Shown here piece after piece: positions 1 through 64,000 of a stretch of DNA of 64,000 nucleotides. The notes under the pieces were generated by a model that made no database searches, had not been told where the DNA came from, and saw nothing but the letters and a program-made list of their open reading frames with translations. The DNA comes from Anaerolineales bacterium (GTDB lineage: Bacteria > Chloroflexota > Anaerolineae > Anaerolineales > UBA11858): the NCBI GenBank assembly GCA_028278545.1, contig JANQED010000151.1, positions 1 to 64,000 of the forward strand, given 5' to 3'. A program made the position numbers and the translations under genes. The number at the start of each line of letters is the position of its first letter. Position 1 is the stretch's first letter.

Positions 1-1107
1 CTATTCGTACTGACATTGACCATAGCCATCACTACTGCCAGCGTGGAAACCGTAGGCAGTGGAGAGACGCAATTCTATTTTATGATCCCGGTGTTGATCG
101 CCAGCGTGTTGATCCGTCCATTTGCCAGCTTCATCATGGCGGCCTTCAATAGCCTGATTTTCATCGTTGCCGCCAGTGTTTTCAATCTGGAACCCGATTT
201 TTATATCAGTATTACGGGGATGTTCGTCATTGCGTTCATTTCCTGGTTGTCGGCCCGCAGTTTGGAAAACGCGCTGCGGGATTTGCGTGTGATCAACCTG
301 GAACTGGATCAACGAGTAGCTCAGCGTACGAAGGAGTTAGCTGACGCCAACGTGCAATTAGAGCAGCAAACCCGTGAATTGGCTGAGGCAAATGAGCTCC
401 TGCAGGAACTCGATCACCTGAAATCAAAGTTTATCTCCGATGTATCTCATGAACTGCGTACACCGATCAATAACCTGTCGATTTACCTTGAAATGTTGGA
501 AAGTGGCGATACAGAGAAGCACCGACGATACTTGGACGTTTTAAGAGAGGAATCAAGTCGTTTGGAGGATCTTGTGGCTGATGTTCTGGATCTATCGCGT
601 TTGGAAGCCGGCATCACGAGTTCAGCATTCAAGTGGATTGATTTGAATGAGGTTGTCGAGCGCGTGGTGGTTGCTAACCGTCTTCGGGCAGAGACCAAGG
701 GTCTGGAATTGATCTTTGAACCTGAAGATGGATTGCCGGAGGTCTTGATCGACAGGAAACTGATCAACCAGGCCCTGAACAATTTAATCGCTAACGCCAT
801 TAACTATACATCCAACGGTCATGTGAAAGCGAAAACACATTGCCATCCTGAAGAGTATCTGGCCGTTTTGGAGATTTCTGATACGGGTATGGGGATCCCC
901 TCTGAAGATTTTCAGCACATCTTCAAGCGCTTCTACCGCGGTAAGCATGCCAGCCAATCGAACATCCCAGGGACCGGGTTGGGGCTTTCCATTGCACAGG
1001 AGATCATTGATAAGCATGGCGGCAGCATCGAGTTGCAAAGCGAAGTGGGGGTTGGCTCGACTTTTACAGTTTGTTTGCCTGTCACCACAGATGATGGTGC
1101 CGATTAG
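1..1107 (+). CDS. Sensor histidine kinase, 5' end cut by window
   Basis: The frame is open from base 1, so the N-terminus lies outside the window. The visible part begins with hydrophobic segments (about residues 1-85), consistent with a membrane sensor region. A coiled-coil linker rich in Glu/Leu follows (about 95-140). Next is the HisKA phospho-acceptor helix with the motif SHELRTP, then a HATPase domain with the N box (NNLIANAINYT), G1 box (DTGMGIP) and G2 box (GTGLGLS). It should autophosphorylate on the His of SHELRTP and pass phosphate to a response regulator. No regulator is next to it here, so the partner is unknown. The signal is also unknown. Confidence 0.93.
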   Translation, partial: LFVLTLTIAITTASVETVGSGETQFYFMIPVLIASVLIRPFASFIMAAFNSLIFIVAASVFNLEPDFYISITGMFVIAFISWLSARSLENALRDLRVINLELDQRVAQRTKELADANVQLEQQTRELAEANELLQELDHLKSKFISDVSHELRTPINNLSIYLEMLESGDTEKHRRYLDVLREESSRLEDLVADVLDLSRLEAGITSSAFKWIDLNEVVERVVVANRLRAETKGLELIFEPEDGLPEVLIDRKLINQALNNLIANAINYTSNGHVKAKTHCHPEEYLAVLEISDTGMGIPSEDFQHIFKRFYRGKHASQSNIPGTGLGLSIAQEIIDKHGGSIELQSEVGVGSTFTVCLPVTTDDGAD

Positions 1108-1125
1108 GGTTCAATTCTTACGTTG

Positions 1126-1980
1126 ATGAGTGAATTTCCACCGCCCAGTTTGGACGAATTCTTGCAAAGTAGTCTGGAAGATGTGCGGAGGGTCGCGCCG
1201 AGTACTTTAATCTATGCCGCCTCAGGCACGCGCCGTGCTGCCGCCTTGGCGGGTGTTGAAACCTCCGGGGATAAATTTGCCCAATGGAGTAAAGGGGAAT
1301 TATTTCGCTGCATCGACCTGATTTTCCAACACGGGGTCGAACACCTTTTCATGCCCATGCTGGGGCCGAGTCAATTTCAGGAAAATACTGCCAATTATCG
1401 CGAACACCTTTGGCGATGGTTCATAGATGGGCTGGCCGGCCCTGACGCCATAGCACATTACCAGCGCGCTGGATGGCGAGTGCGGTTTGCCTTTGGAGAA
1501 TTCATTCCTCCATTGCAAGAAGCGACTGAACTACTGCTTACCAAATCTCCCACGGATGCGAGACATACGCTGTGGTGTTATGCCGTGCCGGATTTTCAGC
1601 GAGTCTGGAGTTGGGTCATCGAGGCCGTGCAGGGAGCCGGGGCGATGAATTACGCTGATGCGGTCCAGGCTATCTATGGAGAGCAGATCCCGCCCGCTGC
1701 GATCTATTTAGGGACAGTGAAGCCGCTTATTTCCGCTTTCCAATTGCCGCCCCTGCTGGTGGTTGACGAAGTGGAGTGCTATTGGAGTCAACGGCCAGGG
1801 TACAGCTTGGACGAAAAGCAACTGCGTTCGATACTGTACGATTATGCGTTTCTGCGCAAAACCTGGCTAGAAGATAAAACCGACCGGGCCGAGCAGGCAT
1901 TAGCTGACCAGGAGATTTGGCGGCGAGGGGATGTGTTGGGATTAGGCGAACGTTTAGGACCTTTCTGGCATCCAAAATAA
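1126..1980 (+). CDS. Rv3378c-like (tuberculosinol synthase family) cis-prenyltransferase-fold protein
   Basis: A 284-residue soluble protein with no signal peptide; TTG at 1123 is an alternative start. From memory it resembles Mycobacterium tuberculosis Rv3378c, the tuberculosinyl transferase/diterpene synthase. Both have a GTRR motif near residue 35, a segment of the type FQHGVEHLFMPM near 70, a YGE segment near 190 followed by a hydrophobic stretch, and a C-terminal motif LRSILYDYAFLR matching LRRILYDHIYLR. The residue before GTRR, an Asp needed in Rv3378c, is Ser here. The substrate is probably an isoprenoid diphosphate, but that is inference. No diterpene cyclase is adjacent; crtB/crtI-like genes lie 45 kb away. 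Confidence 0.6.
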   Translation: MSEFPPPSLDEFLQSSLEDVRRVAPSTLIYAASGTRRAAALAGVETSGDKFAQWSKGELFRCIDLIFQHGVEHLFMPMLGPSQFQENTANYREHLWRWFIDGLAGPDAIAHYQRAGWRVRFAFGEFIPPLQEATELLLTKSPTDARHTLWCYAVPDFQRVWSWVIEAVQGAGAMNYADAVQAIYGEQIPPAAIYLGTVKPLISAFQLPPLLVVDEVECYWSQRPGYSLDEKQLRSILYDYAFLRKTWLEDKTDRAEQALADQEIWRRGDVLGLGERLGPFWHPK

Positions 1981-2057
1981 GTTGCCGGTGCGCACTTCCT
2001 CCGATTTGCGCGCCTTAGAGAATTCAGGTAGGATTGGGGCAGAGGAGCGCAGCGCGA

Positions 2058-2996
2058 ATGCCTACCGAATTTCGACCCGCTTACCTGCAATTGTTGAAAA
2101 CCAGTCAGCTCAACCAGCGTGTCGCCCAGGCTTACGAGCGTCTTTCGGACTGTGAAGTCTGTGCACACGCCTGTCATATCAACCGTCGTGCAGGGGAATT
2201 AGGCACCTGCCGCACAGGGGAGCGTGCCCGCATCAGCAGTTATGGGCCGCATTTGGGCGAGGAGAATCCTCTTCGGGGTTTCCGTGGTTCCGGCACGATC
2301 TTCATGACGCGCTGCAACCTGCGCTGCCAGTATTGTCAGAACCACGATATCAGCCAGAGGGACTCGGGATATGAAGTCGAGCCTGAAGACCTGGCGATGA
2401 TCATGTTGGAGCTCCAGCAGCGTGGCTGCCATAACATAAACATTGTCTCCCCCAGTCACGTGGTGCCCCAGATCCTGGCGGGGGTACTGATCGCCGCTGA
2501 GGCCGGGCTGCGCATTCCGCTGGTCTACAACACGGGTGGTTATGACTCTCTGTCTACGCTCAAACTGCTCGATGGGGTGGTCGATATCTATATGCCCGAT
2601 ATAAAGTACGCTGACCCCGCCCTGGCTGAGCGTTACTCCAAGATCAGGGATTATCCCCAGGCCAACAAAGCTGCTGTCAAAGAAATGCATCGTCAAGTCG
2701 GCGATTTGCAACTCGATGAGCGGGGCATTGCCACCCGCGGGTTGCTCGTCCGCCACCTGATCCTGCCCAACAACCTGGCTGGCACCGATCAAATCGTCGA
2801 ATTCCTGGCCCAGGAAATTTCCAAGGACACTTATCTCAACCTGATGGATCAATACCGCCCTGCCTATCGATCCCATCACTTCCCTGAACTCACCCGCCGC
2901 ATCACCCGGGATGAGTTCGATGCTGCCGTCAAAATGGCTCACGCTGCCGGCCTGAATCGCCTGGATACAAAGAGAGCCTCGATATTTTTGTTCTGA
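2058..2996 (+). CDS. Radical SAM protein, PflX/pyruvate-formate-lyase-activase-like
   Basis: 312 residues. The radical SAM cluster motif CNLRCQYC (Cx3Cx2C) sits near residue 90 and is preceded by an N-terminal Cys-rich region (CEVCAHAC...GTC), as in the COG1313 group of PflA homologues. Later segments (NINIVSPSH, YNTGGYDS, DIYMPDIKYA) match that group. The ATG at 2058 is chosen because AGAGGAG lies about ten bases upstream; a TTG at 2034 is also in frame. The protein should reductively cleave SAM, but its substrate is unknown, and no glycyl-radical enzyme is adjacent. It is followed two bases later by the next gene, so the two are probably co-transcribed. Confidence 0.85.
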   Translation: MPTEFRPAYLQLLKTSQLNQRVAQAYERLSDCEVCAHACHINRRAGELGTCRTGERARISSYGPHLGEENPLRGFRGSGTIFMTRCNLRCQYCQNHDISQRDSGYEVEPEDLAMIMLELQQRGCHNINIVSPSHVVPQILAGVLIAAEAGLRIPLVYNTGGYDSLSTLKLLDGVVDIYMPDIKYADPALAERYSKIRDYPQANKAAVKEMHRQVGDLQLDERGIATRGLLVRHLILPNNLAGTDQIVEFLAQEISKDTYLNLMDQYRPAYRSHHFPELTRRITRDEFDAAVKMAHAAGLNRLDTKRASIFLF

Positions 2997-2998
2997 GC

Positions 2999-3889
2999 AT
3001 GAGCTTTTTCAAGCCCAGGGTATTGCGGCTAAGTGTGTTTGCGCTGGTTGCCAGTGCGGCTGCGCTCATTGCTGTCAATGTCAGCCTCGCCTGGGTCTAT
3101 GTCTCGGCCCTGACTCGGCCGGGCTGTTTCGTGCCGACTTATTTGGAAGGAATAGCTCCTCCCGAGGAGCATTGGTTGACTACAGAAGATGGACACTCGC
3201 TCCGGGCCTGGTACTACCCTTCGGAAAACGGCGCGGCGGTCCTGGCCCTGGGCGGGGTTGGTGGTTCCCTGGGGGATGCCTTGCCTCCGGTGAGACCATT
3301 GATCGAAGCTGGCTATGGTGTTTTACAGATCGATAGCCGTGCCTGCGCACGGCCACCCGCCCGCGTCACTCTGGGGGCGGATGAAATCTACGATGCCGTC
3401 GCGGGGTTGGATTTCCTTCTCTCGCGTTCTGATGTCGAGCCGGATAGAATCGGTGCTTTGGGGTTTTCTATGGGGGGCGTGACGATCATCCGCACCGCCG
3501 CCCAACGCCCCGAGATCAAGGCCGTGATCGCCGAAGGGGGTTATGACCAGCTTGGGGCGCACATCATCCAGCCTAGCGTTCCGCACTCCCTCCCACGCAA
3601 AATCTTCCTTTACACTGTCGCAGGAGTCTTTTGGCTCCAGACCAACATCAATCCCTGGGCAGTCAGCCCCTTAGATGATCTCCCGGCAATCAGCCCGCGC
3701 CCGGTTTTCTTGATCTATGGGGAGTATGAACTTGGGCGAGGCAACGGACAAGCGCAGTTCGACGCCGCCGGGGAGCCAAAATCCCTGTGGGTTGTGCCAG
3801 ATGGGGATCATGGAGCCAATTATCGAATTGCGCCAGAGGAATACGAACGACGCATGATAGAATTTTTCGACCGAACATTGCAGAAGTGA
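2999..3889 (+). CDS. Alpha/beta hydrolase with N-terminal membrane anchor
   Basis: 296 residues. An N-terminal hydrophobic segment (about 8-35) should anchor or export it. A serine hydrolase core follows with the nucleophile elbow GFSMGG near residue 158. A late Asp region (PVFLIYGEYE) and a His near the C-terminus (DGDHGAN) can complete the triad. Its start is two bases after the stop of the radical SAM gene, which suggests translational coupling. It looks like a BAAT/dienelactone-hydrolase type alpha/beta hydrolase; the substrate cannot be told. Confidence 0.8.
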   Translation: MSFFKPRVLRLSVFALVASAAALIAVNVSLAWVYVSALTRPGCFVPTYLEGIAPPEEHWLTTEDGHSLRAWYYPSENGAAVLALGGVGGSLGDALPPVRPLIEAGYGVLQIDSRACARPPARVTLGADEIYDAVAGLDFLLSRSDVEPDRIGALGFSMGGVTIIRTAAQRPEIKAVIAEGGYDQLGAHIIQPSVPHSLPRKIFLYTVAGVFWLQTNINPWAVSPLDDLPAISPRPVFLIYGEYELGRGNGQAQFDAAGEPKSLWVVPDGDHGANYRIAPEEYERRMIEFFDRTLQK

Positions 3890-3945
3890 CATTTTTGAGA
3901 CGCCTTGTAGTGAGTTTCATAACTATACATTTGATGTTCGTAGGC

Positions 3946-3951
3946 TATAAT
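3946..3951 (+). promoter_or_regulatory. Possible -10 box of the CoA-binding protein gene
   Basis: A perfect TATAAT lies 55 bases upstream of the ATG at 4007. No good -35 box is seen at normal spacing. The same GGCTATAAT context recurs before ligA (54012-54020), which mildly supports real use. Confidence 0.35.
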
Positions 3952-4006
3952 CGGCGGCGTTGCGTGTGAGCGTAGTTGTTACTGGAAAGATACGTGGAGA
4001 AACATC

Positions 4007-4447
4007 ATGGATCAGAAAATACAAGATTTCGTTGAGAGTAAACGCATTGCCATTGTGGGTGCATCCAGTGTCAGCGAGAAGTTTGGCAACATGGCCGCCA
4101 AAGAGTTGGGTGAGCGCGGCTATGAGGTCGTTTACGTGCATCCCAGCGCTGAGGAGATCGACGGTCAGCCTGTCTATGGCGATCTGGCTGCCGTCAAGGA
4201 TAAGGCCGACGCGGTCTGGGTGTGCATCCCCAAGGAGGGTGGCGAAGCTGTTTTACGCGAGGCCGCCGAAGCCGGCTTCAAGAATGTCTGGCTCCAGCAG
4301 GGAGCTTCTTCCCCTGAGCTTATCGAAGTAGGTGAGCAGCTGAACCTTGACCTGGTCGCGGGCAAATGCATCCTGATGTACGCCGAGCCGGTTGGCTCCT
4401 TCCATAAATTCCATCAGGTGATCTGGAAGTTGATCGGCCAGTATTAG
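4007..4447 (+). CDS. CoA-binding domain protein (COG1832 type)
   Basis: 146 residues forming a single Rossmann-like CoA_binding domain. It opens with IAIVGASSVSEKFGN, followed by a motif VYVHPSAEEIDGQPVY. A C-terminal region (KCILMYAEP) is typical of stand-alone YccU-type proteins, which are about 140 residues, so the gene looks complete. The stand-alone family binds CoA or a related nucleotide, and its cellular role is not settled. It stands alone between an esterase gene and a terminator. Confidence 0.85.
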   Translation: MDQKIQDFVESKRIAIVGASSVSEKFGNMAAKELGERGYEVVYVHPSAEEIDGQPVYGDLAAVKDKADAVWVCIPKEGGEAVLREAAEAGFKNVWLQQGASSPELIEVGEQLNLDLVAGKCILMYAEPVGSFHKFHQVIWKLIGQY

Positions 4448-4467
4448 GAGATGAGGTTGCCCAGATG

Positions 4468-4502
4468 CAAAGGCGAATTTGTCATGGTTCTGGTCGCCTT
4501 TG
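4468..4502. repeat. Stem-loop after the CoA-binding gene
   Basis: CAAAGGCGA at 4468-4476 is perfectly complementary to TCGCCTTTG at 4494-4502, giving a 9-bp stem with a 17-base loop. No T-run follows, so it is not a standard terminator; it may stabilise the mRNA 3' end. The rest of the 385-base gap 4448-4832 holds the terminator at 4716 and no supportable gene. Confidence 0.5.
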
Positions 4503-4715
4503 GAAGGCTTATCAGAAGGCCTTAGCCGAGGCCGGGTGATTTGCCTCTGATTGACGAGACCGTATCCACATAGATCAATTCCCCTTCAGGCCTCTTCATT
4601 GGCTGGAAGAGCAGACTTTCGCTTCTGATTCCTTCGAGGAGTTTGAGTTCAACCTGTACTTGCCGATATCCGAATAAAAATCTCAGAATTGCCCTGTGGA
4701 GGGCTACCAAAATCG

Positions 4716-4747
4716 CAGAGACGCCGAGGCGCGGCGTCTCTGTTTTT
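4716..4747 (+). terminator. Intrinsic terminator, GAGACGC-type palindrome
   Basis: CAGAGACGCCG (4716-4726) pairs perfectly with CGGCGTCTCTG (4732-4742) around a 5-base loop and is followed by TTTTT. It would end transcripts arriving from the left. The core AGAGACGC...GCGTCTCT is shared with the palindrome at 51512-51540, so this may be a genomic repeat used as a terminator. Confidence 0.75.
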
Positions 4748-4832
4748 CTGTGTCATCACAGGGTGGGTAAGACTCGATGCCCGCCTACGGAGCGCGACGA
4801 GGTTGCTCCTAAGAGTATTTTGAGAGGCTATG

Positions 4833-5549
4833 CTACTCCCAATATTCTCTAATCCAGGGGATGGTTTCTTTCAAAGGCTCCACAAATAAATGAGTCTCAT
4901 AGTGCGTGACCCCTTCCAGGATTTTGATCTTGATATCCACCCCTTGGGATTGCAGTTGTGCGACCGCGCTGAGGGTTGGGTCGATGGGTAGGACTTCATC
5001 GTCCCGCCCGTGCATGACGTAGAGGGGCACATCCCATTCGATCTCTAGGGCATTATCTGGGGGCATGCCAGCCATGACCACTGCGGCGGCAAATCGCTCG
5101 GGGTAGCTGGCAGCCAAGTGCCAGGTGCCCATGCCTCCCAGGCTGTACCCGGTGACAAGCACTCTGTTGGCGTCAATATTGTGCTTGGCCTGGATGTTGT
5201 CGAGTAGTTCGATGACAAAGGCCTCACTTTCAGGCTGCGTCCAGTCAGAGGAGGGGCAATCTGGGGAGACAATGATCGCGTCCAGGTCACGCAGGGCCGG
5301 CTCGACCATATCGGTCAGCATGAATTTGCCGTAGAACGGTGATCCGTGGCCGCCATAGTGCAACGCCAGCACCAAGGGGACGGCCGTCTTCCCGGTGTAG
5401 TTTTCTGGGATGGAGAGCGTGTATCTGTGAGAGGAGTCTAGCTCGATTTCGTAGACCCCGGGAGTCACCGGCTCGAATTTTTGGGCTGTACAAGAGGCTA
5501 TCATGGTCGACAAGATGATCGTAGAGGATATCACAGCGGTTGCATTCAT
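4833..5549 (-). CDS. Lipoprotein esterase / PHB-depolymerase-like alpha/beta hydrolase
   Basis: 238 residues. The signal peptide ends in a lipobox-like MIASC (Cys near 20), so it is probably a surface lipoprotein. The mature part has the nucleophile motif GYSLGGMG near 135, a segment MHGRDDEVLP supplying the Asp, and a late THYETH region supplying His. The segment VSPDCPSSDW is typical of the LpqC/feruloyl-esterase-like group. It should hydrolyse esters outside the membrane; the exact substrate is unknown. It is divergent from the GGDEF gene and stands alone. Confidence 0.82.
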   Translation of the reverse strand: MNATAVISSTIILSTMIASCTAQKFEPVTPGVYEIELDSSHRYTLSIPENYTGKTAVPLVLALHYGGHGSPFYGKFMLTDMVEPALRDLDAIIVSPDCPSSDWTQPESEAFVIELLDNIQAKHNIDANRVLVTGYSLGGMGTWHLAASYPERFAAAVVMAGMPPDNALEIEWDVPLYVMHGRDDEVLPIDPTLSAVAQLQSQGVDIKIKILEGVTHYETHLFVEPLKETIPWIREYWE

Positions 5550-5661
5550 GTTAATTCTACACGATCACAGGATTTTGAGGTTCATGGGACGTAGTTGATG
5601 CGCAAAGTAAGAGGATCAACTTCACCCTCGAGCCTGTTTCCCGAAAGAAGACTAAGTTCGG

Positions 5662-5667
5662 TATAAT
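5662..5667 (+). promoter_or_regulatory. Possible -10 box of the diguanylate cyclase gene
   Basis: TATAAT at 5662-5667 overlaps an in-frame ATG at 5666. If this box is real, translation must begin further down, at the ATG at 5711. No clear -35 element is visible. Confidence 0.35.
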
Positions 5668-5710
5668 GGTGCCAATTATATTCAAACTACACAAAGACTT
5701 TTTGGTCATT

Positions 5711-6979
5711 ATGAGAAATCGCCAACTGACTGCCCAGGAAAAACTGGATCGTTTGAAATGGAAGGTCTATGGTTTATCCCTTTTATTTCTGGCGGGTATC
5801 GAGTTCTACAATTTTTTCCGCGGTCTTCCTGTACTTGATAATGTCATCGACTTGTTGTTGGGCGCTGGGGGAGTGGGTATTCTAGTTGAATTTGCCTTTT
5901 GGAACGCCAAGCAATTGCAGCATCAACTAGACGAGGAATTGCAAAACAGCCAACGCCATATACGGCAAATGGTTTCATTACATACAGCTACCACAGCTCT
6001 GGTCATGACTCATGATTTGCGAGAGCTGATAGAGCGCATTCTCGAAGCCACAATGAATGCTATTGATCGTGCCGACACTGGATCGATTTACCTTATTGAT
6101 CCTGACACGAAGCAACTCAACTTGGCGACATTGCGGGGGACTGACTCTTTGGAATTGGAGAGTTCTAAGGATTTAGAGGCTTTTGCCGGCGCGTATCAGC
6201 GAGGTTACGCGGATCGAGTTATCCAGACGAAAGAGGCCATTTTGATTTCCGATGCTCATCTCGATGATGAAGATCGAGAAGTTCAGGACTCTGAGCCGAA
6301 ATTTGCTGTGCGGTCGATGATCCTGGCCCCATTATTGCTAGAGGATCGAGGGGTGGGCGTGTTGGCCCTGAACTCGTTCTCTCCAGCGGCCTTCAGCAAC
6401 ATGGATTTGGCTTCGCTGAGAACCTTCGCTACCACAGCAGCCGCCGCAATTCTCAACGCTCGTTTGTATGAAGAGACCCATTATCTGGCGGTTACGGATG
6501 TCCTGACTGGGCTGAACAATCGCCGTTATTTCTTCGAACTTGCCAGGAGTGAACTTGGCCGCGCTCGGCGGTATCAGCGTTCGTTGTCCTTGCTGATGAT
6601 GGATTTGGATCATTTCAAGCAAGTCAATGACCGATTTGGGCATACCGTGGGGGATCGGGTGCTGCGTGCTGTGGCTCAACGCTGTAAGGAAATCGTCCGT
6701 GAGCAGGATATCATTGGGCGTTATGGAGGAGAGGAATTCGCGGTGATGCTGCCCGAAGCGGACTCGCGAGCCGCCTTCCAAACCGCCAATCGCATTCGAG
6801 AACGCATCGCCGAGGCCCCCTTTACCACCTCCAATGGAGATCAGATCGGTCTCACGGTGAGCATTGGCGTGGCTACACTTGATGAAGACACTCGCGACCT
6901 GACGACATTCGTCAATGCTGCTGATACCGCCCTTTACAAGGCTAAAGAGTCCGGCAAGGATTGTATCGTTGTAGTATAA
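5711..6979 (+). CDS. GAF-GGDEF diguanylate cyclase
   Basis: 422 residues from the ATG at 5711; an ATG at 5666 would add 15 residues but overlaps a TATAAT box. Two hydrophobic segments lie near the N-terminus (about 22-40 and 46-66), then a coiled coil, a GAF domain (about 85-235) and a C-terminal GGDEF domain. The active-site motif is YGGEEF. The I-site RxxD (REQD) lies five residues before it, so the enzyme should make c-di-GMP and be inhibited by its product. No phosphodiesterase or PilZ gene is nearby. Confidence 0.93.
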   Translation: MRNRQLTAQEKLDRLKWKVYGLSLLFLAGIEFYNFFRGLPVLDNVIDLLLGAGGVGILVEFAFWNAKQLQHQLDEELQNSQRHIRQMVSLHTATTALVMTHDLRELIERILEATMNAIDRADTGSIYLIDPDTKQLNLATLRGTDSLELESSKDLEAFAGAYQRGYADRVIQTKEAILISDAHLDDEDREVQDSEPKFAVRSMILAPLLLEDRGVGVLALNSFSPAAFSNMDLASLRTFATTAAAAILNARLYEETHYLAVTDVLTGLNNRRYFFELARSELGRARRYQRSLSLLMMDLDHFKQVNDRFGHTVGDRVLRAVAQRCKEIVREQDIIGRYGGEEFAVMLPEADSRAAFQTANRIRERIAEAPFTTSNGDQIGLTVSIGVATLDEDTRDLTTFVNAADTALYKAKESGKDCIVVV

Positions 6980-7055
6980 GAATTTCCGAATACATCGAAA
7001 TTTAGAGTAGGTACGTTTTGTTGCTTGAGGGGATTTTTTCAGGTATATTGTGGGT

Positions 7056-7883
7056 ATGAACCTAGAGCTCAAGTCCGTGTTGCAGTATGGTGTAGACGAA
7101 ACCCTACAGGTGCTCAATCAGGGTTTTTCAGATTATATTGTCCCTATCCATATTGGCAGAGAGCAATTCTTTAATATGTTGAAATGTGACAGCATCAATG
7201 CCGATAGTAGCCGCATCGTCATTCGGAATGGGGAGGCTGTCGGGGCGGCATTAGTCGCCCGGCGTGGCTGGAACAGCCGCTTGGCGGGGATGGCTATCGT
7301 CCCTGGTGTGCGGGGGCAGGGAGTTGGCCGCTGGTTGATGAAACAGCTGATTGATGAGGCCCGCCAACGTGGGGATCGTCGTATGGAATTAGAAGTCATC
7401 GAACAAAACGGCCCGGCTGTGAGCCTCTATAAAAATGCTGGCTTTGTGGTCTTGCGTCGCTTGGTTAGTTTTGTTATCAAACAGCCCGAAGGCGAATCGT
7501 ACCCCATTAAGGAGATCGATCTGCGGATGATGGGACGATTGGTGAGCGCTTATGGCCTCTCGGACTTGCCCTGGCAAATATCCGGTGAGACAGTGGCGCA
7601 GCTAGGCCCACCATTTCAAGCATACTCGCTTGACGATAGCTATGTAGCAATATCTTCACCTCAGGAACCGAGCATCTCCTTGCGATCGATGTTGTTGATG
7701 CCCGAAGCCCAGAAAGGGAATCAGGTGGAAAATCTATTGCAGGGGCTGTTTGCGCGTTTCCCTGGTAAAACCTGGCAGGTTCCGGCCATCTTTCCGGAAG
7801 AATTTGGGGACATCTTCGAACGGTCGGGGTTTGAAGAAGAGCAATTATCGCAGTTGCAGATGGTTTTGGTGTTGGCGGATTAA
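7056..7883 (+). CDS. GNAT-family N-acetyltransferase
   Basis: 275 residues, with GTG at 7050 as an alternative start. The acetyl-CoA binding motif A reads VRGQGVGRWL near residue 87. It is followed by ELEVIEQNGPAVSLYKNAGF, the usual beta4-alpha4 region. The C-terminal half (about 150-275) is a second, diverged unit with no visible acetyl-CoA motif, as in two-lobed GNAT proteins. The acceptor substrate is unknown. It is a single-gene unit ending just before an RNA gene with its own promoter. Confidence 0.85.
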   Translation: MNLELKSVLQYGVDETLQVLNQGFSDYIVPIHIGREQFFNMLKCDSINADSSRIVIRNGEAVGAALVARRGWNSRLAGMAIVPGVRGQGVGRWLMKQLIDEARQRGDRRMELEVIEQNGPAVSLYKNAGFVVLRRLVSFVIKQPEGESYPIKEIDLRMMGRLVSAYGLSDLPWQISGETVAQLGPPFQAYSLDDSYVAISSPQEPSISLRSMLLMPEAQKGNQVENLLQGLFARFPGKTWQVPAIFPEEFGDIFERSGFEEEQLSQLQMVLVLAD

Positions 7884-7901
7884 TTCTCTATCAACAGTCT
7901 C

Positions 7902-7929
7902 TTGACACTCGTATATCCTTTGGTAAACT
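7902..7929 (+). promoter_or_regulatory. Promoter of the structured RNA upstream of proS
   Basis: TTGACA at 7902-7907 is a perfect -35 box. TAAACT at 7924-7929 is a fair -10 box at 16-base spacing. Predicted transcription starts near 7936. No open frame with a start follows before the terminator at 8047. Confidence 0.65.
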
Positions 7930-7935
7930 ATCTTT

Positions 7936-8077
7936 CGTAATGAACGCTATGTGCTTCTCCCCAGCTCCCGCCCCTAGCAGCCGCAAGCCACGATAGGCTT
8001 TTGGTCTCTTGGGGTTGGTGGGAAGCCCGTCCACCGTACTAAACCGCCCTCTGGACTGACAAGCCAGAGGGTTTTTT
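7936..8077 (+). ncRNA. Candidate structured small RNA or proS leader (6S-like?)
   Basis: About 140 bases lie between a promoter and an intrinsic terminator and have no coding frame. It can fold into a long interrupted hairpin: GCTTC (7953-7957) with GAAGC (8022-8026), CCCCAG (7959-7964) with TTGGGG (8009-8014), CCTA (7973-7976) with TAGG (7994-7997). CCCGTCCAC just before the terminator is complementary to GTGGACGGG just after it, which offers an alternative fold. The long hairpin with internal loops recalls 6S RNA. Its position ahead of proS also allows an attenuating leader. The T-box consensus was not found. Identity is unproven. Confidence 0.45.
8047..8077 (+). terminator. Intrinsic terminator before proS
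   Basis: CCCTCTGG (8047-8054) pairs perfectly with CCAGAGGG (8064-8071) across a 9-base loop and is followed at once by TTTTTT. It ends the RNA starting near 7936. If read-through is controlled it would regulate proS. Confidence 0.85.
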
Positions 8078-8148
8078 GTGCCAGTGGACGGGTTCTGCTT
8101 ATCCACTCGCCGTAGAGATATCAAAAAACGCAGTCAACGGAGGTTCCC

Positions 8149-9942
8149 ATGAAAATGTCGCTTCTCTTCAGCCAAACGTTACGCGAAGCGCCAACGGATG
8201 CTGAAATGCCCAGCCATCAATTATTAGTCAGGGCTGGTTTCATCCGTCAACTGGCCGCGGGGATCTATACCCTGATGCCTCTGGCAAAGCGCTCGATTAC
8301 CAAGATCGAAGATATTATGCGCGAAGAGATCGATGCCATTGGTGGACAAGAGATGACTATGCCTGTCGTCCATCCCGCAGAATTGTGGCAGGAGACCGAG
8401 CGCTGGTACCAGATCGGTTCTGAGATGGGCCGCTTCAAGGACAAGAACCAGCGGGACATGGTGCTGGCCATGACCCATGAGGAGGTCGTTGCCGACCTGA
8501 CCCGCAAGGAGATCCATTCCTATCGCCAACTGCCCGCGCTGATCTACCACATTCAGACCAAATGGCGGGATGATCCACGCCCACGCGCCGGCCTGATCCG
8601 GGTGCGCGAATTTACCATGAAGGACAGCTATAGCCTGGATAGGGATTGGGAAGGCCTCGACCTTCAATACTGCAACCACTACCAGGCCTATTTCGACATC
8701 TTTCATCGTTGCGGAATCCCGGTGATTGCTGTCAAGTCGGATGTGGGCATGATGGGCGGCAAGATGGCCCATGAGTATATGTATCTGACTCCCTTTGGTG
8801 AAGATACGCTCTTGATTTGTGATGATTGTGGATATGCCGCCAACCGGCAGGTGGCTACCTTCAAAAAGGAAGCCCTCCCAAAGGAAGATGCCTTGCCGCT
8901 GGAGAAGGTCGCCACGCCAGAGTGCAAGACCATCGCTGAGTTGGCTGCCTTTCTCGACGTCCCCGAGGCCAGGACGGCCAAAGCGGTCTTCATGGTGGCC
9001 GATATCCCCGAAGGTCAGTCCAGCGTCCAGAAGTTTGTCTTTGCCATCGTGCGCGGCGATATGGACCTTAATGAGACCAAGCTGACCAACGCCCTGGGAG
9101 CGATTGAGCTGCGTCCCGCCACCGAGGAAGAGATCGAAGCTATTGGGGCCGTTCCGGGTTACGCCTCACCGATAGGATTGCCAGAAACGAACGATTATCT
9201 ACCGGTTGTGACCGTAGTCGACGATTTGATCCCCGCGTCGTTCAACCTGGTGGCAGGCGCCAACGATGAGGGGTACCACGTGCTGAACACCAATCTAGGG
9301 CGTGATTATCAGGCCGACATCATCACCGATCTGACTGCGGCGCGTGCCGGGGATGCCTGCCCGGAGTGTGGCGGTTCCTTCCGGGAGATACGCGGCGTTG
9401 AAGTGGGCAACATCTTCAAATTGGGCACCCGCTACAGCGACTCCATGGGCTGTACTTATCAGGACAAAGATGGCGTAGAGAAACCAGTCATCATGGGTTC
9501 CTATGGCATAGGCAGCGGTCGTTTGCTGGCTTCGATTGCCGAGGAATATAATGACGAACATGGCTTGATCTGGCCGATCACAGTAGCTCCCTACCAGGTG
9601 CACCTGGTTGTTCTGCCTGGAAAGAAGGACGGAGGTCAAGTGGAAGACACCGCCACCCGGCTTTACAAAGATTTACAGGCCGAGGGCGTGGAAGTGCTCG
9701 TGGATGACCGCGCCGAGAGCCCAGGTGTGAAGTTCAACGATGCTGACCTGATCGGTCTTCCCATCAGGCTGACCGTCAGTGAACGTGGTTTACGAGATGG
9801 GCAGATCGAGTTCAAGCGTCGCGACCAGGATGAGAAGCGCATGATCCCCCAGCAGGAAATCATCGAGGCTGTCAAGGCAGAGATTGCTGCTCTCGAAGCG
9901 GAGATTCAGGCAAAAGTGGTCGAAATGCCCTTCGAGGAGTGA
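8149..9942 (+). CDS. proS: Prolyl-tRNA synthetase, bacterial type with editing insert
   Basis: 597 residues, close to the usual 570-ish for ProS with the INS editing domain. Class II core: MTHEE and VREFTMKDSYS (motif 2 region) in the first 160 residues. A YbaK-like editing insert spans about 225-395. Motif 3, GSYGIGSGRL, is near 455, and a C-terminal anticodon-binding domain follows (about 480-575). It charges tRNA-Pro and clears Ala-tRNA-Pro. The ATG at 8149 has GGAGG eight bases upstream. A structured RNA with terminator precedes it and a strong terminator follows, so it forms its own unit. Confidence 0.97.
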   Translation: MKMSLLFSQTLREAPTDAEMPSHQLLVRAGFIRQLAAGIYTLMPLAKRSITKIEDIMREEIDAIGGQEMTMPVVHPAELWQETERWYQIGSEMGRFKDKNQRDMVLAMTHEEVVADLTRKEIHSYRQLPALIYHIQTKWRDDPRPRAGLIRVREFTMKDSYSLDRDWEGLDLQYCNHYQAYFDIFHRCGIPVIAVKSDVGMMGGKMAHEYMYLTPFGEDTLLICDDCGYAANRQVATFKKEALPKEDALPLEKVATPECKTIAELAAFLDVPEARTAKAVFMVADIPEGQSSVQKFVFAIVRGDMDLNETKLTNALGAIELRPATEEEIEAIGAVPGYASPIGLPETNDYLPVVTVVDDLIPASFNLVAGANDEGYHVLNTNLGRDYQADIITDLTAARAGDACPECGGSFREIRGVEVGNIFKLGTRYSDSMGCTYQDKDGVEKPVIMGSYGIGSGRLLASIAEEYNDEHGLIWPITVAPYQVHLVVLPGKKDGGQVEDTATRLYKDLQAEGVEVLVDDRAESPGVKFNDADLIGLPIRLTVSERGLRDGQIEFKRRDQDEKRMIPQQEIIEAVKAEIAALEAEIQAKVVEMPFEE

Positions 9943-9966
9943 TTCTTCCTTGTGAATGATCGCAAA

Positions 9967-10009
9967 AAGAACTGCGAGTGGAAGTGAAATGCGCTCGCAG
10001 TTCTTTTTT
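9967..10009 (+). terminator. proS terminator
   Basis: AAGAACTGCGAG (9967-9978) pairs perfectly with CTCGCAGTTCTT (9994-10005) and is followed by a T-run to 10009. The A-tract on the left side would let it work in both directions. Confidence 0.92.
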
Positions 10010-10025
10010 GCGCTATATTTCACCC

Positions 10026-10056
10026 TTGACTCTCCTCCTACCGGAGGGTCTATACT
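10026..10056 (+). promoter_or_regulatory. MerR-type promoter/operator with 19-bp spacer
   Basis: -35 TTGACT (10026-10031) and -10 TATACT (10051-10056) are separated by 19 bases, the long spacer typical of MerR-activated promoters. The spacer carries a dyad, GACTCTCC (10028-10035) and GGAGGGTC (10043-10050), matching in seven of eight positions about a 7-base centre. It lies 42 bases before the MerR gene, so autoregulation is expected: the regulator twists the DNA on ligand binding. Confidence 0.88.
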
Positions 10057-10097
10057 ACAGACACTGAAGGCCTTCGTACTCCACCAAAGGTAGACTC

Positions 10098-11468
10098 ATG
10101 ATCAAGATTGGCGATTTCTCCAAGCTGGCCCATGTCACGGTCAAAACCCTGCACCACTATGGTGAGTTGGGCTTGCTCAAGCCGGCTCATATCGACCGCT
10201 ACACAGGCTACCGCTACTACCGCCTCGAACAGATGTCTCGACTCAATCGCGTTCTGGCGCTTAAGGATTTGGGATTCTCACTTGATCAGGTTGCGCAACT
10301 GATCGATGAGAACCTTTCCACAGCAGAGATACGCGGTATGCTGCGCATGAAGCAGCTGGAGTTAGCCGAGAAAGTCGAGTTCGAACAGACACGTTTGGCT
10401 CGAGTGGAGATCCGGTTGCGAGAGCTTGAGCGGGAGGGTTCATCCCCTGACCGCGAGATTGCCATCAAAGAGATCGGTTCCCAGGTTGTGCTGTCGGCAC
10501 GCGGTGTTGCAGCCAGCCAGAGCGCCCTGCTTCCAGCACGAGAGAGCTTGCGGGAGTTGCTGCTGCTTCACCTGGATCGTGCTGGGTTAAAGCCCTATGG
10601 GCCCTGGTTTGCAATGATGGACGATCTGCCCTATTCCGAGGTTGATCTCGAAGTCGAGATGGCAGTGCCGGTCAAGCCTGGCGCACGTCAACGTGCTGGT
10701 GATTGGCAGGGTACACCGGTCAACCTGCGGGAGCTGCCCTCTGAGAGCAAAATGGCCAGCGTGATCCATGAGGGTGAATATGCAGACATCAATCATGCTT
10801 ACACTGACCTGTACGCTTGGTCTCAGGCTAACGCATTCAAGATCGCCGGGCCTTGTCGAGAAGTCTACCTGCCTGAAACAGGAATCAGCACGAACGTAGA
10901 TTCCGATATCTGCTCCGGATTCATCGAGGTGCAATGTCCTGTTGAACGGGCCAGCATCCCCATATCAATCTATACACTTGCATCTGATCGAAAGGAAAAA
11001 CTGATGGAACCCAAAATTGTAACCAGACCCCCCATGATAGTTGTTGGCATATCCTATGTGGGCAAGAATGAGAACAACGAAATCCCCCAAATGTGGGGGC
11101 GATGGATGGAACGCTCCGATGAAGTCAAAAACAAGACTGGTTTCTGTAGTTACGGAGTCTGCTACGGTGAGCCGGAAGGCGTTGATGAAGGCGAGTTTGA
11201 ATATGTGGCTTGCGTGGAAGTCAGCGAGGCGTCCGACATCCCTGAGGGTATGGTCATGCGCCGCGTCCCGGAGTACAAGTATGCCGTCTTTACCCATCAC
11301 GGCAAACTAGATAATCTGAATGACACCTACAAGTACATCTACGAGACCTGGCTGCCCCAAGCAGATGTCGAACTCCATCCCGACAAGTTCGATATGGAAC
11401 TCTATGACAAGCGTTTCATCCCTGACTCGGAGAAGTCTGAGTTTGACATCCTGGTAGCAGTGAAATAA
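10098..11468 (+). CDS. MerR-family regulator with two GyrI-like effector domains
   Basis: 456 residues, much longer than usual single-effector MerR proteins (about 270). The N-terminal winged helix (1-70) reads IGDFSKLAHVTVKTLHHYGELGLL. A dimerisation coiled coil follows to about 115. Next is a GyrI/BmrR-type effector-binding domain (about 125-295). A second unit of the same kind starts near the internal MEPKIVTRPPMIVVG and runs to the C-terminus. GyrI-like domains bind hydrophobic or cationic small molecules. The gene looks like a fusion of a BmrR-type regulator with a stand-alone GyrI-like protein. No transporter is next to it; the only clear target is its own promoter. Confidence 0.88.
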   Translation: MIKIGDFSKLAHVTVKTLHHYGELGLLKPAHIDRYTGYRYYRLEQMSRLNRVLALKDLGFSLDQVAQLIDENLSTAEIRGMLRMKQLELAEKVEFEQTRLARVEIRLRELEREGSSPDREIAIKEIGSQVVLSARGVAASQSALLPARESLRELLLLHLDRAGLKPYGPWFAMMDDLPYSEVDLEVEMAVPVKPGARQRAGDWQGTPVNLRELPSESKMASVIHEGEYADINHAYTDLYAWSQANAFKIAGPCREVYLPETGISTNVDSDICSGFIEVQCPVERASIPISIYTLASDRKEKLMEPKIVTRPPMIVVGISYVGKNENNEIPQMWGRWMERSDEVKNKTGFCSYGVCYGEPEGVDEGEFEYVACVEVSEASDIPEGMVMRRVPEYKYAVFTHHGKLDNLNDTYKYIYETWLPQADVELHPDKFDMELYDKRFIPDSEKSEFDILVAVK

Positions 11469-11474
11469 GTCTTC

Positions 11475-11547
11475 AAAGCGAGAAGTTCAGCTTTCCCCGG
11501 ATGCTATCGACGCCTCGAAGGGGGAAAGTTGAACTTCTTTGCTTTTA
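11475..11547. terminator. Long bidirectional terminator between convergent genes
   Basis: A long imperfect inverted repeat: the arm 11475-11498 (AAAGCGAGAAGTTCAGC...) pairs with 11521-11545 (...GAACTTCTTTGCTTT). A/T tracts flank both sides. It sits between the convergent MerR and DUF3179 genes and can serve both. Confidence 0.85.
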
Positions 11548-11552
11548 AGATT

Positions 11553-12644
11553 CTATGGCTGATAGATTTCGCTTTCGGGATAAAAATCCTCCCAGGCCCA
11601 ATCGAACGAGGTCAGGCTGGGGATGGGCTGCAGCGCTCGACCTTCGAGAGGGCCAGTAATCCCTAAGCCTAGACTTACATCCCAGGTGGATTCTGTTTCC
11701 ACATCCTTCAAGATCCCCTCTTCCCATCAGAAGGTAAGAGTTTTTCCGTCCACAGTTCGCAGGTAGGTGCGATAGTCATCGTTTGCCGCCCAAATCAATA
11801 CCGGGAACTCGCCAATCCAGTCGTTGAGCATGTTCTCGCTGGCGACATCTTCGTAATGATAGGCTTTGGAGAGACCAGCGACCACCAAACCGATGACGAA
11901 ATCCGTGTCGAATTTCTGACGTTGAAATCCGAGCTGAGAATAGCTGTTGACCATGGCCAGTGTGTAGGGGTAAGTCGTTCTCCAATTTGCCCAAGAGGTC
12001 ATTTGCGAAGGAAGAAGGCCCAGCTCAGTGCCTTTCAGCGGGCCAGCTAGAGCGCGTCCCGTTGGCTGTGACCAGATGGAGATGGTTTTGTGATCCCACC
12101 AGGTCATCGCGTATTTGTACAACCCACCTGCATTGCCGAAGAGATGAGTTTCATCATCAATGCGCCGGTCGTGCACGAGACCGGTGTAACACAGCGGTCA
12201 GTAAGTAACCAGTGTGGGGATGCCAGCTAACTCATCGTTGACCATTTCCCGAAAACGCAGCACTGTAATCGGGTAAGCCTTGGCCTCGCCGTCCCAGGCT
12301 ACCCCTAAGACGAGTTCCTCGTCATCAAAAGGGGCTTCCTCAGCGCTGACGAAGGCCGGATGATAAACCGGGTAAATGCCATCAAAGGGGATGGACTGCT
12401 CATAGCCTAGCGGCAGCTCAGAGGGTGTGGGAATGGCCGTCGGTTTGCTTGCTGTAGGCTCGATTGTTGGTATAGGGGATGCCGGAGTTGTGGGGGTGGG
12501 GGGGATTGGGTTCTGTTCGGGGGTAGCCGTGTGCCGGGGGAACGGCGCATCAGCCGAAAGGCCGGACGACGCAGCACAGCGGGAAAGGGAGATCACTCCC
12601 AGGGCTATCCAGAGGCACAATCGGAGGGCTTTTCTCCTGATCAT
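11553..12644 (-). CDS. DUF3179-family protein, candidate selenoprotein (in-frame TGA)
   Basis: One reading frame of 364 codons, interrupted only by TGA at 12198-12200 and 11727-11729. It starts with a signal sequence (MIRRKALRLCLW...; possible but non-standard lipobox LSRC), then a Pro/Thr linker. The DUF3179 domain follows (GVAWDGEAKAYPI, VNDELAGIPTLVTY, later GRALAGPLKGT and TVDGKTLTF). The first TGA, codon 149, falls exactly where the family has the first Cys of VTYCPLC, giving U-P-L-C, a redox UxxC motif. A 6-bp hairpin starts 13 bases after it. The frame stays intact beyond both TGA codons. The second TGA (codon 306) aligns with a variable position and is unexplained, so a pseudogene with two nonsense changes remains possible. 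Confidence 0.65.
12165..12184 (-). promoter_or_regulatory. SECIS-like hairpin after the in-frame TGA
   Basis: On the minus strand, 13 bases after TGA, CCGGTC (12184-12179) pairs perfectly with GACCGG (12170-12165) around an 8-base loop. The loop begins about 20 bases after the UGA, inside the range known for bacterial SECIS elements. The loop has G at its third rather than first or second place, so the fit is good but not perfect. Confidence 0.45.
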
Positions 12645-12693
12645 GCTGATCTGACAACCCGCCAGGGATGATTCTTACGGGATAGGTAGACAA

Positions 12694-12750
12694 CGTAAAC
12701 AGAGTATACGGAGGAGTCCTTCTGGGTCGCCTGTATACTCTGTTTACGTG
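12694..12750. repeat. Perfect 17-bp inverted repeat between SCP2 and DUF3179 genes
   Basis: The arm 12694-12710 (ACGTAAACAGAGTATAC) is an exact reverse complement of 12734-12750, separated by 23 bases. No T-run follows on either strand. It lies between two co-directional minus-strand genes, about 50 bases upstream of the DUF3179 start, so it may be a terminator-like hairpin of the fatty-acid operon, an operator, or a small mobile repeat. Confidence 0.75.
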
Positions 12751-12767
12751 ATACTTAGCCCTGTAAC

Positions 12768-13097
12768 TCAGCCCATCTTGAAGAAGCTGGTCAATTTCAT
12801 GGCCAGGTTGAGATCACCCGCCAGCTTGAGCTTGCCCTGCATGAAGCCCTTCATGCCGTCTTCTTTGCCGAGCAGGACATCGCCAAAATAGCGCCCGTCG
12901 GCGGTCAGGGTCATGGTGGGGCCATCGGTCGTCCCCTCTTCGACGGTGCAGGCGTCGTCTTTGATGTTGATGATATAGTCGCCGCCTTCATCGCCGGTGA
13001 GGTGATATTGGATCACAGCCTCGACCCCGGCAGCTTTTTCTGGGCGGAAGGCTTTCTCGTGGTTGAAGACCAGTTCTTTAACAGTATAGTCGGTCAT
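12768..13097 (-). CDS. SCP2 sterol-binding domain protein
   Basis: 109 residues from the ATG at 13097, which has AAGGAG a few bases upstream; longer in-frame reading is without support. It is a single SCP2 domain: DYIINIKDDACTVEEG, DGPTMTLTADGRYF, then GKEDGMKGFMQGKLKLAGDLNLAMKL. SCP2 domains hold acyl chains or sterols in a hydrophobic tunnel. As the last gene of a beta-oxidation block (thiolase, FadN-like enzyme and acyl-CoA dehydrogenases upstream), it is probably a fatty-acyl-CoA carrier. Confidence 0.9.
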   Translation of the reverse strand: MTDYTVKELVFNHEKAFRPEKAAGVEAVIQYHLTGDEGGDYIINIKDDACTVEEGTTDGPTMTLTADGRYFGDVLLGKEDGMKGFMQGKLKLAGDLNLAMKLTSFFKMG

Positions 13098-13187
13098 ATT
13101 ATGCTCCTTAGTTTGGGGTGTGTCGAGCGGGGAGAGTATGCGCCAATTTTGGCGTTCAGCGCAGACCGCTTTCAACTACGCCCATAG

Positions 13188-14387
13188 CTAGTTCAAATTC
13201 TCGAAGATGCCCGCAGCGCCCATCCCACCGCCGATGCACATACTGACCATGCCGATCTCCAGGTCGCGCCGTTTCATTTCGTACAGCAGTTGCACAGTCA
13301 GTTTGGCACCCGTAGCGCCGAGGGGGTGGCCGAGGGCAATCGCGCCGCCGTTGACGTTGGTGGTCTCTTCGTCGAGGTTCAGCTCGCGCATTACCGCCAG
13401 GGATTGGGCAGCAAAAGCTTCGTTTAGCTCGATCAGTTGGATATCTTCTTGGGACATCCCGGCGATCTTGAGCGCCTTGGGGATGGCCTCCACCGGGCCG
13501 ATGCCCATGATTTCGGGCGGTACGCCAGCCACACCAAAGGAAACGAAGCGTGCCAGGGGCTTGAGGCCCAGTTCTTCAGCTTTCGCCAGGGACATAATCA
13601 CCACCCCGGCCGATCCATCCGACATTTGTGATGAGGTCCCGGCAGTGACAGTGCCGCCTTCTTTGAAGACCGGGCGCAGTTTTGCCAGGGCTTCCAGGCT
13701 GGTGTCGGAGCGGGGGCCTTCGTCACGGGCGAAGGTGAAAGTGCGCGTTTTTGGGCTGCCATTCGAGCCGGGTTCGACGATCTCCACTTCCAAGGGGATG
13801 AGCTCAGGGTCGAAGCGCCCCGATGTAACCGCCTCGTCTGCCAGAGTATGGCTACGCAGAGCGAATTTATCTTGATCTTCCCGGCTGATGTCGTATTTCT
13901 CAGCGACATTCTCCGCGGTTAGGCCCATACTGGTGAAAGCTTCAGGGTAATTAGCCGCTAAGTGGGGCGTGGGGGCAAATTTATAGCCGGTCATCGGCAC
14001 CATCGTCATCGATTCGACGCCGCCAGCAATAGCCACTTCGATCCAGCCGGCCATAATGGCTTGAGCGGCGTGGGCGATGCTCTGCATGCCCGAGGAGCAG
14101 AAGCGGTTGATGGTCTCCGTGGGTACTGAAACGGGCAACCCGGCTCGGAATCCGATCAGCCTGGACATATTCATCCCTTGTTCGCCCTCGGGGAACGCGC
14201 AACCGATAATGACATCGTCGATCTCCTCAGGCTTTAGGGGCACAGCCCGCTTGAGCAACTCCCTGATCACCGCTGCGGCCATATCCTCTGGCCGCATAGT
14301 GGCCAGACTGCCGCGTTTAGCCCTGCCTATCGGTGTGCGTACCGCCGCAACGATTACGGGGTCGTATTTGGGGTCTCTTTTGGTCAT
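13188..14387 (-). CDS. fadA: Acetyl-CoA C-acyltransferase (thiolase)
   Basis: 399 residues, the normal thiolase length. The nucleophilic Cys lies in NRFCSSGMQ (about residue 92). The catalytic His is in GHPLGATGA and the second Cys in CIGGGMGAAG near the C-terminus. It cleaves 3-ketoacyl-CoA to acetyl-CoA in beta-oxidation. RBS AGGAG precedes the ATG at 14387. It lies 165 bases after the FadN-like gene on the same strand and before the SCP2 gene, as in the usual fadN-fadA order. Confidence 0.95.
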   Translation of the reverse strand: MTKRDPKYDPVIVAAVRTPIGRAKRGSLATMRPEDMAAAVIRELLKRAVPLKPEEIDDVIIGCAFPEGEQGMNMSRLIGFRAGLPVSVPTETINRFCSSGMQSIAHAAQAIMAGWIEVAIAGGVESMTMVPMTGYKFAPTPHLAANYPEAFTSMGLTAENVAEKYDISREDQDKFALRSHTLADEAVTSGRFDPELIPLEVEIVEPGSNGSPKTRTFTFARDEGPRSDTSLEALAKLRPVFKEGGTVTAGTSSQMSDGSAGVVIMSLAKAEELGLKPLARFVSFGVAGVPPEIMGIGPVEAIPKALKIAGMSQEDIQLIELNEAFAAQSLAVMRELNLDEETTNVNGGAIALGHPLGATGAKLTVQLLYEMKRRDLEIGMVSMCIGGGMGAAGIFENLN

Positions 14388-14552
14388 GGTTTATCTCCTT
14401 CAATCGTACACGGAATACCAACCTTCTCAGAAAATCCAAAGCCTAATTCTTTGTGCACTGCGAAGAACGCTTCAATGATTTTCTCTGTTAGATTGCTATG
14501 CTTTCCCGAAAAAGGCCTCTGTTTGTTTTGCGTCTAAAGAATTCCGTGCAAG

Positions 14553-16982
14553 TTAGTTCCTTAGCACCTTATTATTCTGCAGCATATGCCACATGCGTTC
14601 CTGGGTCTTTTCCTCGCCGCACAGGGAGAGGAAGGCCTCGCGCTCTAAGTCGAGGATATACTGCTCGCTGACCCAGGCAGGTTTGCTGAGTTCACCTCCG
14701 GTCATCGCAAAGATCAACTTCTCGCCTATGTGAGATTCATATTTGGTGATATAGCCGCCTTCAGCAAACATATGTAGCCCGGCGCGCAGCGCGGCCAGCG
14801 TGTCTCGCCCAGCAGCGTAGATTTTCTCTGGCGCGGGCGGCACATAACCGGTATCCAGCATGTGCAACACTTCCTTCTTGGCCTGGGCCAGTAGGTGGTC
14901 GCGGTTCATCACGATGCGGTCGCGAGGACCCAAGAAACCATGCCGGCGAGCCTCCACAGCGCTGGTGGCTACAGTAGCCATGCCGATCAATTCAAAAACT
15001 GTCTGCATAAAGGGCAGCACCGACACATCTTTGGTGCGCATGGGTGGGTTGACGATGCGGCGCAACAGTTCTTTGGTGCCGCCACCGGCTGGGATCACCC
15101 CGACGCCCAACTCGACTTGGCCGATATACAGTTCTGCAGCAGCCACCACGCGGTTGCCGTGCATGGTGATCTCGCCGCCGCCGCCCAGGGTCAGCCCAAA
15201 AGGAGCAACAACGACCGGCTTGGGGAAATAGCGCATGCGCATGTTGGTGTCCTGGAGCAACTTGACCACCCCTTCAAGCTGGTCCCACATGCCGTTCTGA
15301 GCAGCCATCACCACCCCGAAGACATTCGCCCCGGCGCAGAATGCCCGTTCGTCGTCATTGCCGATCACGATGCCCTCGAATTCGCCGGCCTCGGCGCGAT
15401 CCATAGCTTCGTTCATCATCGCCATGATGTCGTCATCGATCGAGTTCATCTTGGTCTGGAATTCAACACAGCCCACCCCATCACCGATATCAACTAAGAC
15501 AGCTCCGGGATTTTGAGCGACGATCTTGCCAGCGTCCTTCTCTTCCTTGAGGACGATCAGGCCCGGGGTGCGTTCGATAGCCTCATAAGCTCCTTTGCCG
15601 GGGTGATAAGCGCCGATCTTCTGATCGCCATCATAGTGATAAAAAGTCTCGAAGCCCTTCGCGACCATCTCCTCGACCCAGGGAGCGGGGGAGAAGTCAG
15701 CCGCTTTCATGGCCTCGCTGGCCTTAGCCACACCGATCATGTCCCAAATCTCGAAGGGGCCGGCCTGGTGACCAAAGCCCCAGCGCATGGCGTCGTCGAT
15801 GGGCTTGGGGGTGTCTGCCACTTCGGGGATGCGCTCCGAAGCGTAGGCCAGCCCCTGATAGATCATGGCCTGCACCAGTTGCCCGGCGCGGTCATCGGCG
15901 GCCAGCAACACTTCCAGTTTCTCGGCCAGAGTCTCTTTTCCCCTGGCTTCACCAATGGAGTCGAACCGGGGTTTCTCCCCTGGCGGTTCATGTTCCATCG
16001 TCTCCAGGTTGAGAGTCCAAAACTCTTTTCCCCCCTCCTTGCGCACCATTTTGTAGAACCCTTGCTTGGTCTTATTGCCCAACCAGCCTTTTTCCACCAT
16101 GCTGTGGATGAGCTTGTTCGCGCGCTCCGATCCAAGGTAGCGCATGGCGTGTTCGTCGTAAGGGATAGCTTCGGCCAGGTTGGTACCGACATGCTCCCAG
16201 ACATCCACGCCCACCAGGTCAATCAGGCGGAAAGTGGCGGTTTTGGGGCGGCCGATAGCTGGGCCGGTGATAGCGTCCACCTCGGCGACGGTATAGCCGT
16301 GCTCGAGGATATAATCCAATGAGAAGGCGCCGCTGCCGAATCCCAGGCGATTGGCGATGAAGTTAGGGGTGTCCTTACAGGGGACAATCCCTTTCCCCAG
16401 GCGATACTCGCCGAAATGGCTGATAAACTTGATCACCTCGGGGGTGGTATCTGGCCCTGGGATGATCTCTAACAATTTGAGATAACGCGGCGGGTTGAAG
16501 AAATGCGTCCCCAGGAAGTGCTGCCGGAACCCTTCGGAGCGGCCTTGAGCAATATCTGCAATAGGGATTCCCGAGGTGTTGGTGCTGATGATGCAGTGCT
16601 CTGGGCGAATCTCATCGATGCGGGCCATCAAGTCCTGTTTGATCTTCAGGTTCTCGATGATGGCTTCGATGACCCAGTCGGCCTCGCCGATGACTTCGAA
16701 ATTATCTTCCAGATTGCCGACGGTGACCATATCGGCCAGTTCCTTGGCGAAGAAGCTGGCCGGACGGGATTTCACCACGGCTTGCAAGCCGGTATTGACG
16801 ATGCGATTGCGCACTTTGGGGTCTTCCAGGGTCTGACCTTTTGCTTTTTCCTCCTCGGTCAACTCCCAGGGGATGATGTCCAGCAGGGTCGTACGGACGC
16901 CAGCATTCGCCAGATGAGCAGCCAAAGCCGCCCCCATGGTACCAGCGCCGATGACCACTGCATAGTTGACTTTGTAGGTCAT
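14553..16982 (-). CDS. fadN: 3-hydroxyacyl-CoA dehydrogenase / enoyl-CoA hydratase fusion, FadN-like
   Basis: 809 residues. The N-terminal NAD-binding domain (IGAGTMGAALAAHLANAG, residues 12-29) and 3-hydroxyacyl-CoA dehydrogenase domains come first (NTSGIPI, HFFNPPRYLKLLEI). A crotonase-type enoyl-CoA hydratase domain follows, with FCAGANVF near 560 and the oxyanion GLTLGGGGE. This order is that of Bacillus FadN rather than E. coli FadB, where hydratase comes first. It performs hydration and oxidation of 2-enoyl-CoA. It lies upstream of the thiolase gene. Confidence 0.93.
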   Translation of the reverse strand: MTYKVNYAVVIGAGTMGAALAAHLANAGVRTTLLDIIPWELTEEEKAKGQTLEDPKVRNRIVNTGLQAVVKSRPASFFAKELADMVTVGNLEDNFEVIGEADWVIEAIIENLKIKQDLMARIDEIRPEHCIISTNTSGIPIADIAQGRSEGFRQHFLGTHFFNPPRYLKLLEIIPGPDTTPEVIKFISHFGEYRLGKGIVPCKDTPNFIANRLGFGSGAFSLDYILEHGYTVAEVDAITGPAIGRPKTATFRLIDLVGVDVWEHVGTNLAEAIPYDEHAMRYLGSERANKLIHSMVEKGWLGNKTKQGFYKMVRKEGGKEFWTLNLETMEHEPPGEKPRFDSIGEARGKETLAEKLEVLLAADDRAGQLVQAMIYQGLAYASERIPEVADTPKPIDDAMRWGFGHQAGPFEIWDMIGVAKASEAMKAADFSPAPWVEEMVAKGFETFYHYDGDQKIGAYHPGKGAYEAIERTPGLIVLKEEKDAGKIVAQNPGAVLVDIGDGVGCVEFQTKMNSIDDDIMAMMNEAMDRAEAGEFEGIVIGNDDERAFCAGANVFGVVMAAQNGMWDQLEGVVKLLQDTNMRMRYFPKPVVVAPFGLTLGGGGEITMHGNRVVAAAELYIGQVELGVGVIPAGGGTKELLRRIVNPPMRTKDVSVLPFMQTVFELIGMATVATSAVEARRHGFLGPRDRIVMNRDHLLAQAKKEVLHMLDTGYVPPAPEKIYAAGRDTLAALRAGLHMFAEGGYITKYESHIGEKLIFAMTGGELSKPAWVSEQYILDLEREAFLSLCGEEKTQERMWHMLQNNKVLRN

Positions 16983-17113
16983 AACAGCCTCCTAAGTTGG
17001 GTGTTCGGTTGATCGTGTGTCACAATGCCATTAGCGTTTTCCCTGAGTGGAATGGATTTCACACAGTCATATTGAGCCGCTCTGCGTGCAAGGCTATCTT
17101 GTTGTGTTGTGAT

Positions 17114-18061
17114 CTATTCACCCTCAGGAGTGACAGTTGCTATGGTGTAATCCGCTGGTCCCCAAACTTGGAAGTTGTCGATATGTACCGTAACGTTTTC
17201 TTGGTTGTAGGTTGTTCCCGCCATCATGCCTGCATAGCCAGAACCCAAACCCTCCACTTCTTCCCTGGCAAGCAGAGCGCCATTGACCCATAAAGTGAGC
17301 GTGTTCCCGCGGCATTCGGCTCGTAAGTGATTATTTTGATTTGTTCTGATGGCGCCAGATGGCGCATAGACCAAGAAATTCACTTTGTTGTTGAGCGTGT
17401 GCCCTAAACCGTAATACCCTTCTGAGGTAATGAAGAGGGTGTAGTAGCTGCTGGTGCCTTCACGACAGTTGAAGCCAGCGTAGCCGCTCCCCTCGATGAA
17501 GCCAAAATCAGCTTCCATGCGCACCTCGGCCAGTTTCAGCCAGGTGCGGGAACTGGTGATCTCCACATTGGGCATGCTGACTTGCATGACGTAGACGCCA
17601 TTGCCAATGGCTGTGGACCAGTTGGTGCCGCTGCTTTGCAGCCAGGCGTCGGCAGTGCTTTCGAACTGCTCGTAAAGGAAGCGGAAGACTTCGGGTGTGT
17701 CGGTTGGGGTGAGGGTGATGGAGGGTGTCAGGGTCAGTGAAGGAGTCCAGGTAGGACGTAGGGTGCTGGGAGGGATCGGTGTCCAAGAAGGCCGCAATGT
17801 CTGCGTTGGGAGAGGCGACAAAGTGGGTTGCCCGGCTGCGCCAGTGGGCGTCGAAGTCCAACGGTTGAAAGTGACCATCGTCTTGGTTGGAGTCACCGTG
17901 TTGGTCGGTAAGGGAAGGGATGTGGTTGTAGGACTCGCCAGGAACGGAATGAACTCCGCCAGCGCGCTGCACCCTGAGGTAAAGATCAGGATGAGAGCGA
18001 TCGCGAGCCCTACTTTCAGTCGATCGGGAGCTATTCTTGAAGTGCTGAATTTCCACATCAT
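17114..18061 (-). CDS. Lipoprotein with Pro/Thr-rich stalk and a sugar-binding-like domain
   Basis: 315 residues. A signal peptide with lipobox FTSGC (Cys near 31) is followed by a 100-residue stalk of S/T-P repeats (TPTKT, TLRPTWTPSLTLTPS). The C-terminal domain has features of a jelly-roll/DUF1080-like fold (NGVYVMQVSMPN, GYAGFNCREG, LTLWVNGALLA, DNFQVWG). It is probably anchored on the outer face and binds a polysaccharide or similar ligand, but no ligand can be named. It sits between the phosphofructokinase and FadN genes on the same strand, 12 bases after the former, without clear functional link. Confidence 0.75.
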   Translation of the reverse strand: MMWKFSTSRIAPDRLKVGLAIALILIFTSGCSALAEFIPFLASPTTTSLPLPTNTVTPTKTMVTFNRWTSTPTGAAGQPTLSPLPTQTLRPSWTPIPPSTLRPTWTPSLTLTPSITLTPTDTPEVFRFLYEQFESTADAWLQSSGTNWSTAIGNGVYVMQVSMPNVEITSSRTWLKLAEVRMEADFGFIEGSGYAGFNCREGTSSYYTLFITSEGYYGLGHTLNNKVNFLVYAPSGAIRTNQNNHLRAECRGNTLTLWVNGALLAREEVEGLGSGYAGMMAGTTYNQENVTVHIDNFQVWGPADYTIATVTPEGE

Positions 18062-18073
18062 GATATTGCACCC

Positions 18074-19243
18074 TTAATACAAGAACATGGGCTTACCCAG
18101 CATGTCCTTCACTCTTGGCTTGTAGTTTTCCGGGTCGTAAAGCGCAGTCACATCGACGATTTTCTTGGCGGAGATGACCATAGGGAGGGGCACCGTCGTG
18201 TAGTTGCCCTGCTGTAGAGCAACCATCCGTCCGGTGTGACCCAATACCACCTGGTCTAATGCCAGATTGCCGAAAGAGACTGCTACCATGCGGTCGAGGG
18301 AGTCGGGCGAGCCAGAGCGCATCAGGTAGGCCAACTGCTGATAGACCGTGTGCATGCCTGAGCGTTTCTTGATCTCCTGAGCGACAATTTGACCAATGCC
18401 ACCCAGTTTCTGGTGTCCGTAAGCATCTGCTTCACCGGATTGTACGATCTCACCACCTTCCAGGTGTGCTCCTTCAGAGATGGTCATGATGGCATAGTGG
18501 GAAGGATTGTTCTTGCGATCCTGGACGAGGAAAGCGATCAGATTATCAAGATCGAAAGGCACCTCAGAGATAATAGCGCGATCGACATCGGCCAGGTAGG
18601 CAGCAAAGAGGGATGTTTCACCGGAGTTGCGGCCGAACAATTCCACCACACCGACGCGCTCGTGCGAACCACAGACTGTACGTACAGCAGTGATGTTTTC
18701 TACTGAGCGAGTGACCGCTGTCGAAAAGCCGATGCAGTAGTCCGTCCCAAAGACATCGTTATCCATAGTTTTGGGAATGGCGACGACTTGGAAACCTTCC
18801 TGGTGTAGCCGGGTGGCGTAGCTGAGCGTGTCATCACCGCCGATGGGGATCAGAGCGTCCAGATGGAGAGCTTCCAACACTTTCAAGGCGTGGCCGGTGA
18901 TATCCACACGACCGTCGTCCTTGACGACACGGTCTTCCTCAGCGACAAAGTCTGGGATGTCCTTGGATTTCATGTTGGACGGGTTGGTCCGCGAGGAGTG
19001 CAGAAAGGTACCGCCGGTGCGATCGATCACGCGTACACGGGCACGCGACAAAGGTTCGGTCAACTCTTTGGTCGTCTCTGGGTCATCGGGGTTGATACCC
19101 ACAACCGACCACCAGCCTCGGCGAAGGCCGATGATTTCGACATCATGGTCTTGAGCCCGGTTTACTACCGCCTTCATGGCGACGTTTAAACCTGGTACAT
19201 CACCACCGCCAGTCAAGATTCCTACGCGGCGCTTACTCGTCAT
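18074..19243 (-). CDS. Phosphofructokinase, PPi-dependent signature
   Basis: 389 residues from the ATG at 19243, which has GGAGG ten bases upstream. The N-terminal phosphate loop reads [10 protein letters not shown]. The position diagnostic for phosphoryl donor reads GGDDT rather than GGDGS, and the active-site loop reads PKTMDND rather than PGTIDND. Asp and Lys at these places are the hallmark of PPi-using enzymes, which are reversible. A C-terminal region matches family A PFK. It phosphorylates fructose-6-phosphate, or a related sugar phosphate. It lies inside the fatty-acid block but probably has its own promoter in the 254-base gap upstream. Confidence 0.88.
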
Positions 19244-19393
19244 TGGGAATGCCTCCAAGAAGTTCGTTTACATTGTAAGGTGTCAATGTTTGGATGGTTT
19301 TCTTCATAACAGATTTTACCGCGTTTGTAATCTTTGACCGGGGTGATTTGGGGACTTGCACGGAAGGGCGTGTTCCAGTTGCCCTTTCGACAT

Positions 19394-19415
19394 GCCACTT
19401 CAAATAAGAAGTGGC
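19394..19415. repeat. Small hairpin between ACAD and PFK genes
   Basis: GCCACTTC (19394-19401) pairs with GAAGTGGC (19408-19415) across a 6-base loop. It has no T-run. It may mark the end of the acyl-CoA dehydrogenase transcript. The rest of the 269-base gap holds no supportable gene. Confidence 0.45.
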
Positions 19416-19512
19416 GGAAAGATATTAGTTTACTCCTTGAATTTGCTCCGGGCTCTTGCGCGGCCCAGAGTGGTTGTTTGCTGGTTGCGATGCAAATATT
19501 TCAGCCAGCGGG

Positions 19513-20766
19513 TTAACGTAGCTGGCTGCCGCGATAACCGAGCATGTTGCGGGCTACCACCAGGCGGTTGATCTGGCCTGTGCCTTCATAGAGATCGGTG
19601 ATCTTGGCGTCGCGAAACCATTTTTCGAGCAGCAGTTCCCGGCTGTAACCCAGCGGGCCAAGCAGCTCGACGGCTTTTTGGGTGATCTTGACGACGATGT
19701 CGCCAGCGTACACCTTAGACATGGAGGCCTCTTTTGGATTGTGAATCTGGTTGTCGGCCATCCACAGCGCTTTGATGGTCAAGAGCCAGGCTGCGCGCAG
19801 CATGACTTCCATATCAATGACCTCACGCTCGATGTTGGTCAGCTTCTGGCGGGGCAGGCCGTAGCGGATTTCGATGCCGTTCTCCGCCAGCTTCTCCTTG
19901 ACCAATTCCACCGTGGCACGGGCGATGCCCACGGCCTGGGAGGCGATGATCGGCCGAGTAGCGTCGAAAGTAGCCATAGCGCCCTTGAAGCCTTTGGTGG
20001 TCTTCTCCACCGTGGGGCTGCCGAGGATATTCTCAAAGGGCACGCGGCAATCTTGCAGATGGATCGAGACCGTATCGCTGACACGGATGCCCAGCTTGTG
20101 CTCTTGCTTGGTGACCTTGCAGCCGGGGGTGTCGGCCTCGACGACGAAGGAACGCATTCCAGCACGCCCGGCTTCGGGGTCGATGGTGGCCCAGATGACG
20201 CAAAAGCCATTAGATTCTTCCAACGCTTTTTGGCCGGCGGTGACGAATATCTTCTCTCCGTTGAGCACCCATTCGTTGGTCTCTTCGTCTAGCACGGCGG
20301 TAGCGCGGATGGCAGAAGTGTCCGAACCTGCCTGGGGTTCCGTCATCGCCATGGCGTCGAAGACAGGTTTTTCACCCATGAAGCGGCTCAGGAAGCGCTT
20401 CTTCTGCTCGGGGGTTCCGGCAGCAGCTACGGCTGCAGACCCGAGCATCCCGCCTGGGATGCAGAGGTACATGCCGGCATCGCCCCAGGAGAGCATCTCA
20501 ACAAGAAAAGCCAGTCGCTGGTATCCTATCGGCGGGCGCTTTTCTTTCTTCTCTTCAGCCTTTTTGTCACCGTTCTTGCTATCAGGAACCATGGACGTGC
20601 CGCCCATGGATTTGATGGCTGTGTGCATGAAGTTGATGAAGTCCCAGGGGATGGCGTGCTCGTTCTCATCCATTTCCCGCGATACCGGGCGCATCATGTT
20701 GACCGCCACGGTCTCGACAACGGTTTGAAGCTGTTGGATCGGTTTGGGGGTTGAGAATTCGATCAT
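19513..20766 (-). CDS. Acyl-CoA dehydrogenase (catalytic partner)
   Basis: 417 residues. Flavin and substrate motifs are typical: AMTEPQAGSD near 140, ILGSPTVEKTTKGF, and a C-terminal LGPLGYSRELLLEKWFRDA. The catalytic-base motif YEGTGQIN is present, as in medium-chain enzymes. It oxidises acyl-CoA to 2-enoyl-CoA with electrons passing to Etf. A Lys-rich insert near 70 (GDKKAEEKKEKRPP) is unusual. Its gene follows another ACAD gene by 58 bases; that partner lacks the base, so the two may form a mixed complex. Confidence 0.93.
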   Translation of the reverse strand: MIEFSTPKPIQQLQTVVETVAVNMMRPVSREMDENEHAIPWDFINFMHTAIKSMGGTSMVPDSKNGDKKAEEKKEKRPPIGYQRLAFLVEMLSWGDAGMYLCIPGGMLGSAAVAAAGTPEQKKRFLSRFMGEKPVFDAMAMTEPQAGSDTSAIRATAVLDEETNEWVLNGEKIFVTAGQKALEESNGFCVIWATIDPEAGRAGMRSFVVEADTPGCKVTKQEHKLGIRVSDTVSIHLQDCRVPFENILGSPTVEKTTKGFKGAMATFDATRPIIASQAVGIARATVELVKEKLAENGIEIRYGLPRQKLTNIEREVIDMEVMLRAAWLLTIKALWMADNQIHNPKEASMSKVYAGDIVVKITQKAVELLGPLGYSRELLLEKWFRDAKITDLYEGTGQINRLVVARNMLGYRGSQLR

Positions 20767-20824
20767 ATGTATGTTTTCTCCTATCTATCCCAATGGAGCC
20801 TGATATCGACTCCTGGACGACGAC

Positions 20825-21919
20825 TTAAACCATTGCCAATCCGCTGAACGTCGCGAAGCCGCGACCGTTGCGCATCCACATTTCGACGGGGTGCTCACGG
20901 ATATACCCGTGCCCCCCGAGGATTTGAACGGCGCGGTCGGTGACCATCATGGCCGTGTCGATGGCGCCAGAGAGGGCCAGATAGGCCCGTTTGAAGGCCT
21001 CTTCCATGCCCTGGTCGATCATCCAGGCGGCCTCCCAAACCAGCAGGCGGATGGCCTCGATGGTGGTGCCCATCTCGGCGATCAGGAAGGCAATGGCCTG
21101 CTTCTGTGCCACTTTGACCCCGAAGACCTCTCGGTCTTTGGCGTATTCGATGGAGTAATCCAGGGCGGCCTGGGAGACGCCGATGGCCATCGCCGCCAGG
21201 GCCACGTTGGAGGCGGCCATGATGGGAGCCATATCATGGCCGGCGTCACCGCCCAGGCGGTTGGCCTTGGGTACGCGTACACTCTCAAGTTTAAGCGGGT
21301 AGAGCGGCAGGGCATTGAGACCCAAAAGCTTTTGCCGCTCGCCGACTTCCAGACCCTCAGCATCGCCGGGCACGATGAAGCCCTGCGTAGCGCCATCCAA
21401 CGCAGCGTATACCAGGAAGGTCTCAGCAGCGTCGGCATAGGGCACGTAGGTTTTCTCACCTGTGAGCACGTAGACATCACCATCTCCCTCGGCAACAGTT
21501 TCTAGATCATTGGGATCGAAGTCGAGGCGGTGCTCCATGAGGGCAGCGGTAAAGGGTTTCCATTCCATCTCGATGACTGGCGGAATGAACTCCGCTTTCT
21601 GTTCCTCGGTGCCAGCCAGCAAGATCGGCGTGGTGAAGAGGCCGGGAGTCATCACGGCCAGCGCGCCCGACAGGTCGCCGTAGGCCATTTCTTCGGCCGC
21701 CAGGACGCCCGTCACGGCGGAGCGCTCACCGAAACCGGTATAGTCTTCGGGGATGGAGGCTTGCAGGTAGCCCAGTTCCCATCCTTTCTCGATCAGTTCG
21801 GGGGGTAGCTGGCCTTCTTCGTCGGCATCGCGGGCGGCCGCGCGCAGGTCGTCCACGGCATAGCGCTTGATGGCATCGACCAGCATTTGCTGCTCTTCAG
21901 AAGGCTGAAAAGAATACAT
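20825..21919 (-). CDS. Acyl-CoA dehydrogenase-like protein lacking the usual catalytic Glu
   Basis: 364 residues, slightly short. The ACAD fold is clear: an N-terminal helical domain, GERSAVTGVLAAEEMAYGD, and a C-terminal ILGGHGYIREHPVEMWMRN. The region that should read YEGT reads FSGL, and the protein stops there, so the medium-chain-type base and the following FAD contacts are missing. It may use another base as isovaleryl-type enzymes do, or be the non-catalytic half of a heteromer with the downstream ACAD, as known for mycobacterial FadE pairs. The start has AGGAGG upstream. Confidence 0.85.
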   Translation of the reverse strand: MYSFQPSEEQQMLVDAIKRYAVDDLRAAARDADEEGQLPPELIEKGWELGYLQASIPEDYTGFGERSAVTGVLAAEEMAYGDLSGALAVMTPGLFTTPILLAGTEEQKAEFIPPVIEMEWKPFTAALMEHRLDFDPNDLETVAEGDGDVYVLTGEKTYVPYADAAETFLVYAALDGATQGFIVPGDAEGLEVGERQKLLGLNALPLYPLKLESVRVPKANRLGGDAGHDMAPIMAASNVALAAMAIGVSQAALDYSIEYAKDREVFGVKVAQKQAIAFLIAEMGTTIEAIRLLVWEAAWMIDQGMEEAFKRAYLALSGAIDTAMMVTDRAVQILGGHGYIREHPVEMWMRNGRGFATFSGLAMV

Positions 21920-21932
21920 AGGGACCTCCTAA

Positions 21933-21967
21933 TCTAATGGTTAATGGTCAATAGTTAATTGTCAATT
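21933..21967. repeat. Degenerate 7-bp tandem repeat
   Basis: Read on the minus strand the gap between the metallo-hydrolase and ACAD genes runs as heptads ATTGACA, ATTAACT, ATTGACC, ATTAACC, ATTAGAT. The same style recurs at 36779 and 36905. Confidence 0.7.
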
Positions 21968-21968
21968 T

Positions 21969-23021
21969 TTAAATGGTTCTGTAGCGGATGGGTGCAAGGC
22001 CTCCACCGTTATCAACTTCTTCTAAGTTGGCGATTTCCAACTGGCCGCGCTCGTAGAGATACTCGATGTGAGCGCCGGCCTCCTCCAGGGCCAGCAGGAC
22101 ATTGTAGCCGTGGGTCTCGCCGAAATATCTCCTGGAGATCTCAGCCACAGTATGCGGTTCTTCCAGGATCTCTAGAAATTCGGCCAACCGTTCTTTATGG
22201 ACCTCTTGGATTTCGTGGATGCGCGCTTTCAAGTCCCTGACCGGCGGATTATGACCTCCTAAGGAAAGGCGGATGTCCTCGGACCACTTTTGGGTTGCCT
22301 CCAGGGATTGCAGGTAGTGACTGAGCCCGGTGAACAGGGCGAGCTGTTCGGGAGCCTGGTGGGGGCTGATCTCAGAAAGGATGTGGTCGCCGGTGAAGAG
22401 AACATCCTGCAAGCGGATGACAACCTGCCCGGCACAATGCCCCGGGACATGTAGCATCTCGAAAGGGCCGACTTTCATACCAACGGCTTCGAAAGTGAAA
22501 TCGACCTTCACAGGACGATAATCGAGTTTGGTCATTTTATAGATATTGACCAGTTCCCGGGAAGTCTGCTCATCAAGTCCAGCTTCGGCCAGGTATCTTT
22601 CTAAGCGGCGAGCGATGATCGCCAGGCGCTCTTCCGTGTGGGTCAGGTTGTGCTGGTCAAGCTCGTGTATGCCGATGGCTGCGTCGGTTTTATCGCTCAG
22701 GAAAGGGAGCCCCCCAAAGTGATCGATGTGCCCGTGGGTGATGAAGATGTGGGTCAGGTCTGAGAAGCCGATGTCTTCACCGAGCAGCGATCCCGCGGCC
22801 TGAAAGCCCTCTTCTAGATGTCGGTTGTTCTCATGGAAGCCCGAGCCGGTGTCGATCAAAACGCGGTAGTCATCCACCAAAACCAGATAAGCATAAACCC
22901 AGAAATCGGGGAAGGCGTTGAGGGGCAATTGGGCAATGCGCCCCCCAGCGCTGCTCTCGAAGAGTTGCACTTGATGATTTTTCGGTTTCTGGCGCACATC
23001 GACTACGGTGCTATAATCCAC
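21969..23021 (-). CDS. MBL-fold metallo-hydrolase
   Basis: 350 residues. The metal-binding motif HGHIDHFGG is present near residue 115, with a further His in HVPGHCAGQVV near 193 and an Asp in LFTGDHIL. The C-terminal 90 residues (HEIQEVHKERLAEFLEIL) form a helical tail typical of LACTB2-like and acyl-thioesterase-like MBL proteins. The start overlaps the end of the tetR gene by 11 bases, so both are co-transcribed. Placement at the head of a beta-oxidation block suggests thioester hydrolysis, which is inference. Confidence 0.85.
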   Translation of the reverse strand: MDYSTVVDVRQKPKNHQVQLFESSAGGRIAQLPLNAFPDFWVYAYLVLVDDYRVLIDTGSGFHENNRHLEEGFQAAGSLLGEDIGFSDLTHIFITHGHIDHFGGLPFLSDKTDAAIGIHELDQHNLTHTEERLAIIARRLERYLAEAGLDEQTSRELVNIYKMTKLDYRPVKVDFTFEAVGMKVGPFEMLHVPGHCAGQVVIRLQDVLFTGDHILSEISPHQAPEQLALFTGLSHYLQSLEATQKWSEDIRLSLGGHNPPVRDLKARIHEIQEVHKERLAEFLEILEEPHTVAEISRRYFGETHGYNVLLALEEAGAHIEYLYERGQLEIANLEEVDNGGGLAPIRYRTI

Positions 23022-23607
23022 TGTGCGCCTCCTGGTTGTCTATGCCTCGAGCGAGCAGTCCATGAAGTAGTAGGTCGGCGTATTGGTCGGCGATCTCGAT
23101 GGGGGAGAGGAGGCCCTGGGGGCTGTACCACATGATGGTCCAGTTCATCACCCCCAACAACGCGCGCGCAGCCTGCGCCGGGTCAGGGCAATCAAAAAGC
23201 CCTGTGTTCCGACCCTTCTCAATCAAGTCTCTCCAAATTTGTTCAAAACGGTCGCGGCGGGTGATGTGAGCTGCGTATTGGTCGGGATCGAGAGAGCGAT
23301 ATTCGAGAAGGAGAACGGCGGCCAGGTCGCGGTCAGAGGCCAAGGTGCCGATATAGATGCGCATAGCCACCCGAAGCTGCTCTGAGATAGGGACGTCTTC
23401 CTCGATAGCCTGGCTGACCTGCTGAATGACGAGGTCCAAAGCGCGGTCAAGCAGAATCAGCAGGATATCTTGCTTTTTGTCGATGTGGTGATATAGACTG
23501 GCCTTCTTCAACTCGACGGCGTCGGCAATATCTTGCATGGAGGCAGCATGGTAGCCCTTTTGGCTAAAGATTTGGGCGGCAGCTTCGAGAATCTGTTCTT
23601 TAGACAT
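23011..23607 (-). CDS. TetR-family regulator of the fatty-acid block
   Basis: 198 residues from the ATG at 23607; a GTG at 23667 would start inside the operator palindrome and is less likely. The helix-turn-helix reads AAAQIFSQKGYHAASMQDIADAV near residue 10, with KKASLYHHIDKKQ as recognition helix, like FadR/PaaR-type TetR proteins. The ligand domain is helical. It is the first gene of the minus-strand unit containing an MBL hydrolase and two acyl-CoA dehydrogenases, so an acyl-CoA ligand is likely. It should bind the palindrome just upstream. Confidence 0.92.
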   Translation of the reverse strand: MSKEQILEAAAQIFSQKGYHAASMQDIADAVELKKASLYHHIDKKQDILLILLDRALDLVIQQVSQAIEEDVPISEQLRVAMRIYIGTLASDRDLAAVLLLEYRSLDPDQYAAHITRRDRFEQIWRDLIEKGRNTGLFDCPDPAQAARALLGVMNWTIMWYSPQGLLSPIEIADQYADLLLHGLLARGIDNQEAHSGL

Positions 23608-23663
23608 GGCAGGGTTCGTCCCTCTGCGCAACTCGCTTTGTCGGTGGATCTTGTGATTGAATA

Positions 23664-23724
23664 ACACTTATCCTACCGACCGGTCGGTAGGATAAGTGTA
23701 GCATATTTCCTCTCTGCAAGTCAA
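23664..23724 (-). promoter_or_regulatory. TetR promoter with a 36-bp palindromic operator
   Basis: Bases 23664-23699 form a perfect 36-bp palindrome centred on ACCGACCGGTCGGT. On the minus strand a promoter reads -35 TTGACT (23724-23719), 18 bases, -10 TACACT (23700-23695). The -10 box and the start point lie in the palindrome, so binding would block initiation of tetR and the genes behind it. Confidence 0.88.
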
Positions 23725-23916
23725 GGAATCGGGGTAGCAGCTAAGGGTGGAGGAGGAGATTAGCGTCTGATATGGGATGTGGAAAGGGAATATTTAAATT
23801 GGACGTTTATGGTAATATTTCAAAGTGAAATTTGTTGCAGGGATCGGTTGTATGACTACCACAAATTGTGCCGCAACCTGCTGATAACGGTTTTACGCAG
23901 CTTAACTGATTGCAAA

Positions 23917-24483
23917 ATGACCGCAAAAAATGTAACTTTGCCAGGAAACGCTGCCGACGAAGCAGCCTCCGAATTTTCCGAGAAAAGCCCTCGCAAAGGG
24001 AATGTTCTCCTGCGAGAAGTGAAAGAGGGCGATCTTCCCATATTCTTCGAGCATCAAAAAGACCCTGATGCCAATTATATAGCCGCTTTCACTGCTAAAG
24101 ACCCGACAGACGAATCCGCTTTCGCAAAACACTGGAACAGGATTTTGACCGATGAAGGCATTGTCACCAGGACCATCCTCTTTGACGGACAAGTGGCCGG
24201 TCATGTCGTGAGCTTTGAGCAATTCGGCGAACGCGAAGTAAGCTATTGGATCGGGAAGCGGCATTGGGGAAAGGGGATCGCTACTCACGCGCTGGCGATG
24301 TTTCTGAAAGAGATGAAGATACGGCCCCTTTATGCCCGCGCTGCTAAAGATAACCTCGCTTCTATCCGCGTGCTGAAAAAGTGCGGGTTTGCGGTTATTG
24401 GTGAGGACAAGTGCTTTGCCAATGCGCGCGGCGAGGAGGTTGAGGAATTCATTTTGAGACTCAATGCGGCTGAAGAGGGGTAA
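23917..24483 (+). CDS. GNAT-family N-acetyltransferase (RimJ-like)
   Basis: 188 residues from the ATG at 23917; upstream in-frame codons to 23779 look non-coding, and the start lacks a clear RBS. The domain has VLLREVKEGDLPIFFEHQ, the motif GKRHWGKGIATHAL for acetyl-CoA, and NLASIRVLKKCGF. This pattern fits RimJ/RimL-like or small-molecule acetyltransferases. It is divergent from tetR and forms a single unit. Codon use looks more A-rich than its neighbours. Confidence 0.8.
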   Translation: MTAKNVTLPGNAADEAASEFSEKSPRKGNVLLREVKEGDLPIFFEHQKDPDANYIAAFTAKDPTDESAFAKHWNRILTDEGIVTRTILFDGQVAGHVVSFEQFGEREVSYWIGKRHWGKGIATHALAMFLKEMKIRPLYARAAKDNLASIRVLKKCGFAVIGEDKCFANARGEEVEEFILRLNAAEEG

Positions 24484-24616
24484 ACGCTTTCTGGTTCTGT
24501 GCGTAAGAGAACCTCATCCGGTATATTTATTGCTTGCATTTATGATTATCGGTTAAAACATGAGTGCGCCAGCATCAATGGCGCACTCGAGTAATTTGGA
24601 TGGATAAGCGGGAAGT

Positions 24617-24784
24617 TCATTCAATATACAGGTGGATTACGATTTCGTTATTGTTCTGATCCTCGTCGTTTGTACCGTTGCCCGTGTCGTCGATATTGAT
24701 GGACTCGATTAACTCCACGGCTTCTGGAACAGAGATTTTTCCATCTTCGACCAGATCAAGAACTAGCAATCTGTCTTTTAACAC
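24617..24784 (-). CDS. Small SHOCT-like protein next to the ArsR regulator
   Basis: 55 residues with a GTG start at 24784 preceded by GGAG. The first half (LLVLDLVEDGKISVPEAVELIESI) matches the short helical SHOCT-like module that often ends regulators and membrane proteins. The second half is a run of Asp/Asn (DDTGNGTNDEDQNNN) and a terminal beta-like IVIHLYIE. It starts 17 bases after the stop of the ArsR gene, so the two form an operon. It may modulate the regulator. Confidence 0.7.
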   Translation of the reverse strand: MLKDRLLVLDLVEDGKISVPEAVELIESINIDDTGNGTNDEDQNNNEIVIHLYIE

Positions 24785-24801
24785 TGTTCACTCTCCAAAA
24801 A

Positions 24802-25893
24802 TTAATCTTCCAAGAAACGTACTAAAGCGTCGGCTGTATTGTTTATGCGATCGTAGTTGATGCTGTAGTGTTTGACGCCCTCCAGCCGCCGGAGATGCAG
24901 AAATCCTGTCGCAAAGAGTTGTGTCAGGTGCCTTGATGTGGCAGACTGGGTTAATTCAAGTTCTCTCTGAATATCGTTAGCATTGTGTTCACCTTCTTTG
25001 TGTAATCGTTCCAGTATTCTTAACCGGGTATCATTCGAAAGGGCGGACAGGCGCATCAGGAGCTCGGAGCGGGTCAACGATGGTGAGGTGATCGCCGCTC
25101 CCTCGGGGATGTGAGCGCGAACCACAAGCCACACAGTCGTATCGCTTTTGTCCATCGTCATCAGGAAAGGCCCGATATGCGCGGAAGGGACGATGACCAC
25201 CTCTTCAGCTGTGGAGATCCAGTGATCCCAGACTTGTGGCATTTGATCCCTGCCGGTGATGCGCAGGAGGGCCTCCTCGGTGGACATGCCGGAGAAATCG
25301 AGCGTTTCGAAAGCTCTGATCGAATCCTCCAGCATGGGTTGGATGCGCTCCCATTCTGCTTTCAGGTGTTCCTCCCACATTCGACGGAAGTGAGAAATGA
25401 TCTTCTCCTTTGCAGCAGGCGGGTCGGTGAAGAGCTGATACTCTTTCAGGTGAATTTCTCGATCGTATTCGTGGCCTTTTTTCTCGTAGACCTTCTTATA
25501 CGTGGAAAGGTATGCTTCTTCATCCGCCATGATCTCTTCGGGGGAAGGCAACTGGTCCGGAGAAAGATCGAGCATATCTGCAGAAGCTTTCAAAAAATCT
25601 TCGATCAGCCAATCGCGCATTTCTTGCGCATCGCGTGATGCCAGATCATCAAGCCAGGCTGGGAAGCTGGGCCAATCTTGACCGCCAACAAAGCGGGAGG
25701 CGATCCCGGTGAGGCTTCTATTCTCTTTCAGTTGATCTTTAGTAAACTGCCCGACCATTTCGGTCACCCACTCGGAGATCTCATCCTTGTTATCGGTGAG
25801 TAGGAAAAGGCTGCACAAGAGATTATGCACTGGCGCGGTGGAGAACCTGAAAGTAGCGATTTTTTGTGGGGCGATCAACTCGAGATTAGCCAT
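24802..25893 (-). CDS. ArsR-family regulator with a large N-terminal sensor domain
   Basis: 363 residues from the ATG at 25893, which has AGGAG upstream. The N-terminal 270 residues form a DUF5937-like alpha/beta domain (TFRFSTAPVHNLLCSLFLL...). The C-terminal winged helix reads RLSALSNDTRLRILERLHKEGEHNANDIQ, with recognition helix LTQSATSRHLTQL. No metal-binding Cys pair is seen in the helix-turn-helix, so a ligand other than metal is likely. The promoter region carries two matching operators. Confidence 0.85.
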   Translation of the reverse strand: MANLELIAPQKIATFRFSTAPVHNLLCSLFLLTDNKDEISEWVTEMVGQFTKDQLKENRSLTGIASRFVGGQDWPSFPAWLDDLASRDAQEMRDWLIEDFLKASADMLDLSPDQLPSPEEIMADEEAYLSTYKKVYEKKGHEYDREIHLKEYQLFTDPPAAKEKIISHFRRMWEEHLKAEWERIQPMLEDSIRAFETLDFSGMSTEEALLRITGRDQMPQVWDHWISTAEEVVIVPSAHIGPFLMTMDKSDTTVWLVVRAHIPEGAAITSPSLTRSELLMRLSALSNDTRLRILERLHKEGEHNANDIQRELELTQSATSRHLTQLFATGFLHLRRLEGVKHYSINYDRINNTADALVRFLED

Positions 25894-25916
25894 TTTTTGC
25901 TCCTGAATTTCCGATG

Positions 25917-26005
25917 TACCCGTTAGATCGGGTGGATTGACTGTATCATAGCAGAATTTTTTAGTCTTGTCAAGCCTTTTATGCGATTTACCCACAAAAT
26001 CGGGT
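25917..26005 (-). promoter_or_regulatory. ArsR promoter flanked by two operator dyads
   Basis: Minus-strand promoter: -35 TTGACA (25973-25968), 17 bases, -10 TATGAT (25950-25945). Two 17-bp sites of the form TACCC-N8-GGGT, both ending ATCGGGT, lie at 25917-25933 and 25989-26005. One is downstream of the start point and the other upstream of -35, 72 bp apart. This layout suits looping or double-site repression by the regulator it precedes. Confidence 0.85.
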
Positions 26006-26183
26006 ATCTGCTCTTAAAAGCCACCTGACGTCGCACAAGAAGTTCCCCATATTAATCTCGGTGAGTAAGGGTAATTGATGATTATCCGTCAGCTATGGAG
26101 AAAGCCAAGAAGGATGAAAATGAATCGATTGCTTACCCCCTTGCATAATCTCCCATCGTCTCAGATGCTCTGGAATATGCATA

Positions 26184-26732
26184 CTATCTTTGATAAACCT
26201 GGCGGTTTAGTTCTGCCACGAAGGGCAGCGTGCGGTGAGTGTCGGCGAAGTCCAGCCCGTAACCGACCACCCAGACATCAGGAATAGTGAAGCCAAGATA
26301 ATCGATGGGTACCTCGAGGCTCTCCCGTTTTTTTTCAAGCAGCACGCAGGTACGTAAAGAAGCCGGGTTGCGTCCTTTGAGGGTATGATTGATGTAATCC
26401 AAGGTGTGGCCGCTGTCGACGATATCTTCGACGATGATGACATGTTCGTCGAGGATGGGGTCGCGTAAGTCCAGCATCAGACGCACCGCGCCGCTGATGG
26501 AGCCTGCTTTGCCGTAGCTGGACACCGACATAAAATCTACCGTGTGGGGGATGGTGAGGTGTCGGCAAAGATCGGCCAGAAAGATAAACGCCCCCTTGAG
26601 GATGCCAATCAGATAGATTCTTTCGGCGCTGGCATAGTCTGCTGAAATTTGCTCGGCCAGGGCTTTGACCCGGGCTTGGATTTCAGTCTCTGATAGGATG
26701 ACGCGCGCTAAATCGGGGTGTAGGCTTTTCAT
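26184..26732 (-). CDS. hpt: Hypoxanthine phosphoribosyltransferase
   Basis: 182 residues, the usual length. The PRPP-binding motif VIIVEDIVDSGHTL is present near residue 100. The segment GILKGAFIFLADL with the conserved Lys lies near 45, SVSSYG is the flexible loop, and DVWVVGYGLD the base-binding region. It salvages hypoxanthine and guanine to IMP and GMP. It follows etfB by 60 bases on the same strand and may ride on that operon. The 178-base gap after it (26006-26183) holds nothing I can identify. Confidence 0.94.
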   Translation of the reverse strand: MKSLHPDLARVILSETEIQARVKALAEQISADYASAERIYLIGILKGAFIFLADLCRHLTIPHTVDFMSVSSYGKAGSISGAVRLMLDLRDPILDEHVIIVEDIVDSGHTLDYINHTLKGRNPASLRTCVLLEKKRESLEVPIDYLGFTIPDVWVVGYGLDFADTHRTLPFVAELNRQVYQR

Positions 26733-26792
26733 TCAGGCTCCTGCGTGAAAGGCAGTAATATCGATAGCAAGTCTAAACCAGGAGGGATAAAA

Positions 26793-27590
26793 TCACAAGG
26801 CTTGGACCAAAATCTTGCCCAACTGATCGGCGATTTCTTCGGGACTCCCTTCCAGGAATTGGCGCTTGCGTGCTCGCTCCGGAGCTTGTTCTAGCCCTGA
26901 GACAATCGTCGGCGAACCGGGCAGCCCAATATGGTCGTCTTCGACCTCGACATCCTCGGCTCCCCAAACGGTGATACGGCCCTCCTCGAAAGCCCAGGGC
27001 TTGATGGTGTAATCCATGAAGCGCGGCTCGTTGCTGGCTGTCTTGGCGGAGACCACCACGGGGAAGGGCACTTCCAGGCTGATATGGCCTCCTGCGATCT
27101 CTCGCTTCCCTCGCGCAACCTTTCCCCTCAGATCGATATCGACTTCGTCCATCTGGGTGAGCTGGTTGATACCCAGCCATTCAGCCAACCCCGCGGGGAC
27201 TTGCCCGGTTGCGCCATCAGATGATTCTTCTCCACAGATGACCATATCGACATCGCCGATCTTGCGGATGCCTTCGGCCAGGGTGTAGGTGGTGGCTAGC
27301 GTGTCGGCGCCGCCGAAGTTGCGGTCGCTCATCAAGTAGATATGATCCGCGCCCATCGCCAGGGGTACGCGCAGGTAATCGGCGAAGAAGGGCGGCCCCA
27401 TGGAGAGGATCGATATCTTCCCACCGTATTTGTCCTTTAGCTTCAAGGCCATCTCGATGGCGTTCATATCCGGTGGGTTGATCTCAGATCGAACACCATC
27501 ACGGATCAGTAGCATGGTCTCCTTGTCCACAGCGATCTCTTCGGGCTTGGGGACGACCTTGATACAAACGACGATATGAAACTTATCCAT
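26793..27590 (-). CDS. etfB: Electron transfer flavoprotein beta subunit
   Basis: 265 residues. The N-terminus has the EtfB pattern CIKVVPKPEEIAVDKETM, followed by NPPDMNAIEMALKLKD. The signature region CGEESSDGATGQVPAGLAEWLG gives the AMP/FAD contact. With EtfA it accepts electrons from acyl-CoA dehydrogenases. The start overlaps the 3' end of etfA by eight bases. The two ACAD genes of this window lie 5 kb away on the same strand, so this is a plausible partner. Confidence 0.94.
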   Translation of the reverse strand: MDKFHIVVCIKVVPKPEEIAVDKETMLLIRDGVRSEINPPDMNAIEMALKLKDKYGGKISILSMGPPFFADYLRVPLAMGADHIYLMSDRNFGGADTLATTYTLAEGIRKIGDVDMVICGEESSDGATGQVPAGLAEWLGINQLTQMDEVDIDLRGKVARGKREIAGGHISLEVPFPVVVSAKTASNEPRFMDYTIKPWAFEEGRITVWGAEDVEVEDDHIGLPGSPTIVSGLEQAPERARKRQFLEGSPEEIADQLGKILVQAL

Positions 27591-28614
27591 AGGCGGTCTC
27601 CTTGGAGACTTCCGAAGTCTTGAGAACCTCGATCAGGGCGGGTACGATCTCATGTGTATCGCCGACGATGCAGTAATCGGCATGGTCGAAGATCGGCGCT
27701 TCAGGGTCGTTGTTGATCGCGATGACCACGTCGGCATCCTGGACGCCGACGACAAAATGGAAAGCCCCGCTGATGCCGCAGCAGATGGCAACCTTGGGGC
27801 GGCAGATCACACCGGTCTGGCCGATCTGACGTTCGCGCTCGATATGCCCTTCATCAACGGGGGGGCGGGTAGCGCCGACGTCGCCGCCCAGCAGCTCAGC
27901 CAGCTCGTACATCCACTCGAAATGCCCGTCGATGCCGCGCCCGCCGCAGACCAGGGCCGGAGTCTGGGTCAGGTCGAGGCTCTCACCAACGACCCGCTCG
28001 GTGATTTTCGTCTGAATGGTCTCTGGAGGCAGGTCAAACTCCGGGGATACCACTGACCCCGTTCGGTTGTAGTCCGTTTCTCCTGGTAAGAAGACGCCGG
28101 GGCGCACCGTTGCCATCTGCGGGCGATGGGTCTGCATCTCGATCAGCGCCAGCACGCCGCCGCCAAATCCAGATACCTCACATATCAGAATGCCGGTCTT
28201 GGGATCAAGGCGTAGGTCGGTGCAGTCGGCATTCAGGCCGGTGCGCAGACGCACCGCCAATCGCCCGGCCAGGTCGCGCCCATCCGGAGTAGCTCCTAAC
28301 AAAAAGATGCTGGGCTGGTGCCTCAAAAGTACCTGGTCAGCAACATGCGTATAGCCGTCAACTGTGAAGTGCTCCAGCAAGGGGTGTTCCACCAGGAGTA
28401 CCTGGTCAGCGCCCATAGCGATAGCCTCATCGGCCAGAGCGGCCACCTGGTGACCGATCAGCAAACCAGTCAACTCCCAACCTATGGCGTCGGCCAGTTC
28501 GCGGCCCTTGGAAAGCAGTTCCAGGGATACTCCTTCCAGCACACCGTCTTGCTGCTCCAACAAGACCCAGATGGAGGGGGTTTCATTTTCGACGTTGTAT
28601 AACGATTCGACCAT
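27583..28614 (-). CDS. etfA: Electron transfer flavoprotein alpha subunit
   Basis: 343 residues from the ATG at 28614, seven bases after AGGAG; an upstream in-frame start at 28629 is less likely. The C-terminal FAD domain has CGGRGI, GATRPPVDEGHI, the motif GQTGVICRPKVAICCGISGA and AINNDPEAPIF, as in EtfA. The tandem CC before GISGA replaces the more common AVG and is unusual. It forms a heterodimer with EtfB. Upstream on the strand are a 60-residue protein and the GAF and Hdr genes. Confidence 0.94.
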   Translation of the reverse strand: MVESLYNVENETPSIWVLLEQQDGVLEGVSLELLSKGRELADAIGWELTGLLIGHQVAALADEAIAMGADQVLLVEHPLLEHFTVDGYTHVADQVLLRHQPSIFLLGATPDGRDLAGRLAVRLRTGLNADCTDLRLDPKTGILICEVSGFGGGVLALIEMQTHRPQMATVRPGVFLPGETDYNRTGSVVSPEFDLPPETIQTKITERVVGESLDLTQTPALVCGGRGIDGHFEWMYELAELLGGDVGATRPPVDEGHIERERQIGQTGVICRPKVAICCGISGAFHFVVGVQDADVVIAINNDPEAPIFDHADYCIVGDTHEIVPALIEVLKTSEVSKETAYG

Positions 28615-28625
28615 CAGGCAGCTCC

Positions 28626-28808
28626 TCAATACTCGATGAACTTGACAATATGCTCTGGGTCTTCAGGTTGGGCGTCTTCCAGGCACTTATCAGCACCTTG
28701 TTCGATCAGAAATGTTTCGAATTCCTCGACGTTTCTGAGGCACCGGCTTACAGCGCTGGGTGATCGTTCCCCTCGTTTGAGAAATCTCTCAAAGGCTTCT
28801 TTATCCAT
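28626..28808 (-). CDS. Small helical protein translationally coupled to the GAF gene
   Basis: 60 residues. Its ATG overlaps the stop of the GAF gene (TGATG), a strong sign of coupled translation. The sequence (RSPSAVSRCLRNVEEFETFL) resembles the N-terminal core-binding helices of tyrosine recombinases, but no catalytic domain follows. Another 11 bases on, etfA begins. I cannot assign a function; the tight spacing suggests it belongs to the electron-transfer operon. Confidence 0.65.
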   Translation of the reverse strand: MDKEAFERFLKRGERSPSAVSRCLRNVEEFETFLIEQGADKCLEDAQPEDPEHIVKFIEY

Positions 28809-29899
28809 CAAAGTGTATTCTCCCGGTATTTCACGCAAGGTGTCCACGATCCCAGGGGGCGTTTGCAGCCTCTGCAAGTGCTCAGGCCCTGACGCTGCAA
28901 GCAATAACTATCGACAACGTACTCGAAGATGCGGGCGTTTCGGATGGCAAAAGCGATCTCCTCGGCGATCATCATCAGGGATAGGCGCTCATCCTCGGTG
29001 AAATCGCTTTGATCGGCTTTGTTGAGCACCTCCAGCACACCGACTTTTTCCTCGCCAGCCGTCAATGGAATGGCGATCATGTTGCGGGTCTGGAAGTCTG
29101 ACTTGGCGTCGAATTTCTTATAGAAGCGCGGATCAAGTTGGACATCGTTGATGATCTCGGGTTCCTGGCTCTCCAGAACCGATCCGGCGATGCCTTCCCC
29201 AATCGGGAAAGTGGCCGCGTCCAGGACCGGCTTGGCGGGGCCTTCCACCTGGTAGAAATGGAAGTTCTGTTTATTTTCGCCTAACAGCAGCACCGAGGCT
29301 GCCTGTGCCGAAGTTGCTTCCATGCAGCAATACAAGGCGGCCTCAAGCATGTCATGCAAGCCCAAGGGTTGGGCCAGCGTAGAACTGACCGTGAGGTAGT
29401 TGTTGAGTTGCTCGATTTGCTGCTTGAGGTGGGTGCGCTCTGAGAGATCACCAACCAGTCTCCCAAGACATGCCAAGAGCCTTTGCCATTGGTCGTCCGC
29501 AACGGGAAGCTGCTCTTCCTTTTGAAGCAGACCGATCAGGCCCAGGCATGACCCGTTTTCCCGCATAGGGTGCAGGGTCAGTTTGGCCTGGGGTTTCCAA
29601 TAGTCCGAAGAGGGCACGGTGGTTTTTTGGAAAGAGCCCTGGCTGGATAGTTGGTCGTAGTGCTTGGGGATCAAAGTGTTCAGCTTGGAGACATCCCCCT
29701 CGGGGAATCCCCAGGGCTCGAAGTACTCATCAGGATGGATATACACCAGCGCCTCGTTTACATCTGTAAGACTGGCTACTTCAGGCAGGATGCCCTCGGC
29801 AAACTGAGGCAGACTCTTTGCCCGAATAGCCTTTTCCTGGATTTTGAGCAGACGGCTGCTCTGGCTGACCTCTGGGGTGGTTCTGTTTTCGATAGACAT
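28808..29899 (-). CDS. GAF-domain sensor with a four-cysteine C-terminal tail
   Basis: 363 residues from the ATG at 29899, which follows AGGAG; earlier in-frame starts lack an RBS. A first, weaker GAF-like unit spans about 25-150, then a helix, then a clear GAF domain (about 170-325: FPIGEGIAGSVLES, MIAIPL, VGVLEVLNK). The tail carries Cys at about 333, 342, 345 and 355 (Cx8Cx2Cx9C), able to bind zinc or an Fe-S cluster. No output domain is present. Lying between Hdr and Etf genes, it may sense redox state and act on the complex. Confidence 0.8.
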   Translation of the reverse strand: MSIENRTTPEVSQSSRLLKIQEKAIRAKSLPQFAEGILPEVASLTDVNEALVYIHPDEYFEPWGFPEGDVSKLNTLIPKHYDQLSSQGSFQKTTVPSSDYWKPQAKLTLHPMRENGSCLGLIGLLQKEEQLPVADDQWQRLLACLGRLVGDLSERTHLKQQIEQLNNYLTVSSTLAQPLGLHDMLEAALYCCMEATSAQAASVLLLGENKQNFHFYQVEGPAKPVLDAATFPIGEGIAGSVLESQEPEIINDVQLDPRFYKKFDAKSDFQTRNMIAIPLTAGEEKVGVLEVLNKADQSDFTEDERLSLMMIAEEIAFAIRNARIFEYVVDSYCLQRQGLSTCRGCKRPLGSWTPCVKYRENTL

Positions 29900-30012
29900 T
29901 GGCTCTCCTTGGAGAACGATCAGGTTTGGAGGAGCCTGTGTGAATGAAATGTAGTGCTCTGGCTGCGCGATTTGCTCACGCTGGATTTGGTCACTCGTGT
30001 AAAACAAGAAAG

Positions 30013-31158
30013 CTAAATGGCTAAAGCAGCGATTTCAGCTACGTCCATGACAACGAGATCTTTGATAACCCGGGCCTTGACGCTGTCTTCCAGGCAGGCG
30101 ATGCAGTAGGGGCACGATGTGGCTAGAATTTGCGCGCCGGTGGTAAGGGCCTCTTCCACGCGCAAGTCTGAGAAACGCTCACCGGCCTCGGTCTCCAACC
30201 ACATGCGACCACCACCGCCTCCGCAGCACAGGGTGTCCTCGGCGATATTGGGCATCTCGACCAGGTCCACACCGGGGATGGCGTTCAACAGTTTGCGCGG
30301 AGCCTCGATTTCTCCATTGTGGCGCGACAAATAGCAGGGGTCGTGGAACGTAATGGGGCGATCTAGCGATTGGCTGAATTTGAGTTTTCCTTCTTCAAGA
30401 AGTTCGGCAAAATATTGAGTGTAATGTTTTGGTTTTATGGCACCTTGATAATGGTTTTTGAAGGCATCGTAGCTGTGAGGATCGGTAGTGACCAATTGAG
30501 TGACCCCCGCCTCTTGGAAGGCTTTGGTGGCATCCTCGGCCATCTCCCGGAAATAGTGTTTGTGCCCCACGCTGAGCACCTCCTCACCTGAGCAGGGCTC
30601 GTCTTCACCCAGGGTCCCAAAGGACACTCCCGCTGCATTGAGCAATGCTACAACCGCATGAGCGACTTTCTGGGCACGCGTATCATACGAAGCTGTGCAG
30701 CCCACATAGTATAGGATATCGTGTTGTTGGGAGTCAAATATAGGCAGGTTTAGGTTCTTGGCCCACTGAGTGCGCTGAGAAGGGGGCTGCTCCCAGGGGT
30801 TGTTATTCCAATATACGGACCACAACAAAGTCGGCAGGCCTTCGTGGGGCTGGTTCTGCTTCCAGGTCAGGTAGCGCAGCCCGCGGAATACGTCGGCGAT
30901 ATTTACGTCACGGGGACAATAAGCCTCGCACTGGGCGCAGGTGGTGCACAGCCACAAGTTGTCGTTACCGTTCTTCTGCAAACCAAGTTGAGCGGAGCGC
31001 ATATAAGAGCGTACTGAAAGCGTTTCCTCTTTGACCAACCCCCAAGGGCAAGAAGCAGTGCATACGCCACACTGAAAGCAGACCGCTGCAGCGCCGTGGG
31101 TCAATTCGATGAGTTCTTCCCAGGTGTTATCGTCGACAATGGTCCTATTCTGAGGCAT
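30013..31158 (-). CDS. HdrCB-like iron-sulfur protein (heterodisulfide reductase-related)
   Basis: 381 residues. The N-terminal third is HdrC-like with two 4Fe-4S motifs, CFQCGVCTASCP (about 27-38) and CTTCAQCEAYCP (about 70-82). The rest is HdrB-like with two Cys-rich units. The first is degenerate (GCTASYD ... EPCSGEE); the second is full (DPCYLSRH ... LCCGGGGGRMW), as in CCG-domain proteins. It should receive electrons from HdrA or pass them to it. Its start overlaps the end of hdrA by 14 bases. The physiological disulfide or quinone-like acceptor is unknown. Confidence 0.88.
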   Translation of the reverse strand: MPQNRTIVDDNTWEELIELTHGAAAVCFQCGVCTASCPWGLVKEETLSVRSYMRSAQLGLQKNGNDNLWLCTTCAQCEAYCPRDVNIADVFRGLRYLTWKQNQPHEGLPTLLWSVYWNNNPWEQPPSQRTQWAKNLNLPIFDSQQHDILYYVGCTASYDTRAQKVAHAVVALLNAAGVSFGTLGEDEPCSGEEVLSVGHKHYFREMAEDATKAFQEAGVTQLVTTDPHSYDAFKNHYQGAIKPKHYTQYFAELLEEGKLKFSQSLDRPITFHDPCYLSRHNGEIEAPRKLLNAIPGVDLVEMPNIAEDTLCCGGGGGRMWLETEAGERFSDLRVEEALTTGAQILATSCPYCIACLEDSVKARVIKDLVVMDVAEIAALAI

Positions 31159-34100
31159 GATTACCTCCGTTGGCTTGCTGATACTTCATGATCACATCAT
31201 CCATCTCGTGCAGCTTTTCGGCGAATTCCTTGCCTTCTGCGGCTGAAATCCAGCGCAGTTGTAAGCGTTCAGGGTCAACGCCTTTGCGCCCCAGTTTCTT
31301 CACCCAGCGGTTGAAGCGTTTTTCAGTGAGCTTGTTGGCATAGTTATAGTGGCAGTCGGAGCCGTGTTCGGTCAATCGGCATCCCGTGACTAATACTGCT
31401 CCTACCTCTTTTTCGAAGGCGTGGGTGACGAAATCTTCCTCGAAACGCGCCGAGCACATCGTGCGGATGATCCGTGAAGAGGGGGGATACTGGCGTTTCT
31501 CGATACCGGCCAGGTCAGCCCCAGCGTAGGAGCACCAGTTGCAGGTGAAGACCAGGCACTTCTCTTGGGGATTCTCCTCAAGAGCCGCATCCACCTGAGC
31601 GATGATCTGCTCTTTGGTGAAGTAGGGCATGATGATGGCGTCGAAGTTGCACTCCGCCGCGCAAGTGCCGCAGCCCATGCAGGCCGCATCCAGGATTTTG
31701 ACAGCGCCGATCTCACCGGGCTCGCCGATCTGTTCGATGGCGCTGTAAGGGCAGATGCGCACGCAGCGCATACAGCCTTTGCAGAGCTCGGGGATCAACT
31801 GGGCTGTGAGTGGTTCCTTTTCGATCTTGTCACGCGAGATCAGCGCGCCGGCCTTACCCGCCGCCGCCATGGCCTGGGCCATGGACTCGCGCACATCTTT
31901 GGCTCCCTGGGCAGCACCTGCGAGATAGATGCCCTGTGAGGCAGTTTCAGCCGGTCCCAGCTTGGGGTGGAGTTCCATGTAGAAGCCGTCTTCGCTGCGG
32001 GAGAGCTTCAGTTGTTCGGCCAGATTGTCCTCGGAGGGGGTCAGGCCGACGACCAGCACGGCCAGGTCGGTGGGGATAGAGATATCCGCCCCCAGCATGT
32101 GGTCGTATAGCATGACGTGCCCCTCTTCAACACTGAGCACATCTTGGGGCGGCTGGTCCTGGTCATAGCGGAAGAATTGCACCCCGGCGCGCATGGCCTC
32201 TTCGTATAATTCCTCCGCCTGGCGGCTGTAGGTGCGGATATCCTTGCCAACCACGCGCACTTTCTTGCCCATTTGACGCAATTTCATGGCCTGGCTGATC
32301 ATCGAGGTGCAGCAATAACGTGAACAGCCCATCTTTCCTTGCCTGGAGCCGACGCAGGCGATGAAGGTGATGCGTTCAGCGTCGATGGGGTGGCCTTCTG
32401 CAAGGAAATGTTCGAGTTCAAGGTTGGTGATCATCTTGGGGTTGTCGGGGCGGCCATTCCCATATCCGAATTCGTTCGGTCGATAGGCATGAGAGCCGGT
32501 TGCCATGATGACAGCACCCACTTCAATGTCGGAACCATCGCTGAGCTTGGCGTGGAAGTTCCCCACAACGCCGCCAATGGTCTCGATTTCGGTGTTCATG
32601 TGAATCTTCACCCCGCTGTCCACCAGATCCTTGCCTTTGGCTTCGACCAAGTCCCTGGCTGGTAAATCCGCGGGGGCAAGATAATCTAATTCGTTCAGCA
32701 TGCCCCCCAAAACCCCCGTCCGTTCAACCAGATGGGTCTCGAATCCCTGACGCGCCAATGTCGCTGCGGCTGTCATGCCAGCAATGCCTCCGCCCACCAC
32801 CAGGGCGCTTTGAGTCAGAGGCAAATGGGCCGCTACCAGGGGTTCCAGCAGGCGGGCATGTTCCACCGCCATGGCGACCATGTCATTGGCCTTGATGGTG
32901 GCAGCTTCTTTGTCGTGCTTGTGCACCCAGGAATCCATATTGCGGATATTGGACATTACCAGCAGGTAAGGATTCAGCCCGGCGCGGGTCATCACACCCT
33001 TGAAGATGGTCTCGTGAGTCTTTGGGGAGCAGGCCGCGATGACCACACGGTTGATATCGTGGTCGATGATGGCCTGCTCGATCTCGGCCTGGGTGTTGCC
33101 GGCGCAGGAGAACATCTGGTGGTCGGCGTGCACTACGTCTGGCAGGGTCAGGGAAAATTCGACCACACGCTCCACATCCACCACCCCGGCGACATTGCTG
33201 CCGCAGTGACAGACAAAAACGCCTACGCGTGGCGTGTCGATATCCGCGCGAGGCTCGATCTCGGGAGGCTCAGGCCAACAGCGGCTGGTCAGGTGTCCGA
33301 GGGCCAGGGCGGCTGCGCCGCTACCCTCAGCGACGCTGTCGGGAATATCTTTAGGGCCGCTGGCGCACCCGGCTGCGTAAATCCCTGGTCGAGTGGTCAT
33401 CACCAGCCCCCCTCGAGTTTCAAGGGATTTCAGGAAGCCATCTTCATCCATCTCGATGCCCAGGCGTTCTGCTAGGTCGGCCAGACCAACTTGGGGAGTG
33501 ACCGCGTTAGCCAAAACGACCATGTCGAAATCCTGTTTGATGCGAGCCACGTTTTCGACGTCTTCGAATGTCACCTGAATGGAGCCATTATGTCCCTTGA
33601 TGCGCGATGGTCGCCCGCGCATGAATTTAGCCCCCAGTTCAGCGGTGCGTTGATGGAAGCCGTCGAAACCCTTGCCGTAAGCGCGGATGTCCATATACAA
33701 CACGGTGACATCCGCGACTCCGTGATCTATGGCCTGGTAAGCATGTTTGATGGAGTACATACAGCAAAAGCGCGAGCAGTAGCGGTAGTGACGATGATCG
33801 CGCGAGCCTACGCACAGCACAAACAAGATATTGTGGGGGTGCTCGCCGACGGAAGGGCGGATGATCTCGCCTCCGGTGGGACCTGCCGAATTGACCAGGC
33901 GTTCAAACTCCATGGCGGTCAGGATGTCGGGGTGATTCCCGTACCCATACTCTTTCATCTCCCGAGGGTCGAGCATGTCGTAACCCACAGCCACGATGAT
34001 CGCACCCACCTCTCGAGTGACGATGCTCTCAGGGGGCATTAAGTAGTCGATGGCATTGGGCGCGCAGGCTTGCTGACAGCGTTCGCAAGGGATGTAATTG

Positions 34101-34567
34101 GGCGGATCATTTAGGCACGAGCCCATATCGATCATATACGGCCCGGGCGTCGACTGGGGGATGGGGGTGTAGACGGCTTTGCGGATGGCCATACCGGAGT
34201 CGTATTCGTTAGGTAAGACCACCGGGCAGGCCTCCGTGCAATCTCCACAGCGCGTACACTCGTTGGTGATGTAACGTCCTTGTTGGCGGATATTGACCGT
34301 GAAATCCCCCGGTTCGCCGGTGATGGACTCCACTTCAGCGAGAGAGAGAATCTCGATATTGGGGTGCAGGTCCACCTCAGACATTTTTGGGGCCTCGATA
34401 CAGATCGAGCAGTCCAGGGTGGGGAAGTTCTTATCCAAAACGGCCATGATGCCCCCGATGGTGGCCTGTTTTTCTACCACGGTGACCTTCGCCCCAGCCT
34501 CGGCGAGGTCGAGCGAGGCCTGGATACCAGCAATACCGCCACCGATAACGAGAACGGAATCACTCAT
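31145..34567 (-). CDS. Giant HdrA-HdrA-MvhD fusion flavoprotein
   Basis: 1140 residues. Order: an FAD/NAD-binding unit with GGGIAGI (residues 9-15); two 4Fe-4S sites (Cys 104, 107, 110, 114 and 151, 161, 164, 168); an HdrA N-terminal-type domain (about 448-575, CHCGSN, AACSPKTHE); a second FAD unit with VGGGIAGM (about 591-598); a ferredoxin domain (CKGCMRCVRICP, CMGCGTCAAEC, 929-973); and a C-terminal MvhD domain (about 1003-1120, CNWCSYAGADLAG). HdrA is the bifurcating flavin subunit in methanogen complexes, and MvhD links it to hydrogenase or formate dehydrogenase. No MvhAG is present here. Confidence 0.92.
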   Translation of the reverse strand: MSDSVLVIGGGIAGIQASLDLAEAGAKVTVVEKQATIGGIMAVLDKNFPTLDCSICIEAPKMSEVDLHPNIEILSLAEVESITGEPGDFTVNIRQQGRYITNECTRCGDCTEACPVVLPNEYDSGMAIRKAVYTPIPQSTPGPYMIDMGSCLNDPPNYIPCERCQQACAPNAIDYLMPPESIVTREVGAIIVAVGYDMLDPREMKEYGYGNHPDILTAMEFERLVNSAGPTGGEIIRPSVGEHPHNILFVLCVGSRDHRHYRYCSRFCCMYSIKHAYQAIDHGVADVTVLYMDIRAYGKGFDGFHQRTAELGAKFMRGRPSRIKGHNGSIQVTFEDVENVARIKQDFDMVVLANAVTPQVGLADLAERLGIEMDEDGFLKSLETRGGLVMTTRPGIYAAGCASGPKDIPDSVAEGSGAAALALGHLTSRCWPEPPEIEPRADIDTPRVGVFVCHCGSNVAGVVDVERVVEFSLTLPDVVHADHQMFSCAGNTQAEIEQAIIDHDINRVVIAACSPKTHETIFKGVMTRAGLNPYLLVMSNIRNMDSWVHKHDKEAATIKANDMVAMAVEHARLLEPLVAAHLPLTQSALVVGGGIAGMTAAATLARQGFETHLVERTGVLGGMLNELDYLAPADLPARDLVEAKGKDLVDSGVKIHMNTEIETIGGVVGNFHAKLSDGSDIEVGAVIMATGSHAYRPNEFGYGNGRPDNPKMITNLELEHFLAEGHPIDAERITFIACVGSRQGKMGCSRYCCTSMISQAMKLRQMGKKVRVVGKDIRTYSRQAEELYEEAMRAGVQFFRYDQDQPPQDVLSVEEGHVMLYDHMLGADISIPTDLAVLVVGLTPSEDNLAEQLKLSRSEDGFYMELHPKLGPAETASQGIYLAGAAQGAKDVRESMAQAMAAAGKAGALISRDKIEKEPLTAQLIPELCKGCMRCVRICPYSAIEQIGEPGEIGAVKILDAACMGCGTCAAECNFDAIIMPYFTKEQIIAQVDAALEENPQEKCLVFTCNWCSYAGADLAGIEKRQYPPSSRIIRTMCSARFEEDFVTHAFEKEVGAVLVTGCRLTEHGSDCHYNYANKLTEKRFNRWVKKLGRKGVDPERLQLRWISAAEGKEFAEKLHEMDDVIMKYQQANGGNHASE

Positions 34568-34579
34568 AACGCTTGCTCC

Positions 34580-34774
34580 TTAATAAAATTCATGCAAGAA
34601 CGGCAACTTGGCAGGGAACATATCCCGCATGGTCTCTTGAAGTTCCGTTGGTGGGTTTCCCCAGCCCCGGATGGGGAAGTCGCTGGGGCCATGTGTGCAT
34701 AAACCAGGGCTGAGAGGGCGTTGGTGTTCAATCATTTCCTCGCCGACAACCGGCCTGATGGTTACCTTCGACAT
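34580..34774 (-). CDS. Small conserved-looking protein between korC and hdrA
   Basis: 64 residues. The ATG is one base after the stop of korC (TGA-G-ATG) and the gene ends 12 bases before hdrA, so it is almost certainly translated with them. The sequence is compact and Pro/Gly-rich (CTHGPSDFPIRGWGNPP), with a single Cys and no recognisable domain. It could be a small subunit or adaptor between the oxidoreductase and the Hdr complex. I do not recognise a family. Confidence 0.65.
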   Translation of the reverse strand: MSKVTIRPVVGEEMIEHQRPLSPGLCTHGPSDFPIRGWGNPPTELQETMRDMFPAKLPFLHEFY

Positions 34775-34775
34775 C

Positions 34776-35306
34776 TCAGACTTTTTCTTTGGCATGTTCG
34801 AAGCCAGTTGCGAAAGCCTTCAAATTTAGATCGATAAATTTCTCTTTGACGGAGGATTTGATGGCCTCCTCCATCGCTTCTCGGCTGACGGCAGCGGTCA
34901 CCGCGGTGAAGAAGCCCAGCATAACCATATTAGTGACGATGCGACGACCAAGCTCCTCAGCCAGGCGAGTGGCAGGAATCCCGTAAGGTCGGTCGTCCTC
35001 AAGAGGGGTGACCAGGCCATTGTCGATAAGGATCAGAGCATCAGGTTTGGCCTCAGGACGGAATTTTGTATAAGCTTCTTGCGAGAGGGCGATCAAGATG
35101 TCAGGATGCTGAACGAAGGGATAGTCAATTGGTCGATCTGAGGCCACGATGTTGGCGCTGGATGCACCGCCGCGGGCTTCCGGTCCATAAGCCTGGGTCA
35201 TCACGGCTTCTCTGCCGTCGAAAATAGAGATAGCTTTGCCCACAATATTCCCGGCCAGTCCCACGCCCTGGCCGCCAAAACCGCCGATTCGGATTTCTGT
35301 TCTCAT
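34776..35306 (-). CDS. korC: 2-oxoacid:ferredoxin oxidoreductase gamma subunit
   Basis: 176 residues, the normal gamma-subunit size. It begins IRIGGFGGQGVGLAGNIVGKAI and has QAYGPEARGGASSANIV, both standard for the POR/KOR gamma domain. It completes the four-subunit enzyme whose delta, alpha and beta genes lie upstream. A four-helix-bundle gene and repeats separate it from beta. The substrate (2-oxoglutarate or branched 2-oxoacid) cannot be fixed by eye. Confidence 0.93.
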   Translation of the reverse strand: MRTEIRIGGFGGQGVGLAGNIVGKAISIFDGREAVMTQAYGPEARGGASSANIVASDRPIDYPFVQHPDILIALSQEAYTKFRPEAKPDALILIDNGLVTPLEDDRPYGIPATRLAEELGRRIVTNMVMLGFFTAVTAAVSREAMEEAIKSSVKEKFIDLNLKAFATGFEHAKEKV

Positions 35307-35330
35307 GGTGCCCTCCGGGGAGTATCAGGT

Positions 35331-35380
35331 AAACATGGAGACAAGTAAACAAGTAGATGGGTAACTGAGTGACTGGACAT
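35331..35380. repeat. Degenerate octamer tandem repeat, left border of four-helix gene
   Basis: The run AAGTAAAC, AAGTAGAT, GGGTAACT, GAGTGACT shows an 8-base period. Part of it, AAGTAAACAAGTA, recurs inverted on the other side of the four-helix gene (35900-35945). Confidence 0.7.
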
Positions 35381-35389
35381 ATTTCTCGT

Positions 35390-35890
35390 TTATTCCATTT
35401 GGCAATTGATTTCTTCCTCTGAATCATCGGTTGAATATTCTGCAAGTTGTTCTTTTATCGTTCGAACACCATACTCCTTGTGCCCGCTGCGTTGTTTCCG
35501 TACGTAAGACATGAAGCCGTTTAAGGTTGCTTCTGCCTGACGAGCAATTTTGTACACTTCTTCAAAGTAATCTTGTTCTATATAATCTAAAACGCGAGCG
35601 TTGATGAGATGAGCTATGGTTTCATTAATCTCCCCACGGGCTATTGAATAGAACCTCAGACTGTCGAGGTAATGGTAACGGCCATATCCTTCTGCTATGT
35701 TTGCCGTAATGCTTTTCGATGAACGTCGAATCTGGGCTGCTAAATCGTACTTCTCCTCCGGTGGTAACATTTTGGCGACTTCGTGTGCCTTGACAACCAA
35801 ATCCAGCGCCAGTTTGAAGCAATCCAAATCTTCAAATCCTCGCTTCCCAGGTTGACTTGGTGATTTGTACTCAGCACTTTGTAGTTCCAT
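35390..35890 (-). CDS. Four-helix-bundle protein (S23 / intervening-sequence protein family)
   Basis: 166 residues. The S23 pattern is clear: DLDCFKLALDLVVKAHEVAKMLP, then the motif QIRRSSKSITANIAEGYGR, and a helix ending in LINARVLDYIEQDY. Members are small helical bundles also found inside 23S rRNA intervening sequences and near retroelements; their role is not established. It lies inside a kor operon where no such gene is expected, and is bordered by short-period repeats, so it looks inserted. Confidence 0.9.
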   Translation of the reverse strand: MELQSAEYKSPSQPGKRGFEDLDCFKLALDLVVKAHEVAKMLPPEEKYDLAAQIRRSSKSITANIAEGYGRYHYLDSLRFYSIARGEINETIAHLINARVLDYIEQDYFEEVYKIARQAEATLNGFMSYVRKQRSGHKEYGVRTIKEQLAEYSTDDSEEEINCQME

Positions 35891-35899
35891 CGTTTCCTT

Positions 35900-35945
35900 G
35901 CTACTTGTATACCCTATTTACTTGTTTACTTCACTCGTTTACTTT
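35900..35945. repeat. Degenerate octamer repeat, right border of four-helix gene
   Basis: Read on the minus strand it contains AAGTAAACAAGTAAAT followed by GGGTATAC and AAGTAG, matching the left border in inverted orientation. It runs into the last codons of korB (stop at 35931-35933). Confidence 0.65.
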
Positions 35946-36761
35946 CACACACTCAAAAATGGGTCTATCCCTTTCAACAAATTCCCCAATGTAGATGGGC
36001 TTGTCTTCACGAAGATCAATGCTGAGCACGTCCAAATCGACTTCGCCGTTGTCGATGAGCAGACAGCGTTCACGGTAGAGTTCCATCTCTTCGAGGCCAT
36101 CGGGTATATCATTTGATTTACCAAAACCGATCGGGCAGGGAGAGAGCACCTCGATGAAGTTGAAACCGGGGCGCGTGAAGGAAGCCAGGATGTCTTGTTT
36201 TAGCTGGCGGACATGCAGCGTTGTCCAACGGGAGACGTAATTTGCCCCCGAGGCCCCAACTAGGCTGGGCAGATTGAAGGGCTGCTCCGGGTTGCCGTAT
36301 GGGGCGGTCGTACCGCGAGCGGTATAAGGCGTGGTGGGGCCCACCTGACCGCCGGTCATGCCATAATTGAAGTTGTTGACACAGACGACTTTGATGTCCA
36401 CGTTGCGCCGGGCGGCATGGATTAAGTGGTTGCCGCCAATCGCAGCCAGGTCGCCGTCGCCGCTAAAGACGGTCACCATCAGATCGGGGTTGGCTAATTT
36501 CAGGCCGGTGGCAAAAGGAATCGCACGTCCGTGGGTGCTGTGATAGGAGTCCAGGTCCATATACCCGGCCACACGCCCGGTACAGCCAATCCCAGAGACA
36601 ACGACATGGTTATCAACGGGGATGCCAGATTCCAGGATCGCCGCGGCATAGCAGCGCATGGCAATACCGATCCCACATCCCGGGCACCAGATATGCGGCA
36701 TTCGGTCTTCGCGGATGATTTCGTCTAATGGATGTTTATCAACAGTAGTTGCCTGAGGCAC
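35931..36761 (-). CDS. korB: 2-oxoacid:ferredoxin oxidoreductase beta subunit
   Basis: 276 residues. It has the Cys motif WCPGCGIG near residue 25, and the TPP-binding stretch FSGDGDLAAIGGNHLIHAARRN with NNFNYGMTGGQ. SPCPIGFGKSN is the late conserved part. It binds thiamine diphosphate and a 4Fe-4S cluster. The last few residues (ECVKVNE) are encoded by border-repeat DNA, suggesting its 3' end was altered when the neighbouring gene arrived. Confidence 0.94.
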   Translation of the reverse strand: MPQATTVDKHPLDEIIREDRMPHIWCPGCGIGIAMRCYAAAILESGIPVDNHVVVSGIGCTGRVAGYMDLDSYHSTHGRAIPFATGLKLANPDLMVTVFSGDGDLAAIGGNHLIHAARRNVDIKVVCVNNFNYGMTGGQVGPTTPYTARGTTAPYGNPEQPFNLPSLVGASGANYVSRWTTLHVRQLKQDILASFTRPGFNFIEVLSPCPIGFGKSNDIPDGLEEMELYRERCLLIDNGEVDLDVLSIDLREDKPIYIGEFVERDRPIFECVKVNE

Positions 36762-36778
36762 GTGTACCTCCAGAATAA

Positions 36779-36820
36779 TTGTTGATGGTTAATTCTCAAT
36801 TGCTAGTTGTTAAGTTTTCA
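36779..36820. repeat. Degenerate heptamer repeat between korB and korA
   Basis: Heptads GTTGATG, GTTAATT, CTCAATT, GCTAGTT, GTTAAGT. It marks one side of the possible remnant at 36810-36905. Confidence 0.6.
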
Positions 36821-36905
36821 TTCTGGCTGTAGTGATGCTGGCATTGATGATGCGAGCCAGTTCGTTTCTCGTAATGATCCGTAACCATTCTCGCCACGGA
36901 TTTCT
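36810..36905 (-). pseudogene. Possible 3' remnant of a four-helix-bundle gene
   Basis: A minus-strand frame ending in TAA at 36810-36812 reads RNPWREWLRIITRNELARIINAS and on to TTARMKT. The helical ELARIINAS...TAR pattern recalls the last helix of S23-like proteins. No start or earlier helices remain. It lies between two heptamer repeat runs in the korA-korB gap, as the intact four-helix gene lies between octamer runs. The call is tentative. Confidence 0.3.
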
Positions 36906-36950
36906 CCTGCATTAACCATTCGCAATTGATCGTTGACAATTGGCAATTTC
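36905..36950. repeat. Degenerate heptamer repeat overlapping the 3' end of korA
   Basis: Heptads TTAACCA, TTCGCAA, TTGATCG, TTGACAA, TTGGCAA. The last ten or so codons of korA, including its stop, are written in this repeat. Confidence 0.65.
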
Positions 36951-38084
36951 TTCTAGAATTGGCTCGGGCGGGATCATCGCGCCTCCGGCGTGATGTACGC
37001 CAGTTACGGGTTGGCTGACGAAGCGTTCTACCTCACGGCTGATCTGTCCCAAATTCATCTCGGCCACGATGAAGGCCTTAGCCTGTTCCCCGAGCGATGT
37101 GATTTGCTTCTCCGGGAAGGGCCAGATAGAGATCAAGCGTAACATGCCAACCTTGATGCCTTGCTCCCTGGCTTCACGGACGGCCCGACGAGCGGAGCGG
37201 GCCGTACAGCCGTAGGAGATCACCACGATCTCGGCGTCATCCAGATAAATTTCCTCGGTGCGGATGATCTCATCGGCGTTGCGACGGATCTTCTCTACCA
37301 GGCGGGTGACCAGCTTGTGATGGGTGTCGGCATCCATGGCAGGATAGCCTAGTTCGTCGTGGGTCAATCCGGTGAAGTGGACGCGGTAGCCTTCTCCGGC
37401 ATGGGCCATAGCAGGCACGAGATCGTCTTCATCCGGCAGGAAGGCTTTGTAATCCCCATTATTCCCTGGAGATGATTTTGGGCGTTTGCGATCCCATAGC
37501 ACGATCTCATCTGCGGCGGGGATTTCCACGCGCTCCATCATATGTCCAATGACCTCATCGCCGAGCAAGATCACCGGGGTGCGGAAGCGGTCGGCGACGT
37601 TGAAGGCCAACACAGTCAGATCGAAAGTCTCTTGAGGCGAAGAGGGCGCGTAAGCCACGATCTCGTAATCTCCATGGGAGCCCCATTGAGCTTGCATGAC
37701 ATCCGATTGACCGGCCATCGTTGGCAACCCTGTGGAAGGAGAACCGCGTTGTATATCGATGATCACGCAGGGGGTCTCCAGCATCACCGCCAGACCTAAG
37801 TTCTCCATCATCAAGCTCAGGCCCGGCCCAGAAGTAGCCGTCATTGACCGGGCACCCGCTGCCGAGGCACCTATGATGGCGGCCATGCTGGCAAGTTCGT
37901 CTTCCATCTGTATGAAGGTCCCCCCAACTTTTGGCAATCGGTAAGCGAGATGTTCGGCTACTTCGGTGGAAGGGGTGATGGGATAACCGGCGAAGAAGTT
38001 GCAGCCTGCCGCGAGGGCACCTTCCGCGCAGGCATGGTCGCCGTGCATGAAGTATTTACCAGTGCGCACTCTGGCATCGTTCAT
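36912..38084 (-). CDS. korA: 2-oxoacid:ferredoxin oxidoreductase alpha subunit
   Basis: 390 residues. It begins YFMHGDHACAEGALAAGC and has GYPITPSTEVAE, then ATSGPGLSLMMENLGLAV and PSTGLPT, all typical of KorA/VorA-type alpha subunits. A C-terminal transketolase-like domain has EIVVISYGCTARSA. With the delta ferredoxin it oxidises a 2-oxoacid to acyl-CoA and reduces ferredoxin, or runs in reverse. The start overlaps the end of korD (ATGA). The C-terminal residues come from repeat DNA. Confidence 0.94.
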   Translation of the reverse strand: MNDARVRTGKYFMHGDHACAEGALAAGCNFFAGYPITPSTEVAEHLAYRLPKVGGTFIQMEDELASMAAIIGASAAGARSMTATSGPGLSLMMENLGLAVMLETPCVIIDIQRGSPSTGLPTMAGQSDVMQAQWGSHGDYEIVAYAPSSPQETFDLTVLAFNVADRFRTPVILLGDEVIGHMMERVEIPAADEIVLWDRKRPKSSPGNNGDYKAFLPDEDDLVPAMAHAGEGYRVHFTGLTHDELGYPAMDADTHHKLVTRLVEKIRRNADEIIRTEEIYLDDAEIVVISYGCTARSARRAVREAREQGIKVGMLRLISIWPFPEKQITSLGEQAKAFIVAEMNLGQISREVERFVSQPVTGVHHAGGAMIPPEPILEEIANCQRSIANG

Positions 38085-38350
38085 TGTTCTACCTCGAGGG
38101 TGTAGATGGCAAACTCCGGGCAGACCATGGTGCAGAATTCGCAGTTGACGCAGGCGCTTTCCATATCAGCCACAATCTCAGGGTAGTGATATCCCTTGGC
38201 ATTGGTGCCGGGGGATTCTTTCAGCACTTGTTTGGGGCAGAAGTGAATGCACAGATTGCACCCTTTGCAGCGCTCTGGGATCAAAAATACCTCTCCGAGA
38301 GGCAGTTTCACTTCATCAAGGTCAATCGGGGTTCGTGCAAAGACTCTCAT
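38081..38350 (-). CDS. korD: 2-oxoacid:ferredoxin oxidoreductase delta (ferredoxin) subunit
   Basis: 89 residues from the ATG at 38350, which follows GGAGCG. Two 4Fe-4S motifs are present: CKGCNLCIHFCP and CVNCEFCTMVCP. It is the first gene of the kor operon and overlaps korA by four bases. It passes electrons from the TPP subunits to external ferredoxin or, by context, to the Hdr complex. Confidence 0.92.
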   Translation of the reverse strand: MRVFARTPIDLDEVKLPLGEVFLIPERCKGCNLCIHFCPKQVLKESPGTNAKGYHYPEIVADMESACVNCEFCTMVCPEFAIYTLEVEQ

Positions 38351-38406
38351 AAGTCGCTCCACGATGATCGGATAGATTAATTGGTAAAATTACATTAATC
38401 CTATTT

Positions 38407-38412
38407 ATTATA
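38407..38412 (-). promoter_or_regulatory. Possible -10 box of the kor-hdr-etf operon
   Basis: A perfect TATAAT on the minus strand lies about 57 bases before the korD start in an A/T-rich stretch. No strong -35 is seen. It is the best promoter candidate for the 12-kb operon. Confidence 0.4.
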
Positions 38413-38786
38413 CTTGCATTGCCATGAGTTTCATTTGATATGTGATGAATCTCACGCCTTTTGCATGTATTAAGTCATAGTCTCCGTAGTCAGGCTCGAT
38501 TCATATCCCCAGCTTAAGTTGTGCAGGAATTGTCCGCTCTGTCTCAACCCCCAATCGTCAAATTCTTCACGTAAAACGGCCACCGGATTGGCAATAGGTC
38601 TCTGCTGATCGAGGGCCATGGAGCTGTTCCAGTTTGACAAAGAAAAGATTACAATAAGTTCAATCTTTCACTTACTCACTGCATTGTTATAGCAGGTAGT
38701 GCCAGGGCGATTTTGAATATTGTGCTAGAATAACCTTATCCATTCATCACTTCTCAAGTTCCCATATGTGGGAGGGGAGGTTCCCG
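38413..38786. other. Intergenic region between divergent korD and VWA genes
   Basis: No gene, RNA or strong repeat is supported in these 374 bases. It is A/T-rich and must carry the promoter of the VWA gene, but I see no convincing -35/-10 pair for that. Confidence 0.5.
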
Positions 38787-40520
38787 GTGAAATTAAGCAA
38801 ATGCCTTTCTTTGTTCTTGATTGGATTGTTGGCTGTCGTCATCCCAACAAGCGCGGCTTTCGCCGCTGCTCCAGGACAGGATGAGCCAGAGACTCCTGAA
38901 GAGATTGTTCAGGTGGTGCTGGTTTTGGATGTTTCCAAAAGTATGAACGAGCCGATACTCTCTGATGATCTCCCTGAAGAGTTGTTGGCGCTGTCTGACC
39001 AGATCAATGCCATCCAGGACGATCCGGAGTTGCAACAGATCGATGATCAGATCAATGAGATCTGGAATGACCCTGAGGTGGTTGCAGCTCGCGAGGCTTG
39101 GCAGGAGACCGTCGATGTACTAAACGCCTGGGTCATTGAAAAGGAGTACGGGGAGAGTCAGGAAGCGATTATGGCCGATATTGGTGGCGCGCTAGCAGCC
39201 CTGAACTGCAATCCCACGTTCGCCTTCCCGATAGCCACTGCTATGACGCTCGATGAGGTCGATTATTGGATCGAGCAATCGTGCGCCGGGGCAGGCATAG
39301 GCTTTGACGATAAGCAAAACCTGCGCGATATGGTTCCCTATCTCGGCGATCCAGAGTTTGCGCCGCTTCAACAGACCAGTGATGATGCTTATCAAGTCTA
39401 TTTTGATGCCCTCGATGCCCGTAATTATAACGAGATCGTTGGACAGCGCGAACAATGGATTGAAGATGCGAATCTGGCTTTGTTCACCGAGGAATTCGAT
39501 ACCATGATCCTCGACCTTGGGATTCCCCGCAAGCTAGACCTCGCCAAGCTGGCTGCCAAGACATTACTAGACCTCTCTCGGCTAGACAGCGTTGCCGGTA
39601 GGCGAATCTCGATCGTCGGTCTGGTGAGATTCTCTTCGGACTACGTATTGCTGCAGTCGTTGACCGATGACCTGGATGTGATTGAGAACAAAATCAATGT
39701 CTTGGAGCCGCTGGCTATGACGAATATCTATGGTGGCCTGGATGAAGCGCTGAAGGAATTGGAGCGGGACAGCGATCCCACCCAGCCAATCGTGATCATC
39801 CTGCTCAGCGATGGGCACATCACTGTTGGGCCAAGTTCTGAACAGGTTTTGACGGATATCCCGCCTCGCGCGGAGGAATTGGGCGCGACCATCTGCACGG
39901 TGGGCATTGGGCCTACGGAGGCCCATGTCGATTGGCCGCTGCTCAGGAGTTTGGCCGAGGAGACAGAGGGTGAATACCTCTTCGCCGAAAAGGGTGAGGA
40001 ATTGGTGAACTTCTTCATCGCCTGCCGCCAGGAACAACTCGGAGAAGTCACACAGTTTACCGGTTATGTGGGCCCCGGCCAACCATCAGCAGTGGACCCA
40101 ATCACGGTAGGCAGCAACGTTTGTGAACTTAGCCTGGCGCTGAACTTCGTCACTGGTGGCCCCCAGCTCGATATCGTTGATCCCACTGGAACGCCTATCG
40201 AAGTTGGCTATCCGGGCTTCACCCTACAGTTGGGGAATAACCTCACACTCTATACCCTGCTGACTCCCCTTGAGGGCGAGTGGGAGGTCACGGTGAACAG
40301 TGGCGATGCGCCCGATGAAGATGTATTCTACAATATCGTGATTACATCGAACGAATGTCAATATACGCCTACGCCGGAAGTGACTCCGACACCCAGCCCG
40401 ACCCGCACCCCCCTGCCCGAACCCAGCGTTTTCGATCAGGCTACTCCCATCCTCCCGCTGGTTGTTCTGGTGATTGTGGTGATGGGCGTGTTCATTGTGA
40501 TCACGCTCCGGAGAAGATAA
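38787..40520 (+). CDS. Secreted, membrane-anchored VWA-domain protein
   Basis: 577 residues from the GTG at 38787, which has GGAGG six bases upstream and gives a clean signal peptide (KLSKCLSLFLIGLLAVV...AFAA); an ATG at 38766 adds seven residues. The von Willebrand A domain starts near 45 with MIDAS motif DVSKSM. It is interrupted by a 200-residue helical insert and resumes (ISIVGLVRFSS, PIVIILLSDGH). A beta-rich region follows, then a TPTPSPTRTP stalk and a C-terminal membrane helix with RRR stop. It probably faces outside and binds a protein partner through a metal ion. Confidence 0.85.
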   Translation: MKLSKCLSLFLIGLLAVVIPTSAAFAAAPGQDEPETPEEIVQVVLVLDVSKSMNEPILSDDLPEELLALSDQINAIQDDPELQQIDDQINEIWNDPEVVAAREAWQETVDVLNAWVIEKEYGESQEAIMADIGGALAALNCNPTFAFPIATAMTLDEVDYWIEQSCAGAGIGFDDKQNLRDMVPYLGDPEFAPLQQTSDDAYQVYFDALDARNYNEIVGQREQWIEDANLALFTEEFDTMILDLGIPRKLDLAKLAAKTLLDLSRLDSVAGRRISIVGLVRFSSDYVLLQSLTDDLDVIENKINVLEPLAMTNIYGGLDEALKELERDSDPTQPIVIILLSDGHITVGPSSEQVLTDIPPRAEELGATICTVGIGPTEAHVDWPLLRSLAEETEGEYLFAEKGEELVNFFIACRQEQLGEVTQFTGYVGPGQPSAVDPITVGSNVCELSLALNFVTGGPQLDIVDPTGTPIEVGYPGFTLQLGNNLTLYTLLTPLEGEWEVTVNSGDAPDEDVFYNIVITSNECQYTPTPEVTPTPSPTRTPLPEPSVFDQATPILPLVVLVIVVMGVFIVITLRRR

Positions 40521-40547
40521 GCTGTTCTATAGCGGAGGTATTCATAA

Positions 40548-40585
40548 AAAACTGGGTGTGAGAAGCACTTCTCACACCCAGTTTT
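40548..40585. terminator. Strong hairpin terminator after the VWA gene
   Basis: AAAACTGGGTGTGAGAAG (40548-40565) is an exact reverse complement of 40568-40585. A- and T-tracts flank the stem, so it can act in both directions. Confidence 0.9.
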
Positions 40586-40633
40586 CATGTAAGGAGGTAT
40601 ACTTGGTCATCACCACTATCAAGGAGAAAATGA

Positions 40634-40831
40634 ATGTCAGATCATAAAGCCAGTTGTGTACATTGCGGACGCACCAGTGAGCAGGTGCCGCTGCTCTCGA
40701 TCACTTTCCAGAGCGATCAATATTGGATTTGCCCGCAGCACTTGCCCGTCTTGATCCATAAACCGCAAATGTTGGTTGGAAAGCTGCCCGGTGTAGAAAA
40801 CTTGAAAGCCGAGGGGCATGACCATCACTAG
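40634..40831 (+). CDS. Small Cys/His-rich protein, probable zinc ribbon
   Basis: 65 residues with AAGGAG before the ATG. One CxxC pair (CVHCGR) near residue 8 and CPQH near 33 can form a zinc site, and the C-terminus ends GHDHH. The length and pattern suggest a small metal-binding protein. No family name is certain. It is 26 bases upstream of mgsA on the same strand and probably shares its transcript. Confidence 0.75.
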
Positions 40832-40857
40832 GGGTCAAGAGCACGCCCAAGGGAGAT

Positions 40858-41295
40858 ATGGATAATCGAAAAGCGGCAATGGCCCCCCAGAAGCGTATTG
40901 CCCTGGTCGCCCACGACAATCAAAAAGATGACCTTTTAGAGTGGGCACACTACAACCGCGCTTTGTTATCCGGCCATCAACTTTATGCCACCGGCACGAC
41001 TGGCGGCGTTCTCGAAGGTGAACTGGATTTAACGGTCAACAAGCTGCTCAGCGGCCCCCTGGGAGGGGATCAGCAAATGGGCGCTAAGATAGCCGAAGGG
41101 GAGATCGATATCTTGATCTTTTTCTGGGACCCATTGGAAGCACAGCCTCATGATCCAGATGTCAAGGCCCTGTTGCGCATGGCCCAGGTCTGGAATATCC
41201 CTGTGGCGACCAATCGCGCTTCAGCGGATTTCATCGTTTCGTCACCACTGATGGGGGAGGCTTACGACAGACGCTTGCCAGGGTATAAACGCTAA
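40858..41295 (+). CDS. mgsA: Methylglyoxal synthase
   Basis: 145 residues, standard size. It has [15 protein letters not shown] near the start, with catalytic Asp in the [17 protein letters not shown] loop. [19 protein letters not shown] and [12 protein letters not shown] are family hallmarks. It converts dihydroxyacetone phosphate to methylglyoxal, bypassing lower glycolysis when phosphate is short. Glyoxalase-like VOC genes lie at 49.7 and 52.9 kb but cannot be tied to it. Confidence 0.95.
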
Positions 41296-41329
41296 TCTCA
41301 GCGAGACCTTTCTTTAGAGAAATGCTCTG

Positions 41330-41363
41330 ACACCGTGGGCGATACCTGGGCCGACGGTGTTTT
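41330..41363 (+). terminator. mgsA terminator
   Basis: ACACCGT (41330-41336) pairs with ACGGTGT (41354-41360) and TTT follows. The T-run is short, so strength is moderate. Confidence 0.6.
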
Positions 41364-41492
41364 CGTGGTGGCATCTTCTACAACTGCTGACAATTGAGGT
41401 TGGACTTGTTCAAAATAGCGCGCCCCTAGATTCAGGTGGAGCGTAGAATAGGAAGTTCCACTTCTTCCCAGTGTTTTGAAAAGATAAAGTGT

Positions 41493-42107
41493 CTATATTT
41501 CTGTATTCTGCAAGAAAAGTTCCTGAAATCTTACAGCCAATTCGCCTCTTATCTCAGATGGGGTTGCGAATGTGGCACTCAACCGACGGCGCAGGTTTTC
41601 GCGCCCGTAATAGAGGCGCGATTTGACAATGCCGAGGGAACACCCCATGATGCCCGCAATGTCGTCGATCACCAGTGAGTTGTAGTAATACAGCACAATC
41701 ACAACCCGTTGGTAGAATTCCAAACCTTCAAGGGCGTTAATCAATTCTTGCTGTGGTTCCTTTTTTCTTGTTTTCGAGCGGGGAGATGGGCCTTTTGGAT
41801 TCCGGTGGCGCCAATCCAACGAAAGAGGCCAACGCCGTCGTCGTTTTACACAGGCATAGGACAGCCTGACCACCTCACGATAGAGCCAAGACTTCAAAGG
41901 ATGCGATGGCTGCAAAGAGTGGATGCTTCGATTCAACCTGAGGAAGCATTCTTGGAGGACCTTTTCGGCCGAGTCGTGGTCACAGGTGATGGCCAGGGCA
42001 GTTCGATAGATATCGAGGTGGTGATGATCGTAGAGTTCTCCTAAAGCCTCCAGATCGCCCTCCCTAATCCGCAGGATTAGTTTTCCATCTTCTGTTATGG
42101 TTGTCAT
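41493..42107 (-). CDS. ECF-type RNA polymerase sigma factor
   Basis: 204 residues. Region 2 reads GDLEALGELYDHHHLDIYRTALAI with the DA-like DSAEKVLQECFLRL. A basic linker follows (VKRRRRW, RSKTRKK). Region 4 reads GLEFYQRVVIVLYYYNSLVIDDIAGIMGC with SLGIVKSRLYYGRENLRR. No anti-sigma gene is adjacent. The ATG at 42107 has no strong RBS in view. The regulon is unknown. Confidence 0.88.
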   Translation of the reverse strand: MTTITEDGKLILRIREGDLEALGELYDHHHLDIYRTALAITCDHDSAEKVLQECFLRLNRSIHSLQPSHPLKSWLYREVVRLSYACVKRRRRWPLSLDWRHRNPKGPSPRSKTRKKEPQQELINALEGLEFYQRVVIVLYYYNSLVIDDIAGIMGCSLGIVKSRLYYGRENLRRRLSATFATPSEIRGELAVRFQELFLQNTEI

Positions 42108-42241
42108 GACGCATCCCTGTTTATGTGTGTGGCGTTTAAGGTGACAACTGTTGCCTCCATAAATGATATTCGTGAGCCATGCGTCTTGACACGACCCCCT
42201 GGTGTTGTTTGGTGCCCCTCTTGAGTAGGGTATGGAGCTGA

Positions 42242-42365
42242 AATTGCCCCAAATTTCCCCATAATTCTCCCCCAGACTTCGGAAGTCTTCAGAATTGTTA
42301 TGAAAACAATACTATTTTGATCTCTCCACTATTTGATTAGGAGCGGCTCATAGACTTCCGAAGTC
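42242..42365. repeat. Intergenic repeat set: TTGCCCCAAATTT element plus GACTTC palindromes
   Basis: TTGCCCCAAATTTCCCC begins at 42244 and is closely repeated at 48807. Two palindromes follow, AGACTTC-G-GAAGTCT (42274-42288) and AGACTTC-C-GAAGTC (42352-42365), in opposite orientation. Their sequence resembles the AGACCTCCGAG hairpin at 48870. The 268-base gap has no gene. Confidence 0.6.
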
Positions 42366-42375
42366 GGTCATTTGT

Positions 42376-43950
42376 CTATCTAAAATCTGGCGCGCTTTCC
42401 TGCTCCAGGCATGATGCGTCCGGCTCGTTCATTGGGTCATTGATGAACTGCAATCCGATGTCCAATCCGCACAGGTTGTCGCGCATTACACCATGTCCGT
42501 TAGCGGGGAACTCATAGAAATAGCTGCGGCCCAGGGTTTCGGCAGCCAACTGACTCCATGAAGGTGGCGTGATGGGATCATACCGCCCGGCGAATACCAG
42601 CGTCGGTACGTCACTGGCGACAGGAGTATGGTCGATTGGATCGGCGATCCCCGATTGCCAGTTCTCGCATACCATGACTTCGTGAGGGGGCCAGGAGTTC
42701 CATTCCAGGATTTGAGAGGGCAGACCCTCCCTGAGAGCCTGACTCTCGCTTTCGTCTTCGAAGGGGAGCTGTTCCCGGCATTGGAAAGAGTGGAATACAC
42801 CGTAAGCGATAGAGTCGGCCTCTTGGTGGTACGAATAGAGCCATTCCATGCGGCTGACATCCCCCTGACTGGCCTCGTAAATATATTGGGGGATGTCGGG
42901 AATTTGGCTAACGATATAGAAGAGCAGATAGACGGTGTCCAAAAAAACATTCCCGTCTATATACATGGTCGCGTTGGCGTGTTCATAGCTTATGGGAATC
43001 GGGTTGGCATTGAGGCTATCGATCGCCTGATAGAAGACGTTCTCTAAGTTTGGGTATTTGGCATTGCACTCGGGGTTTGCGGCGCAGTCGTCGAAAATAG
43101 CTTCGAAAGCGCGCACGGCGTTGGCGGCGAACTGGCCGTGATAATTGATCTGCGGCGGGTAAACCGCGTCGATGATTGCGCTGCGCACACCCTCCGGGAA
43201 ATAGCGTAGGGTGTACAGGATCAGCCGCGTGCCGTAGGAGGTGCCGTACAGATTGACCTGCTCATACCCTAATGCGATGCGCAGGTCGTTGAGGTCGGCG
43301 GCGTTGGTGGCTGTGCTGTAGGTTTCCAGGTCGATCCCCTCGGCGATGAGGTTGTCATGGCAGTTCATATAGAAGTCTACTAGGCTAGATTTACGCTCTT
43401 CAGCGCTGACCTGCTCTTCCGCCAGGCGCCAATTCAGCCTGGTTTGCCCAGGGCAAAAAAGATATGGAACGCTGTATTTTGCGCCGCGCTGGTTGTACAT
43501 GATGTAATCGCGCTCTTTGATGATCTCCGTGCCGCCGTCACGCATATAGCGGAGGTAGTTGTCCAGGTGGTTGGCTCCACCGCCGCCAGAAATATAGATC
43601 ACCGGGTCGGGTTTGGGGTCGGGGCTGGTGCTTTTGATAATCACCACGTGCAGCTTGACGGTCGCTCCTTCAGGGTTGGCGCGGTCCTCAGGGACGATCA
43701 AATAGCCGCACTCCATCTCATATTGGTACGCGTCGTTGAAACGGCAGGTGACCGGCTCGAAGACTGGATATGCCGATTTATCTTCAGAATGCTCAACTGT
43801 GACCACTTCCGTTGGCGAGTTGGTGGGGGTTTGAGTTTCCGTAGGCTGGGCGGACTCCGTCGGGGTTGGCGCGTGGATCTCGGTGGGGACACAGCCTCCG
43901 AAGTAGATCAAGGCGGTAAGGACCAGGCTGATTGATTGCATTCTGCGCAT
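42376..43950 (-). CDS. Lipoprotein alpha/beta hydrolase, S33 tripeptidyl-aminopeptidase-like
   Basis: 524 residues. A signal peptide with lipobox FGGC (Cys 20) and a TPT stalk come first. The catalytic domain has YISGGGGANHLDNYL (oxyanion region), MYNQRGAKYS, and nucleophile GTSYGTRL near 240. A C-terminal TAP-like segment has VPTLVFAGRYDPITPPSW for Asp and NGHGVM for His. It matches secreted prolyl/tripeptidyl peptidases of family S33. GGAG precedes the ATG. It is probably a surface peptidase feeding amino acids. Confidence 0.87.
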   Translation of the reverse strand: MRRMQSISLVLTALIYFGGCVPTEIHAPTPTESAQPTETQTPTNSPTEVVTVEHSEDKSAYPVFEPVTCRFNDAYQYEMECGYLIVPEDRANPEGATVKLHVVIIKSTSPDPKPDPVIYISGGGGANHLDNYLRYMRDGGTEIIKERDYIMYNQRGAKYSVPYLFCPGQTRLNWRLAEEQVSAEERKSSLVDFYMNCHDNLIAEGIDLETYSTATNAADLNDLRIALGYEQVNLYGTSYGTRLILYTLRYFPEGVRSAIIDAVYPPQINYHGQFAANAVRAFEAIFDDCAANPECNAKYPNLENVFYQAIDSLNANPIPISYEHANATMYIDGNVFLDTVYLLFYIVSQIPDIPQYIYEASQGDVSRMEWLYSYHQEADSIAYGVFHSFQCREQLPFEDESESQALREGLPSQILEWNSWPPHEVMVCENWQSGIADPIDHTPVASDVPTLVFAGRYDPITPPSWSQLAAETLGRSYFYEFPANGHGVMRDNLCGLDIGLQFINDPMNEPDASCLEQESAPDFR

Positions 43951-44023
43951 GGATGGTCTCCTATGATTTGTGATGAAGGCGCATTGGGAAGATTATGCCC
44001 GGTGAGAGAGCATAGCCCAGGTG

Positions 44024-45835
44024 TCAAGGAGTTTCTGGCATGGGATGTGCGGCGAAGAACTCCCAAATCAGGTCATTGACGGTGATGGTTGGTTCGAAAC
44101 CTCCTCCTCCAAAGCTGGTCGCCGGCCAGTTATGGCCGTCCAGGGCCAGGGAGTACAGCATCACATCGGCGCCGGCATCGCAACTGGCCCAATGATCCAG
44201 GGTGATCACCCCGCCGGTGGAGTGTGTTTCTGGCTCTGGGGCACAACCGTTTCTCTCCGCCCAGGATGCGGCCCAAAGGGGGATTTCAGGCACGTTAACG
44301 TACCCTTCGTAATCCGTGCCCTCATAGGGAATGATCTCGTCGCGCAGTCCGTGGAAAGCCAGTACGGGGACGGGTCGGCTGGGTTGGCATTCCTCCCAGA
44401 AGTAATAAGCTCCGGCTACCGGAGCGATGGCGGCGATCTTCCCCGCCAGGTTGCAGCCCAGACGATTAACCATGCCGCCGCCATTAGAGAAGCCCACAGC
44501 GTAGACGCGTTGAGAGTCGATGCTCAACTGGTCATTCAAGTTTGCTAACAACTCGTCAACAAACCGAACGTCATCGACCTCCGACTCGGACTCACCATCT
44601 GGGAGGTCTTCCCAGGTCGTCGGGGAGCCGCTTGCCTGGGGATAGGCGACGATGAAACCATTTTGGTCTGCCAGAGGGTTGAATTCAAGATATTTCTCTG
44701 CATCGAAGGCGTTAGAACCCCGCCCGTGGAAGACGAGCACCAGCGGCACCGCCGTGCCGGGTTCGTAACTGGGGGGAACGTGGAGCTTGAAAGTGCGGTC
44801 GATACCGCCCGATTCGATCACCGTGAAATAATCCCCCGGGGCAGCGAAGTCGGTTTCGGCAGCTGCCACTGTAGGGGTGGGCAGTTGAACCGCTGCCAGG
44901 CTGGTTTTGGGATGTGCTTCGAAGAACATCCAGATCGCCTCGGTGGCATCAATGGCCTGGGTGGTGCCATCAAGTTCGATGGCGAAATCCGATCCCGGCC
45001 AGGTGTGCCCGCCATCTGCGATGGAGTACAGCGCCACCAGAGTGTCGCCGTTACAGTCTCCCCAAAATTCAAGGGTAAGGGTATCCATGGGTTGATTGGT
45101 GGCGGGGGTGCTGGCGCAGCCATTACGTTCTGCCCAGGCCTCCACCCAATCGTAAACTTTGGGGTTGTACTGGTTCCCCCAATAGGGGATGACCGAATCG
45201 TTGAGCCCATGGATGCCCAGCACTGAAACCGCATACTGCGCTTCACAGTCAGAGTAACCCACGTGCCCGCCGGAAACGGGCGCCACGGCAGCAAAAACAT
45301 CTGAGTAAGCGCAAGCCAGCCGATTGGCCATAGAAGCCCCATTGGAAAAACCGGTAGCATAGATGCGGGTGGGGTCGATGTTGATTTCAGCTTGCAAGTG
45401 TGCCAACAGCGCATCAAAGAAGGCCATGTCGGCGTCGCCGATCTCGGCGGGGACCGCGCCCCACCAGGTAGGGGGATCGTCGATAGCCTGGGGTGCCACG
45501 ACCACAAAGCCGGCTTCATCGGCTTTGGCGTTCATTTGGGTCATCTCTTGTTGATGAGACGCGGTATCCGTGCGGCCATGGATGTTGAACACCAGGGGTA
45601 TCGGGAGATCGGCCTGATAGCCAGGGGGGATGTGCAGCAAGAAGCTGCGCTCTGTGCCGTTGACGTCGATGGTCTCACTGTAGTCGCCGGGCTCCAGATA
45701 TTTGCCTGGGGCGGGGGTTTGGGTAGGCTGAGCGGTGGAGGTAGGGGCAGCCGTAGGGGTGGGGTTGACTGGGGCTGGACTGCATGACGGGATTACTATA
45801 ATGAAGACCAATATGAATAAAGGGAAGTGTTTCAT
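44024..45835 (-). CDS. Lipoprotein with two tandem PHB-depolymerase/feruloyl-esterase-like domains
   Basis: 603 residues. The signal ends in a lipobox-like IPSC (Cys 18), followed by a TPTAAPTST stalk. Two homologous catalytic units follow, about 45-310 and 325-600. Each carries a nucleophile elbow (ATGFSNGASM and AVGFSNGGGM), an Asp segment (GIHGLNDSVIPY and AFHGLRDEIIPY) and a late His (DGGHTWPGS and DGHNWPATS). Both units look intact, so both may be active. The family hydrolyses polyester or hydroxycinnamate esters. A degraded third copy lies directly upstream, so local duplication is recent or recurrent. Confidence 0.88.
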   Translation of the reverse strand: MKHFPLFILVFIIVIPSCSPAPVNPTPTAAPTSTAQPTQTPAPGKYLEPGDYSETIDVNGTERSFLLHIPPGYQADLPIPLVFNIHGRTDTASHQQEMTQMNAKADEAGFVVVAPQAIDDPPTWWGAVPAEIGDADMAFFDALLAHLQAEINIDPTRIYATGFSNGASMANRLACAYSDVFAAVAPVSGGHVGYSDCEAQYAVSVLGIHGLNDSVIPYWGNQYNPKVYDWVEAWAERNGCASTPATNQPMDTLTLEFWGDCNGDTLVALYSIADGGHTWPGSDFAIELDGTTQAIDATEAIWMFFEAHPKTSLAAVQLPTPTVAAAETDFAAPGDYFTVIESGGIDRTFKLHVPPSYEPGTAVPLVLVFHGRGSNAFDAEKYLEFNPLADQNGFIVAYPQASGSPTTWEDLPDGESESEVDDVRFVDELLANLNDQLSIDSQRVYAVGFSNGGGMVNRLGCNLAGKIAAIAPVAGAYYFWEECQPSRPVPVLAFHGLRDEIIPYEGTDYEGYVNVPEIPLWAASWAERNGCAPEPETHSTGGVITLDHWASCDAGADVMLYSLALDGHNWPATSFGGGGFEPTITVNDLIWEFFAAHPMPETP

Positions 45836-46038
45836 GAGTTTTGCTCGCGTTGCTCTTGACGGATTTTTGGACGGGCTTCAAAGAATCCCCAGATGGCGTC
45901 GGTAGCGCTGATATCCGGCTCGATCAACGGGTTTCTGTGGGGAGAGGGGGTGCGTCGCCGACGGGCGATAAGCAACCTCACTCTCCCCAGGACGAGGAGG
46001 AGGAACAGCTTGAAGGGTTTGATGTTTGATGACTTCAT
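45832..46038 (-). pseudogene. Deleted remnant of a third esterase copy
   Basis: A 68-codon frame from the ATG at 46038 joins a start and signal-like region (MKSSNIKPFKLFLLLVLG) directly to a tail, SATDAIWGFFEARPK. That tail matches the end of the first domain of the next gene (DATEAIWMFFEAHPK). All catalytic parts are missing. The frame ends overlapping the start of the intact gene (TCATGA). It looks like an internal deletion of a paralogue. Confidence 0.65.
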
Positions 46039-46301
46039 CTTGTTGTCGTCGATGTTAGGCGCTTGGCACTTCCTGCGACACCCCAAGGTCACCTGCACAA
46101 CGAATCATCCATTCTGTTATGCATACCAGGAAGTTGCCTTGGATGTTCAGAATCGGGCACTTTAATAATTCGCGACGTGCGGCAGTATGGGTGATTAGAA
46201 GGAAGTATACAATGCGAGGCTTGTGAATACTTTGAGACTTTTTGACTGATCCTGCGTATACATCAGCGAGGATCACAATCAAGATACCAATGGAGACGAG
46301 A

Positions 46302-47822
46302 ATGCAGAAAAAACATGCTTTGGTGATCGGTGCCGGGATTGGCGGCATCGCCTCGGCGATCCGTTTGGCCCAAAATGGCTACCAGGTTACCGTCGTCGAA
46401 AAATGTCAGCGCGCCGGGGGGCGCTGCAACATCATCGAAAGGGGCGGTCACCGCTTCGATACCGGCCCGACCCTCTTCTTGATGCCCGAGTTATATAAAC
46501 AGGCCTTTGCCGAAATCGGTGAACGCATTGAAGATCATGTCGATCTGATTTGCATCGACCCGACCTACCAAATCTACTTCGACGATGACACCACCCTCAG
46601 GTTGACCTCGGACCTCAAGACCATGCAGGACCAATTGGAGGATATCGAAGCTGGCAGTTTCAGCCAGTACCTTCGCTATCTGTCTGAGGGGCAAAGTCAT
46701 TATGAACAAGCTCTGCCTAATATTGTCCAGCGCCCCTTCGATCATTGGTACCAGTTCTTCACCTTGAAGAACCTGATCCTGCTCCTGCGCTTGAAAGCCC
46801 TCAAAAAGCATTTCAACCATATCGGGAAATACTTCCGGGACGTACGCTTGAAGGTCGCCTTTACCTTTCAGAACATGTATATGGGGGTCAACCCCTGCGA
46901 AGCGCCGGCCATGTTCTCGCTGATGCAGTACACCGAGTTGGCTGACGGCGTCTGGTTCCCTAAGGGAGGCATGTACAGCGTCATCGAAGCGCTGGTGAAG
47001 ATCGCCCACAAGTGGGGTGTGCAGTTCATCTTCGACACCACGGTCGAAAAGATCAATGTGGAAGGCCGCCGGGCCACCGGGATCGTGCTCGAAGATGGCC
47101 GTGAGCTGCGCGCCGACACCATCATTGCCAATGCCGACCTTCCCTATGTTTACCGGGAACTCTTGCCAGACGACGGCACCGCGCGAAGACTGGACGCCAA
47201 GAAGTACGGTTGCTCGGCCCTGGTTCTCCTGTGGGGCGTTGACAAGCAGTATCCGCAGCTGGGCCCTCACAATCTTTTCATTGCCGAGGACTATCGCGAG
47301 AGCTTCGATGCCCTCTTCGACGGCCGCACCGTAGCGGCTGAACCCAGTTTCTATATTCACGCCCCTGCCCGCGTCGATCCCTCCATGGCGCCGACGGGAC
47401 AGGATACCCTGATGATTGCTTTTCCCATCGGCCACTTGACAGAGGACGACTCCCAAGACTGGCCGTTGATCAAAGAACAGTGTCAGGCATTCGTGCTGAA
47501 GCGGCTGGAGAGGCTCGGTATCACTGATCTGGAAGAGCATATCAAATTCGAGATCAACCTCACACCTCTATACTGGCAGAACCGCTACAACCTGACCAAA
47601 GGATCGGCGCATGGATTGAGTCACGATCTGCTGCAGATGGGTTATATGAGGCCTCACAACCGTCATAAGCGCTACCGCAACCTGTACTTTGTGGGTGCCA
47701 GCACCCACCCAGGGACGGGTTTGCCCACGGTGCTGGTCTCTGCCAAATTAGTCTCTGAGAGGATCCTGATAGAGATGGAAGCCCCCGAAATTTCTGAGGC
47801 TACAATCCCTGTAGCAGCGTAA
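46302..47822 (+). CDS. crtI: Phytoene-desaturase-family flavoprotein (CrtI-like)
   Basis: 506 residues from the ATG at 46302, which has GGAG six bases before it; earlier TTG/ATG codons are in frame. The N-terminal FAD motif reads GAGIGGIASAIRLAQNG, followed by GGRC and RFDTGPTLFLMPELY. The C-terminal signature reads NLYFVGASTHPGTGLPTVLVS. Both ends are hallmarks of CrtI/CrtN/CrtD desaturases. It desaturates or otherwise oxidises a polyene made by the next gene product. Which of the CrtI, CrtN or CrtO-like reactions it performs is not clear. Confidence 0.88.
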   Translation: MQKKHALVIGAGIGGIASAIRLAQNGYQVTVVEKCQRAGGRCNIIERGGHRFDTGPTLFLMPELYKQAFAEIGERIEDHVDLICIDPTYQIYFDDDTTLRLTSDLKTMQDQLEDIEAGSFSQYLRYLSEGQSHYEQALPNIVQRPFDHWYQFFTLKNLILLLRLKALKKHFNHIGKYFRDVRLKVAFTFQNMYMGVNPCEAPAMFSLMQYTELADGVWFPKGGMYSVIEALVKIAHKWGVQFIFDTTVEKINVEGRRATGIVLEDGRELRADTIIANADLPYVYRELLPDDGTARRLDAKKYGCSALVLLWGVDKQYPQLGPHNLFIAEDYRESFDALFDGRTVAAEPSFYIHAPARVDPSMAPTGQDTLMIAFPIGHLTEDDSQDWPLIKEQCQAFVLKRLERLGITDLEEHIKFEINLTPLYWQNRYNLTKGSAHGLSHDLLQMGYMRPHNRHKRYRNLYFVGASTHPGTGLPTVLVSAKLVSERILIEMEAPEISEATIPVAA

Positions 47823-47843
47823 TTCATCTATGTAGGAACACAC

Positions 47844-48800
47844 ATGACTGCCAAACTCGCCCGCAAGATCACCTGGAACAGCAGCAAGCAGACTTATTAC
47901 ACCATCCGTCTGATGGTCGATAAGGGCATGGACGACGATTGTTATCGATCCTACAGCTATTTCCGCTGGGCGGACGATGTCATCGACGAAGAATGCCAGA
48001 CCCAGGCCGAACGGCTGGCTTTCATCCAGCGCCAGACCCGATTGGTGGACGGGCTGTGCAGGAATGAGGGCTTAGTAGATGGCCTGATCTCCGAGGAAGA
48101 GCTGATTGCCGACCTGATCGACCACGAGCAGGATGAGAGTTGTAAGCTGCACTCTTATGTACGCAACTTCCTGGCCATCCTGGAATTCGATGCCCGGCGC
48201 AAGGGCCGCCAGGTCAGCCAGGATGAACTAGTTTGGTATTCAGAGCGTTTGGGCGTGGCGGTCACCGATGCCATCCAGCATTTCATCGGCCACGAGCATC
48301 CTTATGCCGAAGATGATCGCCGTTACCTTGCCGCCACCGCCGCCCACATCGTGCACATGCTGCGTGATATGCTGGAGGATATTCGGGAAGGCTACATCAA
48401 TATCCCCCAAGAATACCTGGCTGAGCAGGGTATCGCCCCCGAAGACACCCAAAACCTGGCTGCGCTTTGCGATCCGGTTGTATTACGCCCCTTTGTGAAG
48501 GCGCAGATTGAACTGGCGCGCCGCTATTTCGCGGCCGGGAAGGAATACTTAGATACCCTTCAAGTCCTGCGCTGCAAGCTGGCTGGCTACCTATATTGTC
48601 TGCGCTTTGAGGGCGTCTTGGATGCCATCGAGGGCGATGGCTATCTCCTGCGCGCCGAATATCGAGAGAGGCACAAGCTGAAGACGCTGGTGAAAGCCCT
48701 CGGGTTGGTGGTTTCGATTTCTGTGCGGCATCTGTGGCAGCGGTTCGGGGATGTTGTTGGGTGGCAAAATCGAGAATGTGAACTAAAACCCAGCGGCTAG
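47844..48800 (+). CDS. crtB: Phytoene/squalene synthase family protein (CrtB-like)
   Basis: 318 residues. The first Asp-rich motif is RWADDVIDEE near residue 43; the second is MLRDMLEDIREGYINIP near 175, both binding Mg-diphosphate. It condenses two prenyl diphosphates head-to-head, giving phytoene (C40) or a C30 analogue. It starts 21 bases after the desaturase gene, with the two forming a minimal carotenoid operon. No cyclase or ketolase is nearby. Confidence 0.9.
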   Translation: MTAKLARKITWNSSKQTYYTIRLMVDKGMDDDCYRSYSYFRWADDVIDEECQTQAERLAFIQRQTRLVDGLCRNEGLVDGLISEEELIADLIDHEQDESCKLHSYVRNFLAILEFDARRKGRQVSQDELVWYSERLGVAVTDAIQHFIGHEHPYAEDDRRYLAATAAHIVHMLRDMLEDIREGYINIPQEYLAEQGIAPEDTQNLAALCDPVVLRPFVKAQIELARRYFAAGKEYLDTLQVLRCKLAGYLYCLRFEGVLDAIEGDGYLLRAEYRERHKLKTLVKALGLVVSISVRHLWQRFGDVVGWQNRECELKPSG

Positions 48801-48806
48801 TAAGTT

Positions 48807-48902
48807 GCCCCAAATTTTTCCCAAACATCTTGTTTCCGAAATTGCTGGGGAAATCATACCCCAGCGAAAAGACCTCCGAGGTCAGTCAACGCTCGGAGGT
48901 CT
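48807..48902. repeat. Repeat element with two hairpins after crtB
   Basis: TTGCCCCAAATTT (48807-48819) repeats the element at 42244. Two hairpins follow: GCTGGGG (48844-48850) with CCCCAGC (48859-48865), and AGACCTCCGAG (48870-48880) with CTCGGAGGTCT (48892-48902). They lie between convergent genes and may terminate both, but lack T-runs. Confidence 0.65.
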
Positions 48903-48921
48903 GGTTCCGCCGTGGAAAAAA

Positions 48922-49506
48922 TCACTTCAGGATGGGGATGCTCAAGCGGTATCGGATGGGCTTATCAGAAAGTGCCCGCGAGGCGTTGACTACTCCCTGA
49001 TAGATCGAGAACATCCCGATTAAGATGAAGGGAAACGCGGCCAGAAGGCTCAAGCCGGTGTAGAACAGATCGCTGGCGCCACGACCGGTTTCTTCTAGAA
49101 AAACGACCCCGCTCAACAAGATTATCACGAAAAACAGGGTAGCAAACAGCGTTAAGGTGATTGTGATCTGGAAATTGAGCACCTGGCGGCCATGTTGGTT
49201 GATCTTGTAACTGTGTTTCTTCTTCCGAGACCAAATCCACAGCGGGATAAAGACAACGCCCAGGGCGCAGCTGAGATGCAAGGCTGTCAGCCACATGGCC
49301 TCGTTATGGGTATTCTCCTCTGTGAAGTCAAATTCCAGGATATTGCTCAGGTTGTTGAGTGTGAAAGCTCGGGGTTCGACCTCGCCGCTTTCGATACGCT
49401 GGATGGTGCGCTTGCTGACTTCGCAGTATTCGGCCAGTTTCTCCTGAGTGAGGCCTTTCTGTATCCGAAGGTCAGCAATAGTCATACCTAGATCTGGTTG
49501 GTTCAT
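48922..49506 (-). CDS. XRE-type HTH protein with DUF4870-like membrane domain
   Basis: 194 residues. The N-terminal HTH reads IADLRIQKGLTQEKLAEYCEVSKRTIQRIESG (about 10-42). After a linker come four hydrophobic segments (about 70-180) including INQHGRQVLNFQ, the DUF4870 signature. It is therefore a membrane-tethered transcription regulator. GGAG precedes the ATG at 49506. An operator-like array lies 70 bases upstream, so it probably controls itself. Confidence 0.88.
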   Translation of the reverse strand: MNQPDLGMTIADLRIQKGLTQEKLAEYCEVSKRTIQRIESGEVEPRAFTLNNLSNILEFDFTEENTHNEAMWLTALHLSCALGVVFIPLWIWSRKKKHSYKINQHGRQVLNFQITITLTLFATLFFVIILLSGVVFLEETGRGASDLFYTGLSLLAAFPFILIGMFSIYQGVVNASRALSDKPIRYRLSIPILK

Positions 49507-49547
49507 GGTTCACTCCTTGATTGAATCTGTTGATGAACTCGCTCATC

Positions 49548-49604
49548 ATTATAAGGAGCGGATCCCGCATTTCAATGTCGCTATGGCGTCATTTTGGCGA
49601 CATT
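49548..49604 (-). promoter_or_regulatory. XRE gene promoter with a GGCGACATT operator array
   Basis: Minus-strand -35 TTGAAA (49575-49570), 16 bases, -10 TATAAT (49553-49548). Overlapping the -35 end, AATGTCGC (49574-49581) is an exact inverted copy of GCGACATT (49597-49604), and TGGCGTCATT between them is a near direct copy. Three similar 9-mers in 31 bases suggest a regulator-binding site. Confidence 0.7.
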
Positions 49605-49682
49605 GGGCCGTTTTTGTTCGGTGGAACGCTAAAAAATGGAATTTCTCTTGTGTCGAGCATGGCGACGGGTTTGATTCTGCTG

Positions 49683-50105
49683 TTATTCGGCCCTGAGTGG
49701 GCTGATCACGATGATCTCTGTCCCGAAAGGGTCGCTCACCGGGCAGTAGCGGATGGGTACATACATCAATTGATCCGTGGGAGCCTCTCCTGTTCCCCCG
49801 GCCTCGATAAAGGCGCGCTGCAGCGCCTCGGCTTCTTCAGGAGTCTCGACCTCGAGGGTGATTTCAACATTTCTGGGCGTGCTGGCTTTTGCCTGGAAGA
49901 GGGTCAACCAGCCAGACCCAATACGCCAGCCGCGCGTCCCGGCACCTTCCTGGTAAGCCGGGGGGCCGAGCACTTGCGTGTAGTAATCAACCACCTCGGT
50001 GTAATTCTCATAGAACAGCGCCACCCCGAAAGCGCCGGTGAAGTTGTAGCGCAGTTCTGGGGGCGGTTCGGTATAGAATTTTTTCTTGTAGGTTTCGAAA
50101 TCCAT
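49683..50105 (-). CDS. VOC-superfamily (glyoxalase-like) protein
   Basis: 140 residues. A single VOC repeat pair: GAFGVALFYENYTEVVDYYTQVLG at the start and VEITLEVETPEEAEALQRAFIEAGG later, ending DPFGTEIIVIS. Metal-binding residues cannot be fixed by eye, so a binding rather than catalytic role is possible. It is upstream of nothing related; the next minus-strand gene before it is ldh. Confidence 0.82.
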   Translation of the reverse strand: MDFETYKKKFYTEPPPELRYNFTGAFGVALFYENYTEVVDYYTQVLGPPAYQEGAGTRGWRIGSGWLTLFQAKASTPRNVEITLEVETPEEAEALQRAFIEAGGTGEAPTDQLMYVPIRYCPVSDPFGTEIIVISPLRAE

Positions 50106-50140
50106 GCTATTCCTTTCGATGAGGAGAATTCAAGCCTGCC

Positions 50141-51091
50141 TCAAAGAGCCTTCACATTTTCATAAGCCTCCCTGACCACTTCTGCGCTTGCGCGCAGTGC
50201 TGTTTCTTCGGTTTTGTTCAGTGATAGCGGCAGCAGGATCGTATCTAGAATACCCTTCCCTCCGACCAGATGGGGCAGTGACAGGGTCACATCTTTTACG
50301 CCCGCCACATCCCGAACGGGTGTACAGACCGTTAACAAAGCGCGCTGATCTTTTAAGATCACTTCCACAATGCGGGTCAATGCGCTGCCGATCCCGAACG
50401 AAGTGTTGCCCTTGCCCTCGATGATGTTGAAAGCCGCGCTGCGCACGCGCCTTTCAATGTCTGCGCGGACTTCATCATCGGTGCAGATATCCCACTGGCG
50501 GCAAAATTCATCCAGGGGCACACCACCAACCGTGACCAACGACCAGGGGAATACTTCTGAGTCTCCGTGCTCGCCCAATACATAGCCATGCACATGGGGT
50601 GGATCGACTCCCAAGTGCCCGCCCAGCAAAGCGCGGAAACGGGCCGTATCTAGGGTCGTCCCTGAGCCGATCACACGGGAGCGATGGACGCCATACTTAT
50701 CGGCGATATCCGCGGTGAGGTGCGTCATCACATCGACCGGGTTTGTCGCCACCAGGATGATTGCATCTCTGGCGTTTTCCAAAACCTGGGGCACGATCTG
50801 ATTGAAGATGGCTGCATTACGGGAGAGCAGCTCGAGTCGCGTTTCCCCAGGCTCTTGTGCCACGCCAGCCGTGATGATCACCACCCGGCTTCCAGCCAGG
50901 TCCGAATAATCCCCCGTCGATACGCGCACCGGGTGAGCAAAGGGCACTGCGTGTAGCACATCATCTGCTTCTGCCTGGGCGCGCTGCTGATTGAGGTCCG
51001 ACAGAACAATTTCGCGAGCCACGCCGCGCATGACCATCGCGTACGCAGCGGTAGCACCCACTGCGCCGGCGCCGATAATTCCTACTTTCAT
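50141..51091 (-). CDS. ldh: L-lactate dehydrogenase
   Basis: 316 residues from the ATG at 51091, which follows AAGGAG. The NAD motif [14 protein letters not shown] starts at residue 7. The substrate-specificity loop reads [11 protein letters not shown], with Gln where lactate dehydrogenases have it and malate dehydrogenases have Arg. ATNPVDVMT and the active-site His in GEHGDSEV are present. It reduces pyruvate to lactate with NADH, a fermentation outlet that fits an anaerobic or facultative life. It is preceded by an AhpD-like gene 43 bases upstream. Confidence 0.94.
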
Positions 51092-51134
51092 CTTGATTTT
51101 CTCCTTAGAGGTTGTGCTAGAGCAATGCTTGGCA

Positions 51135-51476
51135 TCACTCGCGCAGTAGATCAATGGTCTCTACCGCGTGGCGCAAATGCGGGATGACGATACTGCCGCC
51201 GACGATCAGGGCGACATTGAGGGCATCGTAGAGTTCTGCATCGCTCCAGCCGGCCTCGATACACTGATCGAGGTGATAGTCGATGCAGTCATTGCAGCGC
51301 AACACCGCCGAGGCCACCAATCCCAATAGCTCTTTGGTTTTACCGTCCAGCGCGCCGTCGCGGTAGGCGGCGCTATCGAGGTTGAAGAAACGTTTGATGC
51401 CCAGGTGATCGATCTCGAAGATGCGGTCGTTCATCTTCTGGCGATAGGCACGGAATTCATCGAGTCGGTTTGACAT
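51135..51476 (-). CDS. Carboxymuconolactone decarboxylase / AhpD-like protein
   Basis: 113 residues. The redox motif [12 protein letters not shown] is present near residue 65, with the following [20 protein letters not shown]. CxxC plus His two or three residues later is the AhpD-type peroxidase site. It likely reduces a peroxide or disulfide partner. The palindrome at 51512 lies just upstream of its start. Confidence 0.88.
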
Positions 51477-51511
51477 AGAATACCTCTGATTCTGTATATT
51501 TTTTGCACATT

Positions 51512-51540
51512 GTAGAGACGCTCCGGCGGAGCGTCTCTAC
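51512..51540. repeat. 29-bp perfect palindrome, GAGACGC family
   Basis: GTAGAGACGCTCCG (51512-51525) is the exact reverse complement of 51527-51540, with one central base. Its end overlaps the stop codon of the next gene. It shares AGAGACGC...GCGTCTCT with the terminator at 4716. Confidence 0.85.
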
Positions 51541-52787
51541 TAAACAGATGGATTTGCCGCCGAGCGACCTGCCAGCCAACCGCTGGAGAAGGCCGCTTGC
51601 AGGTTGTAGCCTCCGGTATCGGCGTCCACATCCAAAACTTCACCGGCGAAATAAAGGCCTTCGACGAGACGTGATTGCATGGTCTTTGGATCGACTTCGC
51701 GTGTATCCACACCCCCGGCGGTGACGATGGCCTGCTCGAAAGAGCGGTGGGCCGTGACTTCCAGGCGGAAATCTTTCAGCCAGCCCCGCAGGCGCTTGCG
51801 CTCAGTGGCATTAATCTGGTGGCCGGGTTTATCGGCGGGGATGCCGGTCAATTTGATGCAAACCGGGATCAGCGTCTTGGGCAGCAGTTCTTTGAGAATG
51901 GTCTGATATTGTTTGTTGCTAAACTCCTTCAAATCACGCAGCAAGCGTTTCTCGAGTTTATCATCGTCCAGGGCAGGCTTGAGGTCAATGGAGATTTCGA
52001 CGTTCTTTTTAGCTCGTAGGGAGTCCACGATTCCGCGGCTCAGGGTCAAAATGATCGGCCCAGAGACGCCAAAGTGCGTAAAGAGCATTTCACCAAAGGC
52101 CCTAGCGGTCTTTTTCCCGTTCGTCCATACGGTAACGGTCACATTACGCAGGCTCAGCCCTTGCAGTTCTCTGGCAACATCCCCGGCTGTGACCAGGGGC
52201 ACCAGTGCCGGTCGGATGGACACGATACTGTGACCGGCTTTTCTGGCGAATTCATACCCATCTCCGGTGGAGCCAGTGCCGGGATAGGAGGCCCCACCTG
52301 TGGCGATGACCACGGCATCAGCATCGAGTTGAGTGTGCTCAGTTTTGACGCCGACCACGCGCCCCTCCTCGATCAAGATTTTTTCGGCAGGGGATTGGGC
52401 CCAAAGTTTTGCGCCGTTGCGTGTAGCCCAATTGGCGAGGGCCTCTACCACATCTGAGGAGAGCCCGCTGGCCGGGAAAACGCGCCCGCCACGCTCGGTC
52501 ACCGTGGGGACGCCTAGATCGTGAAAGAAGGTCAGTAGGTCTTCGGCGAAATAACGATGGAAGGCCTGCCGCAAGAAGCGGCCATTGGGGCCGAAATGCT
52601 CGATGAACTCGTTGATGGGAGCGACGTTGGTCAGGTTGCAGCGTCCCTTGCCGCTGATGAAGAGCTTGCGTCCGGGTGTCTCCATCTTTTCGAGCAGGGT
52701 CACCCTGGCTCCAAGTTGAGCAGCCTGGCCTGAGGCCATCAATCCAGCAGGCCCGCCGCCAATGACGATAATCTGGCGCGAAGACAT
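51540..52787 (-). CDS. HI0933-like (YhiN/BaiN) flavoprotein
   Basis: 415 residues. It opens IVIGGGPAGLMASGQAAQLG and has SGKGRCNLTN near 45, the insertion characteristic of the HI0933 family. Later it has ATGGASYPGTGSTGDGYEFA near 165 and a C-terminal FAD contact AGEVLDVDADTGGYNLQ. Family members are flavin-dependent reductases or dehydrogenases, some acting on bile-acid-like enones. The substrate here is unknown. It stands as a single gene. Confidence 0.92.
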   Translation of the reverse strand: MSSRQIIVIGGGPAGLMASGQAAQLGARVTLLEKMETPGRKLFISGKGRCNLTNVAPINEFIEHFGPNGRFLRQAFHRYFAEDLLTFFHDLGVPTVTERGGRVFPASGLSSDVVEALANWATRNGAKLWAQSPAEKILIEEGRVVGVKTEHTQLDADAVVIATGGASYPGTGSTGDGYEFARKAGHSIVSIRPALVPLVTAGDVARELQGLSLRNVTVTVWTNGKKTARAFGEMLFTHFGVSGPIILTLSRGIVDSLRAKKNVEISIDLKPALDDDKLEKRLLRDLKEFSNKQYQTILKELLPKTLIPVCIKLTGIPADKPGHQINATERKRLRGWLKDFRLEVTAHRSFEQAIVTAGGVDTREVDPKTMQSRLVEGLYFAGEVLDVDADTGGYNLQAAFSSGWLAGRSAANPSV

Positions 52788-52892
52788 AGGGATATTTTAT
52801 CTTGTTTGCCCAAACCTGAATTGCAGAATTGACGACAAACGTCCAATCGGTTAGTCTCCCCTACCGCAAGTGGGGCGTGTTCCCACCTGAGC

Positions 52893-53246
52893 CTATTTCT
52901 TGTCTTCTTGAATGAGCTCAATCAACTGCCCATCCGGGGCACGCAAATAGGCCGATCTTCCCCAGTAATAATCTTGGGGCTCGACTTCGATGGTGATGCC
53001 CTTTTCAGTCAGTTTTTTGCATTCGGCATCGACATCTTCAATGGTGAAGGCAATGTGATCTTCCGGCGGTAACTCCCCTTCTGTAGGTGAGTAGTTCCTG
53101 TGGATAAATATCTTCGTTGAGCCGACCATGAAGATGGCCATGTCATCCGATTGCGCCGCTGGATCAGCCCCGAGAAAAGTGCGATAAAAAGCCACCATCT
53201 CTTCGACATCCTCAGTGAAAAATGCCAGTTCAGTCAGTTGTTTCAT
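52893..53246 (-). CDS. VOC-superfamily protein
   Basis: 117 residues. TELAFFTEDVEEMVAFYRTFLG and DHIAFTIEDVDAECKKLTEKG form the two beta-alpha-beta units, ending RAPDGQLIELIQ. His in DHIAF and Glu in QLIELIQ are at positions used for metal in glyoxalase-like enzymes. Substrate unknown. The 157-base gap 53247-53403 after it holds nothing I can identify. Confidence 0.85.
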   Translation of the reverse strand: MKQLTELAFFTEDVEEMVAFYRTFLGADPAAQSDDMAIFMVGSTKIFIHRNYSPTEGELPPEDHIAFTIEDVDAECKKLTEKGITIEVEPQDYYWGRSAYLRAPDGQLIELIQEDKK

Positions 53247-53403
53247 GGGTGCACTTTCTGTTTTGAAGCTTTACCGATGTGTATCACCAGCAAAATGAAG
53301 GAGATGGAAATTGTGATTACCGCCAAGATCACAAATGGATTTGCTAAAGATGCGAACAGGGTGTTCTAATCCGATACGTCGCTCCGGGTAACGGATTAGC
53401 TCT

Positions 53404-53919
53404 CTAAAAAGAGATATACCGCGAGATCGACATACCGATTAAAGCGATGGATATCAGGATCGTGGATATGATCCCGTCTTTGCTGAGCCTGTCCGCCAGA
53501 GCTTTCATTTCTTCGATCTGTTTGGGTTGAGGCGGGCCGCCGCTGGCGGCGATCTCGTCTGCGATGGCTTTCATGCGTTTGCCGGTGGGCTGCTGGTTGA
53601 TGAAACCCAAAACCCAGGCGATCACCCCGGCCAAAGAGCCGATGGTGAGGGTCAAGCCGTAGCCAGAAGTGACGAATGCGGCCCGGAAACCCGAGATCAT
53701 CCAGTAGAGTATAAGTCCTGAAAGAAATGTCAGCGTTGCCGAAGCCCCCATGTAGGGATGAAATCTGGAGCGGGTGTTCAGCTTCTGCATGAATTGTTGG
53801 ACGGAGGCATCATCCTCAGCCATCGGGGCGATTACACTACCGACAAAAAAGGCTGCGCCAGCCCAAATGACGCCGCCGAAGATGTGAACCAGTCTCAAGA
53901 AAATGACTAGAGCTGTCAT
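53404..53919 (-). CDS. DUF2269-like polytopic membrane protein
   Basis: 171 residues from the ATG at 53919, which follows AAGGAG; earlier codons are unlikely. Four hydrophobic segments with FLRLVHIFGGVIWAGAAFFVGSVI first, of the kind found in DUF2269/copper-resistance-D-like proteins, where the His may bind metal or haem. A short cytoplasmic loop (PTGKRMKAIADEIAASGGPP) separates helices three and four. Role unknown. It is divergent from ligA. Confidence 0.78.
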   Translation of the reverse strand: MTALVIFLRLVHIFGGVIWAGAAFFVGSVIAPMAEDDASVQQFMQKLNTRSRFHPYMGASATLTFLSGLILYWMISGFRAAFVTSGYGLTLTIGSLAGVIAWVLGFINQQPTGKRMKAIADEIAASGGPPQPKQIEEMKALADRLSKDGIISTILISIALIGMSISRYISF

Positions 53920-54014
53920 GGTTTGAACGCTCCTTTTTGACAAATGAGACAATCCATATCCAATTACAGCCCAATTGTAACATCTGGGTTGCGCGTTGGG
54001 AAAACGTAATAGGC

Positions 54015-54020
54015 TATAAT
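54015..54020 (+). promoter_or_regulatory. Possible -10 box of ligA
   Basis: TATAAT lies 54 bases before the ligA ATG in the sequence GGCTATAAT, the same context as at 3943-3951. No clear -35 is present. Confidence 0.4.
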
Positions 54021-54073
54021 TTTGGCAAAGTGAACAACTGCGAGCCTTAGCAGGGCCGAAAAGGATCACAACA

Positions 54074-56131
54074 ATGAGCGATACAGAACTTCGTCAACGC
54101 TTAGAAGAACTCCGCCAAGAACTTCGTTTCCACAATTATCAGTATCACGTGCTCGATGAGCCGATTATCAGCGATTATGAATACGACCAGTTGCTGCTGG
54201 AACTTCGCCAGATCGAAGAGCAGCACCCCGAATGGATTACTCCTGATTCGCCGACCCAACGGACCGGTGCACCGCCGGCGGATAAGTTCGAAAAAGTGAG
54301 GCATCCATCCCCCATCCTCAGCCTGAGCAACGCTTTTGTTGCCGAAGACGTTTACGCTTGGCTAGAGCGCATCGCCAAGGTAGATGAGCGCGCCCTGGAA
54401 GCCGATTTCGTCGTCGAGCCCAAACTAGATGGTTTGAGTGTGGTGTTACATTATCGCGATGGCGTCTTCGTGCAGGGGGCTACACGCGGGGATGGCGAGA
54501 TTGGGGAGGATATTACCGGTAACCTGCGTACGATTAGGGCCTTGCCCCTTCGCGTCCCTGTGACCGATGATACCTCATCCTCCGTACCCCATCCCCCCTC
54601 CTATCTCGTCGTCCGCGGCGAAGCCTTCATCCGCCTTCCCGACTTCGAAGAGCTCAACTGTAAGCAGGAGGCCGCCGGGGAAAAGACCTATGTCAATCCG
54701 CGCAACACTGCCGCCGGGGCGCTGCGCCAGCTCGATTCGAGTTTGACCGCCCAACGCCCTTTAACCCTTCTCGTCTACCAAATCGTAGCTTGGCAAGATG
54801 ATCTATCTACCCCAAGCCCTTCGGGGCCTCCGGCAACACAGTACGAAACTATCGCTTATCTGCGCGCCCTCGGTTTCCCCACGCCGGAGAGCACCTATTG
54901 CGCCAACTTGGATGAGGCAATCGCCGCGCATCACGCCTGGGAAGAGCGGCGCCAGGAACTGGATTTCGAAATCGACGGTATGGTTATCAAAATAAACGAT
55001 CATCAGCTCTTTGCAGACTTGGGTGTGGTTGGCAAAGACCCGCGCGGGGCGGTGGCCTTCAAGTTCCCTGCTGAGGAAGTCACCACCCAACTGTTGGATA
55101 TCGGCGTCAATGTGGGGCGTACGGGTGTGCTGACCCCCTACGCCGTCCTCGACCCGGTGGAGGTCGGCGGTGTGGTTGTGCGCCAGGCCACCCTGCACAA
55201 TTTCGACTACATCTTCGAGAAGGATATCCGCGTGGGCGACCGCGTGCGGGTCAAGCGTGCCGGTGATGTGATCCCCTATGTGATCGGCGTGGTGGAGGCC
55301 GCCCGCACCGGCCAGGAGCAGCCCTACACACCCCCGGCAACCTGCCCCGATTGCGACCAGCCGGTGGAACGCATCGAGGGTGAAGTGGCCTGGTATTGTG
55401 TCAACGCCGCCTGCCCGGCGCAGCTGGTGCGCAACATCGAGCACTTCGTCTCGCGTGGGGCTATGGATATCGTCGGCTTGGGGGTGCGGATTGTCAAACA
55501 GCTTGTCGAGGAGGGATTGGTGAGTGATGTTGCTGATCTCTACACCCTGGAGCGGAGCGCCTTGCTCAGTTTGGAGGGGTTTGCCGAAAAGAAAGCCGAT
55601 AATCTGCTCGAGGCGATTGCTGTATCCAAAGGACAACCTTTGAGCCGCCTGCTGACCGCCCTGGGGGTACGCGGCGTCGGAGAAGTGGTCGCCACCGATC
55701 TGGCCGGGCGCTACCCCGATCTGGAGGCCCTGGCCGCGGCCTCGGTTGAGGGCTTGGAATCCATTGAGGGGATTGGCCCCAATATCGCCCACGCCATCGT
55801 AGACTGGTTCCAGCGACCTGCCAATCAGGGTGTTTTGCGTAAATTGCGGCAGGCAGGTGTTTGGCCCACAGCAGAGATTATAGAGACACAACATGCTGCG
55901 TCCTTGCCGCTGAATGGTCTCACCTTTGTGGTCACGGGCACACTCCCAGGGTTCACGCGGCAGCAGGCTAAGGAGTTCATTCAAACTCACGGAGGCAAGG
56001 TCACAGGGTCGGTCAGCAAGAAGACGGACTATCTGGTTGCTGGTGAGAAGGCGGGTTCTAAGTTGAGCAGGGCGGAGGAGTTGGGAGTCTCGGTGATTGG
56101 CGAAGATGAACTGCGCGAGATGGCTCGATAA
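54074..56131 (+). CDS. ligA: NAD-dependent DNA ligase
   Basis: 685 residues, normal for LigA. Domain Ia (YHVLDEPIISDYEYDQLL) binds NMN. The adenylation domain carries the nucleophilic Lys in EPKLDGLSV near residue 117. An OB fold, a four-Cys zinc finger (CPDC ... CVNAAC), helix-hairpin-helix repeats (about 495-580) and a BRCT domain (about 600-685, LNGLTFVVTGTLPG) follow. It seals nicks in replication and repair. It is a single gene between divergent and downstream units. Confidence 0.97.
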   Translation: MSDTELRQRLEELRQELRFHNYQYHVLDEPIISDYEYDQLLLELRQIEEQHPEWITPDSPTQRTGAPPADKFEKVRHPSPILSLSNAFVAEDVYAWLERIAKVDERALEADFVVEPKLDGLSVVLHYRDGVFVQGATRGDGEIGEDITGNLRTIRALPLRVPVTDDTSSSVPHPPSYLVVRGEAFIRLPDFEELNCKQEAAGEKTYVNPRNTAAGALRQLDSSLTAQRPLTLLVYQIVAWQDDLSTPSPSGPPATQYETIAYLRALGFPTPESTYCANLDEAIAAHHAWEERRQELDFEIDGMVIKINDHQLFADLGVVGKDPRGAVAFKFPAEEVTTQLLDIGVNVGRTGVLTPYAVLDPVEVGGVVVRQATLHNFDYIFEKDIRVGDRVRVKRAGDVIPYVIGVVEAARTGQEQPYTPPATCPDCDQPVERIEGEVAWYCVNAACPAQLVRNIEHFVSRGAMDIVGLGVRIVKQLVEEGLVSDVADLYTLERSALLSLEGFAEKKADNLLEAIAVSKGQPLSRLLTALGVRGVGEVVATDLAGRYPDLEALAAASVEGLESIEGIGPNIAHAIVDWFQRPANQGVLRKLRQAGVWPTAEIIETQHAASLPLNGLTFVVTGTLPGFTRQQAKEFIQTHGGKVTGSVSKKTDYLVAGEKAGSKLSRAEELGVSVIGEDELREMAR

Positions 56132-56209
56132 TCCAAATTGACAACCATAAGACTCTGAACTACACTCTATCGAGCATTATTTTTCGTTAGCAATTATCAG
56201 GAGAGCAAC

Positions 56210-57418
56210 ATGGATTTGAGCAAAAGCAACGACGCGGTTGCGCGCCGGGTCTCCGCTATGGTGAGCCGGGTCGAGGGGATGAAAGCCAACGACGAGTATT
56301 ACTACAATATGCCAGTTAATGAGTTGCGCGGCGGCTCCAAGGTTCTGGTAGATGGCCGTGAAATGGGCATGTACGCTTCTTACAGCTATTTGGGCCTAGT
56401 GGGGCATCCCCGCATCAATAAGGCTGCCCAGGATGCGGTCGCCAGGTACGGCACCGGCACACATGGTGTGCGTACCCTGGCGGGATCGCTGGATCTGCAC
56501 CGCGAGCTGGAAGACACCATTGCTGAATTCAAACAGGCTGAGGCGGCGGTGACCTATACTTCGGGCTATGTCACCAATCTGACGGCGGTCTCTACCCTGG
56601 TGGGCCGCGGTGACTATGTGTTTTCGGATAAGCTCAATCACGCCAGCATCGTGGATGGCTGTATGATGTCTGGGGCAAAGTTTCGTCGCTTCAAGCATAA
56701 CGATATGGAGAGCTTGGAGCGCATGATCGCTGGCGCGCCGGCGGATTCGACCAAACTGGTCGTGGCCGACGCGGTTTTCAGCATGGATGGTGATATCATC
56801 GACTTGCCGCGCATGGTGGAGATCTGCCAGAAGTATGATGCCTGGCTGATGATGGATGAGGCTCATTCGGTGGGCGTTTTGGGCGAGACTGGGCGCGGCA
56901 TCGAAGAGCACTTCGATATGTGGGGGACGGTCGATATCAAGATGGGCACCCTCAGCAAGACCATCCCCTCGGTGGGCGGATACATCGCCGGCAAGAAGGA
57001 TCTGATTACCTACTTGCGCCATGCCAGTAGAGCCTATATTTTTTCGGCTGCGCTGCCCCCAGCGCAAGCTGCGGCGGCTAAAGAGGCCTTCAAGGTCATC
57101 CTGGATGAACCCTGGCGTGTGGAAAAGCTGAACGCCAATACTGAGCAGTTTATCGGCGGCTTGAAGGAGCGCGGCTTCGATACCATGTTGACTGAGACGG
57201 CCATCGTGCCTGTTCTATGCGGCGCGGATGAGACTGCTTATGCAGTCACTCGCCACGCCCAGAAAAACGGTCTCTTTGTGCTGCCAGTGGTCTCTCCGGC
57301 GGTGCCGGTGGGCATGGCGCGCCTGCGTGCCACGGTGTTGGCCTCTCACGAGCCCGACGATATCGAATACGCCATGGATGTGATCGCCGAGGCAGGGAAG
57401 CAGGTGGGCATTATTTAG
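56210..57418 (+). CDS. Alpha-oxoamine synthase (BioF/Kbl/serine palmitoyltransferase family)
   Basis: 402 residues, PLP fold type I. It has SYSYLGLVGHPRI near 60, GTGTHGVRTLAGSLDLHRELE near 85, and the PLP Lys in MGTLSKTIPSVGGYIAG near 250. DEAHSVGVLGETGRG is the aspartate region. The family condenses an amino acid with an acyl-CoA. KAPA synthase, 2-amino-3-ketobutyrate ligase and serine palmitoyltransferase cannot be separated by eye, and no biotin or threonine genes are nearby. GGAGAG precedes the ATG. Confidence 0.9.
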   Translation: MDLSKSNDAVARRVSAMVSRVEGMKANDEYYYNMPVNELRGGSKVLVDGREMGMYASYSYLGLVGHPRINKAAQDAVARYGTGTHGVRTLAGSLDLHRELEDTIAEFKQAEAAVTYTSGYVTNLTAVSTLVGRGDYVFSDKLNHASIVDGCMMSGAKFRRFKHNDMESLERMIAGAPADSTKLVVADAVFSMDGDIIDLPRMVEICQKYDAWLMMDEAHSVGVLGETGRGIEEHFDMWGTVDIKMGTLSKTIPSVGGYIAGKKDLITYLRHASRAYIFSAALPPAQAAAAKEAFKVILDEPWRVEKLNANTEQFIGGLKERGFDTMLTETAIVPVLCGADETAYAVTRHAQKNGLFVLPVVSPAVPVGMARLRATVLASHEPDDIEYAMDVIAEAGKQVGII

Positions 57419-57510
57419 GCATGTGAAATAAGCATCTTACTTTGCTGTCTGGTTCCCCCCAAAGTTTAGGAGCAAGGTGAACTAAGGTGCGCGAGGAACA
57501 AAACGTGGAG

Positions 57511-57533
57511 CGCGAAATGCGTTTCGCGTTTTT
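57511..57533 (+). terminator. Terminator of the oxoamine synthase gene
   Basis: CGCGAAA (57511-57517) pairs with TTTCGCG (57522-57528) across a 4-base loop and TTTTT follows. Confidence 0.85.
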
Positions 57534-57549
57534 CGTTTAGAATAGGTCT

Positions 57550-58740
57550 ATGTCAAATATCTTTCTGAAGCCTGGCCGTGAAAAGGCGCTGTTGCGCCGC
57601 CACCCCTGGGTGTTTTCGGGAGCGATTGCGAGAGTGAAGGGAAACCCTGGTGTGGGGGAAACAGTGGACGTAATGGATTCAGACGGCGGATTCTTAGCCC
57701 GCGGGGCCTATTCGCCGCAGTCACAGATCAGGGTCAGGGTTTGGTCGTTTGACCCTGGCACCCACATTGACGAGGGATTTTTCCGCCAGCGATTGGGTAC
57801 ATCAATTGCCAATCGCTACCCACTGTTTATTGACGCCCCTCCACAGACCGCTGCCCGTCTCGTTCACGCCGAATCCGACGGCCTGCCCGGCCTGGTAGTG
57901 GACCGCTACGCCGACACCCTGGTGATGCAGGTCTTGAGCGCGGGGGTCGAGCGCTGGCGGGAAACCATCGCGGATTTGCTCCTGGTACTGACCAATGCCC
58001 GGCGCGTTTACGAGCGTTCGGATGCAGAAGTGCGCAAGTTGGAGGGCCTACCATTGCGTGTAGGCCATATTCGCGGCGAGGCGGGGCCTGAGCGAGTTCA
58101 GATCGAAGAGAATGGGCTGGAGTTTTGGGTGGATATAAGCAAGGGGCACAAGACTGGTTTCTATCTCGATCAGCGCCTCAACCGCGCTCGTGTACGGGAA
58201 CTGGCTGCGGGCCAGGAGGTGCTGGACTGCTTCAGCTATTCCGGGGGTTTCGCCCTGAATGCTCTGGCTGGCGGTGCCGCCTCGATCACGGCAGTGGACT
58301 CGTCGTCGGATGCGCTGGCTCTGGCCGATGAGAATCGAGCGCTGAATGGTCTGCCAGCCGATCATGTCCACTGGCTGACCGGGGATGTCTTCCAGGTGCT
58401 GCGTTCCTTTCGTGACCAGGCCCGTGACTTCGACTTGATCATCTTGGACCCGCCCAAGTTTGCCCCCACTTCGTCTCAGGCGCAGAAGGCAGCGCGTGGC
58501 TATAAGGACATCAACCTGCTGGCCCTCAAGTTGCTGCGCCCGGGTGGCTTGTTGGTGACATTCTCCTGTTCAGGTGGCATCTTGGCAGAGTTCTTCCAAA
58601 AGATCGTTGCCGACGCGGCCCTGGATGCAGGTGTCGATGCTCAAATCTTGGAACACCTGGAACAGAGTCCCGATCATCCCGTCGCGCTGAACTTCCCCGA
58701 GGGGGCCTATCTGAAGGGGTTGGTGGTAAAAGTTGTGTGA
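57550..58740 (+). CDS. rlmI: 23S rRNA cytosine-C5 methyltransferase, RlmI-like
   Basis: 396 residues. An N-terminal PUA domain (about 1-75: RRHPWVFSGAIARV) binds RNA. A linker domain then leads to the SAM-binding Rossmann fold (DCFSYSGGFALNALAGGA near 225), with catalytic-loop motif DPPKFAPT near 300 and FSCSGG near 340. It should methylate rRNA. The start is 17 bases after the T-run of the previous terminator, with no obvious RBS. Confidence 0.9.
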   Translation: MSNIFLKPGREKALLRRHPWVFSGAIARVKGNPGVGETVDVMDSDGGFLARGAYSPQSQIRVRVWSFDPGTHIDEGFFRQRLGTSIANRYPLFIDAPPQTAARLVHAESDGLPGLVVDRYADTLVMQVLSAGVERWRETIADLLLVLTNARRVYERSDAEVRKLEGLPLRVGHIRGEAGPERVQIEENGLEFWVDISKGHKTGFYLDQRLNRARVRELAAGQEVLDCFSYSGGFALNALAGGAASITAVDSSSDALALADENRALNGLPADHVHWLTGDVFQVLRSFRDQARDFDLIILDPPKFAPTSSQAQKAARGYKDINLLALKLLRPGGLLVTFSCSGGILAEFFQKIVADAALDAGVDAQILEHLEQSPDHPVALNFPEGAYLKGLVVKVV

Positions 58741-58771
58741 TGTTGGGGCTTATATTGTTCAGCTACTTGGT

Positions 58772-59074
58772 CTAACTGCTGACAAAATCCTTGGCTGCAT
58801 TTGCCAGCTTTTGCCATTCCGATGCCTGCGAGGCGGGAACCTGCACCCATTCTTTGAAGGGTTTTCCTTTGCCGCGCGGATCAAAGAGTTTTGCTTCCTC
58901 TATGTTCAGGGCGTGGCTGTGATCCTCCCCGGATAACTTGAAAGCCAAATCGCGCCCAAATTTAACCACGAAGGCCTTGCCATTGACATTGATACAGGGC
59001 TTTCCAAACCATTTGGCTTGTACCACCTGGGGGTCTGCGGATAGGTTTTCAACTAAAGTCTCAAATTCGCTCAT
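58772..59074 (-). CDS. Small TfoX/YjbR-like protein
   Basis: 100 residues from the ATG at 59074, which follows AGGAG. KWFGKPCINVNGKAFVVKFGRDLAFKL and FDPRGKGKPFKEWVQVP fit small TfoX N-terminal or YjbR-type domains. No DNA-binding motif is certain. Function unknown. Confidence 0.7.
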   Translation of the reverse strand: MSEFETLVENLSADPQVVQAKWFGKPCINVNGKAFVVKFGRDLAFKLSGEDHSHALNIEEAKLFDPRGKGKPFKEWVQVPASQASEWQKLANAAKDFVSS

Positions 59075-59239
59075 TCGGTTGCTCCTGTTCGGTATGCGTA
59101 CAAGTGTTGAGTGAATTATAGATAAGATTGATGCCCCAGGCAAGGAGCTGCGAATTGGCTGCAACCAAGAAGGTGATAGAATGGAGCCATATCTTCTTCG
59201 GGAAGATTGATGAACTGTGACCATCCTAGTTGACGCGAC

Positions 59240-60478
59240 ATGAAATCACGATTTCGGTTTACGGGCTCTCTCAGGAATGAGGTTTTTGATCGGATTTCCT
59301 TGATGCTATCAGAGCGCTTTCAAATACTTTTCATCGTTCTGATCATCGGTGGAATCGTGATCAATACCACCTATTTGCTGGTCAAATTTGCCCCGGGAGA
59401 TGATTATGCTATTTACACCTACTTTGCTGAAGCATTGCTGAATGGTGAAAACCCCTACAACCTTTCTGATGCCCATCGATCAGAAATCGTTCCTCAACTC
59501 ATCTCTGTGGGGAGTTCTACCCAACCCATTGAGGGGGTGGTGCCCCAGCATTATGCCGATTACCCGCCCTTGCTGATGTTGCTTAATGCTTTCATGGTTC
59601 AGCTTCATCCCCAAAAAGGCTTGTATTATTTCTATATCGCCTTATTCGGGCTGAGTTTCTTCCTTTTCGCAGTTTATGTATATCGGCAAAGATTAGCACA
59701 GCCTGCTCAAAAAGTGATCCCAATTTTGTTCGTTTTGTTCATGGGCTTTAATCCGGTCATGAATGCGACCTGGTTCTTTCCAATAACAGATAAAGTGATT
59801 TTCGCTGTATTGATTTTATCCTTGCTCCTTGTACTCGATCGTCCGTACATATTTACGATTGTGTGTGCCTTGTTTGCTGCTATCAAGGGGCTGGGGATTC
59901 CGATTTTCTTCTTTTATATCCTGTACAACATTGTGAACAGAAAAATCACCCTCAAGCAATTGGCTGTGATGGCTAGTGTATTTGCGATCATTCTGCTTTT
60001 GTCACACCTGCCCTTTTTCCCGGAGGGGATGAATGGGTATCAGTGGAGGGCCGAGCGTCAAAGCTCGGTTGGACATAGCTCCTTATTTCTGTATCTCAGA
60101 GGTTTAGACTTGAATTTTGCCGGTTTAGGGACTTTGTTGACATTAGCGAGCTATGTATTTTTGGGGATTGGGGTCATCAGAAAACGGGTCGATAATCGGG
60201 CGGTGATTGTCCTGCCTGTAGTGATTTCGATCATCTTCAACACTGAACCCAGCTATGACCGCATCCTGGTTGCCCTATTCGCCATGTTAGTAGTGGTCAG
60301 AAATCCTTGGGTGCATTTGGTCAGTTATCTCATGGGGATCCTGGTGACATTGGCGGACAATTATGTGTATTCCAGTGTGTTTCCCCTGCAATTTTCATCT
60401 TGGGTGATTATTTGGGGGTGGTTGCTTTATGTTCTGTACGCCTATTTGAACGAGAACCTGGGCAAATATCACTATTGA
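59240..60478 (+). CDS. Polytopic membrane protein, GT-C glycosyltransferase-like
   Basis: 412 residues with about ten membrane helices. The first loop carries GDDYAIYTYFAEALLNGENPYNL and a later HYADYPPLLMLLNAF, the DUF2029/GT87 type pattern in which the acidic pair near the first helix binds the lipid-sugar donor. It may transfer a hexose from a polyprenyl carrier to an external glycan. Its base composition is more A/T-rich than neighbours, hinting at transfer. It stands alone. Confidence 0.75.
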   Translation: MKSRFRFTGSLRNEVFDRISLMLSERFQILFIVLIIGGIVINTTYLLVKFAPGDDYAIYTYFAEALLNGENPYNLSDAHRSEIVPQLISVGSSTQPIEGVVPQHYADYPPLLMLLNAFMVQLHPQKGLYYFYIALFGLSFFLFAVYVYRQRLAQPAQKVIPILFVLFMGFNPVMNATWFFPITDKVIFAVLILSLLLVLDRPYIFTIVCALFAAIKGLGIPIFFFYILYNIVNRKITLKQLAVMASVFAIILLLSHLPFFPEGMNGYQWRAERQSSVGHSSLFLYLRGLDLNFAGLGTLLTLASYVFLGIGVIRKRVDNRAVIVLPVVISIIFNTEPSYDRILVALFAMLVVVRNPWVHLVSYLMGILVTLADNYVYSSVFPLQFSSWVIIWGWLLYVLYAYLNENLGKYHY

Positions 60479-60532
60479 CCGGGTGTTCAAATTGGTGGGA
60501 CAGGTGGTGCTTAGCGGAGTAGGAGAGAGAAG

Positions 60533-60832
60533 ATGTCTATTCACATGACTGCTCGATTCCAGGTTCGACCAGAATCTCTAGAAAAGTGTAGACAAGCGAT
60601 TGCGGAATTTGTAGAATATGTTAAGCAAAATGAGCCTGGCACAATACTCTATACCTCCCTGCATGAAGAAGAGAACCAGACGATTTTTCTGCACTATTTC
60701 ATTTTCGAAAATGAAAGTGCCCGTGATTTGCACCGGGAGTCAGTTGGTGTCAAGCATTTTACGGATGTGTTGTACCCCGAGCTCGTAAATGGTGTTGAGT
60801 TCACAGCTTATCAGATGTACGCGACTGCGTGA
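60533..60832 (+). CDS. Antibiotic-biosynthesis-monooxygenase (ABM) domain protein
   Basis: 99 residues of one ABM ferredoxin-like domain: MTARFQVRPESLEKCRQAIAEFV, GTILYTSLHEEEN, IFLHYFIFENESARDLHRES. Such proteins act on quinones or haem-like small molecules, or are degradative partners of unclear role. GGAGAG precedes the ATG. The stop lies 14 bases before the start of the next gene, so the two are co-transcribed. Confidence 0.85.
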   Translation: MSIHMTARFQVRPESLEKCRQAIAEFVEYVKQNEPGTILYTSLHEEENQTIFLHYFIFENESARDLHRESVGVKHFTDVLYPELVNGVEFTAYQMYATA

Positions 60833-60846
60833 ATAGGAGTTGGTCT

Positions 60847-61617
60847 ATGGCCAATCAGGTCCGAATGGTCACCGTGGATGGATCAAATGTTGAGAGTGAG
60901 GGTTTCTTCTGCTATAAGAGCAAGCCGAAGTCTGAGGGATATCAGCGTAAGCTCAGTTGGCTGGAAGAACGCATGGAAGAGGGGCTCAAGATCAAGATCA
61001 TCTATGAGGGCAAGCGTTCAATGGCCTTTATCGAATACATTCCCGGGGAATACACCTGGAGAGTGGTCGATGCGCCGGGATACCTGGTGATTCACTGCCT
61101 CTGGGTGGTTGGAAAAGGGAAGGGAAAGGGTTATGGGAAGCAGTTGCTCGATGCCTGTCTTCAAGATGCGCGCGAGATGGGTAAGCTTGGGGTGGTGATG
61201 GTCAGCAGTAGTGGGAATTGGTTGGCCAATGAAAAGGTATTCCTAAAGAATGGCTTCGAGGTCGTCGGGGAAGCCCCTCCCTCATTCAAGCTTTTGCTGA
61301 AAAAGATCGCCGATGGGCCCTTGCCAGCTTTCCCACAAGATTGGGGGGAGAGGGCTGCGCGATTTGGCAAAGGCATGACGGTTGTCTATGCTGACCAGTG
61401 TCCTTATATCCCCGATGCCGTGAACCAGGCGCGCGAGGTCTTTGAGGCCCGGGGCATCCCCACAGAAGCCATCAAACTCGAGAACAGCGCGGAAGTACGC
61501 GATAAGTCGCCTTCTCCCTACGGGATTTTTGGCATCGTATATAATGGTGAACTATTCACCTACCATTACATCGGCAAGAGGGAGTTGAGGATCCTGGACG
61601 AGGAAATCCTGGGTTGA
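60847..61617 (+). CDS. GNAT acetyltransferase fused to a YoaP-like domain
   Basis: 256 residues from the ATG at 60847, which follows AGGAG. The N-terminal GNAT domain has VVGKGKGKGYGKQLLDACL for acetyl-CoA and VFLKNGFEVVG. The C-terminal 90 residues (MTVVYADQCPYIPDAVNQAREVF...) form a YoaP-type thioredoxin-like domain with a single Cys in the CPY motif. Role unknown. It follows the ABM gene and precedes the DegV gene on the same strand. Confidence 0.85.
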   Translation: MANQVRMVTVDGSNVESEGFFCYKSKPKSEGYQRKLSWLEERMEEGLKIKIIYEGKRSMAFIEYIPGEYTWRVVDAPGYLVIHCLWVVGKGKGKGYGKQLLDACLQDAREMGKLGVVMVSSSGNWLANEKVFLKNGFEVVGEAPPSFKLLLKKIADGPLPAFPQDWGERAARFGKGMTVVYADQCPYIPDAVNQAREVFEARGIPTEAIKLENSAEVRDKSPSPYGIFGIVYNGELFTYHYIGKRELRILDEEILG

Positions 61618-61656
61618 CTTCAGAAGGTCTTTCGAGCTTTGGAAACGGAGGCAGAG

Positions 61657-62511
61657 ATGGATGACCAAAAGATCGCCATTGTGACGGATAGTTCGGCGTA
61701 TATTCCTGAGAGCGCTTTAAAGGGCTTGGATGTCACGGTGATCCCACTGTGGCTTTTGTGGGAAGGAGAGAGCTACCGCGACGGCGTAGACATCGATCCG
61801 GCCACCTTCTATAAAAGGCTGAGAGAGGCTAAATCACTGCCTACTTCCTCCCAACCGACCGTTGAAGAGTTCGAGAATTTGTTCAAAGAAGTGCTCTCTA
61901 GGGCAGATGTGATCGTCAACGTGCTGGTCTCGTCGAAGATCAGCGGTACGATTGACAATGCGCAGAAAGCGATTGCCAACATGCCGGGAAGCGACATCCG
62001 TTTAGTGGATGCGCTGTCGAGTTCAATGGGCTTAGGTTTTTCGGTGCTGGCGGCGGCCCGGGCAGCCGCGGCGGGGGAGAGTGTGGATGGCGTTGTGGCG
62101 GCTGCGGAAGCTATGAGTAAGCGAGTAAACTTCCTCTTCGTGGTCGACACCCTGGAATATCTGCACAAAGGTGGACGCATCGGGGGCGCAAAACGTTTGT
62201 TGGGCACGGCCCTGAACGTCAAGCCGATTCTGCAGTTCATCGATGGGCAAATTGATTCTCTTACCCAGGCGCGCACCAAACGGAAAGCCCTTGCACAAGT
62301 CCTTGAGATTGCCGAAGAGCGCTTAGGCGGTAAAGAGATGGTAGAAGCGGCCATTGTGGATATCGACAGCCCAGATGAGGGGGATATCGTCGCCAATATG
62401 GTCGATCAGCGCTTCATGCCATCGATCATCCATCGCTCGACGGTCAGCCCGGTAGTGGGGACGCACGTCGGCCCTGGAGCAATTGGGTTCGCCTTCTATG
62501 CCAAGGAATAG
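61657..62511 (+). CDS. DegV-family fatty-acid-binding protein
   Basis: 284 residues from the ATG at 61657, which follows GGAGG. It has IVTDSSAYIPES at the start, TSQPTVEEFENLF near 65, LVSSKISGTIDNAQKA near 92, and VDTLEYLHKGGRIGGAK near 160. DegV proteins hold a fatty acid and present it to fatty-acid kinase FakA. No fakA is seen in the window. Its position after the GNAT gene suggests a shared transcript. Confidence 0.93.
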   Translation: MDDQKIAIVTDSSAYIPESALKGLDVTVIPLWLLWEGESYRDGVDIDPATFYKRLREAKSLPTSSQPTVEEFENLFKEVLSRADVIVNVLVSSKISGTIDNAQKAIANMPGSDIRLVDALSSSMGLGFSVLAAARAAAAGESVDGVVAAAEAMSKRVNFLFVVDTLEYLHKGGRIGGAKRLLGTALNVKPILQFIDGQIDSLTQARTKRKALAQVLEIAEERLGGKEMVEAAIVDIDSPDEGDIVANMVDQRFMPSIIHRSTVSPVVGTHVGPGAIGFAFYAKE

Positions 62512-62666
62512 TATCCGGTCAGGACGTGAGGACCACCTTTGAGGTAGGTCTGCGCTGCCAGCGTCTCACCCAATTACGACATTTTCGAGTACAATTGCCC
62601 CATTGGATAAGATGGTGGTCAGGATTCCATCATTAAAACTCAACAAGTCTACGAAAGGAGTTTGTT

Positions 62667-62867
62667 ATGGCGTTCAGTTTTAAGAATTCAAAGGGCACGA
62701 CCTATTATTTGCACGCTACCACCCGCACCTTGAAGAGTGGTAAAGAGCAAACGCTTTATTTCTTTGCCAAGGCAGTCAAGGACGAGGGAGCGCTTGATGC
62801 GGTCCCGGCCGGATATCAGGTTGTTGAAAGCAAGAACGGGTTGCCGGTGCTCAAGAAAGCTGCCTAG
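62667..62867 (+). CDS. Small basic conserved protein
   Basis: 66 residues with AAGGAG before the ATG. MAFSFKNSKGTTYYLHATT and ALDAVPAGYQVVESKNGLPVLKK form a compact beta-rich pattern that I have seen in Chloroflexota-type small proteins without assigned role. It is a single-gene unit with its own terminator. Confidence 0.75.
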   Translation: MAFSFKNSKGTTYYLHATTRTLKSGKEQTLYFFAKAVKDEGALDAVPAGYQVVESKNGLPVLKKAA

Positions 62868-62912
62868 CAGGAGAACTAAAACCAGGTTTGTCCTTAAAGA
62901 TCAAACCAACAC

Positions 62913-62963
62913 CCAGGAGTGGTTAAGGGATAGATACTATGCCCCGCTCCTGGTTTTGTTTTT
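62913..62963 (+). terminator. Terminator between the small protein and DinB genes
   Basis: CCAGGAG (62913-62919) pairs with CTCCTGG (62947-62953) across a long loop, and TTTTGTTTTT follows. AAAACCAGG at 62878 could also pair with CCTGGTTTT, giving a second fold. It ends just before the DinB start, so it could also attenuate that gene. Confidence 0.7.
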
Positions 62964-62973
62964 GGGAGTGCAA

Positions 62974-63459
62974 ATGAATACACCTGATCGCAATCAAAAA
63001 ATTGAGGCGTATGGCAGTGCGTATGACTTGTTGGTGACAGCCTTGAAACGCTTCCCCCAAGAGATGTGGCACTTCAAGCCGGCCACAGATCAGTGGAGCA
63101 TCCACGAGATCATCATCCACATCACAGATAGTGAGGCCAACAGTTATGTCCGCTGTCGGCGTTTTATCGCCGAGCCTGGGGAAGCGCTGATGGCTTACGA
63201 TGAGAATAAGTGGGCGCGCGATCTGGATTACGACGGGCAAGACACCGCTGAAGCGTTGGAATTGTTCCGCTGGCTGCGGCAGAACAGTTATCGTTTAATC
63301 AAAACCTTATTCGAAAGCGTCTGGGGGCACCAGGCTTACCACCCAGAAAGTGGTATCATGTCTATGGAGGATTGGTTGGATACTTATACGCGGCATGTGC
63401 CAGACCACATCGAACAGATGGAGCGGGTTCACGCCGCTTGGCTGCGAGAGCAGGCTTGA
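62974..63459 (+). CDS. DinB-family protein
   Basis: 161 residues from the ATG at 62974, which follows GGGAG. It has WSIHEIIIHITDSEANSYVRCRRF and YTRHVPDHIEQMERVH. The three His expected for DinB metal binding are in WSIHE and RHVPDH. DinB four-helix proteins include bacillithiol-dependent transferases; the substrate is unknown. Confidence 0.88.
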   Translation: MNTPDRNQKIEAYGSAYDLLVTALKRFPQEMWHFKPATDQWSIHEIIIHITDSEANSYVRCRRFIAEPGEALMAYDENKWARDLDYDGQDTAEALELFRWLRQNSYRLIKTLFESVWGHQAYHPESGIMSMEDWLDTYTRHVPDHIEQMERVHAAWLREQA

Positions 63460-63485
63460 TTTCCGATAAGTTAGAGATTTGATCC

Positions 63486-63718
63486 ATGCGACGACTCGAA
63501 CAAGCATCCCGGTAGAAGGCTGTTGAGTTCATCAAGAGCCACGCCCGCCGTCTGGAACGAGTTCTCTATCAGTATCGTTTTGAAAACGCATCTGTGGAGG
63601 ATGTGGTTGCCGCGTTGTTCAGGTATCAGAATGCTGGCGGCGGGTTTGGTCATGCCCTGGAGCCGGATGTTGAAAAGTCTCTATCGAGGGCGGGGGCAAC
63701 AGGCAACTGCCACTTAAA
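63486..63718 (+). pseudogene. Broken prenyltransferase/squalene-cyclase-like gene fragment
   Basis: From the ATG at 63486 the frame reads nine codons, then TAG at 63513-63515, then KAVEFIKSHARRLERVLYQ and YQNAGGGFGHALEPD. The QNxGGGFGHALEPD pattern is typical of the N-terminus of a family of alpha-toroid proteins. The frame runs into the convergent acyltransferase gene and loses similarity near 63700. Stop plus truncation indicate a decayed gene. Confidence 0.65.
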
Positions 63719-64000
63719 TTACGTTAGCAATTCTTTGAGGCGGGGGTGGTCAGCATAGACGCCATGATAGCGTGAGGGCAGTAGCGCTGCAATCTGGCAC
63801 ATGATCTCGGCGGTGTGTTTTTTCAGCGATGCTTCCCTATTTTTTCTGTCTAAAGTCGGTAAACTGAATGGCTCGCCCACTCGGATAGTTACCGGGGACC
63901 TGCGCAACTTCTTAAGGCTGTCGAGCACAACTCGATCCTCGGTCCCCGTCAGGGCCACGGGGATGATCGGTGCCCCGGTCTTGGTCGCCACATAAGCCGC
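63719..64000 (-). CDS. plsC: 1-acyl-sn-glycerol-3-phosphate acyltransferase, 3' part
   Basis: The C-terminal 93 residues are present; the frame stays open to the right end. ATKTGAPIIPVALTGTED and the following VTIRVGEPFSLP match the tail of PlsC-type acyltransferases. The HX4D catalytic motif would lie outside the window. It acylates lysophosphatidate in membrane-lipid synthesis. Confidence 0.85.
   Translation of the reverse strand, partial: AAYVATKTGAPIIPVALTGTEDRVVLDSLKKLRRSPVTIRVGEPFSLPTLDRKNREASLKKHTAEIMCQIAALLPSRYHGVYADHPRLKELLT

Follow-up and report, generated by a model that had tools for sequence, protein, structure and literature searches.

The question raised by this locus is whether a DUF3179 gene with TGA codons in its reading frame encodes a selenoprotein, and how far along that frame translation proceeds. 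The gene lies on the minus strand of contig JANQED010000151.1 of an Anaerolineales bacterium, in a stretch of 64,000 nucleotides that is called the window below. Its features are the following.

11553..12644, minus strand: DUF3179 gene, 363 codons plus TAG only if both in-frame TGAs are read
12644, minus strand: start codon ATG
12200..12198, minus strand: TGA, codon 149, predicted to encode selenocysteine as first residue of the UxxC motif (U-P-L-C)
12189..12191, minus strand: TGT, Cys152, second residue of the UxxC motif
12184..12165, minus strand: SECIS-like hairpin, 6-bp stem CCGGTC/GACCGG with loop TCGTGCAC, GU at 12176-12175
11729..11727, minus strand: second in-frame TGA, codon 306, predicted stop
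11556..11726, minus strand: 57 codons 3' of TGA306, with the match to the family kept, part of the second domain repeat
11555..11553, minus strand: stop codon TAG, reached only if both TGAs are read

The original prediction pointed to the sequence V-T-Y-TGA-P-L-C on the minus strand, which is present with TGA at codon 149 and cysteine at codon 152, and it correctly stated that neither TAA, TAG nor a frameshift occurs between the ATG and the TAG. Its statement that the frame remains intact for 215 codons past the TGA overlooked a second in-frame TGA, in the context L-T-F-U-W-E-E-G, which follows 157 codons later at codon 306. With both TGAs taken as cysteine, the window protein scores 196.5 bits against PF11376 (Pfam gathering cut-off 27) over residues 88-358 and profile positions 2-292 of 292, a match that is uninterrupted only if both codons are read; the whole-genome search with this profile likewise found the gene with two internal TGAs. 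The probable explanation is that the gene belongs to the known family of DUF3179 selenoproteins, with UGA149 encoding selenocysteine and UGA306 ending translation early. By this mechanism, SelB with Sec-tRNA (anticodon UCA) would bind the hairpin located 14-33 bases past UGA149, selenocysteine would be inserted at codon 149, and the exported product would have the redox motif U-P-L-C on the first of its two repeats. UGA306 would be either a nonsense mutation of recent origin or an error of the assembly, and would remove the last 58 residues.

Selenocysteine at codon 149 is not new, as DUF3179 is already a listed selenoprotein family. The tables of PMC9312934 and PMC13188914 list it with a UxxC/T motif, the former crediting the listing to Zhang and Gladyshev 2007, and NCBI protein names label two relatives (P0080, P0082) as DUF3179 (seleno)protein, all of which bears out the original prediction, where the family is described as an annotated (seleno)protein family. 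The window gene is like the listed selenoproteins in its Pfam family and in having a UxxC motif with UGA in first place. As far as the literature was searched, what is new is the comparison of hairpins across the family, the second TGA, and a neighbouring selenoprotein of the redoxin type.

Homologous loci were obtained by searching the named genomes with an alignment of close relatives and keeping the best 80 of 112 confirmed candidates, a set that is weighted toward close relatives by design. At the position of codon 149, where an alignment with homologues had been proposed as a check, UGA followed by xxC is found in 76 of 79 genome loci (from the best of 112 candidates) and CxxC in the other three; the exact motif UPLC occurs in the correct frame in L115, L035, L023 and L024. 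Three further DUF3179 genes are present in the genome of the window, two without TGA (Cys-type) and one with a single TGA. The window protein was aligned with its 120 best listed relatives and with one orthologue, and in 88 of the 122 rows position 149 is empty; many of the 88 are pieces of about 207 residues that start right after the UGA. Thus, gene callers apparently split DUF3179 genes at the UGA and start after the stop, by which the redox motif is dropped from annotation. In the alignment test of UGA versus cysteine for bacterial selenoprotein genes, codon 149 passes and codon 306 fails.

The perfect 6-bp hairpin of the original prediction is found as described, with arms at bases 14-19 and 28-33 past TGA149 and an 8-base loop at bases 20-27. 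Taken alone, it is modest evidence for selenocysteine; an equally long stem occurs in 239 of 20,000 synonymous recodings of the window sequence and behind 45 of the 2,360 TGA triplets of the window. Across homologues, the hairpin is decisive evidence. Bases 22-23 are flanked by a perfect stem of six or more Watson-Crick pairs in 69 of 79 distinct Sec-type sequences and in none of 20 Cys-type sequences, the best of which have 5 bp (two of the 20). Synonymous recoding of the 79 Sec-type sequences yields a mean of 1.15 such stems, with a maximum of four in 100 trials, and for 18 Cys-type sequences (the two Cys-type paralogues of the window's genome being left out of this set) 0.31 are expected and none is observed. 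The ten Sec-type sequences without such a stem comprise four with perfect stems of at most 3 bp or in other registers, the rest having 4-5 bp; four additional sequences, L105, L106 and L140 with 6-bp stems and L083 with 4 bp, lie outside the count of 69 in 79. The dinucleotide GU at bases 22-23 occurs in 78 of 79 Sec-type sequences, but 16 of 20 Cys-type sequences have it as well; it is therefore mostly protein-coded and does not discriminate between the two types.

The stems differ in sequence while occupying the same place: CCGGTC/GACCGG, CGGCGATG/CATCGCCG, CGGGAAT/ATTCCCG and CGGGCAT/ATGCCCG all occur. For 23 sequences that share one register, 99.4% of cells are paired, compared to at most 53.4% in slid registers, and 12 cells have a change on both sides, compared to 2.9 in shuffles; of five measures, two are no higher than in the shuffles, namely the number of pairs with double change and that of pair types. 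The shuffle leaves the kinship of the sequences in, and the slid registers are the safer control. A single base-pair register for all types of stem was tried with 59 sequences (56 distinct) and failed the covariation control, because the groups of stems pair in registers one base apart. With varied stems at one place in one family, and stems shorter than 6 bp in all of 20 Cys-type sequences, the collected set is a clean natural experiment on the evolution of the bacterial SECIS.

The bacterial SECIS prediction that had been proposed as a further check gives a divided result. The rules applied were a G in loop position 1 or 2, a loop of 3-9 nt, a spacing of 16-37 and a minimum free energy of at most -7.5 kcal/mol. 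A strict scan without bulges finds no match at codon 149, the G being third in the 8-base apical loop of the unbulged hairpin rather than first or second. The published rules for loop and spacing agree with the window hairpin only if a 2-base bulge is introduced, in which case the 20-base hairpin has -6.0 kcal/mol versus the stated limit of -7.5. The 60-base stretch has -15.9 kcal/mol. With the bulge permitted, 296 of the 2,360 TGA triplets of the window score equally well, and this together with the result of the strict scan makes a prediction from a single sequence insufficient as proof. Compared with the bacterial SECIS consensus in Fig. 2 of PMC13188914, in which a stem-loop lies 16-37 bases past the UGA with GU in the apical loop, the window hairpin is alike in its apical GU and, if the 2-base bulge is allowed, in its spacing, and the CCGGTC form differs by having G third in the unbulged loop. 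In Rfam no match reaches the gathering scores; with E-values relaxed, the opposite strand has two matches, both below threshold.

The machinery for selenocysteine insertion is largely present in the genome, in partial agreement with the expectation that selA, selB, selC and selD should be found: tRNA-Sec (75.1 bits, anticodon tca, that is UCA), selB (328.7 bits including a neighbouring piece) and selA (531.8 bits) all score over their cut-offs, and the search for selD returned two weak matches of 57 and 55 bits versus a cut-off of 125 in an assembly that is 84.87% complete. One of these weak matches is taken to be hypE, as it lies directly after a hypD-like gene. Elsewhere, 14 of 21 family genomes and five of six genus relatives have a selD that scores over the cut-off, and the missing gene is taken to be an assembly gap. 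In all 14 of those family genomes (L141-L144 included), selD has one in-frame TGA, so SelD itself is probably a selenoprotein there. On contig C49 the tRNA-Sec gene is 3.7 kb away from a Cys-type DUF3179 gene (C49:74030-78778, L051), and on contig C191 selB is about 11 kb away from another of the Cys type; both may be chance. Given the codons of the homologues, the conservation of the hairpin, and the presence of selA, selB and tRNA-Sec in the genome, it is very likely from sequence comparison that UGA149 is read as selenocysteine.

A reading that takes UGA149 for a normal stop or an error of assembly, and its hairpin for a product of chance, draws on the stem frequencies among recodings and TGA triplets given above, but a TGA in 76 of 79 loci (best of 112), hairpins in 69 of 79 sequences where 1.15 are expected, and the insertion machinery in the genome already contradict it, as far as sequence comparison goes, and make it highly improbable. 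Another proposal is that the gene is a pseudogene on its way out from which no working protein is made. The second TGA would be expected of such a gene, as would the arginine in place of the lipobox glycine of the closest orthologue and the substitutions of the window protein at conserved Gly164 and Gly318. Against it, UGA149 recurs in 76 of 79 loci and its hairpin in 69 of 79 sequences, hence TGA149 is not a lesion; codons 81-305 are strongly constrained relative to the closest orthologue (pN 0.11-0.13, pS 0.62-0.72); and the tail beyond codon 306 is not clearly decayed, so a pseudogene seems unlikely. That orthologue, L062 (Anaerolineales bacterium isolate BS150m-G17, JADHTJ010000057.1), is 69% identical and has an identical 20-base hairpin, but differs from the window gene in having CAA (Gln) at codon 306 and the lipobox LSGC.

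If both UGAs are read as sense, with selenocysteine at 149 and selenocysteine or another residue at 306, the full protein of 363 residues would be made. The frame and the family match do continue past codon 306 to the natural end, the tail lacks clear decay, and multiple selenocysteine residues are reported by PMC13188914 for some archaeal FrhD/VhuD proteins. Position 306, however, is variable: among 121 proteins and one orthologue it is Arg in 45, Glu in 26, Gln in 10 and other residues in the rest, and cysteine occurs in one of the 118 other rows that have a residue there. Moreover, the longest stem around a GU behind codon 306 has 2 bp, and the published bacterial SECIS rules find just a hairpin of +0.3 kcal/mol; if longer loops are permitted, a weak 4-bp hairpin (-1.7 kcal/mol, 11-base loop) appears, as it does behind 476 of 1,107 TGA triplets. 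Unlike the window gene, the 80 other Sec-type homologues contain no second TGA inside the domain, although one of them (L092) ends before codon 306. Translation of both codons as sense is accordingly rated quite improbable, and the same low rating is given to the variant in which hairpin-directed selenocysteine at 149 is combined with SECIS-less read-through at 306 by selenocysteine or a near-cognate tRNA, which if true would mean that the constrained tail is still made. UGA306 as a second selenocysteine was rejected as a candidate on the column content, the absent hairpin and the lack of a second TGA in homologues.

From the same three observations, namely the variable, non-cysteine nature of the position and the lack both of a SECIS-like hairpin and of a second TGA among the homologues, UGA306 is read as a mutation or error, and the likeliest interpretation is a premature stop, due to a recent mutation or an error of assembly, in a gene that is otherwise under constraint. 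The original prediction of a selenoprotein is thus strongly supported with respect to selenocysteine at codon 149, and its product of 363 residues is doubtful because the TGA of codon 306 is at a non-cysteine position with no SECIS. Decay behind UGA306 was sought by dN/dS relative to L062 and with a leave-one-out score of the columns in 83 rows, and neither measure gives clear decay. The pN of the tail is 0.172, inside the range of 0.047-0.204 for upstream windows; dN/dS is 0.312 for the tail versus 0.107 for codons 150-305; the tail-minus-body score ranks 36th of 83 (with 1 the worst); and of the columns that are at least 80% conserved, the window protein departs from 2 of 54 between residues 165 and 305 and from 2 of 24 between residues 307 and 357, as well as at residue 164. 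Thus, the stop either arose very recently, is an error, or is read through. A search for a sister strain, made with the 149-residue piece between the TGAs, gave 30 proteins, none of them nearer than 80% except that of the window's own single contig. The second repeat is likewise cut short in one relative, P0123 (164 aa, from a 34-kb contig), whose end corresponds to about residue 320 of the window protein, some 15 residues beyond TGA306. A stop at UGA306 would likely cut off the last 58 residues. These form half of the second repeat and are confidently modelled, so their loss should damage the fold. A recoded UGA is therefore no guarantee that the remaining frame is intact.

An hhalign comparison of its halves (probability 99.6) shows that the DUF3179 domain is built of two homologous repeats, and in the proteins compared the C/UxxC motif sits on the first of them. 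The predicted structure has a mean pLDDT of 84.9, with blocks from residue 81 onward at 94-98 except for residues 231-250. A sequence search of the PDB gave one match each at E-values of 0.63 and 0.46, the NCBIfam search gave no family for the window protein, and a class-wide search with PF11376 found a match in 148 of 396 genomes. The Cys-type paralogues on C49 (CPLC) and C191 (CTLC) in the same genome are like the window gene in their domain and in the position of the motif, and differ by having a cysteine codon, behind which the stems are 2 and 3 bp.

In lipoproteins, the cysteine of the lipobox is preceded by Gly, Ala or Ser. The window protein, which has LSRC versus the canonical LSGC of L062, departs from this rule, and the sole match of the pattern lies 5' of its ATG and is false. 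A plain signal peptide is possible, and the arginine is a small additional sign of departure. Of 78 Sec-type genes, 30 have a lipobox-like pattern 5' of the motif, the window's own match being false. The original prediction of an exported protein is consistent with the lipoprotein-like N-termini of relatives, from which export of the window protein may be inferred; at the lipobox itself the window protein has LSRC and the orthologue LSGC. The UxxC motif, the retention of selenocysteine in many homologues, the lipobox-like pattern and the Cys-type paralogues together suggest a redox protein, predicted to be an extracytoplasmic thiol/selenol oxidoreductase; the literature search found no functional study of DUF3179.

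On the plus strand, a gene for a MerR regulator with a GyrI-like domain (10098-11468) converges on the DUF3179 gene, and this gene and the next (8149-9942, plus strand) are common to the window and the locus of L062. At seven of 72 other loci (L064, L065, L067, L070, L077, L079 and L082; some loci are limited by contig ends), a redoxin/AhpC-like gene with its own UGA (T-U-P-Y-C) lies 3' of the DUF3179 gene on the same strand, as for example at L070:6911-7618 on the plus strand. The redoxin/AhpC-TSA neighbour has the motif GSFTUPYCGMA, and its distance from DUF3179, measured to the first possible redoxin start codon, ranges from an overlap of 83 bases to a gap of 149 bases. Sec-type DUF3179 and redoxin may form an operon of two selenoproteins, and the linkage supports a redox role for DUF3179. 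The redoxin neighbour is absent at the window gene, and the window's genome has just a distant relative of it. At C144:19836-20357 (L145), the window's genome has a gene that resembles T4_deiodinase (89.2 bits) and contains a single TGA in frame (GSFTUPP).
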